Part shown: positions 1 to 34,830 of the stretch, piece by piece
How positions within the stretch are numbered: the stretch's first letter is position 1
Layout: each line of letters begins with the position of its first letter
Origin: an uncultured Pseudomonadota bacterium
GTDB taxonomy: Bacteria > Pseudomonadota > Alphaproteobacteria > Rs-D84
Length of the DNA: 34,830 nucleotides
Assembly: GCA_949288265.1 (NCBI GenBank)
Contig: CASEJM010000018.1
Location: 1 to 34,830 of the forward strand
Direction of reading: 5' to 3'
Made by a program: the position numbers and the translations under genes
Notes under the pieces: model-generated
Databases searched by the model: none
The model's input: only the letters and a program-made list of their open reading frames with translations
Told to the model about the DNA's origin: nothing

Positions 1-11
1 CCCCTGCTTAA

Positions 12-86
12 GGTCCCATCGTCTAGCGGTTAGGACGTCAGATTCTCATTCTGAAAACACGGGTTCGATTCCCGTTGGGACTGCCA
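12..86 (+). tRNA. tRNA-Glu (anticodon CTC)
   Basis: A full cloverleaf can be folded. The acceptor stem pairs 12-18 with 76-82 (the first pair is G-T), the discriminator is G83 and CCA is encoded at 84-86. The anticodon stem 38-42/50-54 encloses the loop TTCTCAT (43-49), giving anticodon CTC at 45-47. The T arm GGGTTCGATTCCC is canonical. It reads GAG codons. No terminator or neighbouring tRNA is seen in the window, and 87-174 holds nothing recognisable. Confidence 0.96.
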
Positions 87-173
87 AATGTTTATTTGAT
101 GCAAAAATCTTACCGGATTTGATTTACGTTTATTATATAATTTTTATTTAATCGTTAAATCACATTTAATGAA

Positions 174-200
174 TTCAAAAAAACGCTTTTCTAAGCGTTT
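174..200 (-). terminator. Intrinsic terminator of gyrA-merR
   Basis: AAACGCTT-TTCT-AAGCGTTT (181-200) forms an 8-bp hairpin. Read on the minus strand it is followed by a run of T (plus-strand A run 175-183). Its first base overlaps the stop codon of the MerR gene. Confidence 0.8.
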
Positions 201-592
201 TATACAGATTTTAATAATTCTTTTGTTTTTTCCAGCATACTTATTGCTAGGTCAATTTGTTTTTTATCTATATCAGATATAACTTTAGAATTTTGTTGAG
301 CACTATCAACGATAGCAGATGAACCTTGCACAAATTCATCGGCTGATGTCGGTAAATTACCATCGCGCAGCAGCTTTTTCACCCCAGCAATTGTCAAACC
401 GTGCTTATACAATAAATCACGAATTACAAACAATCTATCAACCGTTTCTGCACGATAATAGCGACGCCCACCAGCACCAGTTGTTGGACGAATTGCAACT
501 GGAAATTGTTTTTCCCAATAGCGCAAAGTATGGGCTGGTACGGATAAGCGTTTTGATACCTCGTTTATAGATGCAAAATATTCGTTATCCAT
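200..592 (-). CDS. MerR-family transcriptional regulator
   Basis: A 130-aa DNA-binding protein. The N-terminal winged helix-turn-helix of the MerR family is clear: INEVSKRLSVPAHTLRYWEK, then a GGRRYYR wing and LTIAGVKKLL. The C-terminal third is a short helical, probably dimerising, segment without cysteines or an obvious ligand domain. The start is ATG at 592, preceded by AAGGA; the longer reading from 637 would overlap gyrA. It lies directly downstream of gyrA and probably shares its transcript. In many alphaproteobacteria a very similar small MerR protein follows ihfA, so its position here is unusual. Its target genes cannot be read from the sequence. Confidence 0.85.
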   Translation of the reverse strand: MDNEYFASINEVSKRLSVPAHTLRYWEKQFPVAIRPTTGAGGRRYYRAETVDRLFVIRDLLYKHGLTIAGVKKLLRDGNLPTSADEFVQGSSAIVDSAQQNSKVISDIDKKQIDLAISMLEKTKELLKSV

Positions 593-608
593 ACCAGTTT
601 CCTTTTTC

Positions 609-3359
609 TTAATTTTCTGACGTTTTCTGTTCGGCAACTTCTGCGTCTACTTCCGCTTCTTCCCCTTCATCACTAAGAATTGAAATTGCGGATACAACCC
701 GTTCATTTTCTGCGGTACGGAACAACGTAACACCAGCAGTTGCACGACCTGCAATACGTACATCTTTTACAGGCGTACGAATTATCTTACCGCCATCTGT
801 TACCATTATGATATCATTATCGTCGGCAACAGGGAACGAACCTGCAACAGCCGTATTTTTACCACCCAACTTAATATTTGCAAATCCGCCACCACCACGA
901 TGAGTAGTACGATATTCATAAGAACTTGTACGTTTACCGAAACCATTTTCAGATATTGTTAAGATGAACTGCTCACTTAAAGCTAATTCGCGCATTTTTG
1001 TGTCGTCTAAAACCAAAGAAGTTACTTCTTCCTCACCATCAGACTCTTCTTCAACGCCTGTCTCTGCACGACGCGCGGCACGACTTTGCTTTATGTATGC
1101 CGCACGAACAGCTGCATCTGATTCCCCGTGGTTTAACATTGCCATTCCAATGATGCGATCATCTTTACCAAGCGTCATACCGCGTACCCCCGTTGAATTA
1201 CGTCCTGCGAACACACGAATTTCAGGGACTGGGAAACGTATGCACCGACCGCGATACGTAGCCAAAAATACATCTTGATCTTCGTTGCAAGGCAACACAG
1301 AAATCAAAGAATCTCCATCATCCAGCTTCATCGCAATTTTACCGTTCGCTCGTATCGAGTCAAAATCAGACATACGATTGCGACGAACTGTACCAGACGC
1401 GGTCGCAAACATTAAGAAATGTTCTTTACCCGATGCACGTACGCGTTCTACATCTTCTTCTGGAACCGGCAAAATTGCTGTTATAGTTTCACCGTTTTCC
1501 AGCGGTAATAAGTTTACCAAAGGTCTACCTTTCGCAGCAGCTGCTGCTTCTGGTAACTTATAAGTCTTTAACTTATAACATAAACCCTTAGAACTAAAGA
1601 ATAATAATGGCGTATGAGTATTAGCAACGAATACCTGAACAACATAATCATCATCTTTCGTAGTCATTGCGTTACGTCCCTTACCACCGCGCTTTTGTGC
1701 ACGATATGTATCTAAAGATACGCGCTTGATATATCCCGTATTAGATACCGTTACAACCATATCTTCACGCGCAATTAAATCTTCTATATCTATATCAATT
1801 TCTGCGTCTGATATTTCTGTACGACGTGGACTTGCCCAACTATCACGCACAAGCGTTGTTTCATCACGAATAATTTGAATTATACGTTCATGACTGCCTA
1901 AAATATCCAGCAAGTCTTTTATCTGCGCCCCAAGTTCTACTAAATCCTCGTGCAATTTATCACGTTCCAACCCCGTTAAACGATGCAATTGCAATTCCAG
2001 AATTGCACGAGCCTGATCTTCAGACATATAAAACATGCCATCTTTGTATTCCGTATTTGGGTCATCTATTAATTGAATATAATTTTCAATATCAGATGCC
2101 CGCCAACCACGAGATACCAGCGCTTCGCGTGCCGCATCAGGGTTTGCGCTAGATTTAATAAGTTCAATAACCTCATCCAGATTACCAACTGCGACCGACA
2201 ACCCCAACAAAGTATGCGCACGATTACGGGCTTTATTCAAATCAAATATAGTACGACGACGAATTACTTCACACCGAAAATCAATGAATGCATCCAATAC
2301 ACCACGAACGTTAAACAGCATCGGTCGCCCACGATTCAACGCCATCATATTTACCGGAAAATTTGTCTGCATTTCTGTGTATTGGAACATATGGTTCAAT
2401 ACCACATCAGCAATTGCGTCTCGTTTCAATTCAATTACTATACGCAATCCTTCTTTTGATGATTCATCACGAATTTCTGAAATACCTTCTATACGTTTAT
2501 CCTTACTTAATTCCGCAATTTTCATAATTAATTGCGCCTTGTTTACTTGATAAGGTATTTCATCAACAACGATTGCTTGATGGTCATGGAACGTTTCCAT
2601 ATGAGTTTTAGCACGAACAATTATCGAACCACGTCCAGTAGTATGAGCCTTATAAGCACCAGAACGCCCCATTATAATCGCCCCTGTTGGGAAATCTGGT
2701 CCCGGAATAATTTCAAACAGTTCATCGTCTGTCAATTGAGGATTGTTTAAAATAGCCAAAATACCATTACAAATTTCACCAAGATTATACGTCGGAACGT
2801 TTGTTGCCATACCAACCGCAATACCAGAACCACCATTTACCAAAAAATTAGGAAATTTTGTCGGCAATACAACTGGTTCTTGTAAAGTACCATCAAAGTT
2901 AGGTTGCCAATCAACAGTATCCTTTTCCATATCGTCCATCATAGACGCGCCAAGCTTAGACAATCGTGCCTCTGTATAACGCATAGCAGCAGCCTTATCA
3001 CCGTCACGCGAACCAAAGTTACCTTGCCCTTGCACCAACATTTCACCCATAGAGAAATCCTGCCCCATGCGAACCATAGCTTCATAAATAGAACTATCCC
3101 CATGCGGATGATATTTACCCATAACGTCACCAACAATACGCGCAGATTTTACGGTTGCTTTATTTGCAGGTGCCACATCATTCATAACGTACAGAATGCG
3201 GCGATGCACAGGTTTACAGCCGTCTCTGACGTCCGGCAATGCACGGTCGACGATAACAGACATAGCATAGTCCAGAAAACTGGTCCGCATTTCATGTTCC
3301 AGGGAAGATTGCGGTATTTTTATTTCGTTAATTTCATTGATATTATTTGTTTCTGACAT
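609..3359 (-). CDS. gyrA: DNA gyrase subunit A
   Basis: The 916-aa ATP-dependent topoisomerase II subunit that cuts and rejoins DNA; it works as A2B2 with GyrB. The catalytic Tyr128 lies in [12 protein letters not shown]. The quinolone region reads [15 protein letters not shown], with Ser89 at the E. coli Ser83 position and Glu93 at the Asp87 position. The GyrA box (QKRGGKGR) is present and separates it from ParC. An acidic insertion (EEESDGEEE) breaks the C-terminal beta-pinwheel, as is common in alphaproteobacterial GyrA. The start at 3359 is chosen because AAGGG precedes it; a reading from 3419 adds 20 poorly conserved residues. The MerR gene follows 16 bases downstream. Confidence 0.97.
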
Positions 3360-3389
3360 ACTAAAAAATCCCTTGTTTTTAACACATAA

Positions 3390-3419
3390 AGAATAGCAAA
3401 TTTTTTGACTTTCGGTCAA
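3390..3419 (-). promoter_or_regulatory. Candidate gyrA promoter
   Basis: Minus-strand TTGACC (3419-3414), an 18-base spacer and TATTCT (3395-3390) lie about 30 bases ahead of the gyrA start. The -35 also forms one arm of a small inverted repeat, TTGAC-TTTCG-GTCAA. Confidence 0.5.
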
Positions 3420-3441
3420 GACATAAACCCTAAAAAAAACA

Positions 3442-3469
3442 TTGACAAATTATCAGTTTGTGATATCAT
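3442..3469 (+). promoter_or_regulatory. Promoter for the small-gene/rpmH operon
   Basis: TTGACA (3442-3447), a 16-base spacer and TATCAT (3464-3469), with an extended -10 TG at 3461-3462. The expected transcription start, near 3476, is only a few bases before the ATG at 3479. Confidence 0.75.
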
Positions 3470-3478
3470 TAACCTACT

Positions 3479-3667
3479 ATGATAAAATTTAAAGAAATGT
3501 TAGATAGCGCTAATTACGAAGTTGAAATGATGTTAAGACATTGTGATAAAAAAAATCGTTTTATGCGCGCGCATCTGGAAAGCACACAATGGAACATAAG
3601 AAGGTTAAAATCTATTATAGATTTAAAGGACAGATTTGTTTCACGTGTACAAAAACGCACTAAGTAA
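3479..3667 (+). CDS. Small basic protein of unknown function, probably leaderless
   Basis: A 62-aa, lysine- and arginine-rich, mostly helical protein with one cysteine and no membrane segment. I do not recognise the family. The -10 box ends nine bases before the ATG and no Shine-Dalgarno precedes it, so the message probably begins at or next to the start codon. A second ATG at 3497 is a weaker alternative. It is the first gene of a short plus-strand unit followed by a 31-aa membrane peptide gene and rpmH, which suggests co-expression with the translation apparatus. Its basic charge would fit nucleic acid or ribosome binding, but that is only a guess. Confidence 0.65.
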   Translation: MIKFKEMLDSANYEVEMMLRHCDKKNRFMRAHLESTQWNIRRLKSIIDLKDRFVSRVQKRTK

Positions 3668-3681
3668 AAGGAACGAAAATT

Positions 3682-3777
3682 ATGTTTTTACCATTCTGGA
3701 AGCTTTTTACAGCGATATTCGTCTATTACCTTATGCTAGAAGGTTTAAAAAAATTAGGTTTAGTAAAATCTAAATAA
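3682..3777 (+). CDS. 31-aa single-span membrane peptide
   Basis: A short open frame with an AAGGA Shine-Dalgarno (3668-3672) nine bases before its ATG. The product has one hydrophobic stretch (about residues 2-19, FLPFWKLFTAIFVYYLML) followed by a lysine-rich tail, so it would sit in the inner membrane with the tail in the cytoplasm. It lies between the 62-aa gene and rpmH, 14 bases after the former. It is too short for homology to be judged by eye; the ribosome-binding site and operon position support it. Confidence 0.55.
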   Translation: MFLPFWKLFTAIFVYYLMLEGLKKLGLVKSK

Positions 3778-3833
3778 AAAGGTTGCGTTTTTATAAAACC
3801 TGTGATTAAATAGGGGCACAAAAGGATTTTATT

Positions 3834-3986
3834 ATGGCAACGAAACGTACATATCAACCATCTAAAACACGTCGCGTACAAACGCACGGTTTTCGTGAAA
3901 GGATGGCGACCAAAGGTGGACGCGAGGTTTTAAGTCGTCGTCGCGCAGCGGGTCGTAAAAGATTAGCTGTAACAGCAGTAAAATAA
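3834..3986 (+). CDS. rpmH: 50S ribosomal protein L34
   Basis: A 50-aa basic protein with the full L34 signature: KRTYQPSK near the start, [16 protein letters not shown] in the middle and [10 protein letters not shown] near the end. AAAGGA at 3821-3826 is the ribosome-binding site. In most bacteria rpmH is followed by rnpA, yidD and yidC; here a terminator follows at once, and the upstream partners are two small unknown genes. The short N-terminal extension (MAT before KRTYQPS) and the C-terminal tail (AVTAVK) are slightly longer than in the E. coli protein. Confidence 0.97.
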
Positions 3987-4013
3987 AAAAACCGCTATTG
4001 CGGTTTTTTTATT
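3985..4013. terminator. Bidirectional terminator between rpmH and the thioesterase
   Basis: AAACCGC-TATT-GCGGTTT (3989-4006) is flanked by A and T runs. It can end the plus-strand rpmH transcript and the minus-strand thioesterase transcript, whose stop codon begins at 4014. Confidence 0.85.
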
Positions 4014-4742
4014 TTATAATTTTTCCCACGTACAAATTACATACGCATGTTCTGTATCACCCGTTCTTATCTTATGTCGACTGATCAAATCATCAATTGC
4101 AACATCAACTGATACTTCTGGTGTATCGGGATTAATTTCCTTTTTAAAATTTAATTCTATACGTTTTAAAGCATGTTGATTACGATAAGCGTAACCCACA
4201 CTTTCTGTCGCCCAAACTGCATATACAGCATTATTTATATGTTGGTTAACATCTATATCATCAAAACGACATTTAAAAATGTGTGTTTTTACCGTATCAA
4301 AATCGGGGAATTTTTCAAACTTTCTGTCCCAAGCACGCTCTGGAATTATATTCCATGTAGCCAATTTTTCTTCCAAACGTAAAGGACGACGATTTTCCAT
4401 ATCAATTAAAATCCATTGAGATGTAGCACGAACCATTAAACGCCCGTCACTTCCGCGCACCTCAAAATCACGCGTTGCACGCAAACCATCATGCGCAGAA
4501 GGCCACGTAATAAAAGATAACTCTTCTGCTTCACGTGGCATTTCAACAATATCTACCAGATAGTGCGTTACAACCCACGCCATATTATTTTCTATTAAAT
4601 ACGTACGCCCGCACCCAAGAACCTCTGCATGAGTATCAGCAACACCCTGTAATTCGTTCATCAAAATTAAGGGGCGAACGTTACCGTACCTATCACACTG
4701 ATATGCCTGTAAAACACGTTTTTCTATATATTTTTCTTTCAT
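4014..4742 (-). CDS. Acyl-ACP thioesterase (FatA/FatB family)
   Basis: A 242-aa double-hotdog protein that would hydrolyse acyl-ACP and release free fatty acid in the cytoplasm. The catalytic motif of the second hotdog is visible as DIDVNQHINN (Asp164, Asn166, His168), with Glu180 downstream. The N-terminal hotdog carries the usual helix region (residues 23-45) and RATRDFEV-type strand. Length fits the bacterial form. AAGG lies nine bases before the ATG. It stands alone between the rpmH terminator and the DUF2147 gene. Family assignment is firm; chain-length preference cannot be read. Confidence 0.9.
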   Translation of the reverse strand: MKEKYIEKRVLQAYQCDRYGNVRPLILMNELQGVADTHAEVLGCGRTYLIENNMAWVVTHYLVDIVEMPREAEELSFITWPSAHDGLRATRDFEVRGSDGRLMVRATSQWILIDMENRRPLRLEEKLATWNIIPERAWDRKFEKFPDFDTVKTHIFKCRFDDIDVNQHINNAVYAVWATESVGYAYRNQHALKRIELNFKKEINPDTPEVSVDVAIDDLISRHKIRTGDTEHAYVICTWEKL

Positions 4743-4879
4743 TTATTCTACCTTTGACTACAAATTCTGTGCAACAACAAAATATCGTATTCCCAGCATG
4801 ATATCGCAGATTTAATTTCACGTGCCAAACAACAGAAACTGATGGTATGATTAACGTTTCTAATTCGACTTACGTTTTT

Positions 4880-5401
4880 TTATTTCCTGATTATCGGTTT
4901 CCAATCCGTTGTATCTATATTCTGTAATTCCACGGGTAAATCTGAATTAATTAGTACATTCCAAGTTTGCGTTCTGCCAAACGGACCAATTTTTCCCCGC
5001 ACTTGTAATTTATCGTTATTATCTTTCCATATTACACTTGAATACACACTTCCTTTTTTAGGGTCCATTATTTTACCATCTGTATATTCTGCGTCATCTG
5101 AATCCCATTCCATTCCCCATATGATATCCAGACCAACATACTTTGGATTACCCGATACTTTATCCGCAACTTTTACAGGGTTATTTACTGTTTCAGAAAT
5201 GTTTCCTTTTTCATCGTACAGCGCAACAATTCGCCCAGCTAAAACCGTATCGTCACCATCTTTGTATTCATATAACTTTACAATCGATTTAGGCAAATTC
5301 GTTTCATCGTCAATCGTCTGATACAGACCAATAAAAGGTATTTCCGCAAATGCGCCAAAAGAAAACAAAATACCTAAAATAGATATAATACACGCCTTCA
5401 T
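4880..5401 (-). CDS. Exported DUF2147 protein
   Basis: A 173-aa protein with a signal peptide (cleavage likely after FGAFA) and the DUF2147 pattern: GLYQTIDDE near the start, SIVKLYEY, LAGRIVALYD, GLDIIWGM, GKIMDPKKGSVYSSVIW and LQVRGKIGPFGRTQTW. Members are periplasmic or outer-membrane-associated beta-rich proteins of unknown role. The start is ATG at 5401 with AAGGG eight bases ahead; the TTG at 5407 adds two residues and is less likely. The 137 bases between it and the thioesterase hold no recognisable element. Confidence 0.85.
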   Translation of the reverse strand: MKACIISILGILFSFGAFAEIPFIGLYQTIDDETNLPKSIVKLYEYKDGDDTVLAGRIVALYDEKGNISETVNNPVKVADKVSGNPKYVGLDIIWGMEWDSDDAEYTDGKIMDPKKGSVYSSVIWKDNNDKLQVRGKIGPFGRTQTWNVLINSDLPVELQNIDTTDWKPIIRK

Positions 5402-5476
5402 AACCAAAACCCTTAAATATACCCGACAAATCCTATCATATTAAAAATAAAATTCAAGGTATTGTTGTTTATTTAA

Positions 5477-5504
5477 TTGACAAAGCACATGTTTGTACTA
5501 TAAT
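5477..5504 (+). promoter_or_regulatory. Consensus sigma-70 promoter
   Basis: TTGACA (5477-5482), a 16-base spacer and TATAAT (5499-5504): both hexamers are perfect. It points at the 133-aa frame starting at 5544. Confidence 0.75.
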
Positions 5505-5543
5505 AAAAACAATAAATAAAAAACTAAGAACAACCTATTTGTA

Positions 5544-5945
5544 ATGACAGACGGTCTCTTCTTTTTTTTATATTATTATGCCATACCGCAAAGCACGGTC
5601 TCTGTTGCTAATTACGAAACTTATTCTAGCTACTATTTTTATATTTCAAAGGGTATAGGTGAAAATACTTTTATAGAATTACATAGCTCGTATTCATATG
5701 CGGACATAAAAGAATGCTATGCAAATTACAAATTATACAAAGACGAGCAATTGATTGCAGAAGCCACCCAACCAGTTATAAACAAAAAAGCTTTAAGCCA
5801 TCCGACGTTAAAAATGAATACGGCGGATCAACTAGAAATTTTATTAAAACGTTGTTCTACAAAAATATTACTACAAGAAAAAATTTGTCAGAGAAATCAC
5901 ATGTTAAAAAGCATAATGAAAAATTCTAACCAAAGACATAATTAA
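5544..5945 (+). CDS. Hypothetical protein
   Basis: A 133-aa frame that I do not recognise. The first third is rich in tyrosine and phenylalanine (LFFFLYYY, YSSYYFYIS) and the rest looks like an ordinary soluble mixed helix protein ending in a basic helix. It sits 40 bases after a perfect promoter and ends three bases before the convergent comF stop, which supports a real gene. Against it, no Shine-Dalgarno precedes the ATG, and the first codons contain CAGACGGTCT followed by T-rich sequence, a word shared with the ppdK terminator. The promoter may instead serve a short RNA. Confidence 0.45.
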   Translation: MTDGLFFFLYYYAIPQSTVSVANYETYSSYYFYISKGIGENTFIELHSSYSYADIKECYANYKLYKDEQLIAEATQPVINKKALSHPTLKMNTADQLEILLKRCSTKILLQEKICQRNHMLKSIMKNSNQRHN

Positions 5946-5948
5946 ATT

Positions 5949-6707
5949 TTATATTGCTCTAACAATTCTACAAAACGTAACGCCGTAAATTTCTGCTGCA
6001 CCTGCTTTCTTTAGAACCCTATATAACTCTGCAAACGTAGCACCTGTCGTCATAACGTCATCTACTAACAAAATCTTACGCCCGCGAATTTTATCGGGCT
6101 TTAAAACATCAAATACCCCATGAACATTTTCTTTACGTTGTGCGGCATTTTTATGTCCTATATCTGGACGATATTTACGATAAATACTATTTAAATCTAA
6201 ATTAATTCCAAAAGCCCTTGCAATTGGGCGCGCCAATAAAGTCGCTTGATTATAACCACGATGAAAAAGACGCCTATATGCCAAAGGGACTGGAATTACG
6301 ACGTCTGGTTTAATATCCGCGTCACGCAAAGCCCATATCATAGCTCTTGCCATAAATGCGGCATACTTTATCCGACCGCTATGCTTAAACGGCAACATTG
6401 CTGTTCTTGAAGCCTCATCATATACGCAAGCAGACCTTATCAAATCCAACACGCAAATACCCGACGCACAACTAGGACATTTCGGGTGATTTCCTAAATC
6501 TAAATTTGCAGGAAACGGGTATCCACATTTTTCGCATTTTGGATTTCCAATCCAATTAAAAGACGTCCAACAGTCTGCGCACAATTCACCATTCATAGAA
6601 ACAGGTTCACCACATAACGGGCACGCAGCAGGAAATAAAAATTCGATAAAAAAACGCGCAAATTTTGAAATTGATTTTTTTGCGCGTTTAACATTTTCTT
6701 TTACCAA
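5949..6707 (-). CDS. comF: ComF-family phosphoribosyltransferase-like protein
   Basis: A 252-aa ComF homologue, linked to DNA uptake and handling of incoming single strands in competent bacteria. Two four-cysteine zinc ribbons are visible: Cys29, 32, 43, 46 and Cys58, 61, 77, 80. The PRPP-binding loop ILLVDDVMTTGAT is at 212-224. The start is TTG at 6707, overlapping the stop of the upstream gene by seven bases; no ATG occurs before the first zinc cysteines, so a non-ATG start or translational coupling is required. It is last in the run ftsW-murG-VSR protein-comF. No clear terminator is seen before the convergent 133-aa gene. Confidence 0.92.
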   Translation of the reverse strand: MVKENVKRAKKSISKFARFFIEFLFPAACPLCGEPVSMNGELCADCWTSFNWIGNPKCEKCGYPFPANLDLGNHPKCPSCASGICVLDLIRSACVYDEASRTAMLPFKHSGRIKYAAFMARAMIWALRDADIKPDVVIPVPLAYRRLFHRGYNQATLLARPIARAFGINLDLNSIYRKYRPDIGHKNAAQRKENVHGVFDVLKPDKIRGRKILLVDDVMTTGATFAELYRVLKKAGAAEIYGVTFCRIVRAI

Positions 6708-8074
6708 GACATACTTCTATAAGTTTTTTTACTAATCGTATCACCGAAAATATCCCTACGTTGTTTAGTCAACGTTTCATACTGATCCAATGATATCATA
6801 CGTAAAACCAAACCCTCTTCATCTCGTTGAGACAAAACAGGTAAAATACGTTGTTCTGAAATTCCGTTATCACGTAATACTTGTTCTACGATTGCTAAAC
6901 GACGGGCAGCCAACTTACGCGCTTCGGAATCATTTACAACACTTTGTGGTATAGAAACCTGAACGGCACGTGTTGGGTTACTTAATACAATACCAGAATA
7001 TTCGGTCAACAAGTTGTAATTATCACGGGACAACGCCGCATCTTCATTACGGAATTTTATTTTAATTTCCAACGGACGAATGCCACCTGCTTCCGACAAA
7101 TCACGTTGAGATTTAAAACCTTCTGCGTTTGCCGTCATATCACTTGCTTCATCAAATCTATCATCTATTTGAAACGTAGACAAATGCTTATTTTCCGATA
7201 AGAAAGTCTTTCTAAAAGCCTTACGCAGTTCACTTGGGCTCATCTGAGTCATTTCATCACGCGTCGTAATTATACGCGGTGATTCAGCACGCTTAACGGC
7301 CCGCACGACAACGTCATCAGATGCATCATTCATAGGAACCACCATACGAGACAACATTACCTCTTCTTCCTTAGAAGCAGAAGCATCGGCAATTTTTTTA
7401 TCTTCATCTGGTCTAGAAACCACGCCACGTGATACAACACGACGGGATTGAACACTTTCAACAGGTCTGACAACTTCGCTTACGCTTTCTTCGGCGCGTT
7501 TTTGTAATTCATTTAATCTAGCAATCTGAACATCTAATTCTGACAAAGGTTGTCCTGCTTTATCAGATTGTACTATTGACACAGGTTCGGTGCTACGAGC
7601 GCTTAATAACCTTTGGGACGCCCCATCCAAACTTTCTTCTGGCAGCGCATCATCTGAACGTATAACAGAAAACTCTTGTGGTGCAGGCAACCGAAGCGGC
7701 ATAACATCCGACGTAGAATGCGCCCATAAATCAGAACTAGGTCTACGAGGTGAAAGCACATCTGCTGATGCGATGATTTGTTCACCTGCATCCATCGACA
7801 TAGCCGGCTGTACCGATTGATTCACGGTACTACGAGAAACGACACCACGATTTACATTTTCAGCACGCGTAACTTTTCCGTCATTATTATCACTAGATGC
7901 AACAACAGGTTCTGATTTTTTTACCTGCGTTTCAACTTTTTTTAAAACCGGTTCACCAAACGCAGCCCGCGCCGACACCCCCCCAGCAGCAACGTTTACG
8001 ATTGGTAAGTTCACGCCTGCCACTGCAGGCAACACTACAAACAGCGATAATACAGAGATTGCAATCTGTCGCAT
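6701..8074 (-). CDS. Exported VSR-motif protein with a divergent OmpA-like C-terminus
   Basis: A 457-aa protein with a Sec signal peptide (cleavage likely after PAVAG, residue 20). Residues 30-280 are low-complexity and charged and contain the motif VVSR at 78-81, 213-216 and 218-221, also found in the two large exported proteins at 25524 and 28845. Residues 334-425 resemble an OmpA-like peptidoglycan-binding domain (IKIKFRNEDAALS, then SNPTRAVQVSI and AARRLAIVEQVLRDNGIS), but the usual GHTD segment is replaced by SVVNDSE, so wall binding is uncertain. The Shine-Dalgarno is AAGGAAGGAAAG. It overlaps comF by seven bases and follows murG. No named function is known to me. Confidence 0.8.
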   Translation of the reverse strand: MRQIAISVLSLFVVLPAVAGVNLPIVNVAAGGVSARAAFGEPVLKKVETQVKKSEPVVASSDNNDGKVTRAENVNRGVVSRSTVNQSVQPAMSMDAGEQIIASADVLSPRRPSSDLWAHSTSDVMPLRLPAPQEFSVIRSDDALPEESLDGASQRLLSARSTEPVSIVQSDKAGQPLSELDVQIARLNELQKRAEESVSEVVRPVESVQSRRVVSRGVVSRPDEDKKIADASASKEEEVMLSRMVVPMNDASDDVVVRAVKRAESPRIITTRDEMTQMSPSELRKAFRKTFLSENKHLSTFQIDDRFDEASDMTANAEGFKSQRDLSEAGGIRPLEIKIKFRNEDAALSRDNYNLLTEYSGIVLSNPTRAVQVSIPQSVVNDSEARKLAARRLAIVEQVLRDNGISEQRILPVLSQRDEEGLVLRMISLDQYETLTKQRRDIFGDTISKKTYRSMSW

Positions 8075-8095
8075 TTTTCTTTCCTTCCTTACTTA

Positions 8096-8125
8096 ATGAT
8101 AACGCAAAAAACGAATCGCAAGCAA
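8096..8125 (-). promoter_or_regulatory. Candidate promoter of the VSR/OmpA-like gene
   Basis: Minus-strand TTGCTT (8125-8120), an 18-base spacer and TATCAT (8101-8096), about 20 bases before the start codon and just upstream of the strong Shine-Dalgarno. The -35 is a weak match. Confidence 0.4.
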
Positions 8126-8145
8126 GTAGAAAAATGCATAATTTG

Positions 8146-9192
8146 TTATTTTGTTACTTCATCGCAAATTATTTTAACGGCATTATTCGGAACCAACGAC
8201 TTTTTAGCCATTTTTTCTAAGCGAGATGGGTTATCAAATAATTCTGACAGCGTTGCCGCCAACCATTTTGACGTAAATTTTTCCTGCGGCACCGCAAAAC
8301 CCCCGCCAAGACGTGCAAAGCTATTTGCGTTTGCGGCCTGATCTGGATTTATATTTAAAGGAACTAATATAGCACCCCTGCCTATAGTTTCTAACTCTAC
8401 AACAGTACTCGCGCCGCTGCGACCAATCACCAAATCCGCATCTATTATCGTACTTGCCATATCATGTATAAAAGATAAAACGTTTGCACGAATTTTATTA
8501 TCTGCATATAACTTTTGTAACTTAGCAACGTTTTCTGGTCTGGTTTGATGAGTAACGAATATTTTTTTATTTTTCATCTGTATTAACGCAGCGGGAACGA
8601 CGTCATCTAAAACCTGTGCGCCTAACGACCCACCCGTAACAAGCAACTTTGACGCCCCTGATATCGGCGTTCCTGCGGCCGCCAAAAATTCTTGCCGTAC
8701 AGGCAAACCTGTGTAAACCACTTTAGCGGATGTATTAGAAGGAATTCCATCAACGCTTGGGAAACTGGTCATCAATGTTTTCACCCAGCGCATGGTAAAT
8801 TTATTTGCGCGCCCGATGGCAGCATTCTGTTCATGCAAATAAGTTGGAATTTTCCACAAGTGCGCTGCAAAAACCACTGGAACAGAAGCATAACCACCAA
8901 AAGCAACAACGCGTTCCGGTCTTAAAAAAGTAAAACGTACCGTCAACCACGCAGCAGAAACTGCTATCTTAGACAAAGCGATTATTTGCTTTATACGACT
9001 TTTTGCGCCGACACCAGACGCCCAAACTGATGTAACCTTTGCCTTTTTAGGTGCACCATCACGCACCATTTTCTTTACCCGACCATCTGCAGATATTATT
9101 ACGCGATGCCCACGTGCAATTAACTCTGTTGCGACGCTTAAAGCAGGGAAAACGTGACCACCCGTACCACCCGTAGCTATCCAAATTTTCAT
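8146..9192 (-). CDS. murG: UDP-GlcNAc:undecaprenyl-PP-MurNAc-pentapeptide GlcNAc transferase
   Basis: A 348-aa GT28 glycosyltransferase that adds GlcNAc to lipid I to make lipid II on the inner face of the membrane. GGTGGHVFPALSVA is at the N-terminus, GGSLGAQ starts the C-terminal Rossmann domain, and GRSGASTVVE with a DQAANA segment binds UDP-GlcNAc. The start at 9192 gives the typical MKIWIATGGTGGH beginning and has GGGGGT seven bases ahead; a reading from 9222 would overlap ftsW and add ten unconserved residues. It directly follows ftsW, as in dcw clusters, but murC and murB do not follow. Confidence 0.96.
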   Translation of the reverse strand: MKIWIATGGTGGHVFPALSVATELIARGHRVIISADGRVKKMVRDGAPKKAKVTSVWASGVGAKSRIKQIIALSKIAVSAAWLTVRFTFLRPERVVAFGGYASVPVVFAAHLWKIPTYLHEQNAAIGRANKFTMRWVKTLMTSFPSVDGIPSNTSAKVVYTGLPVRQEFLAAAGTPISGASKLLVTGGSLGAQVLDDVVPAALIQMKNKKIFVTHQTRPENVAKLQKLYADNKIRANVLSFIHDMASTIIDADLVIGRSGASTVVELETIGRGAILVPLNINPDQAANANSFARLGGGFAVPQEKFTSKWLAATLSELFDNPSRLEKMAKKSLVPNNAVKIICDEVTK

Positions 9193-9212
9193 TTGTTCTA
9201 CCCCCAATATAT

Positions 9213-10349
9213 TTAGTTCCATTTATCTTCACGGACTATGGCCATAATCATACCAAACAGCAAACAGAAAGATAGTAGTGAACTTCCCCCATATGATATA
9301 AACGGTAAAGTCATACCTTTCGGAGCAAACAGATTCAAAGTTGACATCATATTTATACAAACTTGTGTCCCAAACAATGCGGCAGTCCCGCCTGCGGCAT
9401 AAAAAACGAACCTGTCTTTAGCATTCGTAGCATTTACAATCAACCTACGTAATACTAACATTAAGAAAACTATTAAAGCGCACGCTAATATTGCCCCCGC
9501 ATCTTCTGCGACTGCCGCAAATATGAAATCCGTATGCGCATCCGGCAATGACTGTTTTACAAACGAACCGTCACCCTGACCGAACAACCCCCCATTTTGA
9601 ATTGATTGAATCGATTGGGTCACCTGATATGTATCCCCGGTACCTGTAAAGAACGAAATTATACGATTATGCACATGTGACATCGTAAAAAAGGCAACGG
9701 TCAACAAACCAAAGCCCGCCAAACCTATTACAGGTATTATCACTAAAGGTAACCCGGCAATAAACATCATTGCACACAAAACTGCAAGGTATAATATTGA
9801 CGTTCCTAAATCTGGATGAGAAAATATTATAAGCAACGACAGCGTAAAAGTTACCAGATATGGCCACCACGACAACCACTTAAATTGCCAAGCAGCTTTA
9901 TTAAAAAATATATCATCCCCATAAGTATCACGCATTTTTGCGAAAAACCATGCTGTTATAATTATAAAACCTGGTTTCATAATATCTGCCGGCATTACGT
10001 TTGCAAACCCAAGAGAAACAAATCTATCGGAACCATTTATAGTATGAGGTGCAACAATCGTTACCATTAACAGTAACAAACCTATGGCGATATTAAGCCA
10101 AGATATACGCATAACCCATTTTCTATTCAGCATACTTGCCCCAAGAAGAGTTATGAAACCAATAAAATAAAAAGGAATTGCTTTTACAATATAATAATTC
10201 CAAGACTGTCCTATACGTTCTGCTGCGACAGAACCGGCAGAAATCATACAGATTACGCTGATTACCATCATAACCAACACATAGGCCAACAATTTTCGGT
10301 CTATTTCAAAATACCAGCTGGTAAGTTTACTTTCTTCGGTTCTTAACAT
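9213..10349 (-). CDS. ftsW: Septal peptidoglycan glycosyltransferase FtsW
   Basis: A 378-aa SEDS membrane protein that polymerises lipid II at the division septum with its partner class B PBP. About ten membrane spans follow a short cytoplasmic tail. Family motifs include HTDFIFAAVAEDAG and the C-terminal GMTLPFISYGGSS. Its place directly before murG favours FtsW over RodA. The start at 10349 lies nine bases after a TATAAT and has no Shine-Dalgarno, so translation is probably leaderless. A terminator separates it from mraY, and murD is not between them. Confidence 0.93.
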   Translation of the reverse strand: MLRTEESKLTSWYFEIDRKLLAYVLVMMVISVICMISAGSVAAERIGQSWNYYIVKAIPFYFIGFITLLGASMLNRKWVMRISWLNIAIGLLLLMVTIVAPHTINGSDRFVSLGFANVMPADIMKPGFIIITAWFFAKMRDTYGDDIFFNKAAWQFKWLSWWPYLVTFTLSLLIIFSHPDLGTSILYLAVLCAMMFIAGLPLVIIPVIGLAGFGLLTVAFFTMSHVHNRIISFFTGTGDTYQVTQSIQSIQNGGLFGQGDGSFVKQSLPDAHTDFIFAAVAEDAGAILACALIVFLMLVLRRLIVNATNAKDRFVFYAAGGTAALFGTQVCINMMSTLNLFAPKGMTLPFISYGGSSLLSFCLLFGMIMAIVREDKWN

Positions 10350-10358
10350 ATCTAGAAT

Positions 10359-10367
10359 ATTATACCA
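10359..10367 (-). promoter_or_regulatory. Extended -10 promoter of ftsW
   Basis: Minus-strand TGGTATAAT: an extended -10 with a perfect hexamer (10364-10359). No good -35 is visible. Nine bases separate it from the ftsW ATG. Confidence 0.65.
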
Positions 10368-10406
10368 TCTTTTTTAAGAAAATATACATGCGAATGCATT
10401 TTTATT

Positions 10407-10434
10407 AAAAACCCCGGTAAACCGGGGTTTTTAA
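10407..10434. terminator. Terminator downstream of mraY
   Basis: ACCCCGG-TAAA-CCGGGGT (10411-10428) is flanked by A and T runs. Read on minus it follows the mraY stop codon directly and separates mraY from ftsW. Confidence 0.88.
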
Positions 10435-11523
10435 TTATGCAAATTTCAATAATACCAACGCTAACCCAGAAAATAATATAGACATTATAAAAAAGCGCTC
10501 AACAATTTTTGTTTCCGGCCAACCTAATTCTTCAAAATGATGATGTAATGGGGCCCGCAAGAAAACGCGTTTTCCAGTACCGGTTATTTTACGAGATGCT
10601 TTAAAGTACATAGTCTGTATAAATGATGATAATAAAATCAAAACCATCATACCTGCCGCGATTGCCATAATGATTTCAGATTTCAAAAGCATTGCCACGG
10701 TACCCATAAAACCACCCAAAGCTAATGAACCTACATCCCCCATAAATATTGAAGCTGGTTTAGAGTTAAACCATAAGAAACCAAGGACTGCCCCAAACGC
10801 GGCCCCCAGAACAGCATAAAGCCCGCTTGCCGTTGGCAAGAACATAACTGTATCCATAAAACCTATACGTGTTGCCCCATATAAAGCCACAACCAATACG
10901 ACCAATACCGGCATATAAAGCTTTGCCAACATACCGTCCAAACCATCTGTTATATTGGTGGCATTGGCACTGCCGGCAATCACAAAATATGCAAATACAT
11001 AATAAAATATTCCCAAAGGTAAAATTAATCCGAACGGCATAGCCAGTGATAACTCGGGAATATATAAAGGTATAGTTTTATTTATAAGATAGGCTAATAT
11101 TATTACGCATACCGCTTCTAAACCTAACCTGGCCGAAGGTGATAAGCCATTTGCTGCTTTTTTTGATTGAGACTTTACTTTTCTATAATCATCAACTAAA
11201 CCTATGGTTCCAAACATAACCAAAGACAACAGCGCAATCCACCCAGTAGGGTTGGAAACAGGCATAAATAAAATACTTGGAATTATTATAGCCGCAATAA
11301 TCAGCAATCCCCCCATAGTCGGAGTACCGGCTTTTTTTCTATGAGCTTCTGGTACATTTTCACTTATGGGTTGCCCTTTTTTCTGAATACGATGCATCAT
11401 ATTTATAAAAGGTCGACCAAAAAACATGATAATCAAAAAGGCCAACCCAAATGCGGCTGCAAATTGCGTCCAACCGCTAGCAAAAAACGTTGCACCGTTT
11501 TCAAAAAATAAAGATGTCAGCAT
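10435..11523 (-). CDS. mraY: Phospho-MurNAc-pentapeptide transferase
   Basis: A 362-aa polytopic enzyme that attaches phospho-MurNAc-pentapeptide to undecaprenyl phosphate, making lipid I. Family motifs are all present: AHRKKAGTPTMGG, LVDDYRK, NATNITDGLDGM, FMGDVGSLALGG and RAPLHHHFEELGW. AAGGAG lies seven bases ahead of the ATG. The start region is the right arm of a 12-bp inverted repeat whose spacer holds the Shine-Dalgarno (see separate entry). It has its own -10 box and its own terminator, so it is a single-gene unit here. murE/murF, usually just upstream, are absent from the window. Confidence 0.97.
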   Translation of the reverse strand: MLTSLFFENGATFFASGWTQFAAAFGLAFLIIMFFGRPFINMMHRIQKKGQPISENVPEAHRKKAGTPTMGGLLIIAAIIIPSILFMPVSNPTGWIALLSLVMFGTIGLVDDYRKVKSQSKKAANGLSPSARLGLEAVCVIILAYLINKTIPLYIPELSLAMPFGLILPLGIFYYVFAYFVIAGSANATNITDGLDGMLAKLYMPVLVVLVVALYGATRIGFMDTVMFLPTASGLYAVLGAAFGAVLGFLWFNSKPASIFMGDVGSLALGGFMGTVAMLLKSEIIMAIAAGMMVLILLSSFIQTMYFKASRKITGTGKRVFLRAPLHHHFEELGWPETKIVERFFIMSILFSGLALVLLKFA

Positions 11524-11549
11524 AAAAAATCTCCTTCTTATGCTGACAT
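11514..11549 (-). promoter_or_regulatory. Perfect 12-bp dyad over the mraY start
   Basis: ATGTCAGCATAA (11514-11525) and TTATGCTGACAT (11538-11549) are perfect reverse complements separated by 12 bases. On the minus strand the spacer holds the Shine-Dalgarno GAAGGAG, one arm covers the mraY start codon and codons 2-4, and the other arm touches the -10 box. It could be an operator for a dimeric repressor or, if transcription starts further upstream, an RNA hairpin hiding the start codon. Confidence 0.7.
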
Positions 11550-11556
11550 TTTATCA
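11548..11556 (-). promoter_or_regulatory. Extended -10 promoter of mraY
   Basis: Minus-strand TGATAAAAT, with hexamer TAAAAT at 11553-11548. The predicted start of transcription falls inside the inverted repeat, leaving a leader of roughly 18 bases that still contains the Shine-Dalgarno. Confidence 0.55.
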
Positions 11557-11577
11557 CATAAATATAAAAAGCCAAAG

Positions 11578-11871
11578 CTATTTAGTAACGCAAAAAATAG
11601 GTTCCCCATCATTTAAAAACATCGTCCAATCCGAACCCTTATTCCATAAGGTTACAATTGTATCATTCAATTCTCCTACATAACGAGCACCAGATGCGGA
11701 TATTGCAAGATCAAGCGTCATTTCGTCACCGTTTATAACAGCCGTTATTGAATCACCGCTTTCGGACATTTCGATATCAACGTCATAATTACCACAGACC
11801 ATGGTATTTTCTTCATGTTTACATGCCGACAAAGTCAGCACCAAGACCCCAAACAAAATTAACTTTTTCAT
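11578..11871 (-). CDS. MliC-like lysozyme-inhibitor lipoprotein
   Basis: A 97-aa lipoprotein: the signal peptide ends in the lipobox LSAC with Cys17 as the lipidated residue. The mature part matches the MliC/PliC family of C-type lysozyme inhibitors: a beta-rich domain with ASGARY (59-64), LWNKGSDW (75-82) and a possible disulfide between Cys26 and Cys94. In characterised MliC the serine of the SGA.Y loop and a nearby lysine enter the lysozyme active site; Ser60 and Lys78 are the likely counterparts. It would protect peptidoglycan from host or competitor lysozyme in the periplasm. It lies between ponA and mraY with its own promoter and an AGGAGA ribosome-binding site. Confidence 0.78.
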   Translation of the reverse strand: MKKLILFGVLVLTLSACKHEENTMVCGNYDVDIEMSESGDSITAVINGDEMTLDLAISASGARYVGELNDTIVTLWNKGSDWTMFLNDGEPIFCVTK

Positions 11872-11898
11872 TATTTTTCTCCTGCTTTTATATGCGTA

Positions 11899-11907
11899 AT
11901 TATATCA
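11899..11907 (-). promoter_or_regulatory. Extended -10 promoter of the MliC-like gene
   Basis: Minus-strand TGATATAAT (hexamer 11904-11899), the same nonamer seen ahead of the genes at 15935, 17362 and 31369. It lies 27 bases before the ATG. Confidence 0.65.
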
Positions 11908-11914
11908 TATTCTC

Positions 11915-13963
11915 TTAGAACACGCCACCAACAACAGGACCAGATTCTTTCGTTTCTTTCTGAGGCGCCGGATTAGGTTTTTGCCCTGCTTTAAAAGCTT
12001 CTGTAATTATTGTACCATTGGGATCATCAAAAGCTGCGACACCGGTATTTCGATTTACTCGCATAAAGGTCAACCCATCTGGAACAGAAAAAGGCTGATT
12101 AGTTTCCCCCGCCAATGCGACTTTCATAAAATCTGCAAAAACGCGCGCCGCCATATGACTGCCCGCACCTTTTCCAAGCGGTTGTGGCAAATCAAAGCCT
12201 AAATATACCCCTGCAATCAAATTTTTTGAAAAACCTACAAACCATATATCTTTTACATCGTTTGTAGTCCCCGTTTTACCGGCAATAGTATGCCCCGGTA
12301 CCCGTGCCTGCTTACCAGTTCCTCTTTCAACAACACCTTGTAATATAGAAACCATTTGATATAAACTTTGCGGATCAGATAAAGGCTGTGCTTCAGATAT
12401 TCTTTCTGGAGGTAATAATTCTTCATTCCACTCTACCAAAGTTACATTTCCACCACCCAAAACGCGACCGTAACGATCTTCTATGTAATCAACTAGCTTA
12501 GGTTCTATTACGTAGCCGCCATTTACAAACGCAGAATACCCCTGAACCAGACGCTGCAAAGTGGTCTCCCCAGAACCTAACGCTAAAGATAAGTTTATGT
12601 TTTTTAAATCTGGTGGGTATACGCCAAAGCGTTGTGCAACTTCTATTGCGTTTTCAACCCCTAAACTTTGCACCATACGTACTGCCGGTACATTACGAGA
12701 AGTTTCCAAAGCATAACGTAATGGAATATCACCTAAAAATTTTTTATCGTAATTTTCAGGTTTCCATAAAGTGTCATCTTCACGCCAACCAACAATAGGC
12801 GCATCTAAAATTAAACTTTCCGGAGACATACCTCGTTCTAAAGCAGCCAAATATACAAAAGGTTTTATCGTACTGCCAATCTGGCGCATAGCTTGCGTGG
12901 CACGGTTAAAAGAACTTTCATTAAATGAACGCCCCCCAGCCATAGCTACTATGCGACCAGTATAAGGGTTCATTGCAATGATTGCCCCTTGAAGTTTAGG
13001 TTCACCTTCACCGCGAATTGAATTATATCTATCCAGCTCTTTATTTAATGCATCACTTGCCGCATGTTGAAGCTCTGGAACGATTGTTGTTTTTATATAC
13101 AGCCCTTCGTTATACAAAGTTTCGCGCCCAAGACTTTCTAACAACTGGCGACGAACATCTTCGGCAAAATATTGAAAGTCTTCTTCCATTTGGGCGGTAA
13201 AGCCACTATTAATATTCAAAGGTTCTGACGCAGCCACATCTGCATCTGCTTTTGTTATATAACCTTCATCTACCATACGCTTCAGCACATAATTACGTCT
13301 AGCGATTGCATCTTCACGATTATTGGGTGCTTTCGGTAAAGCGGCTAAAAACGCACACTCAGACAAGGTTAATTCTGATACAGGTTTATTAAAGTACATC
13401 AATGCCGCAGAACCAACGCCATATGCCCGTGCACCTAAATATATTTGATTCATATAAAGAGTCAAAATGTGTTGCTTTGAAAATGTCCGTTCTAAACGTA
13501 AAGCTAAGATTGCTTCCTTAATCTTACGAGAAATTGTTCTTTCTGACGTCAAAAAGAAATTTTTAGCAACCTGCTGCGTAATCGTAGAAGCCCCAGAAAA
13601 ACGGGCATCAAAACCAAGCATATGCAAACCATTATTAACAAGCGCACGCGTTATTCCCTGTACGTCAATACCAGGATGCGTCCAGAAATTCTGATCTTCC
13701 GCAGCAATGAACGCATTTATCAATTGCGGTGGTAAATCTGCATAATCTATAAAAACCCGTCTTTCTTCTGCGTATTCTATCAGCAAACTACCGTCAGACG
13801 CATATAGACGTGTTGCAACCGGCGGTGCATACGTCGCCAATTTTTTATAATCTGGTAAATCATTTCCATAAATAAATACTAATACGGCTAATGCCGCAAT
13901 AGAGAAAGTAAAACCCCAGAACAATATGTTCAGAAAAATCTTTAATATCTTTTTGAATTTCAT
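11915..13963 (-). CDS. Penicillin-binding protein 1A (bifunctional class A)
   Basis: A 682-aa inner-membrane enzyme that polymerises and cross-links glycan strands. One N-terminal membrane span is followed by a GT51 domain (AAEDQNFWTHPG with the catalytic Glu, then ITQQVAKN and KIKEAILALRLE) and a transpeptidase domain with STIK, SRN and KTGTT motifs. It is shorter than E. coli PBP1a, probably through a smaller domain between the two catalytic parts. The start has no Shine-Dalgarno and lies nine bases after a -10 box, so it is probably leaderless. It is the first gene of the wall block, ahead of the lysozyme-inhibitor gene. Its usual symbol would be mrcA or ponA. Confidence 0.95.
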   Translation of the reverse strand: MKFKKILKIFLNILFWGFTFSIAALAVLVFIYGNDLPDYKKLATYAPPVATRLYASDGSLLIEYAEERRVFIDYADLPPQLINAFIAAEDQNFWTHPGIDVQGITRALVNNGLHMLGFDARFSGASTITQQVAKNFFLTSERTISRKIKEAILALRLERTFSKQHILTLYMNQIYLGARAYGVGSAALMYFNKPVSELTLSECAFLAALPKAPNNREDAIARRNYVLKRMVDEGYITKADADVAASEPLNINSGFTAQMEEDFQYFAEDVRRQLLESLGRETLYNEGLYIKTTIVPELQHAASDALNKELDRYNSIRGEGEPKLQGAIIAMNPYTGRIVAMAGGRSFNESSFNRATQAMRQIGSTIKPFVYLAALERGMSPESLILDAPIVGWREDDTLWKPENYDKKFLGDIPLRYALETSRNVPAVRMVQSLGVENAIEVAQRFGVYPPDLKNINLSLALGSGETTLQRLVQGYSAFVNGGYVIEPKLVDYIEDRYGRVLGGGNVTLVEWNEELLPPERISEAQPLSDPQSLYQMVSILQGVVERGTGKQARVPGHTIAGKTGTTNDVKDIWFVGFSKNLIAGVYLGFDLPQPLGKGAGSHMAARVFADFMKVALAGETNQPFSVPDGLTFMRVNRNTGVAAFDDPNGTIITEAFKAGQKPNPAPQKETKESGPVVGGVF

Positions 13964-13972
13964 AACTGTTAA

Positions 13973-14001
13973 ATTTTAAGCTATTTATTTAATGTTTGCA
14001 A
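13973..14001 (-). promoter_or_regulatory. Promoter of the PBP1A gene
   Basis: Minus-strand TTGCAA (14001-13996), a 17-base spacer and TAAAAT (13978-13973), ending nine bases before the ATG at 13963. Confidence 0.65.
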
Positions 14002-14051
14002 GTTTTGTATTAAGTTGTTTTCTTATACACATAACTTTATTTTCTGGTATT

Positions 14052-14279
14052 TCAAAATAAAAAGTGATATACTTTAATGGCATTGGAATGAAACCAATGC
14101 GAGGCATCAAAACCTCTATTAAGCACGCAATGGGTTGCGTTAAAATCCTGCCAACCATTATCGTAGGTTGGAGGGGGAATTGAATATACAGAATAAATTC
14201 CGCTATTGCTTAATATAGTTTTGAACCTCCAACCGCCTTTATTATCGCGGAATTTAAAAAATAAAATGGGAATGTCCAT
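14052..14279 (-). CDS. Possible small protein, doubtful
   Basis: A 75-aa frame starting at an ATG with GGAGA close ahead. It is rich in aromatic residues and glycine and holds one cysteine; I do not recognise it. The frame stays open upstream to a GTG at 14351, but that codon lies inside the suhB terminator. The DNA beneath it is full of perfect inverted repeats, so it may be a structured RNA or a decayed element rather than a gene, or the tail of a lost larger gene. Confidence 0.25.
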   Translation of the reverse strand: MDIPILFFKFRDNKGGWRFKTILSNSGIYSVYSIPPPTYDNGWQDFNATHCVLNRGFDASHWFHSNAIKVYHFLF

Positions 14280-14307
14280 CTTATCTCCACAAACCTTGGC
14301 ATTCCCA
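14080..14307. other. Inverted-repeat-rich interval between the PBP1A gene and suhB-like gene
   Basis: Perfect inverted repeats lie in series: GCATTGG/CCAATGC (14080-14086, 14094-14100), ACGCAA/TTGCGT (14125-14130, 14135-14140), CCAACC/GGTTGG (14151-14156, 14166-14171), GGTTGGAGG/CCTCCAACC (14166-14174, 14226-14234) enclosing GGAATT/AATTCC (14176-14181, 14196-14201), and TGGGAATG/CATTCCCA (14267-14274, 14300-14307). Two of these compete for the same GGTTGG. The whole 13964-14390 gap holds only this, the PBP1A promoter and a terminator. Confidence 0.5.
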
Positions 14308-14337
14308 CCCAATTCAAAACGATTTAAGTCAGACTGT

Positions 14338-14362
14338 AAAAAAAACGCCACCGGCGCTTTTT
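14338..14362 (-). terminator. Terminator downstream of the SuhB-like gene
   Basis: CGCC-ACC-GGCG (14346-14356), with a run of eight T on the minus strand (plus-strand A run 14338-14345). The GC stem is short, but A/T flanks can extend it. Confidence 0.6.
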
Positions 14363-14390
14363 TATAAATTTTATATGCTAAGACTACAAA

Positions 14391-15098
14391 TTAATCTAAA
14401 TTAACCTTACCATTTGTGGCGATCAAATCCGCCCCCATAGTAATTTTTCCACCAGCTTCGCGTACCAATAAATCCCCCGCGGCAATTTCCGCAAAATCCA
14501 ACGGTTCAGAAACATACGCATCGAACTTGCCTGCTGCGACCCATGCTAAATCTAACGCAGGGCACCCGGTACGACGTACATCACCAATCATATTACGAAC
14601 GTCAGAAACATTATATGCAACAGTCAATTCAGAGGGTTCAGATAAATTTGATACTTTTACACGGGCAGAGTGATATGCAGAAAACACATAAGCCCCTTTT
14701 TCAGCCTCTGCATAATAAAGACGTTCGTCAATCGGCGAATATACCAAAGCAATTTTTGTTTCATCGTTTGAGCGCAACGCCAAAGAAATAGCGAAATGAG
14801 GATTAGCACGAACAAAATTTGCTGCACCCGATAAAGATAAAACGAATTCGTCGCGCCCATCACCCTCGCGAGACACGTTTGGTGTCAATAACCCAGCAGA
14901 TGGTCGAACCAACAATAAATCAGATAAAATACTTTCTTCAATTCTTGCGGACGCTTTTTTTACAAAGTCACGTGCACCATGCAAAGACTGCTGTAAATTT
15001 TCAACTTCTCCAAAATCATGACGTAAACCAGACGCAGTACGTTGTAACGCCATAAACATTTTATTTAATTCAGTTGAACCTTTTATCAACAGTTCCAT
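14391..15098 (-). CDS. SuhB-like protein lacking inositol monophosphatase active-site residues
   Basis: A 235-aa member of the inositol monophosphatase/SuhB fold, judged by NFVRANPHFAISLAL, TGCPALDLAWVAAGKFDAYV and AAGDLLVREAGG. The metal-binding and catalytic residues are gone. The family's DPxDGT reads LSLSGA (87-92), the upstream acidic GEExG region reads GLLTPN, and the WDxAAG motif reads AEIAAG (203-208). It is also slightly short at the N-terminus. It is therefore probably not a phosphatase. E. coli SuhB works in rRNA antitermination through protein contacts, so a retained structural role is possible. It lies 29 bases after rpmE, likely in one transcript; AAAGG precedes the ATG. Confidence 0.8.
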   Translation of the reverse strand: MELLIKGSTELNKMFMALQRTASGLRHDFGEVENLQQSLHGARDFVKKASARIEESILSDLLLVRPSAGLLTPNVSREGDGRDEFVLSLSGAANFVRANPHFAISLALRSNDETKIALVYSPIDERLYYAEAEKGAYVFSAYHSARVKVSNLSEPSELTVAYNVSDVRNMIGDVRRTGCPALDLAWVAAGKFDAYVSEPLDFAEIAAGDLLVREAGGKITMGADLIATNGKVNLD

Positions 15099-15127
15099 TG
15101 TTACGCCTTTGTTAAAAACGAATTAAC

Positions 15128-15340
15128 TTAGAACTTAAACCCTGCAAATTTACTTTTAAATTCGGCGGCACGTTGTCCTTTCTCGCCAGAATTGCTACGT
15201 TGCCCTGTCCATACGGGATGGTTCAAGTTATCTACAGACAAAACCCAATCTTTTTTCACAGATGAATAAATCTTCATGGTATTTCCGTCTGTTCTAGTAA
15301 CGTTATTTTCGTAATATTCTGGATGAATTCCTTTTTTCAT
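15128..15340 (-). CDS. rpmE: 50S ribosomal protein L31 (cysteine-free type)
   Basis: A 70-aa L31: MKKGIHPEYYENNVTRTDGN at the start and LNHPVWTGQRSN in the middle are typical. The zinc-binding cysteines of the C+ form are absent, so this is the zinc-independent type common in alphaproteobacteria. AAGGA lies close ahead of the ATG. It precedes the SuhB-like gene on the same strand. Confidence 0.94.
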   Translation of the reverse strand: MKKGIHPEYYENNVTRTDGNTMKIYSSVKKDWVLSVDNLNHPVWTGQRSNSGEKGQRAAEFKSKFAGFKF

Positions 15341-15416
15341 CTTATTATCCTTTTAATTATTTTAAAGCCTGAAAATTATACAAGTATTTTTCCAGAAATC
15401 AAGCAATATTAATACT

Positions 15417-15935
15417 CTAGTACCGACCGATACAACCCAAATAAGAATTACCCGTGGATTCCAATACATTTATAAACTGAGACTGACTTTTCCCAGTAAA
15501 TAACGCAAGTATTGTACCCGCATCTGTGGCCAGCATATCAGCGACCGTTGCAATACCAGAGTTCATTTTCTTAAAAAAACCGCTGGCCGGGTATATTTCC
15601 GCCGCCAACAGTTGATTTTTACCGCTTTTTGCCGCCTTGGACGCTGTATTTTCTGATTCTATCACCATCAATTGACATTCTGATGAAATGATTAGCTTAT
15701 CTGTAACAATTGCGTTTCCACCTAACAACTCGCCCCACCAACCAGTAGATTCACAGAAAACAGGATAATATACAGTTGCATTCGGATGCTTTTCCAGAAC
15801 ACTCATCAAATCCACGTCACCAGTTATAACGTCTGGCATAACACCAGTAGAATTATTTATAACCTTTCGCGCCAACTGATAATCTGGGTCGGCGTTAGTT
15901 TTTCGAGACCAATAAAGAATCGGAAACTGCTTCAT
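15417..15935 (-). CDS. Hypothetical protein, probably leaderless
   Basis: A 172-aa cytoplasmic-looking protein that I cannot assign. It has no signal peptide or membrane span, mixed alpha/beta character and three cysteines. Notable strings are ATVYYPVFCESTGWWGELLGG and a small-residue-rich region near residues 125-150. The extended -10 TGATATAAT ends eight bases before the ATG and no Shine-Dalgarno is present. It lies between rpmE and the first VirB6-like gene, but the promoter right at its start shows it is transcribed separately from the latter. Confidence 0.7.
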   Translation of the reverse strand: MKQFPILYWSRKTNADPDYQLARKVINNSTGVMPDVITGDVDLMSVLEKHPNATVYYPVFCESTGWWGELLGGNAIVTDKLIISSECQLMVIESENTASKAAKSGKNQLLAAEIYPASGFFKKMNSGIATVADMLATDAGTILALFTGKSQSQFINVLESTGNSYLGCIGRY

Positions 15936-15943
15936 TGATATGA

Positions 15944-15952
15944 ATTATATCA
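15944..15952 (-). promoter_or_regulatory. Extended -10 promoter at the start of the 172-aa gene
   Basis: Minus-strand TGATATAAT with hexamer 15949-15944, eight bases before the ATG at 15935. No -35 match is evident. Confidence 0.65.
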
Positions 15953-16003
15953 GATTCGGAATGTACAAAAAAGGGGTGGGCGTTAAATAAAGCACTTGAT
16001 TTT

Positions 16004-17311
16004 TTATTTTTTTAGTGAGGCGTACCATTTTTTTAGGTTTCCCCACATAATTTGTAGATTCTTTTTCGTCGATTCATAATACTTCTCAGGAATTTCCACA
16101 TTGGCAAACAAAGTTTTTACCAATGCGGGTATCATTCCCATAAACATAGAAATAAATAGCCCCATTAAAAGAATCGTTATAAAACTATCGTTTTTCATTA
16201 ACAACCCGTCCATTAAAATGGTTGAATCATTTTCTGATAGCGCCAAAGCCAACCTATCTGCCCCATTCCACTTTCCAAAAACAGCGTTTAAGAACATGAT
16301 AGAAAACGTTACGAATACGCCGACAAGTGCTATCCCTGCCGTTGCTTTTATCACATCATCTATCATCGTTTTTATATTACTTTTTCCATCAGGAAATATT
16401 GGCCACCCTTTAAATAACCAAGACATCAGCATAAACGGCAGCATGATTAAATCCATTGATAATTTTATAAATACCTCTAAAAAATATATTGGTATCGGCA
16501 ATAAAGCGAAAAAGAATAATAAAAGAATCAATAAACCCGCAAAGAAAATTGGTACATTTGGGAAAATCGGTATATTCCATAAAAGATGATGCATATATTC
16601 CTCATTAAAAGCCATATTCAACATTGTCCACCCCACGGTCATACCTAGCCCCGTCATCTGATGAACGTTTGCTATTTCGCAGGTTAAATTATGCTGTAAC
16701 CGAGGAGAAAAAGCCCCGGAATTTGCCGCGTCAACACTTGCGACTGCAGGATCTGCAACAGCGGTTGCAACAACGCATTTTGCAAATTCATCGTTTCCTG
16801 ATACAACTCTATTTAAAGACAAGCCCACGTTAAAAATCGGTTCTATTACGATGCTGGTAATCAAACGCGGTAACGGAACAACCAACAAAGCAGTAACAAA
16901 AGCAAGCTTAATGAATTTTGTACTAAAATCACTAACAACACCCCAAGGTTCTTCTATCTTTGCGTTTATAAAACCAGAAAACAATTTCCAACCAAACCAT
17001 AAGGCCATCAGAACCACAGAAAACGGTAAAATTACAGAACTAAGCGCACTATAAACCCGCGGTATCAGACCAGACATCGTCGCCATCACATCATAAAACA
17101 TCTGACACGACCAACAACTGCTAAAGAAGTTCAGCGCATCCGCCATATTTACAGGAGCAGCAGTTCTATATATTGAAAAACCTGCAATTACGCCAAGCCC
17201 GGCGATTGTCCCTACGACGAACGGTGCAACCGCCCCCGCCGAAAACGGCAAGAATGATAAAAAAACTATCCAAAACTTTTTTAACTTATTCATTGTTTTT
17301 AAGTATATCAT
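16004..17311 (-). CDS. VirB6/TrbL-like type IV secretion membrane protein (A)
   Basis: A 435-aa polytopic inner-membrane protein with a signal-like N-terminus (ending SAGAVA). After a periplasmic segment containing CWSCQMF it has spans separated by PRLITSIVIEP, a soluble loop with two cysteines, then a cluster of strongly hydrophobic segments and a basic tail. This layout fits the VirB6/TrbL family, which forms part of the inner-membrane channel of type IV secretion systems. It shares the CxxC-x2-F and PR-x-ITSI-x2-EP motifs with the protein at 18654. ATG at 17311 has AGGG six bases ahead; the ATG at 17293 has none. It is transcribed away from the other four. Confidence 0.75.
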   Translation of the reverse strand: MIYLKTMNKLKKFWIVFLSFLPFSAGAVAPFVVGTIAGLGVIAGFSIYRTAAPVNMADALNFFSSCWSCQMFYDVMATMSGLIPRVYSALSSVILPFSVVLMALWFGWKLFSGFINAKIEEPWGVVSDFSTKFIKLAFVTALLVVPLPRLITSIVIEPIFNVGLSLNRVVSGNDEFAKCVVATAVADPAVASVDAANSGAFSPRLQHNLTCEIANVHQMTGLGMTVGWTMLNMAFNEEYMHHLLWNIPIFPNVPIFFAGLLILLLFFFALLPIPIYFLEVFIKLSMDLIMLPFMLMSWLFKGWPIFPDGKSNIKTMIDDVIKATAGIALVGVFVTFSIMFLNAVFGKWNGADRLALALSENDSTILMDGLLMKNDSFITILLMGLFISMFMGMIPALVKTLFANVEIPEKYYESTKKNLQIMWGNLKKWYASLKK

Positions 17312-17326
17312 ATTTTGCCCTAAATG

Positions 17327-17335
17327 TGATATAAT
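17327..17335 (+). promoter_or_regulatory. Extended -10 promoter of the VirB6-like operon
   Basis: TGATATAAT with hexamer 17330-17335, 26 bases before the ATG at 17362. It lies in the 50-base gap between the divergent VirB6-like genes. Confidence 0.65.
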
Positions 17336-17361
17336 TGAAAAGATAAAATAATATAAAGAGA

Positions 17362-18657
17362 ATGTCGGGACTTAAAAAAACTTTTCTATCCGTACTTTTA
17401 CGCGTACTGCCCGCGGTGTTTTTTATATGCATTCTACTTTCACCAAGTTTTGCTTATGCCGAGAATCGTACAATAGTTGACGCCTTAAACTTAGCACCGC
17501 TGATACCGACCATACTAGACGCTTTGATGACCGTTGCAACGGGTGGATATGAATTCTTTGTCGGAAACGGTACCGGTATAATTTATATTCTTGTTTGGGG
17601 ATTTTTGGCTGTATCACTTTCTTTATACGTATTGAAAATGTATTTTCCAAAACTATGGGTATCGTTTTTCGGTTTTTCTGGTGGCGGCGAAATGATTGAA
17701 GGCGTAGATGGTATGCAAATTGCCACCAATATCATTAAACCGGCACTTCGTGCAATAATAGCCGTCACAGTATTATTGCAACTTAAACCAATTTATTTGA
17801 CAGAATGGTTAATAAATCCATTTCTGCAATTCGGTTCTTTATACACACAAAGCATAACTGAAACAATAAACTCTTCTGGTATTAACGCCCCAAAAATAGA
17901 ATGCCCACCATCAATAATCGAGCAAAACTGGATAACTAAATCAAGCTGTGAGTTTTTAGTTCAACCAGTATCTGACATATCTTATGCAAACAACACAATT
18001 ATCAAACGCGGTTTTGATTTTATTAACCGCGGTTTACGCGGGTTGATAACGCTTATACCGCATGGTGGCGAAGACTTTTTAAACTTCATTACAGGTATAA
18101 TACTTGTATTTACTTTCATTTCTAGCAACCTATTTATGGCATTGCTAATAATTCAAGCAATATTCAATTTCGGTATGGCACTTATACTTTACCCATTCCA
18201 GGTATTAACTTACGTTGTTAAACCAAGTGAAAAGTGGTTGGACATATGGCCCGCATTTAACGGTATAACGAAATCATTGCAGAAAATCGTAATAACTATG
18301 ATTTCATGCTCTTTTATATTATGTGTAAACATCGCGATAATAAAATCTTTATTCAGATGGAATTCATCCATATTTGTTGTTGCCGCGGGTGGAACGGCAA
18401 CTTCAAACGTACCGGTAACAGTAAACAGTGCACTTGGTTTCGGGGAACATTCTATTTTATGGCTATCTGCGATATTAACTTTCTACCTTATGTTCCATAT
18501 TTTCAACCTGACCAAAGAAAAATTAAATTCGTACGTAGGTTCTGGTATGGATAAAATGTATAATAAGGTAATAAGTGATTCAAAAATACTAGCAGCACGA
18601 ACAAAAAAAGCAAAATCGGCAGTCAATACAGTAGTCGGATGGTTTAAAAACAAATGA
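17362..18657 (+). CDS. VirB6/TrbL-like type IV secretion membrane protein (B)
   Basis: A 431-aa polytopic membrane protein with an N-terminal signal sequence (ending SFAYA). A first group of spans (about residues 70-140) is followed by a loop with three cysteines and a second hydrophobic core from about residue 230. LKPIYLTEWLINP occupies the place of the PR-x-ITSI-x2-EP motif of its relatives. The tail is basic (KKAKSAVNTVVGWFKNK). AAAGAGA lies just before the ATG. It opens a four-gene operon; its TGA stop overlaps the next ATG as ATGA. Assignment rests on topology, paralogy and clustering. Confidence 0.72.
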   Translation: MSGLKKTFLSVLLRVLPAVFFICILLSPSFAYAENRTIVDALNLAPLIPTILDALMTVATGGYEFFVGNGTGIIYILVWGFLAVSLSLYVLKMYFPKLWVSFFGFSGGGEMIEGVDGMQIATNIIKPALRAIIAVTVLLQLKPIYLTEWLINPFLQFGSLYTQSITETINSSGINAPKIECPPSIIEQNWITKSSCEFLVQPVSDISYANNTIIKRGFDFINRGLRGLITLIPHGGEDFLNFITGIILVFTFISSNLFMALLIIQAIFNFGMALILYPFQVLTYVVKPSEKWLDIWPAFNGITKSLQKIVITMISCSFILCVNIAIIKSLFRWNSSIFVVAAGGTATSNVPVTVNSALGFGEHSILWLSAILTFYLMFHIFNLTKEKLNSYVGSGMDKMYNKVISDSKILAARTKKAKSAVNTVVGWFKNK

Positions 18658-19874
18658 ACGAAATAATAAATCCTTTAATTGACAAAGGTGTACAGTGTTG
18701 GGGCTGTGACATATTTGACCGATTATTTCAGATTGTCTCTGAAACGGCGGCTGCGGTATATGATAAACTTGCAGTATTTTGTGTCGTTCTATTTTTAGTA
18801 TTATTTGCTTTCTATGTAATAAACGCAGTATGGAAAAATATGAAGAACGATATTTCTGATCCTTTTTATCAGAAATCTATAAAACCCGTATTTATAAATT
18901 CAATCGTAGCTTTAACATTTTTAAGTATTGGAATAGCACTTCCACGTTTCATTACAAGCATAACATTCGAACCTGTTGCTGATATTACCCTTATCTATAC
19001 ACAGAACATGTTGAAAACTGATAATGAAACGATAAACGAACAAGTACACTATCAACCACAAGAGATGTCTGATGACGGTTTCTACCGCCCACAATTACGC
19101 GATAAAATTATACTGCTTATGAAAACAACCATAACGCAATTTCAATCATATATGAAACTTGGTATTGCGGTAATGGATAAAGCCTTTTCTTTAAACGCCT
19201 TATTAGGAATAGGGTCTTTAATTAAGCACATAATGTTATTTTTCATAGGGGTCTATTTATTTTACGGTTTCTTTAAGTTCTTTATTCGTTTCTGTTTTTA
19301 CTTCGTGGACATAATCATTGCAATGACTTTCTTTGCTTTTTTCTTCCCCTTATCGTTAATACTTGTAGGGTTTAAAAGCGGTGACGCCCCAAACTGGCTT
19401 TCTTCTCTTGGAAAAAACGTTGGAACAAATCAATTTAAGAAATTAATAGAGTCTATAATTGGTCTTGCATCTGCCGTAATGACTTACATAATACTGATGA
19501 TAATTATAGCAAAATTCTTTTCTGAACCTGGGCAAAGCACATCAGAAATAATGGAACTTATTACAACAGGGCAAATTTTTTCGGGTGATTTATCCGAAGA
19601 AAATTTAGCGGCAATGACACTTGGTTCATGCGTTATATTAGTATATGTGTTAAATTTCATATATGATCAAATTCCGCAAGTAACCTCTATGATACTGGAC
19701 TCATTTGGTGTATCATCAGAAAATGCATTAAGTGAAGAATTGGCAGAAGGTGCAATGGGTATAACTAAAAATATAATTAATATTGCAAAAAATACCGGAA
19801 AAAATATCTTAAACAAAGGTAAGAACGAAGAAAGCAAAAAGAAAGAAGACGGTACTAAAAAGAACGAAAAATGA
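18654..19874 (+). CDS. VirB6/TrbL-like type IV secretion membrane protein (C)
   Basis: A 406-aa polytopic protein without a classical signal peptide. CWGCDIFDRLF near residue 15 and PRFITSITFEP near residue 103 match the protein at 16004. A second hydrophobic core follows (about residues 170-300), rich in phenylalanine. The C-terminus is strikingly lysine-rich (KGKNEESKKKEDGTKKNEK), a probable cytoplasmic tail. It overlaps both neighbours by four bases (ATGA), indicating translational coupling and matched production of the family members. Confidence 0.72.
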   Translation: MNEIINPLIDKGVQCWGCDIFDRLFQIVSETAAAVYDKLAVFCVVLFLVLFAFYVINAVWKNMKNDISDPFYQKSIKPVFINSIVALTFLSIGIALPRFITSITFEPVADITLIYTQNMLKTDNETINEQVHYQPQEMSDDGFYRPQLRDKIILLMKTTITQFQSYMKLGIAVMDKAFSLNALLGIGSLIKHIMLFFIGVYLFYGFFKFFIRFCFYFVDIIIAMTFFAFFFPLSLILVGFKSGDAPNWLSSLGKNVGTNQFKKLIESIIGLASAVMTYIILMIIIAKFFSEPGQSTSEIMELITTGQIFSGDLSEENLAAMTLGSCVILVYVLNFIYDQIPQVTSMILDSFGVSSENALSEELAEGAMGITKNIINIAKNTGKNILNKGKNEESKKKEDGTKKNEK

Positions 19875-21307
19875 AAGCTAAACTAATTATGATTGCCATC
19901 AAGTTTATTATGGGCGCAATTGCGTTAGGTATAGGCATATGGTATTTATCTTCTTCTATTGGCGGTGCCGCAATAACATATACAAGCCTTGAAGGTTTTA
20001 TGGGGGCAATTGGCGTAACTAACGGAAATATTGCTTCGTCGAATGGCTGCTTTTTATGCGGATATATTTCACAATTATTTGCCGTAATCGGTGATGCTGC
20101 AGAAATGTTCTGGGACGCAATGGTTGATAACATATGGATATTACTATCTATCGGATTTGGTATATTTTTACTTGTTTATACTGCGCAATACATTTTTGAC
20201 GCGGCAAAAAAAACTGCAACACTTGATGAAAATGAGAAAAAACTAGAATTCGCTGCATGGTTCGACAAAGTATGGCGCCAAGGAGCAAGAGTTTTAATAG
20301 TCGGTGCATTAATGGGTGCACTTGGAATGGGTGGAAACGCTGCTTTACGCACAGTCGCAAACATTACAATAACTCCCGTTATGTTTGTAGGTGCAGAATT
20401 GTCTATGGCTGCGACGGGGGTATCAAGTGCGGCACAATGTGGCGCACTTACAGAACCGAACGAAACCACAGACATATTAAATCCGATATTACAACCATTC
20501 ATGTGCGTTATGGGGAATATTAACAGTGTTATGCTGGCTGGTGCCGCCGGTGGTTTTTCACTTATGAATTACGCTTGGTTGGACTTAGGTGGTGGTGTAT
20601 TTACATGGCTAGCGGGGCTTTCATTGGTCATATTGTTTTTAATCATAGGTTTTGATTTAGTATTTCAAATTCTTTCTGTAGTATTTAAGTTGGTCTTTTT
20701 AATCATATTTTTGCCACTTTTACTAGCCGCCGCGGCATTTGAACAGACTTGGTCTTTGGCAAGTGGGGTTACAAAAAATGCAATAAATATGTTGGTTAAT
20801 TCCGCAATACAAATAGTCGGCATAACATTAAAAGTTATTATAACTTACGCAATTATTGCATATGCAGCGGATTCTTACTTCCCCGGTCCAAACGATGGTT
20901 ATAGCGCAATATTACCACCACTGTTAGGTCAAGAAATTGAAAATCCTGATGCTCAAACGATGTCAGTTATAAATGTGTTTTCTACATGTGAACAAGTGGC
21001 GACCGTTGACGGAGAAATGGATAAAGATAAATTTAAAGCTTGTTTTACAGCGCAGCGCACCCAAGTAGAAAACAAGTATCCCGGTGCTTTTAATTTCATG
21101 AAAGACGGTTGGGATTTCATGCTAATGACAATATTACTGTTCGCGTTATACTTTTACGCAATCAAACCAAAAGTTGATAGTATCATAACAGCCGGTGGTA
21201 AAGAAAAATTTGATTTTGGCACATGGACAAAAAATTTAGGTAAAAAAATATGGAATTCACCTAAACAAATATTTGAATTGATATCAAGTGCAATGGGTAA
21301 AAAGTAA
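19871..21307 (+). CDS. VirB6/TrbL-like type IV secretion membrane protein (D)
   Basis: A 478-aa polytopic protein. A signal-anchor-like N-terminus is followed by a periplasmic segment with GCFLCGYISQLF, the same CxxC position as in proteins A and C. A long alanine- and glycine-rich hydrophobic core covers about residues 200-340, and a periplasmic loop with two cysteines precedes a last span near 415. This alanine/glycine-rich core is the part most like canonical VirB6. It overlaps protein C by four bases and protein E by one (TAATG). Confidence 0.74.
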   Translation: MKAKLIMIAIKFIMGAIALGIGIWYLSSSIGGAAITYTSLEGFMGAIGVTNGNIASSNGCFLCGYISQLFAVIGDAAEMFWDAMVDNIWILLSIGFGIFLLVYTAQYIFDAAKKTATLDENEKKLEFAAWFDKVWRQGARVLIVGALMGALGMGGNAALRTVANITITPVMFVGAELSMAATGVSSAAQCGALTEPNETTDILNPILQPFMCVMGNINSVMLAGAAGGFSLMNYAWLDLGGGVFTWLAGLSLVILFLIIGFDLVFQILSVVFKLVFLIIFLPLLLAAAAFEQTWSLASGVTKNAINMLVNSAIQIVGITLKVIITYAIIAYAADSYFPGPNDGYSAILPPLLGQEIENPDAQTMSVINVFSTCEQVATVDGEMDKDKFKACFTAQRTQVENKYPGAFNFMKDGWDFMLMTILLFALYFYAIKPKVDSIITAGGKEKFDFGTWTKNLGKKIWNSPKQIFELISSAMGKK

Positions 21308-22605
21308 TGAAATTGTTAAAGAAAATCTTTAATAACTTAATTGCAGCTGTTATTGCGGCATTATTAATGACGCCCGTTACCGCCGTCGCAGAAACAAACG
21401 TACCTTTTACAGAAATTGGTGATTATGGTGATTGGTTAACCACAGATAACTTATACAAATTTAATCTTAACATTGGTTCTGATATGACAGAGTTTCAAGA
21501 AACCTTTCAAAAGAACCAACTTGTACCAGATTACGTGCCTATTGAAGCTAAACTAGGTTTTGCAATGATGGACGCTTTGTCCATACTTGCAGATATTCTT
21601 GATTCATCATTAGTACGCTTCGCTATCATCTTTATGATTATTGCATATATATTATGGATAATGTTTGAAGCATATAACATGATGACAAAAGGTTCCAGCG
21701 CAATGGAACTTGGAATTAATATCGTAAAGAAAGGCGCCATAATTGCAATATGGTCTATCATATTAGCCCAAGGGCCCGCTCAGGTATTTATGTGGATTAT
21801 GGGGCCGATACTAAGTGTTGCAACATATATGTCTGATTTAATATTAAATGCAGTAACAAATACTGTTGGGTTAACGTTACCAGACACATGTAATGCCATA
21901 CGAGAATATGCTGCTGCCAACGCTTCTTCAGGAATGATAATAGACCCTAAAGCTGCTGCTGATATGATATGCGTACCGACAAGATTATCTGGATTTTTTA
22001 CGACGGCAATTGCTATCGGTTGGAAATGGATGATTTCTGGTATCGGAATCAGTGCTTTTACTATGTTTGTTGGGGCCGCGTTCATAGTTTTATTTATATA
22101 TAACGCCTTCAAATTTACCTTGATGGGACTTGGGGTTATAATGGATTTATTTTTATCTGTAATAATGCTTCCATTCACTGCTATTGCAGAAACTATAAAT
22201 AAAACATCCTACAACGGTATAGTTGGAGATATATTTAACGGCTTCCTAGGCTTATTTAAACCAGAATCATTATCTAATCAAATTCAACGTTTTATAAACG
22301 CTGCTATTTATTTTGTATCACTATCCATAGTCATAGCTGTATGCGCCGCAATGCTATCAGGCGCAATCAGAGTAGATCTTTCTTCAGAAATACCATCTTT
22401 AGATAATTCGGGCTTTATGATTACCTTCCTTACAGGTGTATTAGTTGCATATCTGGCGAACAAAACATCAAAAATAGCTGAAGATTTAGGTGGAAAAGTA
22501 AACGAAAGCTTTAGTAAACAATTTGGCGACGATATAAAACATTGGTGGAACCAATTATATGGTAAAGGTAAAAACATTGTAGAAATGTTTCGAGACAAAA
22601 AATAA
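21307..22605 (+). CDS. VirB6/TrbL-like type IV secretion membrane protein (E)
   Basis: A 432-aa polytopic protein with a signal peptide (ending PVTAVA) and a soluble periplasmic segment up to about residue 80. Spans follow (ILWIMFEAY, VFMWIMGPILSVA), then a loop with two cysteines and a second core. The tail is charged (KHWWNQLYGKGKNIVEMFRDKK). It lacks the CxxC motif of A, C and D. It is the last gene of the operon; its stop is 22 bases from the convergent uvrD stop, with only A/T-rich sequence between. Confidence 0.72.
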   Translation: MKLLKKIFNNLIAAVIAALLMTPVTAVAETNVPFTEIGDYGDWLTTDNLYKFNLNIGSDMTEFQETFQKNQLVPDYVPIEAKLGFAMMDALSILADILDSSLVRFAIIFMIIAYILWIMFEAYNMMTKGSSAMELGINIVKKGAIIAIWSIILAQGPAQVFMWIMGPILSVATYMSDLILNAVTNTVGLTLPDTCNAIREYAAANASSGMIIDPKAAADMICVPTRLSGFFTTAIAIGWKWMISGIGISAFTMFVGAAFIVLFIYNAFKFTLMGLGVIMDLFLSVIMLPFTAIAETINKTSYNGIVGDIFNGFLGLFKPESLSNQIQRFINAAIYFVSLSIVIAVCAAMLSGAIRVDLSSEIPSLDNSGFMITFLTGVLVAYLANKTSKIAEDLGGKVNESFSKQFGDDIKHWWNQLYGKGKNIVEMFRDKK

Positions 22606-22627
22606 AAAAAATACGTTTTGTTTTTTG

Positions 22628-24745
22628 TTAATCAATAAAAACTACGAAGTTACTAGCAACCTTTTTTATTCCGCGCGAACGAAAAGCAACTGTTAAAATA
22701 TCTTCATTTTCTTCTATTACAACCCCTCGTCCCATTTCAGGATGTTCTATTAACCTGCCTACAGAAGAATTGCGCTTTACAGTAGAACGCTGAGATTTAT
22801 TTTTTTCGGCGTATGATGTTTGAATGCCGCGATATGTATTATATTGACGGTTAATAGGTTTTCCACCTTGGAAATCAAGAAACCTATTATCCATTTCCGT
22901 AATAAATCTGCTAGGAGAGTTATATTGTCTTGTTCCAAAAAGCATACGAGACATAGTATTTGTTATTATTACACGTTTACGTGCACGAGTAATTGCAACA
23001 TATGCCAACCTACGCTCTTCTTCAATTCCCCCACCCTGAACTGCCATATCATTCGGGAAAATTCCTTCTTCCCACGCTGGTAAAAATACGGTATTAAATT
23101 CCAAACCCTTTGCCGCATGTATAGTCATAATACTAACCGCATCAGTTGTCACCCCTGCCTCGTCAGAATCATCTTCATCCGTCATCATAAGCGCGGCATG
23201 TTCTAAGAAATCTGATAAAGTATCATATTTTGCAATTACATTCGTTAATAACTCTTTAACATTATCTAATCTATCGGGTGCATCTATATCTTTTGATTCA
23301 CGCCACATTTTTATATAACCACTATCATCCAATAGTTTCTGTGCGGCATCCATTGGTCGCATATTTTCCCAATCAAAATTAAACGCAGAAAGAAACGCAT
23401 CTGCTTCTATACGTTGTTTGCCAGACAAAACAGTCTTAGTTAACCCATCCATTAAATTATTACCTTTCGCACGTAATTTTGCGATCGCGGATGGTCCAAA
23501 CCCACGACGAGGTTTACCAATTATACGCATAAACGATATATCATCAAACGGGTACACTAATAAACGAAGGTATGCAATTACATCACGAATTTCTGATCTA
23601 TCATAAAACTTTGTGGCCCCAATCAATTTATATGGCACCCCCCGAGAAGTGAATTCCTCTTCAAACAAACGAGATAAACTGCCTGCTCTAATAAGTACGG
23701 CATAATTCGCATATAAGTCATTTTCATCTTTACGCATAATCGCATCGGCAACTAAACGAGCTTCATCAAAATCACTTGGCACAGTTAAAACGTATACAGG
23801 TTCACCGGAACTTTCATTTGGGCAAGGTTTAAGTTTTTTTACATATCTGTCATTATTATGTGCGATTAAAGAATTTGCGGCCCCAAGTATATTAGCCGTA
23901 CTACGATAGTTTGTATCTATTATTATCTTCGTATCCCCATAAATTTTTTCAAAATTTAAAATATGCTTAACTTCTGCTCCGCGCCAAGAATAAATAGATT
24001 GATCATCATCACCTACACACAATAAAAACCTATTTTTTCTTTTTTCTGGATCTGGTGGCATTATAAACTTTAATAGTTCCATCTGAGCGTTGTTAACATC
24101 TTGAAATTCGTCCACCATGACATATTTAAACTGCTTCTGATAACGAGCCAAAACATCTGGCATCATTTCAAAAAGCTTTAATACTTTCAATATAATATCA
24201 CCAAAATCAACAGCCCCTAATCTTTCTAATTCTGCGTTATATGCGTTAAGTATTTTATCTGCAATTGATGAAGTATGTTCTTCTGAATGTAAACCTTTAT
24301 CTTTTATAGCAGAAATACGCTCTATCCAGTCACCTGGGTTAAAATCCTTTAAATCCAACCCCAATTCGCTCAAGGCATGCTTTAGAACTGTTTTTTGTTC
24401 ATCTTCACCGTATATCAAAAAATCCCGTCTAAGCCCCACGGCCAGGGCATTCGCACGTAATATCCGCAAACATATAGAGTGAAAGGTTCCACACCATACG
24501 TCACCGGCATACCAACCCGCCCCTTCTGAAAAAAACGCCAGACGATTTTTCATTTCATTTGCGGCCTTATTGGTAAACGTAAGAGCCAAAACTTCCCAAG
24601 GTTTTGCCCAACCGTTATTTAATACATATGCAATTCTTGTCGTTAAAACGCGCGTTTTACCCGTTCCGGCACCGGCAAGTACTAATAAAGCCCCGCTTGT
24701 CGTTTCAACAGCTTTTTTTTGTTCCGGGTTAAGATTTTCTAGCAT
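22628..24745 (-). CDS. UvrD/PcrA-type DNA helicase
   Basis: A 705-aa superfamily 1A 3'-5' helicase acting in repair and in removing proteins from DNA. Motifs are clear: LNPEQKKAV (Q motif), GAGTGKTRVL (Walker A), LTFTNKAANEM (Ia), VDEFQDVN (Walker B), VGDDDQSIYSWRGA (III), NYRSTANIL (IV), TIHAAKGLEF (V) and VAITRARKRV (VI). The C-terminus ends in a PcrA/UvrD Tudor-like domain. ATG at 24745 is chosen because a longer GTG reading at 24772 would lie inside the promoter. It is convergent with the VirB6-like operon and divergent from dnaQ. The usual symbol would be uvrD or pcrA. Confidence 0.94.
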   Translation of the reverse strand: MLENLNPEQKKAVETTSGALLVLAGAGTGKTRVLTTRIAYVLNNGWAKPWEVLALTFTNKAANEMKNRLAFFSEGAGWYAGDVWCGTFHSICLRILRANALAVGLRRDFLIYGEDEQKTVLKHALSELGLDLKDFNPGDWIERISAIKDKGLHSEEHTSSIADKILNAYNAELERLGAVDFGDIILKVLKLFEMMPDVLARYQKQFKYVMVDEFQDVNNAQMELLKFIMPPDPEKRKNRFLLCVGDDDQSIYSWRGAEVKHILNFEKIYGDTKIIIDTNYRSTANILGAANSLIAHNNDRYVKKLKPCPNESSGEPVYVLTVPSDFDEARLVADAIMRKDENDLYANYAVLIRAGSLSRLFEEEFTSRGVPYKLIGATKFYDRSEIRDVIAYLRLLVYPFDDISFMRIIGKPRRGFGPSAIAKLRAKGNNLMDGLTKTVLSGKQRIEADAFLSAFNFDWENMRPMDAAQKLLDDSGYIKMWRESKDIDAPDRLDNVKELLTNVIAKYDTLSDFLEHAALMMTDEDDSDEAGVTTDAVSIMTIHAAKGLEFNTVFLPAWEEGIFPNDMAVQGGGIEEERRLAYVAITRARKRVIITNTMSRMLFGTRQYNSPSRFITEMDNRFLDFQGGKPINRQYNTYRGIQTSYAEKNKSQRSTVKRNSSVGRLIEHPEMGRGVVIEENEDILTVAFRSRGIKKVASNFVVFID

Positions 24746-24760
24746 TAAATTCACCAACAC

Positions 24761-24788
24761 ATTATAATACACAAAGTCAAGTTATCAA
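24761..24788 (-). promoter_or_regulatory. uvrD promoter; -10 palindromic
   Basis: Minus-strand TTGATA (24788-24783), a 16-base spacer and TATAAT (24766-24761). ATTATAAT at 24761-24768 reads as a TATAAT on the plus strand too (24763-24768), so the same site could also fire toward dnaQ, although no -35 is seen on that side. Confidence 0.6.
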
Positions 24789-24813
24789 AAATATATTTTA
24801 CGAGGATGGGGAA

Positions 24814-25491
24814 ATGGGACGCGTCATATGCTTTGACATTGAAACTACTGGTTTGGAATACATGCGCGGTGATAGGTGTATAGAAATTGGCGCTGTTGAA
24901 ATGATTGACGGGAAAATAACTGACAACACGTTTCATGAATACATTAACCCTGATGGTAAGATAATCCCCCCCGATTCGTATATGGTTCATAAAATTTCTA
25001 ACGCCTTTTTGGAAGACAAACCTAAAATGGACGTAATTGCCCCAAAATTTTTAGATTTCATAGGGGACAGTCCAATTGTTGCTCATAACGGGCTTGATTT
25101 CGACTTTCCTTTTATAAATCATGAATTACAGATGATTGGGCTTTCACAAATACCACGTAACCAACAATACGATTCTATCGTAATCGCGCGTAACCGGGTA
25201 TTCGGTCCAAAAAGTTATTCTTTGGATGCTCTTGCAAAATGGTATGGTATATCTCTTACTGCACGCGCAGACGCCCATGGTGCATTAATTGACGCCGAAA
25301 TCCTGGCAAAAGTTTATAAAGAACTAGAAAATACCGCTCCCGCGCCAGACGTTGCAGATATAATTGAACGGCAACATAAGGCGTTTTTATCTCACCCTAA
25401 AATAGGCACAAATTTTCCTCATCGTGATTTCCCTGTTAATGAAAGTGAATTAACAGCCCATAAAGAATTCATGGAAAAACTTATGGCTTAA
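24814..25491 (+). CDS. dnaQ: DNA polymerase III epsilon subunit-type exonuclease
   Basis: A 225-aa DEDDh 3'-5' exonuclease, the proofreading subunit of the replicase. Exo I is CFDIETTGLE (Asp8, Glu10), Exo II lies in HNGLDFDFPFINHEL, and Exo III is ARADAHGALIDA with the catalytic His and Asp. The strings VHKISNAFLEDKP and RCIEIGAVE are typical of DnaQ itself rather than of other DEDDh nucleases. Length fits. GAGGA lies seven bases before the ATG. It is a single gene ending at a bidirectional terminator. Confidence 0.9.
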   Translation: MGRVICFDIETTGLEYMRGDRCIEIGAVEMIDGKITDNTFHEYINPDGKIIPPDSYMVHKISNAFLEDKPKMDVIAPKFLDFIGDSPIVAHNGLDFDFPFINHELQMIGLSQIPRNQQYDSIVIARNRVFGPKSYSLDALAKWYGISLTARADAHGALIDAEILAKVYKELENTAPAPDVADIIERQHKAFLSHPKIGTNFPHRDFPVNESELTAHKEFMEKLMA

Positions 25492-25496
25492 TTAAT

Positions 25497-25525
25497 AAAA
25501 AAAACGGTGTAAAACACCGTTTTTT
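25497..25525. terminator. Bidirectional terminator between dnaQ and the 815-aa gene
   Basis: ACGGTGT-AAA-ACACCGT (25504-25520) with A and T runs on either side serves two convergent genes. Confidence 0.88.
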
Positions 25526-27971
25526 AATCTTCTGGAACACATTCGTATTCAGTTTCATTTTTATTAACTTGTTTATAACCACTATCACACAGGCAAACAT
25601 TGTTAGTCATCTTATATCCTGTGTCGCATACACATAATCCACTACTACCTCTTCTTGAATGTGCAGGACATGATGCGTAACAATACGAACCAACTCTATC
25701 ATAATTCTCAATACAACGGCATCTTTCATTTGTACATTGGGTATTGCTTTGACCAAATTCACTTCCACAAGTTGGGTCATACCTAGAATTATCCGGACAT
25801 AGTAATGACTGATAAAACATTTCAGATATATTATCAATGCAATTATTATCGTTATGCCCACCATCTTTAGTATTACATGAATTATCCGTATCTTTATCAA
25901 ATACAGCATAAGCGCATGTTAAGGCGACATTACGACAAGCCCCGCGCATAACATTATAAATTCCTCCAATACTTGCGCTTGTAGACCAAGCATTAACCTG
26001 CGTTACCTGCTGATTATAACAATTAGCTATGTCCAACATACAATTAGACGCATAGTCAGATATAATTTGCTGCTGCTCCGCTTTAATATTTACCATAGCA
26101 CGTTGAACGTAATTAATAACGACATCATTAAAACTTATGTAATTTCCGCGATCATCATAAGTATAAGCCTGACATTTATCAAGAACTGCGCGACACAAAC
26201 CTTCATCGGTAACTTCTTGTTTTGTACCAATTTTCTGCAACAAATATTTTACTATACACGCACCGTTATTACCCACTGTTTTTTCATCAGTAACCTCAGC
26301 GATACAATCGTCATAACTAATTTGCATATTATAAGAATCTTGCAGGAATTTTTTTGTTATATCTGCATTATTATAATTTTCCATAAAATCGGTAATATCA
26401 GTAATATCTTGCCCTAAAACAACCTCACCATTTTCATCAATATATCTTTTGGTTGGGTCCAAACATTTGGTGTAATCTGCGCCACATACCATCTCGTCTG
26501 TCATACATGTGTCCAAAGCAGCAATACAACCTTTTGCATCGTATTGATTTTTATTTTCTAAAACCGCCAATCTAGCTTTTTGCAACATCAAATTTGCGCT
26601 ACGAACATTTGAAACCAAGGTTTCATTCATTTTTGTTAAACCTTGTTCATATGAAATGCAATCCTTATCAATGGCCAGATCGTAATTTGCCGTTATCTGA
26701 TCAATGTTTGCCCCGGCAGATTCGCACTGAGTCAAAACAGTTTTACATCTATTCTTTGCGGCATTATATAAATCTTTACCGCGTAAATTAGAAAAATTCG
26801 TCGTCCCCATATTCAAAAAGTCAAGATTGAATATATCCGCAATGTCAGAAGAGAAATCAAGATCCATATCTAAACCAAATGCAGAAGATCCATAACTAGA
26901 CGTAGTTGCACTTGCCGGGTCGCGGATAAGAGCTTCTATTTCTTCCAACATATTACGGGTTTCAGATGTATCTTTTGCACCGCTTAAAGCCTCTTCTGCT
27001 TCTGTTTCACTCATAATTGCTCGGATTTCATCTGCAGACAAACCGACATAACGAATTCGTTGGGCAACCTCATTTAATTGATTGTTTGCGTCCGTTACAG
27101 CCTCTTGAACGCGCGTATAGTTTGATAAATTAGAAGAGCAAGAACAACGCCCCTGATTAGAATCTATTACCGCACAGAATTGATCCATACAATCATTATA
27201 TTGCTGCTGACATGAAGAATTTAAATCAGAAGTTAAATCTAAACGTTGCTTTGCTTCTGCAATTGATTCAGCGGTTGCAACATTTGTCGTTGTTGTCGTC
27301 GTCACGGCACGCGACTGAACACCGCGAATTTCTTCATCAATATTAGAACCAGTTTTAATGTTAGTACCGGCAATAGTTGCACGTCCACCAACCTCTGCCG
27401 TAGAAGGTCGCAAAGTTAAACCAGCACGACGAACAGCAGGGTTATTATTTATACTTGCAGCTTCGACCCTTGGATTAAGCCCAACCGTATTCACAGTTGC
27501 TTCCAAATTTTCACGCGCAGAATTCGTACTAGTCTGAGAAATGCTTGATCTAGACGCAGCCCCACTTTTTACAGTATTCGCAGTTCCACGTCCAGTTGTA
27601 TTTGCTGTTGTAGTAGAGTCTAAATTTAACAAACGAGAACCAACCCGAATCATACTAGAATTATCTACAACATCATCGCTAACGGTTGTTGCACTACGAC
27701 TTATAACGCTACGTTCTGTATCGTTCCGTACATCTAAATCGTTTGAATCTTCTGCCCCGGCTTTTGAAGTTACAACTGTCGCTGCAGGTGTAGTTGTACG
27801 TGATACCTGAGCCCTAGAAACAGTACCAGCACCACGATTACTGGTACTAGTTTGATTATTAGAATTTCCTGTTGCCGGTACAACACGAGACACAGTTGTT
27901 ACAGTACCGTCTGCAAATGCAAACGGCGCAGTCAAAGCAATCAAGAAAAAGCACAAAGGCAATCTTCTCAT
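25524..27971 (-). CDS. Large exported cysteine-rich VSR-motif protein (paralogue 1)
   Basis: An 815-aa secreted protein of no family known to me. A signal peptide ends at about residue 20 (PFAFA). Residues 21-250 are serine/threonine-rich with VSR-type motifs (TVSR, QVSR, VISR). From 254 on there are 34 cysteines. The first module has Cys254, 261, 266, 276, 278; other pairs are spaced C-x6-C (409/416, 482/489/496/503, 593/600, 644/651, 679/686) in helical sequence. The end (768-811) is a short EGF-like stretch (CVCDTGYKMTN, CLCDSGYK). The ATG lies 11 bases after a TATAAT, with no Shine-Dalgarno. Its relative at 28845 shares the first module exactly, so the pair look like duplicated surface or periplasmic structural proteins. 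Confidence 0.8.
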   Translation of the reverse strand: MRRLPLCFFLIALTAPFAFADGTVTTVSRVVPATGNSNNQTSTSNRGAGTVSRAQVSRTTTPAATVVTSKAGAEDSNDLDVRNDTERSVISRSATTVSDDVVDNSSMIRVGSRLLNLDSTTTANTTGRGTANTVKSGAASRSSISQTSTNSARENLEATVNTVGLNPRVEAASINNNPAVRRAGLTLRPSTAEVGGRATIAGTNIKTGSNIDEEIRGVQSRAVTTTTTTNVATAESIAEAKQRLDLTSDLNSSCQQQYNDCMDQFCAVIDSNQGRCSCSSNLSNYTRVQEAVTDANNQLNEVAQRIRYVGLSADEIRAIMSETEAEEALSGAKDTSETRNMLEEIEALIRDPASATTSSYGSSAFGLDMDLDFSSDIADIFNLDFLNMGTTNFSNLRGKDLYNAAKNRCKTVLTQCESAGANIDQITANYDLAIDKDCISYEQGLTKMNETLVSNVRSANLMLQKARLAVLENKNQYDAKGCIAALDTCMTDEMVCGADYTKCLDPTKRYIDENGEVVLGQDITDITDFMENYNNADITKKFLQDSYNMQISYDDCIAEVTDEKTVGNNGACIVKYLLQKIGTKQEVTDEGLCRAVLDKCQAYTYDDRGNYISFNDVVINYVQRAMVNIKAEQQQIISDYASNCMLDIANCYNQQVTQVNAWSTSASIGGIYNVMRGACRNVALTCAYAVFDKDTDNSCNTKDGGHNDNNCIDNISEMFYQSLLCPDNSRYDPTCGSEFGQSNTQCTNERCRCIENYDRVGSYCYASCPAHSRRGSSGLCVCDTGYKMTNNVCLCDSGYKQVNKNETEYECVPED

Positions 27972-27982
27972 ATTATTATGTA

Positions 27983-27991
27983 ATTATAACA
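27983..27991 (-). promoter_or_regulatory. Extended -10 promoter of the 815-aa gene
   Basis: Minus-strand TGTTATAAT (hexamer 27988-27983), followed by TA as in the promoter of the paralogue (31272-31264). It ends 11 bases before the ATG. Confidence 0.6.
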
Positions 27992-28040
27992 CAACTAAGC
28001 CCGACAAAAAAGATGAAAAAATTATTATTTACAAATTAAA

Positions 28041-28069
28041 TAAAAATCCGCCAATTGGCGGATTTTTTT
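28041..28069. terminator. Terminator of rplU-rpmA
   Basis: AATCCGCC-AATT-GGCGGATT is a perfect palindrome with flanking A and T runs, lying directly after the rpmA stop codon on the minus strand. Confidence 0.9.
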
Positions 28070-28334
28070 ATTTAGCCTCGGACTCAGGAATAACAGAAAC
28101 AGTTTTTCTATCACCCTGACCTTTTTTGAATTTCACAATGCCTGCAATTTTTGCAAACAAAGTATGATCCTTACCCATACCAACATTCAAACCTGGGTGT
28201 ACAGACGTGCCACGCTGACGAATGATGATATTTCCTGGAATAACACGAGTGCCGCCAGATTTCTTAACACCTAAACGACGCCCTGGTGTATCGCGTCCGT
28301 TCGCTGACGCAGAACCCATTTTCTTATGTGCCAT
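28068..28334 (-). CDS. rpmA: 50S ribosomal protein L27
   Basis: An 88-aa L27: [20 protein letters not shown] at the start, then [20 protein letters not shown] and [16 protein letters not shown]. The N-terminal tail that reaches the peptidyl transferase centre is present without the cleavable extension of Firmicutes. AAAGGAG lies ahead of the ATG. It follows rplU by 48 bases, a gap filled by a hairpin. Confidence 0.97.
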
Positions 28335-28347
28335 AATTAAACTCCTT

Positions 28348-28386
28348 TTAATTTCTGATTAATCTGATTTATACACCAGAAATTAA
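28348..28386 (-). promoter_or_regulatory. Intercistronic hairpin between rplU and rpmA
   Basis: TTAATTTCTG (28348-28357) and CAGAAATTAA (28377-28386) are perfect reverse complements with a 19-base loop. In the message the 5' arm overlaps the rplU stop codon and the 3' arm abuts the rpmA Shine-Dalgarno, so it may tune rpmA translation or mRNA stability. It lacks a T run, so it is not a terminator. Confidence 0.5.
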
Positions 28387-28682
28387 CCTTTAATTTCCGT
28401 AATTTTTAATACAGTTATATACTGACGATGCCCATGCGTGCGACGATAGTTCTGACGACGCTTTTTCTTAAACACCAAAACTTTATCCGTACGTTTCTGT
28501 TCCAAAACTTCAGCAACAACTTTGGCACCATCAACAAAAGGTGTACCAACTTTATCATCAAGCATTAAAACCTGATCGAATTCAATCTTACCTTCGGCAT
28601 TCAGCTTTTCAACTTTTACAATATCACCCTGCTTTACGCGATATTGTTTACCACCGGTTTGGAAAATTGCAACATTGCTCAT
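28383..28682 (-). CDS. rplU: 50S ribosomal protein L21
   Basis: A 99-aa L21: FQTGGKQYRVKQGDIVKVEK at the start, and KKKRRQNYRRTHGHRQYITV near the end, the RNA-binding signature. AAGAGAAAG precedes the ATG. With rpmA it forms the usual two-gene unit; obgE, often next, is absent, because a terminator follows rpmA. Confidence 0.97.
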   Translation of the reverse strand: MSNVAIFQTGGKQYRVKQGDIVKVEKLNAEGKIEFDQVLMLDDKVGTPFVDGAKVVAEVLEQKRTDKVLVFKKKRRQNYRRTHGHRQYITVLKITEIKG

Positions 28683-28734
28683 TTTCTTTCTCTTTTGTAT
28701 TGTTCTTGTTCTATTTTGTCTAAAAGTTTCTACA

Positions 28735-28762
28735 AAAGTATCATTTTTTTATAAAAAGTCAA
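28735..28762 (-). promoter_or_regulatory. Promoter of rplU-rpmA
   Basis: Minus-strand TTGACT (28762-28757), a 16-base spacer and TACTTT (28740-28735) with an extended TG, leaving a leader of about 45 bases. Confidence 0.55.
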
Positions 28763-28803
28763 GCGTTTTGCATAATTTTTTCTACAAAACGTATTACAAA
28801 CGA

Positions 28804-28829
28804 TAAAAAAACCGCCCCAACGGGCGGTT
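28804..28829 (-). terminator. Terminator of the 777-aa gene
   Basis: ACCGCCC-CAAC-GGGCGGT (28811-28828), followed on the minus strand by a T run (plus-strand A run 28805-28811). It lies 16 bases after the stop codon. Confidence 0.85.
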
Positions 28830-28844
28830 AGAATATTAAATAAC

Positions 28845-31178
28845 TTATTGACTTACACAGGCACCATTTTGAACGGTATAACCAGATTTACACGATACCA
28901 AGCTGCATCCGCTCCAAGACTGAGTACCTGTATTCCACGTCTGTGATGCTGATTCTGCATTTGGATCAGAATGTATACATGATTTTGTATTAGGTACGCA
29001 GCTATTTCCTTCTAAATGCTGCCCTGCTGGGCAACTTGTCGCCGACCAGCCACCGTTTGTATTTATACTGGACCAATTACGTACACCATCAATACCAACG
29101 CTTTGTAAGCATGCTTCACGTAACACAGGAGAAGAACCCTCTACAGCATCTCTTGCATATGAATCGTCCAAGATTTCTGCCAAAGTTATAATATTACGAC
29201 ATGTATTTGTTTCATAATCAGTCGTATTATCACACTTCTGTGTAGAATCATCTTCTTTATCTATAACCGCCAGCAATGAATTATTTGGCGCACTGCAAAT
29301 CATTTCTTCATAGCAATGAGGAACGTTTGCAACCTGGGCACAATATGTCTTTATACGGCTTGTACTCCAAGAAGTATTTGTCGTTTCTTGTGTCGTATAA
29401 CAATCATACAATTCTGCCAAACATTCGTTAAAGTTATTACGTGCCGTCTTATAATCACTTGCAATAGTTTCTTGTTCTTCTTGATAGAACTCTAAACGTT
29501 TTTGTTGCAAGGCCTGCTGTGCAGCAACTTTCTGATATCCTATATTCTGAGCAGTTGTGCTTAATTGCTCACCATACGCATCACAATCAGCATTCGCATC
29601 CAGCGCATATTTCTGCATGATACTACGACGCGCATCCGCAACCGGTTTACGTAAATCTGCATAAGGGTCACCAGAGGCAGTTGTGTAACCAAAGCACGTT
29701 GCAGAATTAGATGCAGTATAACCAGTACTCGGTTCAATAAAATCTAATTCATACGTACCTGTATTGGACACAGAAATATAACTATTATAATTATATGGGC
29801 ACTGCGAACGTCCGTTACCACATTTGTTACTGCCAGAAGGAGGCGTACCACACGCTTCATAAATACCATTAAAGCAAGAATCCAAAACGCGGTTACATAC
29901 GTTGTTATGGGCATATTCAAATAATTCATAGCCCCACGTTTCTGCCAAAGAATCTTTTAAATTATCAGCGTCTGCAAAAGCCCCATCTATACCAGCCAAA
30001 CTTCCAACAACGTTTGTAAGATTTTCAAAAGCAGATGTTGTGCTATCAACATCATCTGTTAATATTGTAAGCGTCTGTTCTTTAGCTTCTGCCCAAGACT
30101 GCAATGATGCTAAAATATCACTACCAGAACCATCTAACGAAGCAATATCGAAACCGAAGTTATTCCCTTCTTTCTTACAATACGATGGCGCAGAAGATTT
30201 ACTACACGAGCTATCAAACAAAGCATGTTGTTCGCACCAATCACCAAATTCATTATCAGACGCGGTACCGTTTTTACTTACATCTTTCCAAGAAACACAG
30301 TTCATAACTTTTTCTGCATCAGTTAATTGAAAGGCTTGACTTACATCTTTACCTTTAGTTGCAATTAACAGTGCTAATTCACCCGAAACTTGAATTAATT
30401 CTTCATTTGCTTTTTCCAATGCAGCTTCTGCTTCTGCGAAAGCTTTTACACGACCGGCACATGCGCAACGACGTTGCGCAGCATTACGTGCAGTACAAAT
30501 TTCATCCATACACGCATAATACGATTCCATACAGTTATTATAAGCTTCTGCAGAAATCAAACCAGTTGTAGAATCAATTATGTTTGAATAATTACCCGTA
30601 TACAACTTACTTTGCAAATAAGTATATGTATTAGTTGCAGCAGAATTACTGCCACGTATTGCGCTGCCTTGCAAAGAAATGCGTGCGACATTATTCGTAG
30701 CTGTACGCGAAACAACACTACGCGCCGCAGTAGCACCATTAGTAGCCGTAGTACGAGATACTACATTTCTTGGTGCCCCCCCCCTAGACACTGTTGCACT
30801 TGTCGCAGTTCCACGAGAACTTGATACACTTGGACGACCAGAAGCAGTAGAAACAGAACTTGTCGCAACTGTCGGGGCTGTTACAGTCCGAGAAGTTACA
30901 CCACGCGCAATCGTCGCAGAATTATTAGACGCTGTCGTACCGCGTGATACAACACTTGACGATGTATTACGTGCATTTGCCGGACGAGAAGAAGAACGAA
31001 CGCTGCCGTTGGATCTAGGCGACTGAACATTACTTGTATTAGTTACCATCGGCGCAATCGGGTCAGCAAATACTGCCCGCATAGATATTAACGTTGAGCA
31101 AACAAAGAATGCACCTGCCAGTAAAAATACTGTACCCATTGCATTCTTACAATGTTCTGCGAAATTACGGCTTTTCAT
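28845..31178 (-). CDS. Large exported cysteine-rich VSR-motif protein (paralogue 2)
   Basis: A 777-aa secreted protein. An N-terminal hydrophobic stretch (15-38, ending RAVFA) is a signal peptide with a long n-region. Residues 40-180 are serine/threonine/arginine-rich with VVSRG, VTSRT, TVSRG, VVSRT and VVSRT. From 216 there are 30 cysteines. The module Cys216, 223, 228, 238, 240 has exactly the spacing of the 815-aa paralogue, and later C-x6-C pairs (428/435, 453/460, 586/593) and a WSTS string (604-607) also match it. The end is a cysteine-rich tail (CPAGQHLEGNSC, CKSGYTVQNGAC). AGGAG precedes the ATG and the leader is about 78 bases. Function unknown; a surface or periplasmic scaffold stabilised by disulfides is my inference. 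Confidence 0.8.
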   Translation of the reverse strand: MKSRNFAEHCKNAMGTVFLLAGAFFVCSTLISMRAVFADPIAPMVTNTSNVQSPRSNGSVRSSSRPANARNTSSSVVSRGTTASNNSATIARGVTSRTVTAPTVATSSVSTASGRPSVSSSRGTATSATVSRGGAPRNVVSRTTATNGATAARSVVSRTATNNVARISLQGSAIRGSNSAATNTYTYLQSKLYTGNYSNIIDSTTGLISAEAYNNCMESYYACMDEICTARNAAQRRCACAGRVKAFAEAEAALEKANEELIQVSGELALLIATKGKDVSQAFQLTDAEKVMNCVSWKDVSKNGTASDNEFGDWCEQHALFDSSCSKSSAPSYCKKEGNNFGFDIASLDGSGSDILASLQSWAEAKEQTLTILTDDVDSTTSAFENLTNVVGSLAGIDGAFADADNLKDSLAETWGYELFEYAHNNVCNRVLDSCFNGIYEACGTPPSGSNKCGNGRSQCPYNYNSYISVSNTGTYELDFIEPSTGYTASNSATCFGYTTASGDPYADLRKPVADARRSIMQKYALDANADCDAYGEQLSTTAQNIGYQKVAAQQALQQKRLEFYQEEQETIASDYKTARNNFNECLAELYDCYTTQETTNTSWSTSRIKTYCAQVANVPHCYEEMICSAPNNSLLAVIDKEDDSTQKCDNTTDYETNTCRNIITLAEILDDSYARDAVEGSSPVLREACLQSVGIDGVRNWSSINTNGGWSATSCPAGQHLEGNSCVPNTKSCIHSDPNAESASQTWNTGTQSWSGCSLVSCKSGYTVQNGACVSQ

Positions 31179-31263
31179 AAATACTCTCCTGTATTCCGGA
31201 ACGCCCGGAAAACCCGCTGTTTAACGGTATAATCTTCCCCAGACTACCCGCCTATTTTTTATA

Positions 31264-31272
31264 ATTATAACA
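31264..31272 (-). promoter_or_regulatory. Extended -10 promoter of the 777-aa gene
   Basis: Minus-strand TGTTATAAT (hexamer 31269-31264), then TTA as in the 815-aa paralogue's promoter. The leader can form small GC-rich hairpins such as CCGG-AACGC-CCGG (31199-31211). Confidence 0.55.
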
Positions 31273-31331
31273 TTTTTAGCGCACTCTGTAAATAAGAAAA
31301 CCCGCAATCACAAAGCGGAATTTTTTATTAT

Positions 31332-31360
31332 TTGTTCAAACAAGTATATGATGATATAAT
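31332..31360 (+). promoter_or_regulatory. Promoter of the PagL-like gene
   Basis: TTGTTC (31332-31337, weak), a 17-base spacer and TATAAT (31355-31360) within the extended -10 TGATATAAT, ending eight bases before the ATG at 31369. Confidence 0.65.
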
Positions 31361-31368
31361 TACCCGAT

Positions 31369-31932
31369 ATGAAAAAGTATATTGCTTTATTTTTATCTTT
31401 ATTAAGTATACCCGCTTTGGCGGACACAGACAGAATCAACCCAATGTTTGGTACCGACACTGATAACGCCATTGCGCTATACGCATCTCAAGGAACAAGT
31501 CCTGGTTCTTTATTAAAATTAATAAATCCATTTTTGTGGAATTTTGAACCGATGACAAATATCATGCTGCAATACAGTCAGCCAATGGAGATATTCAGAC
31601 TGCCTGCTCGTATGAATATAGCTTTAGTTCAAAACTTTGGTTACAGTCATGATGATGGTTTGAATTTTATTGCAGCAGGTATTTCTTGGGACATATCACT
31701 TTTAGATTGGCACGGATTTTATATAGGCGTTGGAATAGGTCCTTATATGAGGGATTCAGGTGATAGATATGTAGAAAGTCGTTTGGTATTTGGTGAACGG
31801 GTATTCATAGGAAAAAATATTTCTGACCGTTGGCGCATAGAATGGTTTACACAACACTTTTCTAACGGCAGTTTTACAGAAATAAATCGCGGTTTTAATT
31901 TTACGGGACTTGCAATAAATTACAGCTTTTAA
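31369..31932 (+). CDS. PagL-like lipid A 3-O-deacylase
   Basis: A 187-aa outer-membrane protein: signal peptide (cleavage after IPALA) and alternating beta-strand sequence ending in aromatic residues (AINYSF), typical of a small barrel. Near the C-terminus FTQHFSNGSFTEINRGFNF carries the His-x-Ser-Asn motif of PagL (His163, Ser165), which removes the 3-O acyl chain of lipid A and so dampens host recognition. The third catalytic residue cannot be placed with confidence. No Shine-Dalgarno is present and the -10 lies eight bases ahead, so it is probably leaderless. It is divergent from the 777-aa gene. It implies that the organism makes lipid A. Confidence 0.8.
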   Translation: MKKYIALFLSLLSIPALADTDRINPMFGTDTDNAIALYASQGTSPGSLLKLINPFLWNFEPMTNIMLQYSQPMEIFRLPARMNIALVQNFGYSHDDGLNFIAAGISWDISLLDWHGFYIGVGIGPYMRDSGDRYVESRLVFGERVFIGKNISDRWRIEWFTQHFSNGSFTEINRGFNFTGLAINYSF

Positions 31933-31939
31933 ACCAAAA

Positions 31940-31965
31940 TAAAAACGCCCTTTCGGGCGTTTTTA
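31940..31965. terminator. Bidirectional terminator after the PagL-like gene
   Basis: ACGCCC-TTTC-GGGCGT (31945-31960) with A and T runs; it serves the PagL-like gene and the broken gene on the other strand. Confidence 0.88.
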
Positions 31966-32409
31966 TTATTTACTTCTAGTATTCTTTTTTGTATTTCTCC
32001 ATTCAGAATACAATTTACCAAAAAACGCATGGTCTTCCCAAACATTCATAAATTTATTAAAATTCGCCTGTCTTTCAATACCTTCTTTTAAGTAACCCGA
32101 CTTCATAGCCGCCTTACACGACGCTGTATTCTTTATACATGCTTTCCATACTAACTTATGAAACCCCATACCAAAAGAAACTTTTAACTTATTCGCGAAT
32201 GATTTATTATTACCCAATAAAAATCATATTCTTCTTCTGGTTTTGTTATTAGCACCATTGACAAAAACTTAAAGTGTTGGCGTTGCTCGGAAATTTTATC
32301 GTATAAAAATTGTGCAAATTCAAAACTTGCCTTTGGCAACGGTTTTAAATTCAGTCTTTTAGTTTTTATTAGCTTTTTTAAAATTCTTTGGAATTTTTAC
32401 CTTTTCCAT
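31966..32409 (-). pseudogene. Small gene broken by two compensating frameshifts
   Basis: Three overlapping minus-strand frames join into one 147-aa protein if two single-base run-length changes are corrected: one A fewer in the run at 32374-32379 (plus-strand T6), and one T more in the run at 32219-32223 (plus-strand A5). The start at 32409 has an ideal AGGAG and an extended -10 box. The pieces read MEKVKIPKNFKK, then LIKTKRLNLKPLPKASFEFA through EEEYDF, then LLGNNKSFANKLKVSFG to the stop at 31966. The product is basic and unknown to me. It may be a true pseudogene, a run-length switch or sequencing error. Read alone, the last 83 codons would start at a TTG. Confidence 0.7.
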
Positions 32410-32433
32410 TTTATCTCCTGTTTATAAATATCC

Positions 32434-32442
32434 ACTATATCA
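32434..32442 (-). promoter_or_regulatory. Extended -10 promoter of the broken gene
   Basis: Minus-strand TGATATAGT (hexamer 32439-32434), about 25 bases before the ATG at 32409; the Shine-Dalgarno AGGAG lies between. Confidence 0.5.
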
Positions 32443-32443
32443 T

Positions 32444-32474
32444 AAAAGACCGTCTGTTTCCAGACGGTCTTTTT
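32444..32474. terminator. Terminator downstream of ppdK
   Basis: AAAAGACCGTCTG-TTTC-CAGACGGTCTTTT (32444-32473) is a perfect 13-bp hairpin with a T run, lying 13 bases after the ppdK stop. Confidence 0.92.
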
Positions 32475-32486
32475 ACTTTTCCAAGA

Positions 32487-34830
32487 TTATTTCTTTCTTG
32501 GGAATTTAACCGCTGCCTGTGCGGCCGCCAAACGTGCAATTGGCACACGGAATGGGCTGCATGATACAGAGTTAAATCCGACTTTGTGGAAGAATGTGAT
32601 GGATTCTGGATCCCCACCATGTTCACCACATACACCAAGATGTATATGTTCACCTTTGGTCTTACGTGCTTTTTCAACTGCATCTTTAATCAAGATACCA
32701 ACCCCTTCCTGGTCAACAGATGCAAATGGGTCCGCAACATATACACCACGAGCACGGTATTCATCCAAGATTTTACCTGTATCGTCACGAGACATACCCA
32801 AAGTCGTCTGCGTCAAGTCGTTTGTACCAAATTCAAAGAATTCGCAGCTTTCGGCAATTTCATCTGCCAAAACAGCAGCACGTGGTAATTCAATCATCGA
32901 CCCAACGGTATATTCTACACTGTCACCGGTTTCTGCAAACAGCGCGGCAGCACTTGCGTCAATGACAGCTTTAACGATATCAACTTCTTTCTTAGAACCA
33001 ACCAATGGAACTTCGATTTCAGGGAATACACGAATACCTGCATTCTTGCATTCCAGCGCAGCAGACAAGATTGCACGAGTCTGCATTTCGCAGATTTCCG
33101 GATATGTAATTGCCAATCTGCAACCACGATGTCCCAACATAGGATTCTGTTCATGTAACGCTTCTGCACGCGCTTTTACAAATTCAACAGATTTTCCTAT
33201 ATGTTCGGCAAGTTCTTTTATATCAGCTTCCGTATGAGGTAAGAATTCATGTAGCGGTGGGTCAATTAAACGAATTGTGACCGGCAGACCATCCATAATC
33301 TTGAACAGTTCTACGAAGTCCGCTTTTTGATAAGGCAACAATTTTGCCAGTGCGGCACGTCTGCCTTCTACATCTTCTGCCAAAATCATTTCACGCATAT
33401 CCTGAATACGACTTGGGTCAAAGAACATGTGTTCTGTACGTGCCAAACCAATACCTTCGGCACCAAAGTCACGCGCTTGTTTTGCATCTTTTGGTGTTTC
33501 TGCGTTTGCTTTAACAGTCAGGTCTTTGATTTCATCAACCCACTTCATCAATGTACCAAAGTTACCTGTCAATTCTACAGATACGGTCGGAACCTGACCT
33601 TCGATAATTTGGCCTTTGGCACCATCAATAGAAACCCAATCACCTTCTTTAATTACCGCGCCACTTGTTGTTTTCATAGTTTTGGTTTCGTAATCAATCT
33701 TGATATCAGGAGAACCAGATACGCAAGGAGTACCCATACCACGCGCAACCACAGCTGCATGTGAAGTCATACCACCACGTGCTGTTATAACACCTTCTGC
33801 CGCATTCATACCTGCAATATCTTCTGGAGACGTTTCAACACGGATAAGCATAACCTTCTTGCCTTCTTTGGCCCATTTTTCTGCATCTTCTGCATTAAAC
33901 ACGGCCTGACCGACGGCCGCACCTGGGGATGCCGGCAAACCAGTTGCAATAACTTTCTTTTCCGCCTTCGGATCCAACATAGGATGCAATAAGTGATCTA
34001 ATTGGTCTGCACCAACACGTAAAATTGCTTCTTCTTTTGTCAGCAAACCTTCTTCTACCATTTCAACGGCCATACGAACCGCAGCTGCTGCTGTACGTTT
34101 ACCGTTACGGCATTGCAACATCCACAATTTACCATGTTCAATTGTGAATTCCATATCTTGCATGTCTTTATAGTGCTTTTCCAATTTTTCACGAACGTCG
34201 CACAATTCTTTATAGACTTCTGGCATCGCTTCTTCCAAAGATAAACGACCAGAATCATCTTTGCTCATAGGCTGTGGTGTACGAATACCCGCAACAACGT
34301 CTTCACCTTGGGCATTAATTAAATATTCACCATAGTATTTATTTTCACCTGTTGCTGGGTCACGGCTGAAGCATACACCAGTTGCAGAATCGTCACCAGA
34401 ATTACCGAATACCATTGCCTGAACGTTTACAGCAGTACCCCAGTCACCTGGAATATTATTCAACTTACGATATGTAATAGCTTTCTTAGACATCCAACTG
34501 CCAAAAACTGCGCCGATACCTAACTTCAGCTGTTCCCATGGATCTTGTGGGAATACTTTACCAATCTTGACGCCGATTTCTTTAAACTTTTCTACCAATT
34601 CTTTTAAATCATCAGCTGTTAATTCTGTATCTACTTTGTAGCCTTTGTCTTCCTTCATGCGTTCCAAAGTATGTTCAAATAAATCAATATCTGCACCCAA
34701 TACAACGTCAGAGAACATCATAATGAAACGACGATAAGAATCATATGCAAAGCGTTCATTACCAGAATGTTTTGCCAATGCTTTCACTGTTTCATCGTTC
34801 AAGCCCAAATTCAAAACTGTATCCATCATA
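32487..34830 (-). CDS. ppdK: Pyruvate, phosphate dikinase (N-terminus outside window)
   Basis: The last 780 residues of a protein usually about 880 long; the 5' end lies beyond the right edge, so the first Met in view is internal. It interconverts pyruvate + ATP + Pi and PEP + AMP + PPi in the cytoplasm. The partial nucleotide-binding domain carries GVCFSRDPATGE and MLQCRNGKRT. The phosphohistidine domain has GGMTSHAAVVARGMGTPCV with the catalytic His. The C-terminal PEP/pyruvate barrel has GIGLARTEHMFF, NPMLGHRGCRL, FEFGTNDLTQTTLG and VCGEHGGDP with the catalytic Cys. It is a common glycolysis/gluconeogenesis switch in host-associated alphaproteobacteria. A strong terminator follows. Confidence 0.97.
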   Translation of the reverse strand, partial: MMDTVLNLGLNDETVKALAKHSGNERFAYDSYRRFIMMFSDVVLGADIDLFEHTLERMKEDKGYKVDTELTADDLKELVEKFKEIGVKIGKVFPQDPWEQLKLGIGAVFGSWMSKKAITYRKLNNIPGDWGTAVNVQAMVFGNSGDDSATGVCFSRDPATGENKYYGEYLINAQGEDVVAGIRTPQPMSKDDSGRLSLEEAMPEVYKELCDVREKLEKHYKDMQDMEFTIEHGKLWMLQCRNGKRTAAAAVRMAVEMVEEGLLTKEEAILRVGADQLDHLLHPMLDPKAEKKVIATGLPASPGAAVGQAVFNAEDAEKWAKEGKKVMLIRVETSPEDIAGMNAAEGVITARGGMTSHAAVVARGMGTPCVSGSPDIKIDYETKTMKTTSGAVIKEGDWVSIDGAKGQIIEGQVPTVSVELTGNFGTLMKWVDEIKDLTVKANAETPKDAKQARDFGAEGIGLARTEHMFFDPSRIQDMREMILAEDVEGRRAALAKLLPYQKADFVELFKIMDGLPVTIRLIDPPLHEFLPHTEADIKELAEHIGKSVEFVKARAEALHEQNPMLGHRGCRLAITYPEICEMQTRAILSAALECKNAGIRVFPEIEVPLVGSKKEVDIVKAVIDASAAALFAETGDSVEYTVGSMIELPRAAVLADEIAESCEFFEFGTNDLTQTTLGMSRDDTGKILDEYRARGVYVADPFASVDQEGVGILIKDAVEKARKTKGEHIHLGVCGEHGGDPESITFFHKVGFNSVSCSPFRVPIARLAAAQAAVKFPRKK

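What the first reader, a model, noticed from the sequence alone, without database searches (positions are those of the whole stretch)
16004..22605. Five VirB6/TrbL-like genes clustered without other secretion genes
Four overlapping plus-strand genes and one divergent gene encode polytopic proteins of 406-478 aa with the same broad plan. Rickettsiales rvh systems also carry several rvhB6 copies, but next to virB3 and virB4. Here the flanks are housekeeping genes (172-aa orphan, uvrD). The ATGA and TAATG overlaps suggest tuned stoichiometry, as for a hetero-oligomeric channel.
Basis: partly seen in the sequence, partly recalled or inferred. Interest (0 to 1): 0.62.

Follow-up and report, generated by a model that had tools for sequence, protein, structure and literature searches.

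The report
Five-gene VirB6 cluster in Enterousia
A gut bacterium with a very small genome keeps five different versions of the inner channel protein of a type IV secretion machine, far from the machine's other genes, and its whole order does the same, which suggests that five unlike subunits may build one five-membered ring.

Summary
The window is from Candidatus Enterousia (GTDB order Rs-D84, reduced gut Alphaproteobacteria). Five mutually related polytopic proteins (435, 431, 406, 478, 432 aa) sit together; a is divergent, b-e are tightly packed. No single protein reaches Pfam TrbL/VirB6, but AlphaFold models of a and d both match R388 VirB6/TrwI best in the PDB (Z 12.9 and 12.5, nearly the whole chain), well above unrelated folds; d also matches DotA. 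The proposed refutation fails: the same genome carries virB3-virB4, virB8-virB9-virB10, virB11 and virD4, scattered in other islets, and no other VirB6 was found. All 74 Enterousia loci with enough flank hold all five genes. Four other families of the order have five collinear genes; gene order and a tree support orthology across families, strongest for d. So the set is ancient and vertically inherited; in Enterousia gene a was inverted. Several paralogues per genome are known from Rickettsiales rvh systems, where they lie beside virB3-virB4; this is a new variant outside that order. The attractive but unproven reading is that the five make one heteropentamer, since known VirB6 and DotA are pentamers. 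Stoichiometry, substrate and partner are unknown.

The parts
16004..17311 (-). B6a, 435 aa, VirB6-like; N-terminal signal-like segment, then the VirB6-fold core (model residues 62-406, about 16094-17128)
   Evidence: AlphaFold pLDDT 69.9, pTM 0.63; top three PDB rows are R388 VirB6/TrwI, Z 12.9/12.7/12.1, 256 of 261 residues aligned for 7o3v_F
17105..17116 (-). CxxC motif of B6a (C66, C69) just before the VirB6 core helices
   Evidence: 100% conserved in 76 sequences
17312..17361 (.). 50-bp divergent intergenic region between B6a and B6b
   Evidence: Coordinates, sequence. Promoter-like matches in the region scanned are no more frequent than in shuffles
17362..18657 (+). B6b, 431 aa, VirB6-like, signal-like N-terminus, no CxxC
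   Evidence: Homologous to B6a (96%) and B6e (97%) by hhalign; position 2 of the order-wide cluster, the weakest orthology
18654..19874 (+). B6c, 406 aa, VirB6-like; 4-base ATGA overlap with B6b
   Evidence: Matched by the B6a profile at E 3.5e-13; position-3 orthologues in families f5 and f6; CxxC at C15-C18, both 100% conserved
19871..21307 (+). B6d, 478 aa, VirB6-like; 4-base ATGA overlap with B6c; the most conserved member across the order
   Evidence: AlphaFold pLDDT 70.6, pTM 0.68; PDB: VirB6/TrwI Z 12.5 (267 of 272 residues), DotA Z 8.5; one clade over five families, SH-aLRT 96; CxxC C60-C63 and C190, C212, C373, C391 97-100% conserved
21307..22605 (+). B6e, 432 aa, VirB6-like, signal-like N-terminus, no CxxC; TAATG junction with B6d
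   Evidence: Homologous to B6a and B6b (97%) by hhalign; position 5
15417..15935 (-). p172, 172 aa, unknown family, 68 bases downstream of B6a on the same strand; possible accessory gene
   Evidence: 79 distinct relatives in Enterousia loci next to B6a, core CSTGWWGELLG; no Pfam or NCBIfam match; no homologue in the examined loci of other families

Best explanation
The five genes encode the VirB6 subunits (inner-membrane/periplasmic translocation channel, base of the stalk) of a chromosomal, vertically inherited VirB/D4-type type IV secretion system of Candidatus Enterousia, whose other parts (VirB3-VirB4, VirB8-VirB9-VirB10, VirB11, VirD4) are encoded in separate islets. They are old paralogues, kept as five distinct orthologous positions across order Rs-D84, with a inverted in Enterousia. 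Shown: homology among the five, VirB6 fold of a and d, presence of the other components, no other VirB6 detected, conservation of the set. Inferred: that all five join the same apparatus; most likely as a mixed ring with specialised subunits, analogous to the VirB6 and DotA homopentamers; and that the system delivers protein to, or takes material from, a partner cell.
For: Fold: B6a and B6d, predicted from separate alignments, both give R388 VirB6/TrwI as the top three PDB rows (Z 12.1-12.9, nearly the whole chain), next unrelated fold Z about 7; B6d also DotA at Z 8.5; Foldseek gives probability 1.00 for TrwI. Sequence: the five are mutually homologous. B6a's profile matches five-gene clusters of another alphaproteobacterial family (f27) at E to 6e-26, and three paralogues of one f27 cluster match PF04610 at E 1e-3 to 1.7e-5, just below its cut-off. 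A combined profile reaches rvhB6 groups at 69-80% (FtsW, MraY under 1%), canonical TrbL/VirB6 at E 5e-5, and the VirB6 of a locus beside virB4 at E 8e-14. Context: virB3-virB4 (L032), virB8-B9-B10 (L055), virD4 (L056), virB11 (L213) in the same genome; no further B6. Conservation: 74 of 74 loci; five collinear genes in four other families; collinear pairing is the best of 120 in 6 of 10 family comparisons; tree needs 7 label changes against 41 shuffled.
Against: No single Enterousia protein reaches PF04610 even weakly. Direct profile comparison with canonical VirB6 is insignificant. Foldseek E-values are only 0.01-0.05 and both models are of middling confidence. For B6b, B6c and B6e membership rests on homology to the others, not on a model of their own. 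VirB2 was not convincingly found in Enterousia; VirB1, VirB5 and VirB7 were not sought. No evidence that all five are in one complex.
Confidence: 0.88

Rival explanations
1. The five are VirB6 proteins but each makes its own homopentamer, giving alternative channels used at different times or for different substrates.
For: The proteins are very unlike each other; a is transcribed apart from b-e; in known systems VirB6 and DotA rings are homomeric (reviews PMC12981334 and PMC12857230).
Against: b-e are packed with overlapping ends and all five are kept together in all 74 loci; only one VirB4 and one VirB10 match per searched Enterousia genome. Interaction of VirB6 paralogues is reported for Ehrlichia (title of Bao et al. 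2009 as cited; paper not read).
Confidence: 0.3
2. They belong to an unrelated class of polytopic membrane proteins (transporter-like) and the VirB6 resemblance is a general helical arrangement.
For: No Pfam or NCBIfam family at cut-off; helical folds give middling Z by chance.
Against: Both models independently rank VirB6 first with a gap of about 4-6 Z units to unrelated folds and near-complete coverage; transitive links to PF04610-positive clusters; 67 other polytopic ORFs from the same loci are not matched by the B6 profiles; a VirB/D4 system in the genome.
Confidence: 0.04
3. The cluster is a remnant of a conjugative element or a decaying system without present function.
For: The genes are dispersed and no pilin was convincingly found in Enterousia.
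Against: Open reading frames and invariant residues over the whole genus, same place in nearly all species, other VirB/D4 parts also conserved at 74-88% identity (VirB4), no PF03432 relaxase (other relaxase families not searched).
Confidence: 0.05

Closest known systems
rvh (Rickettsiales vir homolog) T4SS, rvhB6a-e
   Same: Several divergent VirB6 paralogues (five in Rickettsia) in tandem; T4SS genes scattered in islets (Gillespie 2009, PMC2653234). Here too the a-e genes are distinct and ancient.
   Different: In rvh the virB6 genes directly follow virB3-virB4a; here virB3-virB4 are elsewhere. One VirB4 match per genome here, two in rvh. Enterousia proteins are compact (406-478 aa) while RvhB6 average 674-1154 aa. 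One-to-one orthology with rvhB6a-e was not shown. Different order.
VirB6/TrwI of plasmid R388 (7o3v, 8rt9, 8rtd)
   Same: Fold over nearly the whole chain.
   Different: One gene, homopentamer; shorter, without the extra N-terminal segment.
DotA of the Legionella Dot/Icm system (9ngy)
   Same: B6d shares the fold at Z 8.5 over 264 residues; DotA-IcmX is a pentameric protochannel.
   Different: Single gene, much longer, type IVB system. The other parts here (VirB3, B8, B9, B10, B11) match VirB families.
Four tandem VirB6 paralogues of Anaplasma and Ehrlichia
   Same: Tandem divergent VirB6 genes (PMC7648143).
   Different: Four, in the islet with virB3-virB4, some with very long C-terminal extensions.

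Membership tests
VirB6/TrbL superfamily | VirB6 fold as in R388 TrwI | tested here: met
   B6a and B6d; b, c, e not modelled, only homologous to a and d
VirB6/TrbL superfamily | PF04610 match above Pfam's curated cut-off (a detection threshold rather than a trait) | tested here: not met
   No match in own genome or for the five proteins; met or nearly met only in related clusters of other families
VirB6/TrbL superfamily | Significant profile similarity to known VirB6 proteins | tested here: inconclusive
   Single-gene profiles insignificant; combined profile 69-80% against rvhB6 and E 5e-5 for canonical TrbL
VirB6/TrbL superfamily | Encoded in a genome with a VirB/D4 system | tested here: met
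   VirB3, B4, B8, B9, B10, B11, D4 found
VirB6/TrbL superfamily | Essential conserved Trp of the central region | tested here: inconclusive
   Trp 91-100% conserved after the central Pro segment in a, b, c, d, none seen in e; not aligned residue by residue to VirB6
VirB6/TrbL superfamily | Pentameric assembly in the T4SS | not testable with these tools
   No multimer prediction available
rvh T4SS | Several VirB6 paralogues | tested here: met
   Five
rvh T4SS | virB6 genes in one islet with virB3-virB4a | tested here: not met
   Separate contigs in own genome; about 100 kb apart on one contig in G003 (C1)
rvh T4SS | Duplicated virB4, virB8, virB9 | tested here: inconclusive
   One VirB4 match per genome at the threshold used, so a second virB4 is not seen; extra virB8 and virB9 copies were not searched genome-wide
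rvh T4SS | Host in order Rickettsiales | tested here: not met
   Nearest named records are Candidatus Enterousia, order Rs-D84 in GTDB (PMC12306168)

The most novel reading that the evidence does not exclude
The five paralogues occupy the five positions of one VirB6 ring, one copy of each, so the T4SS protochannel of Rs-D84 (and perhaps of rvh systems) is an obligate heteropentamer with broken symmetry.
Probability: 0.45. Interest if true: 0.8.

Novelty: new variant of a known kind. Interest (0 to 1): 0.56.

Why it matters
It shows that a many-VirB6 type IV secretion system is not a peculiarity of Rickettsiales: a large order of tiny-genome gut bacteria carries one. Begmatov et al. 2025 (PMC12306168) infer a partner-dependent life for Rs-D84 and mention unexplained membrane proteins but no secretion system; a conserved T4SS is a concrete candidate for contact with the partner. 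The recurrence of five orthologous VirB6 genes, matching the five subunits of known VirB6 and DotA rings, makes the old question of why Rickettsia keeps five rvhB6 genes directly testable by multimer modelling or native mass spectrometry.

Tried and rejected
Pfam and NCBIfam scans of the five: nothing meaningful (DUF2177 and FAM70 rows are below cut-off). Profile search of the PDB sequences with A1: nothing. hhalign of single-gene profiles with canonical TrbL or rvhB6: insignificant, so the family claim rests on fold and transitive links. A first canonical set held badly chosen ORFs and was rebuilt. One-to-one orthology with the f27 clusters: collinear pairing ranks 5-37 of 120, not shown. Promoters: no excess over shuffles. 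VirB2 by PF04956: weak or absent in Enterousia. Counting paralogues per genome in other orders: five in several (G266, G355, G203, G344, G062, G099, G073, G205, G303; G396 with one short copy), four in G224 and G320 within the fetched loci, contig ends limit the rest; suggestive, not a test.

Full report
What is there. The five ORFs are real and placed as described. Relatives show the same block in the whole genus: reading outward, imp< p172< a< b> c> d> e> then usually uvrD. Of 74 Enterousia loci with enough flank all hold the five genes (72 by ORF calling, two more by tblastn). The nearest named records are Candidatus Enterousia species, which Begmatov et al. 2025 place in order Rs-D84 with genomes near or below 1 Mb (PMC12306168).

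The five are one family. Profile comparison gives a against b, c, d, e 96-98% probability, and the profile of a finds c as the only other match in own and related genomes. Three (a, c, d) carry a strictly conserved CxxC ahead of the first core helix; b and e do not. Further cysteines (for example C179 and C211 in a, C190, C212, C373 and C391 in d) are invariant and may be periplasmic disulphides (the disulphide is inference).

The family is VirB6 by fold. Models of a (58 sequences) and d (73 sequences) have pLDDT about 70 and pTM 0.63 and 0.68. Both place R388 VirB6/TrwI (7o3v, 8rt9, 8rtd) in the first three rows at Z 12.1-12.9, covering 256 of 261 and 267 of 272 residues, with unrelated helical folds at about 7 and below; d also finds DotA at Z 8.5. 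Foldseek agrees with probability 1.00 but weak E-values. Helical folds can score well by chance, so the weight lies in two separately built models giving the same unusual family first, with full coverage, in a genome that has the rest of the machine.

Sequence supports this only indirectly. No Enterousia protein matches PF04610. But profile a hits the five-gene clusters of another alphaproteobacterial family (f27) at E to 6e-26, three of the five proteins of one such cluster match PF04610 and little else, and a combined profile matches rvhB6 sets at 69-80% while FtsW and MraY stay under 1%, canonical TrbL/VirB6 proteins at E 5e-5, and a VirB6 beside virB4 in L200 at E 8e-14. Of 612 polytopic ORFs in the loci, 67 were left unmatched by the B6 profiles.

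The rest of the machine. In the same genome: virB3-virB4 followed by a 207-aa secreted protein on C13 (L032:12198-15601), virB8-virB9 (with a weak SPOR-like end)-virB10 on C12 (L055:290-4996), virD4 on C15 (L056:7022-9244), and a 331-aa VirB11-like ATPase on C25 (L213:6451-7446). The VirB11-like ATPase of G037 lies next to virB8-9-10 and matches TIGR02788 at 4e-38. The same islets occur in G003 and in other families.

History. Families f2, f4, f5 and f6 of the order have five adjacent genes on one strand, often longer (up to about 990 aa). If genes are paired by place, that pairing is the best of all 120 for Ent/f6, Ent/f5, f6/f5, f6/f4, f6/f2 and f4/f2, and ranks 5-21 in the four other comparisons. 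A tree of 67 sequences puts all position-4 genes (d) on one side of a branch with SH-aLRT 96, and the five positions together need 7 changes where 4 is the minimum and shuffles give 41. Long branches make positions 1, 2 and 5 less certain. The simplest history is five genes in the ancestor of the order and an inversion of a in the Enterousia line.

How it may work. In R388 VirB6 is a pentamer at the base of the stalk and in Dot/Icm DotA-IcmX is a pentameric protochannel (reviews PMC12981334, PMC12857230). Five orthologous VirB6 genes, each kept, in genomes that have lost most pathways, with one VirB4 and one VirB10 match, point to five non-interchangeable subunits of one apparatus. One of each in a ring is the neat reading; it is not shown. 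Against it, Anaplasma has four, and some genomes here show four. Substrate and partner are unknown; no PF03432 relaxase was found, which mildly favours protein transfer over conjugation, but other relaxase families were not searched.

Compared with what is known. The likeness to rvh is in paralogue number and scattered islets. It differs in that the B6 genes are parted from virB3-virB4, in having one VirB4 match, in compact proteins and in taxonomic place, so it is not filed as rvh. No paper found in the searched library connects Enterousia or Rs-D84 with this system; subscription papers, among them the 2023 Enterousia description, could not be read. The verdict is a new variant of a known kind.

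Noticed in passing
window 25524-27971 (-) and 28845-31178 (-): Two large secreted-looking proteins (815 and 777 aa) with Ser/Thr/Asn-rich N-termini containing repeated VSR motifs, many cysteines and no Pfam match; the N-terminal style recurs in the 457-aa protein at 6701-8074. Candidate surface proteins or T4SS substrates.
   Followed up: no
window 15417-15935 (-): p172, a 172-aa protein with a highly conserved CSTGWWGELLG core and no known family, fixed beside B6a throughout Enterousia; possible new T4SS accessory gene.
   Followed up: partly
L032:14978-15601 (+): 207-aa secreted protein right after virB4, also after virB4 in other Rs-D84 (L059:8334-8951, L062:8411-9088), no Pfam match; may be a VirB5- or VirB7-like part.
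   Followed up: partly
L185, L189, L190: Another alphaproteobacterial family (f27, 1.2-1.4 Mb genomes, unnamed) also has five adjacent VirB6-like genes of about 420-860 aa without adjacent VirB3 or VirB4.
   Followed up: partly
L055:1006-2544 (+): VirB9-like protein of 512 aa carries a weak SPOR-like C-terminal match (E 0.002), which would tie the secretion system to septal peptidoglycan if real.
   Followed up: no

Follow-up and report, generated by a model that had tools for sequence, protein, structure and literature searches.

The window analysed here, i.e. the whole stretch of 34,830 nucleotides forming positions 1 to 34,830 of contig CASEJM010000018.1 from an uncultured member of the Alphaproteobacteria (order Rs-D84), carries two long ORFs, P0001 and P0002. 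Both are situated on the minus strand, and the plus-strand reading is riddled with stops. The N-termini of the two products are hydrophobic and were judged by eye to be signal peptides. An artefact or a mis-called ORF was ruled out for both by their conservation in other genomes. The two genes and the features identified in and around them are as follows.

25499-25525, minus strand: terminator-like hairpin 3' of P0001 (consensus match only)
25524-27971, minus strand: P0001, ORF for an 815-aa exported-looking family member; N-terminus judged by eye; 34 mature cysteines
25527-25877, minus strand: cysteine-rich C-terminal tail of P0001 (residues ~699-815), varying among orthologues and weakly EGF/TNFR-like in a few
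26172-26195, minus strand: Cys593-x6-Cys600 of P0001 (CRAVLDKC), putatively paired with Cys489/Cys482; Cys593 was lost together with Cys489 three times
26463-26528, minus strand: second module of P0001, Cys482-x6-Cys489-x6-Cys496-Gly-x5-Cys503; Cys489 is the inferred partner of Cys593
26658-26660, minus strand: Cys438 of P0001, proposed partner of Cys276; one joint loss, 56/56 concordant
26724-26747, minus strand: Cys409-x6-Cys416 of P0001, on a separate predicted helix, proposed partner of Cys254/Cys261
27138-27212, minus strand: module of P0001, Cys254-x6-Cys261-x4-Cys266-x9-Cys276-x-Cys278, invariant in 78/78 aligned sequences
27228-27896, minus strand: N-terminal linker of P0001 (residues ~26-248), rich in Ser, Thr, Ala, Asn and Arg, cysteine-free
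28042-28067, minus strand: terminator-like hairpin 3' of rpmA (consensus match only)
28068-28682: rplU and rpmA (ribosomal proteins L21 and L27), between P0002 and P0001
28810-28829, minus strand: terminator-like hairpin 3' of P0002 (consensus match only)
28845-31178, minus strand: P0002, ORF for a 777-aa exported-looking family member; 30 mature cysteines; profile E = 1e-15
30459-30533, minus strand: module of P0002, Cys216-Cys240, invariant in 45/45 aligned sequences
31264-31292, minus strand: promoter-like site 5' of P0002, TTTACA-17-TATAAT, with TG before the second hexamer (consensus match only)

The cysteine totals, which agree with the 34 and 30 given in the initial annotation, exclude residues 1-28, where one further cysteine is found in P0001 and two in P0002. 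When complete family members are pooled, the linker contains 26 cysteines per 25,592 residues, and its net charge lies between -6 and +16 in the nine long paralogues of the source genome (+4 in P0001 and +16 in P0002). The region from the module to the C-terminus is acidic, with a net charge of -36 in both proteins.

Given the hairpin after rpmA, read-through from the ribosomal genes into P0001 appears improbable, and the terminator-like hairpins after P0002, rpmA and P0001 suggest that P0001 and P0002 are probably separate transcription units. Promoter-like sites in the region numbered 25, with 20.4 expected. The sole Rfam match in the window is a tRNA at 12-83. A gene for a PagL-like lipid A deacylase (31369-31932) is divergent from P0002, and an exported-looking protein with VVSR-type repeats, as in the linkers of the family, is encoded at 6701-8074; its OmpA-like match is weak and below the threshold.

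The module C-x6-C-x4-C-x9-C-x-C has identical spacing in the two proteins (Cys254-278 in P0001 and Cys216-240 in P0002), as noted initially, and the cysteine run at 482, 489, 496 and 503 of P0001 is likewise exact. The motif C-x2-VL-x2-C indeed occurs in three places, namely at 409-416 and 593-600 in P0001 and at 428-435 in P0002. Counted as a DNA pattern, the module was found 11 times in the 796,882-base assembly, and the reversed pattern, which served as control, 0 times; chance origin is thereby ruled out. All 11 matches coincide with places found by the family profile. Heptad-spaced cysteines, described as frequent in the initial annotation, proved to be so: a spacing of 7 between successive cysteines occurs 57 times in the nine paralogues, against 9.8 expected when the cysteines are placed at random. 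Between positions 254 and 686 P0001 has 20 cysteines, each of them present in 76 to 78 of the 78 sequences in alignment A2 (P0001 of the window together with 77 P0001-type ORFs from 80 loci, partial and repeated ones omitted), and the variation in cysteine count among orthologues lies largely in the tail.

A related second module, C-x6-C-x3-6-C-G-x3-5-C, was identified 11 times in 7 of the 129 ORFs of the fetched stretches of the source genome, with 0.05 expected after shuffling. These seven ORFs include three that are not members of the core family and look exported by eye; cysteine-rich, exported-looking proteins with the second module are encoded at L160 3843-6953, L161 7405-8991 and L161 9001-9870. 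The L161 genes are adjoined by one for a cysteine-rich exported protein with an OmpA domain (L161 5054-7399). Another cysteine-rich protein of the source genome, of 1,934 aa and with 152 cysteines (L023 4948-10752, C19), has Listeria-Bacteroides repeats and weak ephrin-receptor-like matches, and one stretch of it matches the P0002 tail.

P0001 and P0002 are too divergent for either to retrieve the other in a direct genome search. The links between them are the module, a profile of other paralogues (P0002 aligns to the first third of it, E = 1e-15) and shared intermediates. In the source genome the family comprises nine long ORFs, one short member of 353 aa and one that is cut by a contig end, and the nine long members sum to 7,547 aa, i.e. 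nearly 3% of the 797-kb assembly. With P0001 as single query, relatives were found in 43 out of 59 genomes, namely the source genome, each of the 34 further genomes of its genus (with 3 to 17 matches) and 8 of the 18 from other families of the order; none of the 6 genomes outside the order had any. The A1 profile, made from eight paralogue cores, identified the family in 189 of the 190 genomes of the order Rs-D84, the exception being one genome of family f2, and in most genomes of the window's own family of the order it had 10 to 16 matches. In a class-wide sample of 289 genomes, 4 matched A1, all of them within the order, and the other 285 were without a match. As far as sampled, the P0001/P0002 family is large and confined to one bacterial order. 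No match was found on viral contigs searched with P0002 or on plasmids searched with the P0001 core, and with the A1 profile 23 stretches of viral contigs fitted a pattern, none of which was confirmed.

The P0001-like loci (best 80 of at least 545 confirmed) come mostly from gut metagenome assemblies labelled Alphaproteobacteria, the remaining labels among these 80 being Candidatus Enterousia, proteobacterium, Rickettsiales and bacterium. Enterousia has been assigned to the GTDB order Rs-D84, and the same paper describes genomes near 1 Mb that are devoid of a respiratory chain and of standard sugar, amino-acid or peptide transporters, a partner-dependent life being probable (PMC12306168). To judge by similarity, the window comes from Candidatus Enterousia or a near relative. 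In 41 of the best 80 loci, some of which are cut by contig ends, a P0002-type gene lies upstream of a P0001-type gene on the same strand; 3 loci have both types otherwise arranged, and a P0001-type gene alone is seen in 35, a P0002-type gene alone in 1. A compact form of 300-499 aa, which may be the ancestral gene, occurs in families f2 and f4 of the order. In the six f2/f4 neighbourhoods (L218, L219, L220, L221, L224 and L225), where it measures 300-474 aa, it adjoins hpf in five and rubrerythrin in five, and both in four of them. Neither hpf nor rubrerythrin was found beside the family gene in two f5/f6 neighbourhoods.

A preference of exported proteins for even numbers of cysteines is a published sign of disulfides (PMC7678975). 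Counting from the module to the C-terminus, and excluding exact duplicates and ORFs cut by contig ends, we found even numbers in 87 of 89 P0001 orthologues (even values from 22 to 108, odd ones 13 and 47). The same holds for 44 of the 45 P0002 orthologues and 22 of the 26 remaining members. The four odd cases among the latter make up a single orthologue group, with 29 cysteines in 4/4 (L018 3348-5939 and its orthologues in L200, L205 and L214); with this odd number, one thiol would stay free for a link to another protein. Same-locus ORFs with at least four cysteines were used as controls and divided by a crude filter for a signal-like start. Those lacking such a start were 77 even and 69 odd, and those possessing one were 72 even and 46 odd, a lean to even numbers that is far less than that of the family. 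Kinship was allowed for by comparing roughly independent pairs on a tree, which gave 14 equal counts, 27 even differences and 2 odd differences for P0001 (p = 8e-7), and 11, 9 and 1, respectively, for P0002 (p = 0.011). These counts support the view that the cysteines of the family are paired in disulfides.

Joint losses of cysteines were counted in 56 aligned members from six families of the order, on a tree built without the cysteine columns. P0001 orthologues were thinned, and two partial source-genome rows, two duplicates and the P0002-type members were left out; the tree, rooted at its midpoint, is an approximate one, and a distant row with C-x7-C was counted as present. Three pairs are concordant in 56/56 members, i.e. 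Cys254/Cys416, lost jointly twice (p = 2e-4, coinciding branches), Cys489/Cys593, with three joint losses (p = 5e-6), and Cys276/Cys438, with one (p = 0.009). The single loss of 276 and 438 falls on a branch where 489 and 593 disappeared as well, so that four of the six cysteines went together and the pair 276-438 is supported partly by elimination. Other coinciding pairs are not fully concordant, e.g. 254 and 416 each match 651 in 50/52. Cys556 and Cys572 co-vary in an earlier 47-member matrix. From these patterns we infer bonds 254-416 and 489-593 in P0001-type members. The idea put forward initially, that cysteine pairs join helix to helix, thus gains support from co-loss, for the P0001-type members, and from even parity.

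The AlphaFold2 model of P0001 residues 236-815, made with 78 sequences, has a pLDDT of 79.5 and a pTM of 0.64, and is mostly helical to about residue 724, followed by a strand-rich tail. Its first 60 residues range from ~58 to 78, and residues ~325-395 are poor (353-396 below 50). The P0002 model is poor as a whole (pLDDT 65.2, pTM 0.43). In the P0001 model, Cys254, Cys261 and Cys266 are placed on one long helix, Cys409 and Cys416 on a second, Cys438 on a third and Cys482 and Cys489 on a fourth, with Cys593 and Cys600 at the ends of a short helix. This placement fits the antiparallel combinations of 254-416 with 261-409 and of 489-593 with 482-600, and the co-loss of 254/416, 489/593 and 276/438 likewise agrees with antiparallel helices that twin C-x6-C pairs hold together. 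Co-loss backs one bond in each twin set (Cys254/416 and Cys489/593); the second bonds, 261-409 and 482-600, are proposed from the geometry of the model only, and the antiparallel arrangement is likewise a putative one. A Foldseek search with the P0001 model as a single 580-aa piece gave a best E of 1.4, which is not significant, and VIA-align a best Z of 7.1, to unrelated helical proteins and in the range of common helix bundles. The P0001 tail weakly resembles 4-1BB (Z 3.1, 69 residues).

Of 40 genomes of the order, 37 encode a DsbA-like member of the thioredoxin family. In the source genome it is encoded at L018 15799-16626 (C2), on the same contig as three paralogues and 4.7 kb past the nearest of them; the protein, which is hydrophobic at its N-terminus and contains a CPYC site, is recognised as DSBA by Pfam, its DsbG-type likeness being sub-threshold. 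The DsbB and VKOR models matched 0 of the 40 genomes of the order, and 6 and 3, respectively, of 14 control genomes. That neither DsbB nor VKOR was found, in cells described as non-respiring (PMC12306168), weighs most heavily against a routine disulfide explanation. The mature cysteines of the nine long paralogues sum to 283, which such a cell, lacking a recognisable DsbB or VKOR, would have to oxidise.

The core of P0001 and P0002 stayed unnamed in Pfam, NCBIfam, PHROGs and the PDB sequences, where all matches were weak or sub-threshold. In agreement with the initial annotation, which knew no bacterial family with this pattern, the profile searches gave no family model covering the core. A literature search returned no description of the P0001/P0002 family among the matches listed, mention elsewhere being possible, and the family is apparently undescribed. 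The proposal of a new exported, disulfide-stapled helical family is supported by the order-wide distribution, the co-loss, the parity and the lack of a named match. To our knowledge, helices stapled by repeated C-x6-C pairs, as proposed here, have been described for no bacterial family. As for the tails, EGF, TNFR and ephrin models matched weakly in 1 of the 78 sequences each (E 1.5e-5 to 0.0063), none of them P0001, and Listeria-Bacteroides repeat models were also matched in single orthologues.

Taken as a whole, P0001 and P0002 can be read as order-specific exported proteins of the cell envelope with a stapled stalk and a binding tail, a reading for which we see the chances as evenly balanced. 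The signal peptide would lead into a flexible linker rich in Ser, Thr and Arg, after which come an acidic core of helices and, in many members, a cysteine-rich tail of variable sequence. After Sec export, the proteins would be oxidised by the DsbA-like CPYC enzyme, which is probably membrane-anchored. Two cysteines on the same face of a helix, at a distance of seven residues, would then bond with a second such pair on an antiparallel helix, giving two disulfides per hairpin, and the stapled core may form a stiff stalk that resists proteases. By threading through or binding the envelope, the linker would hold the core to the wall or the outer membrane, and the fast-changing, EGF/TNFR-like tail would face outward and bind the partner cells or host surface that bacteria of such reduced metabolism would rely on. 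The variability of the tail, together with the repeat likeness in single orthologues, lends support to the binding role. The cysteine-rich protein with an OmpA domain, the 1,934-aa repeat protein and the partner-dependent life proposed for the order (PMC12306168) also speak for this reading. We infer the envelope or surface position, the stalk and binding roles, the Sec route and the antiparallel geometry; the family probably builds or decorates the cell envelope. Counting against this reading are the negative DsbB and VKOR searches, the poor P0002 model and the poorly modelled stretch of P0001, the small number of joint losses, the orthologue group with an odd count and the even lean of exported-looking controls; nor was a surface anchor or secretion signal found.

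The main rival to the stapled-stalk reading is cross-linked envelope armour, in which the proteins would form an intermolecular disulfide mesh, as in the chlamydial outer-membrane complex, and provide strength rather than binding. It can draw on the many cysteine-rich paralogues per genome, on the OmpA-domain cysteine-rich protein in the same genome, on the thiol left free in the 29-cysteine group and on the chlamydial precedent (PMC6752827). However, a near-universal even parity is expected of closed intramolecular pairs and is not needed by a mesh, and the peptidoglycan synthesis genes that are present in the window would make a substitute wall unneeded; we consider armour unlikely.

Cysteines could instead bind metal ions or clusters, the proteins storing or carrying metal or electrons, and spacings such as C-x-C and C-x4-C are also known from metal sites. 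The failure to find DsbB or VKOR in cells described as non-respiring (PMC12306168) would fit this as well, but the loss of cysteines in pairs and their even numbers, up to 108, suit disulfides better, and neither P0001 nor P0002 had a match to a metalloprotein family in Pfam or NCBIfam, making a metal-binding role very improbable in our view. A role in type IV secretion, as a surface part or a substrate of the system, is only slightly easier to credit and still improbable. At 16004-22605 in the window, near P0001, there are five consecutive genes for polytopic membrane proteins that look VirB6/TrbL-like by eye, with no Pfam match over the cut-off. Sequences like four of them occur in 26, 36, 39 and 41 of the 80 P0001-type loci, taken with flanks of at most 8 kb, and the fifth has a counterpart in 1/80. 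A VirB4 family member was found in 36 of 40 genomes, so that the order as a whole appears to have retained a type IV secretion system. Against a link with the family, other paralogues are situated on other contigs next to unrelated genes, the compact form adjoins hpf or rubrerythrin in the six f2/f4 neighbourhoods, and the VirB6 label, given by eye, is unsupported by Pfam.

The reading as stapled envelope proteins can be taken a step further, to a private surface coat of the whole order. One ancestral twin-C-x6-C protein would have given rise to at least ten copies with diversified tails, oxidised by the DsbA-like enzyme, with electrons passing to an acceptor such as, perhaps, small disulfides supplied by the gut or by partner cells. 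This we offer tentatively, as a possibility that we rather doubt. As the nine long members take up nearly 3% of the assembly in a lineage stripped of much of its metabolism, they are likely to be central to the way of life of these uncultured gut bacteria. Co-loss and parity, moreover, yield direct, checkable predictions of named disulfides.

Among known systems, EGF and TNF-receptor-like repeats share a likeness with the family that is limited to the C-terminal tails and does not extend to the helical core. The chlamydial proteins OmcA and OmcB resemble it in being exported and rich in cysteine, and their host likewise has a DsbA-type enzyme; adhesion is attributed to the basic N-terminal part of OmcB (PMC6752827 and PMC2229832). 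The P0001/P0002 core differs in being helical with heptad-spaced cysteines, in an even parity that favours intramolecular bonds and in that DsbB, described for Chlamydia trachomatis, was not found in 40 genomes of this order. The OmcA/OmcB family was absent from the Pfam and NCBIfam results, which holds only if these libraries carry such models. There is also a likeness in principle to the mitochondrial twin CX9C and twin CX3C proteins (CHCH and small Tim), in which two helices with cysteine pairs of fixed spacing are joined by two disulfides (PMC12114033); CX6C is described there for NDUFB10, together with CX11C. No CHCH model appeared in the Pfam results (E up to 0.1 and 0.01). Unlike these proteins, the members of the P0001/P0002 family are bacterial, exported and hundreds of residues long, with many further cysteines and a spacing of six rather than nine or three. 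We regard the family as a new one, which would work in principle like the twin CX9C proteins, without their spacing.
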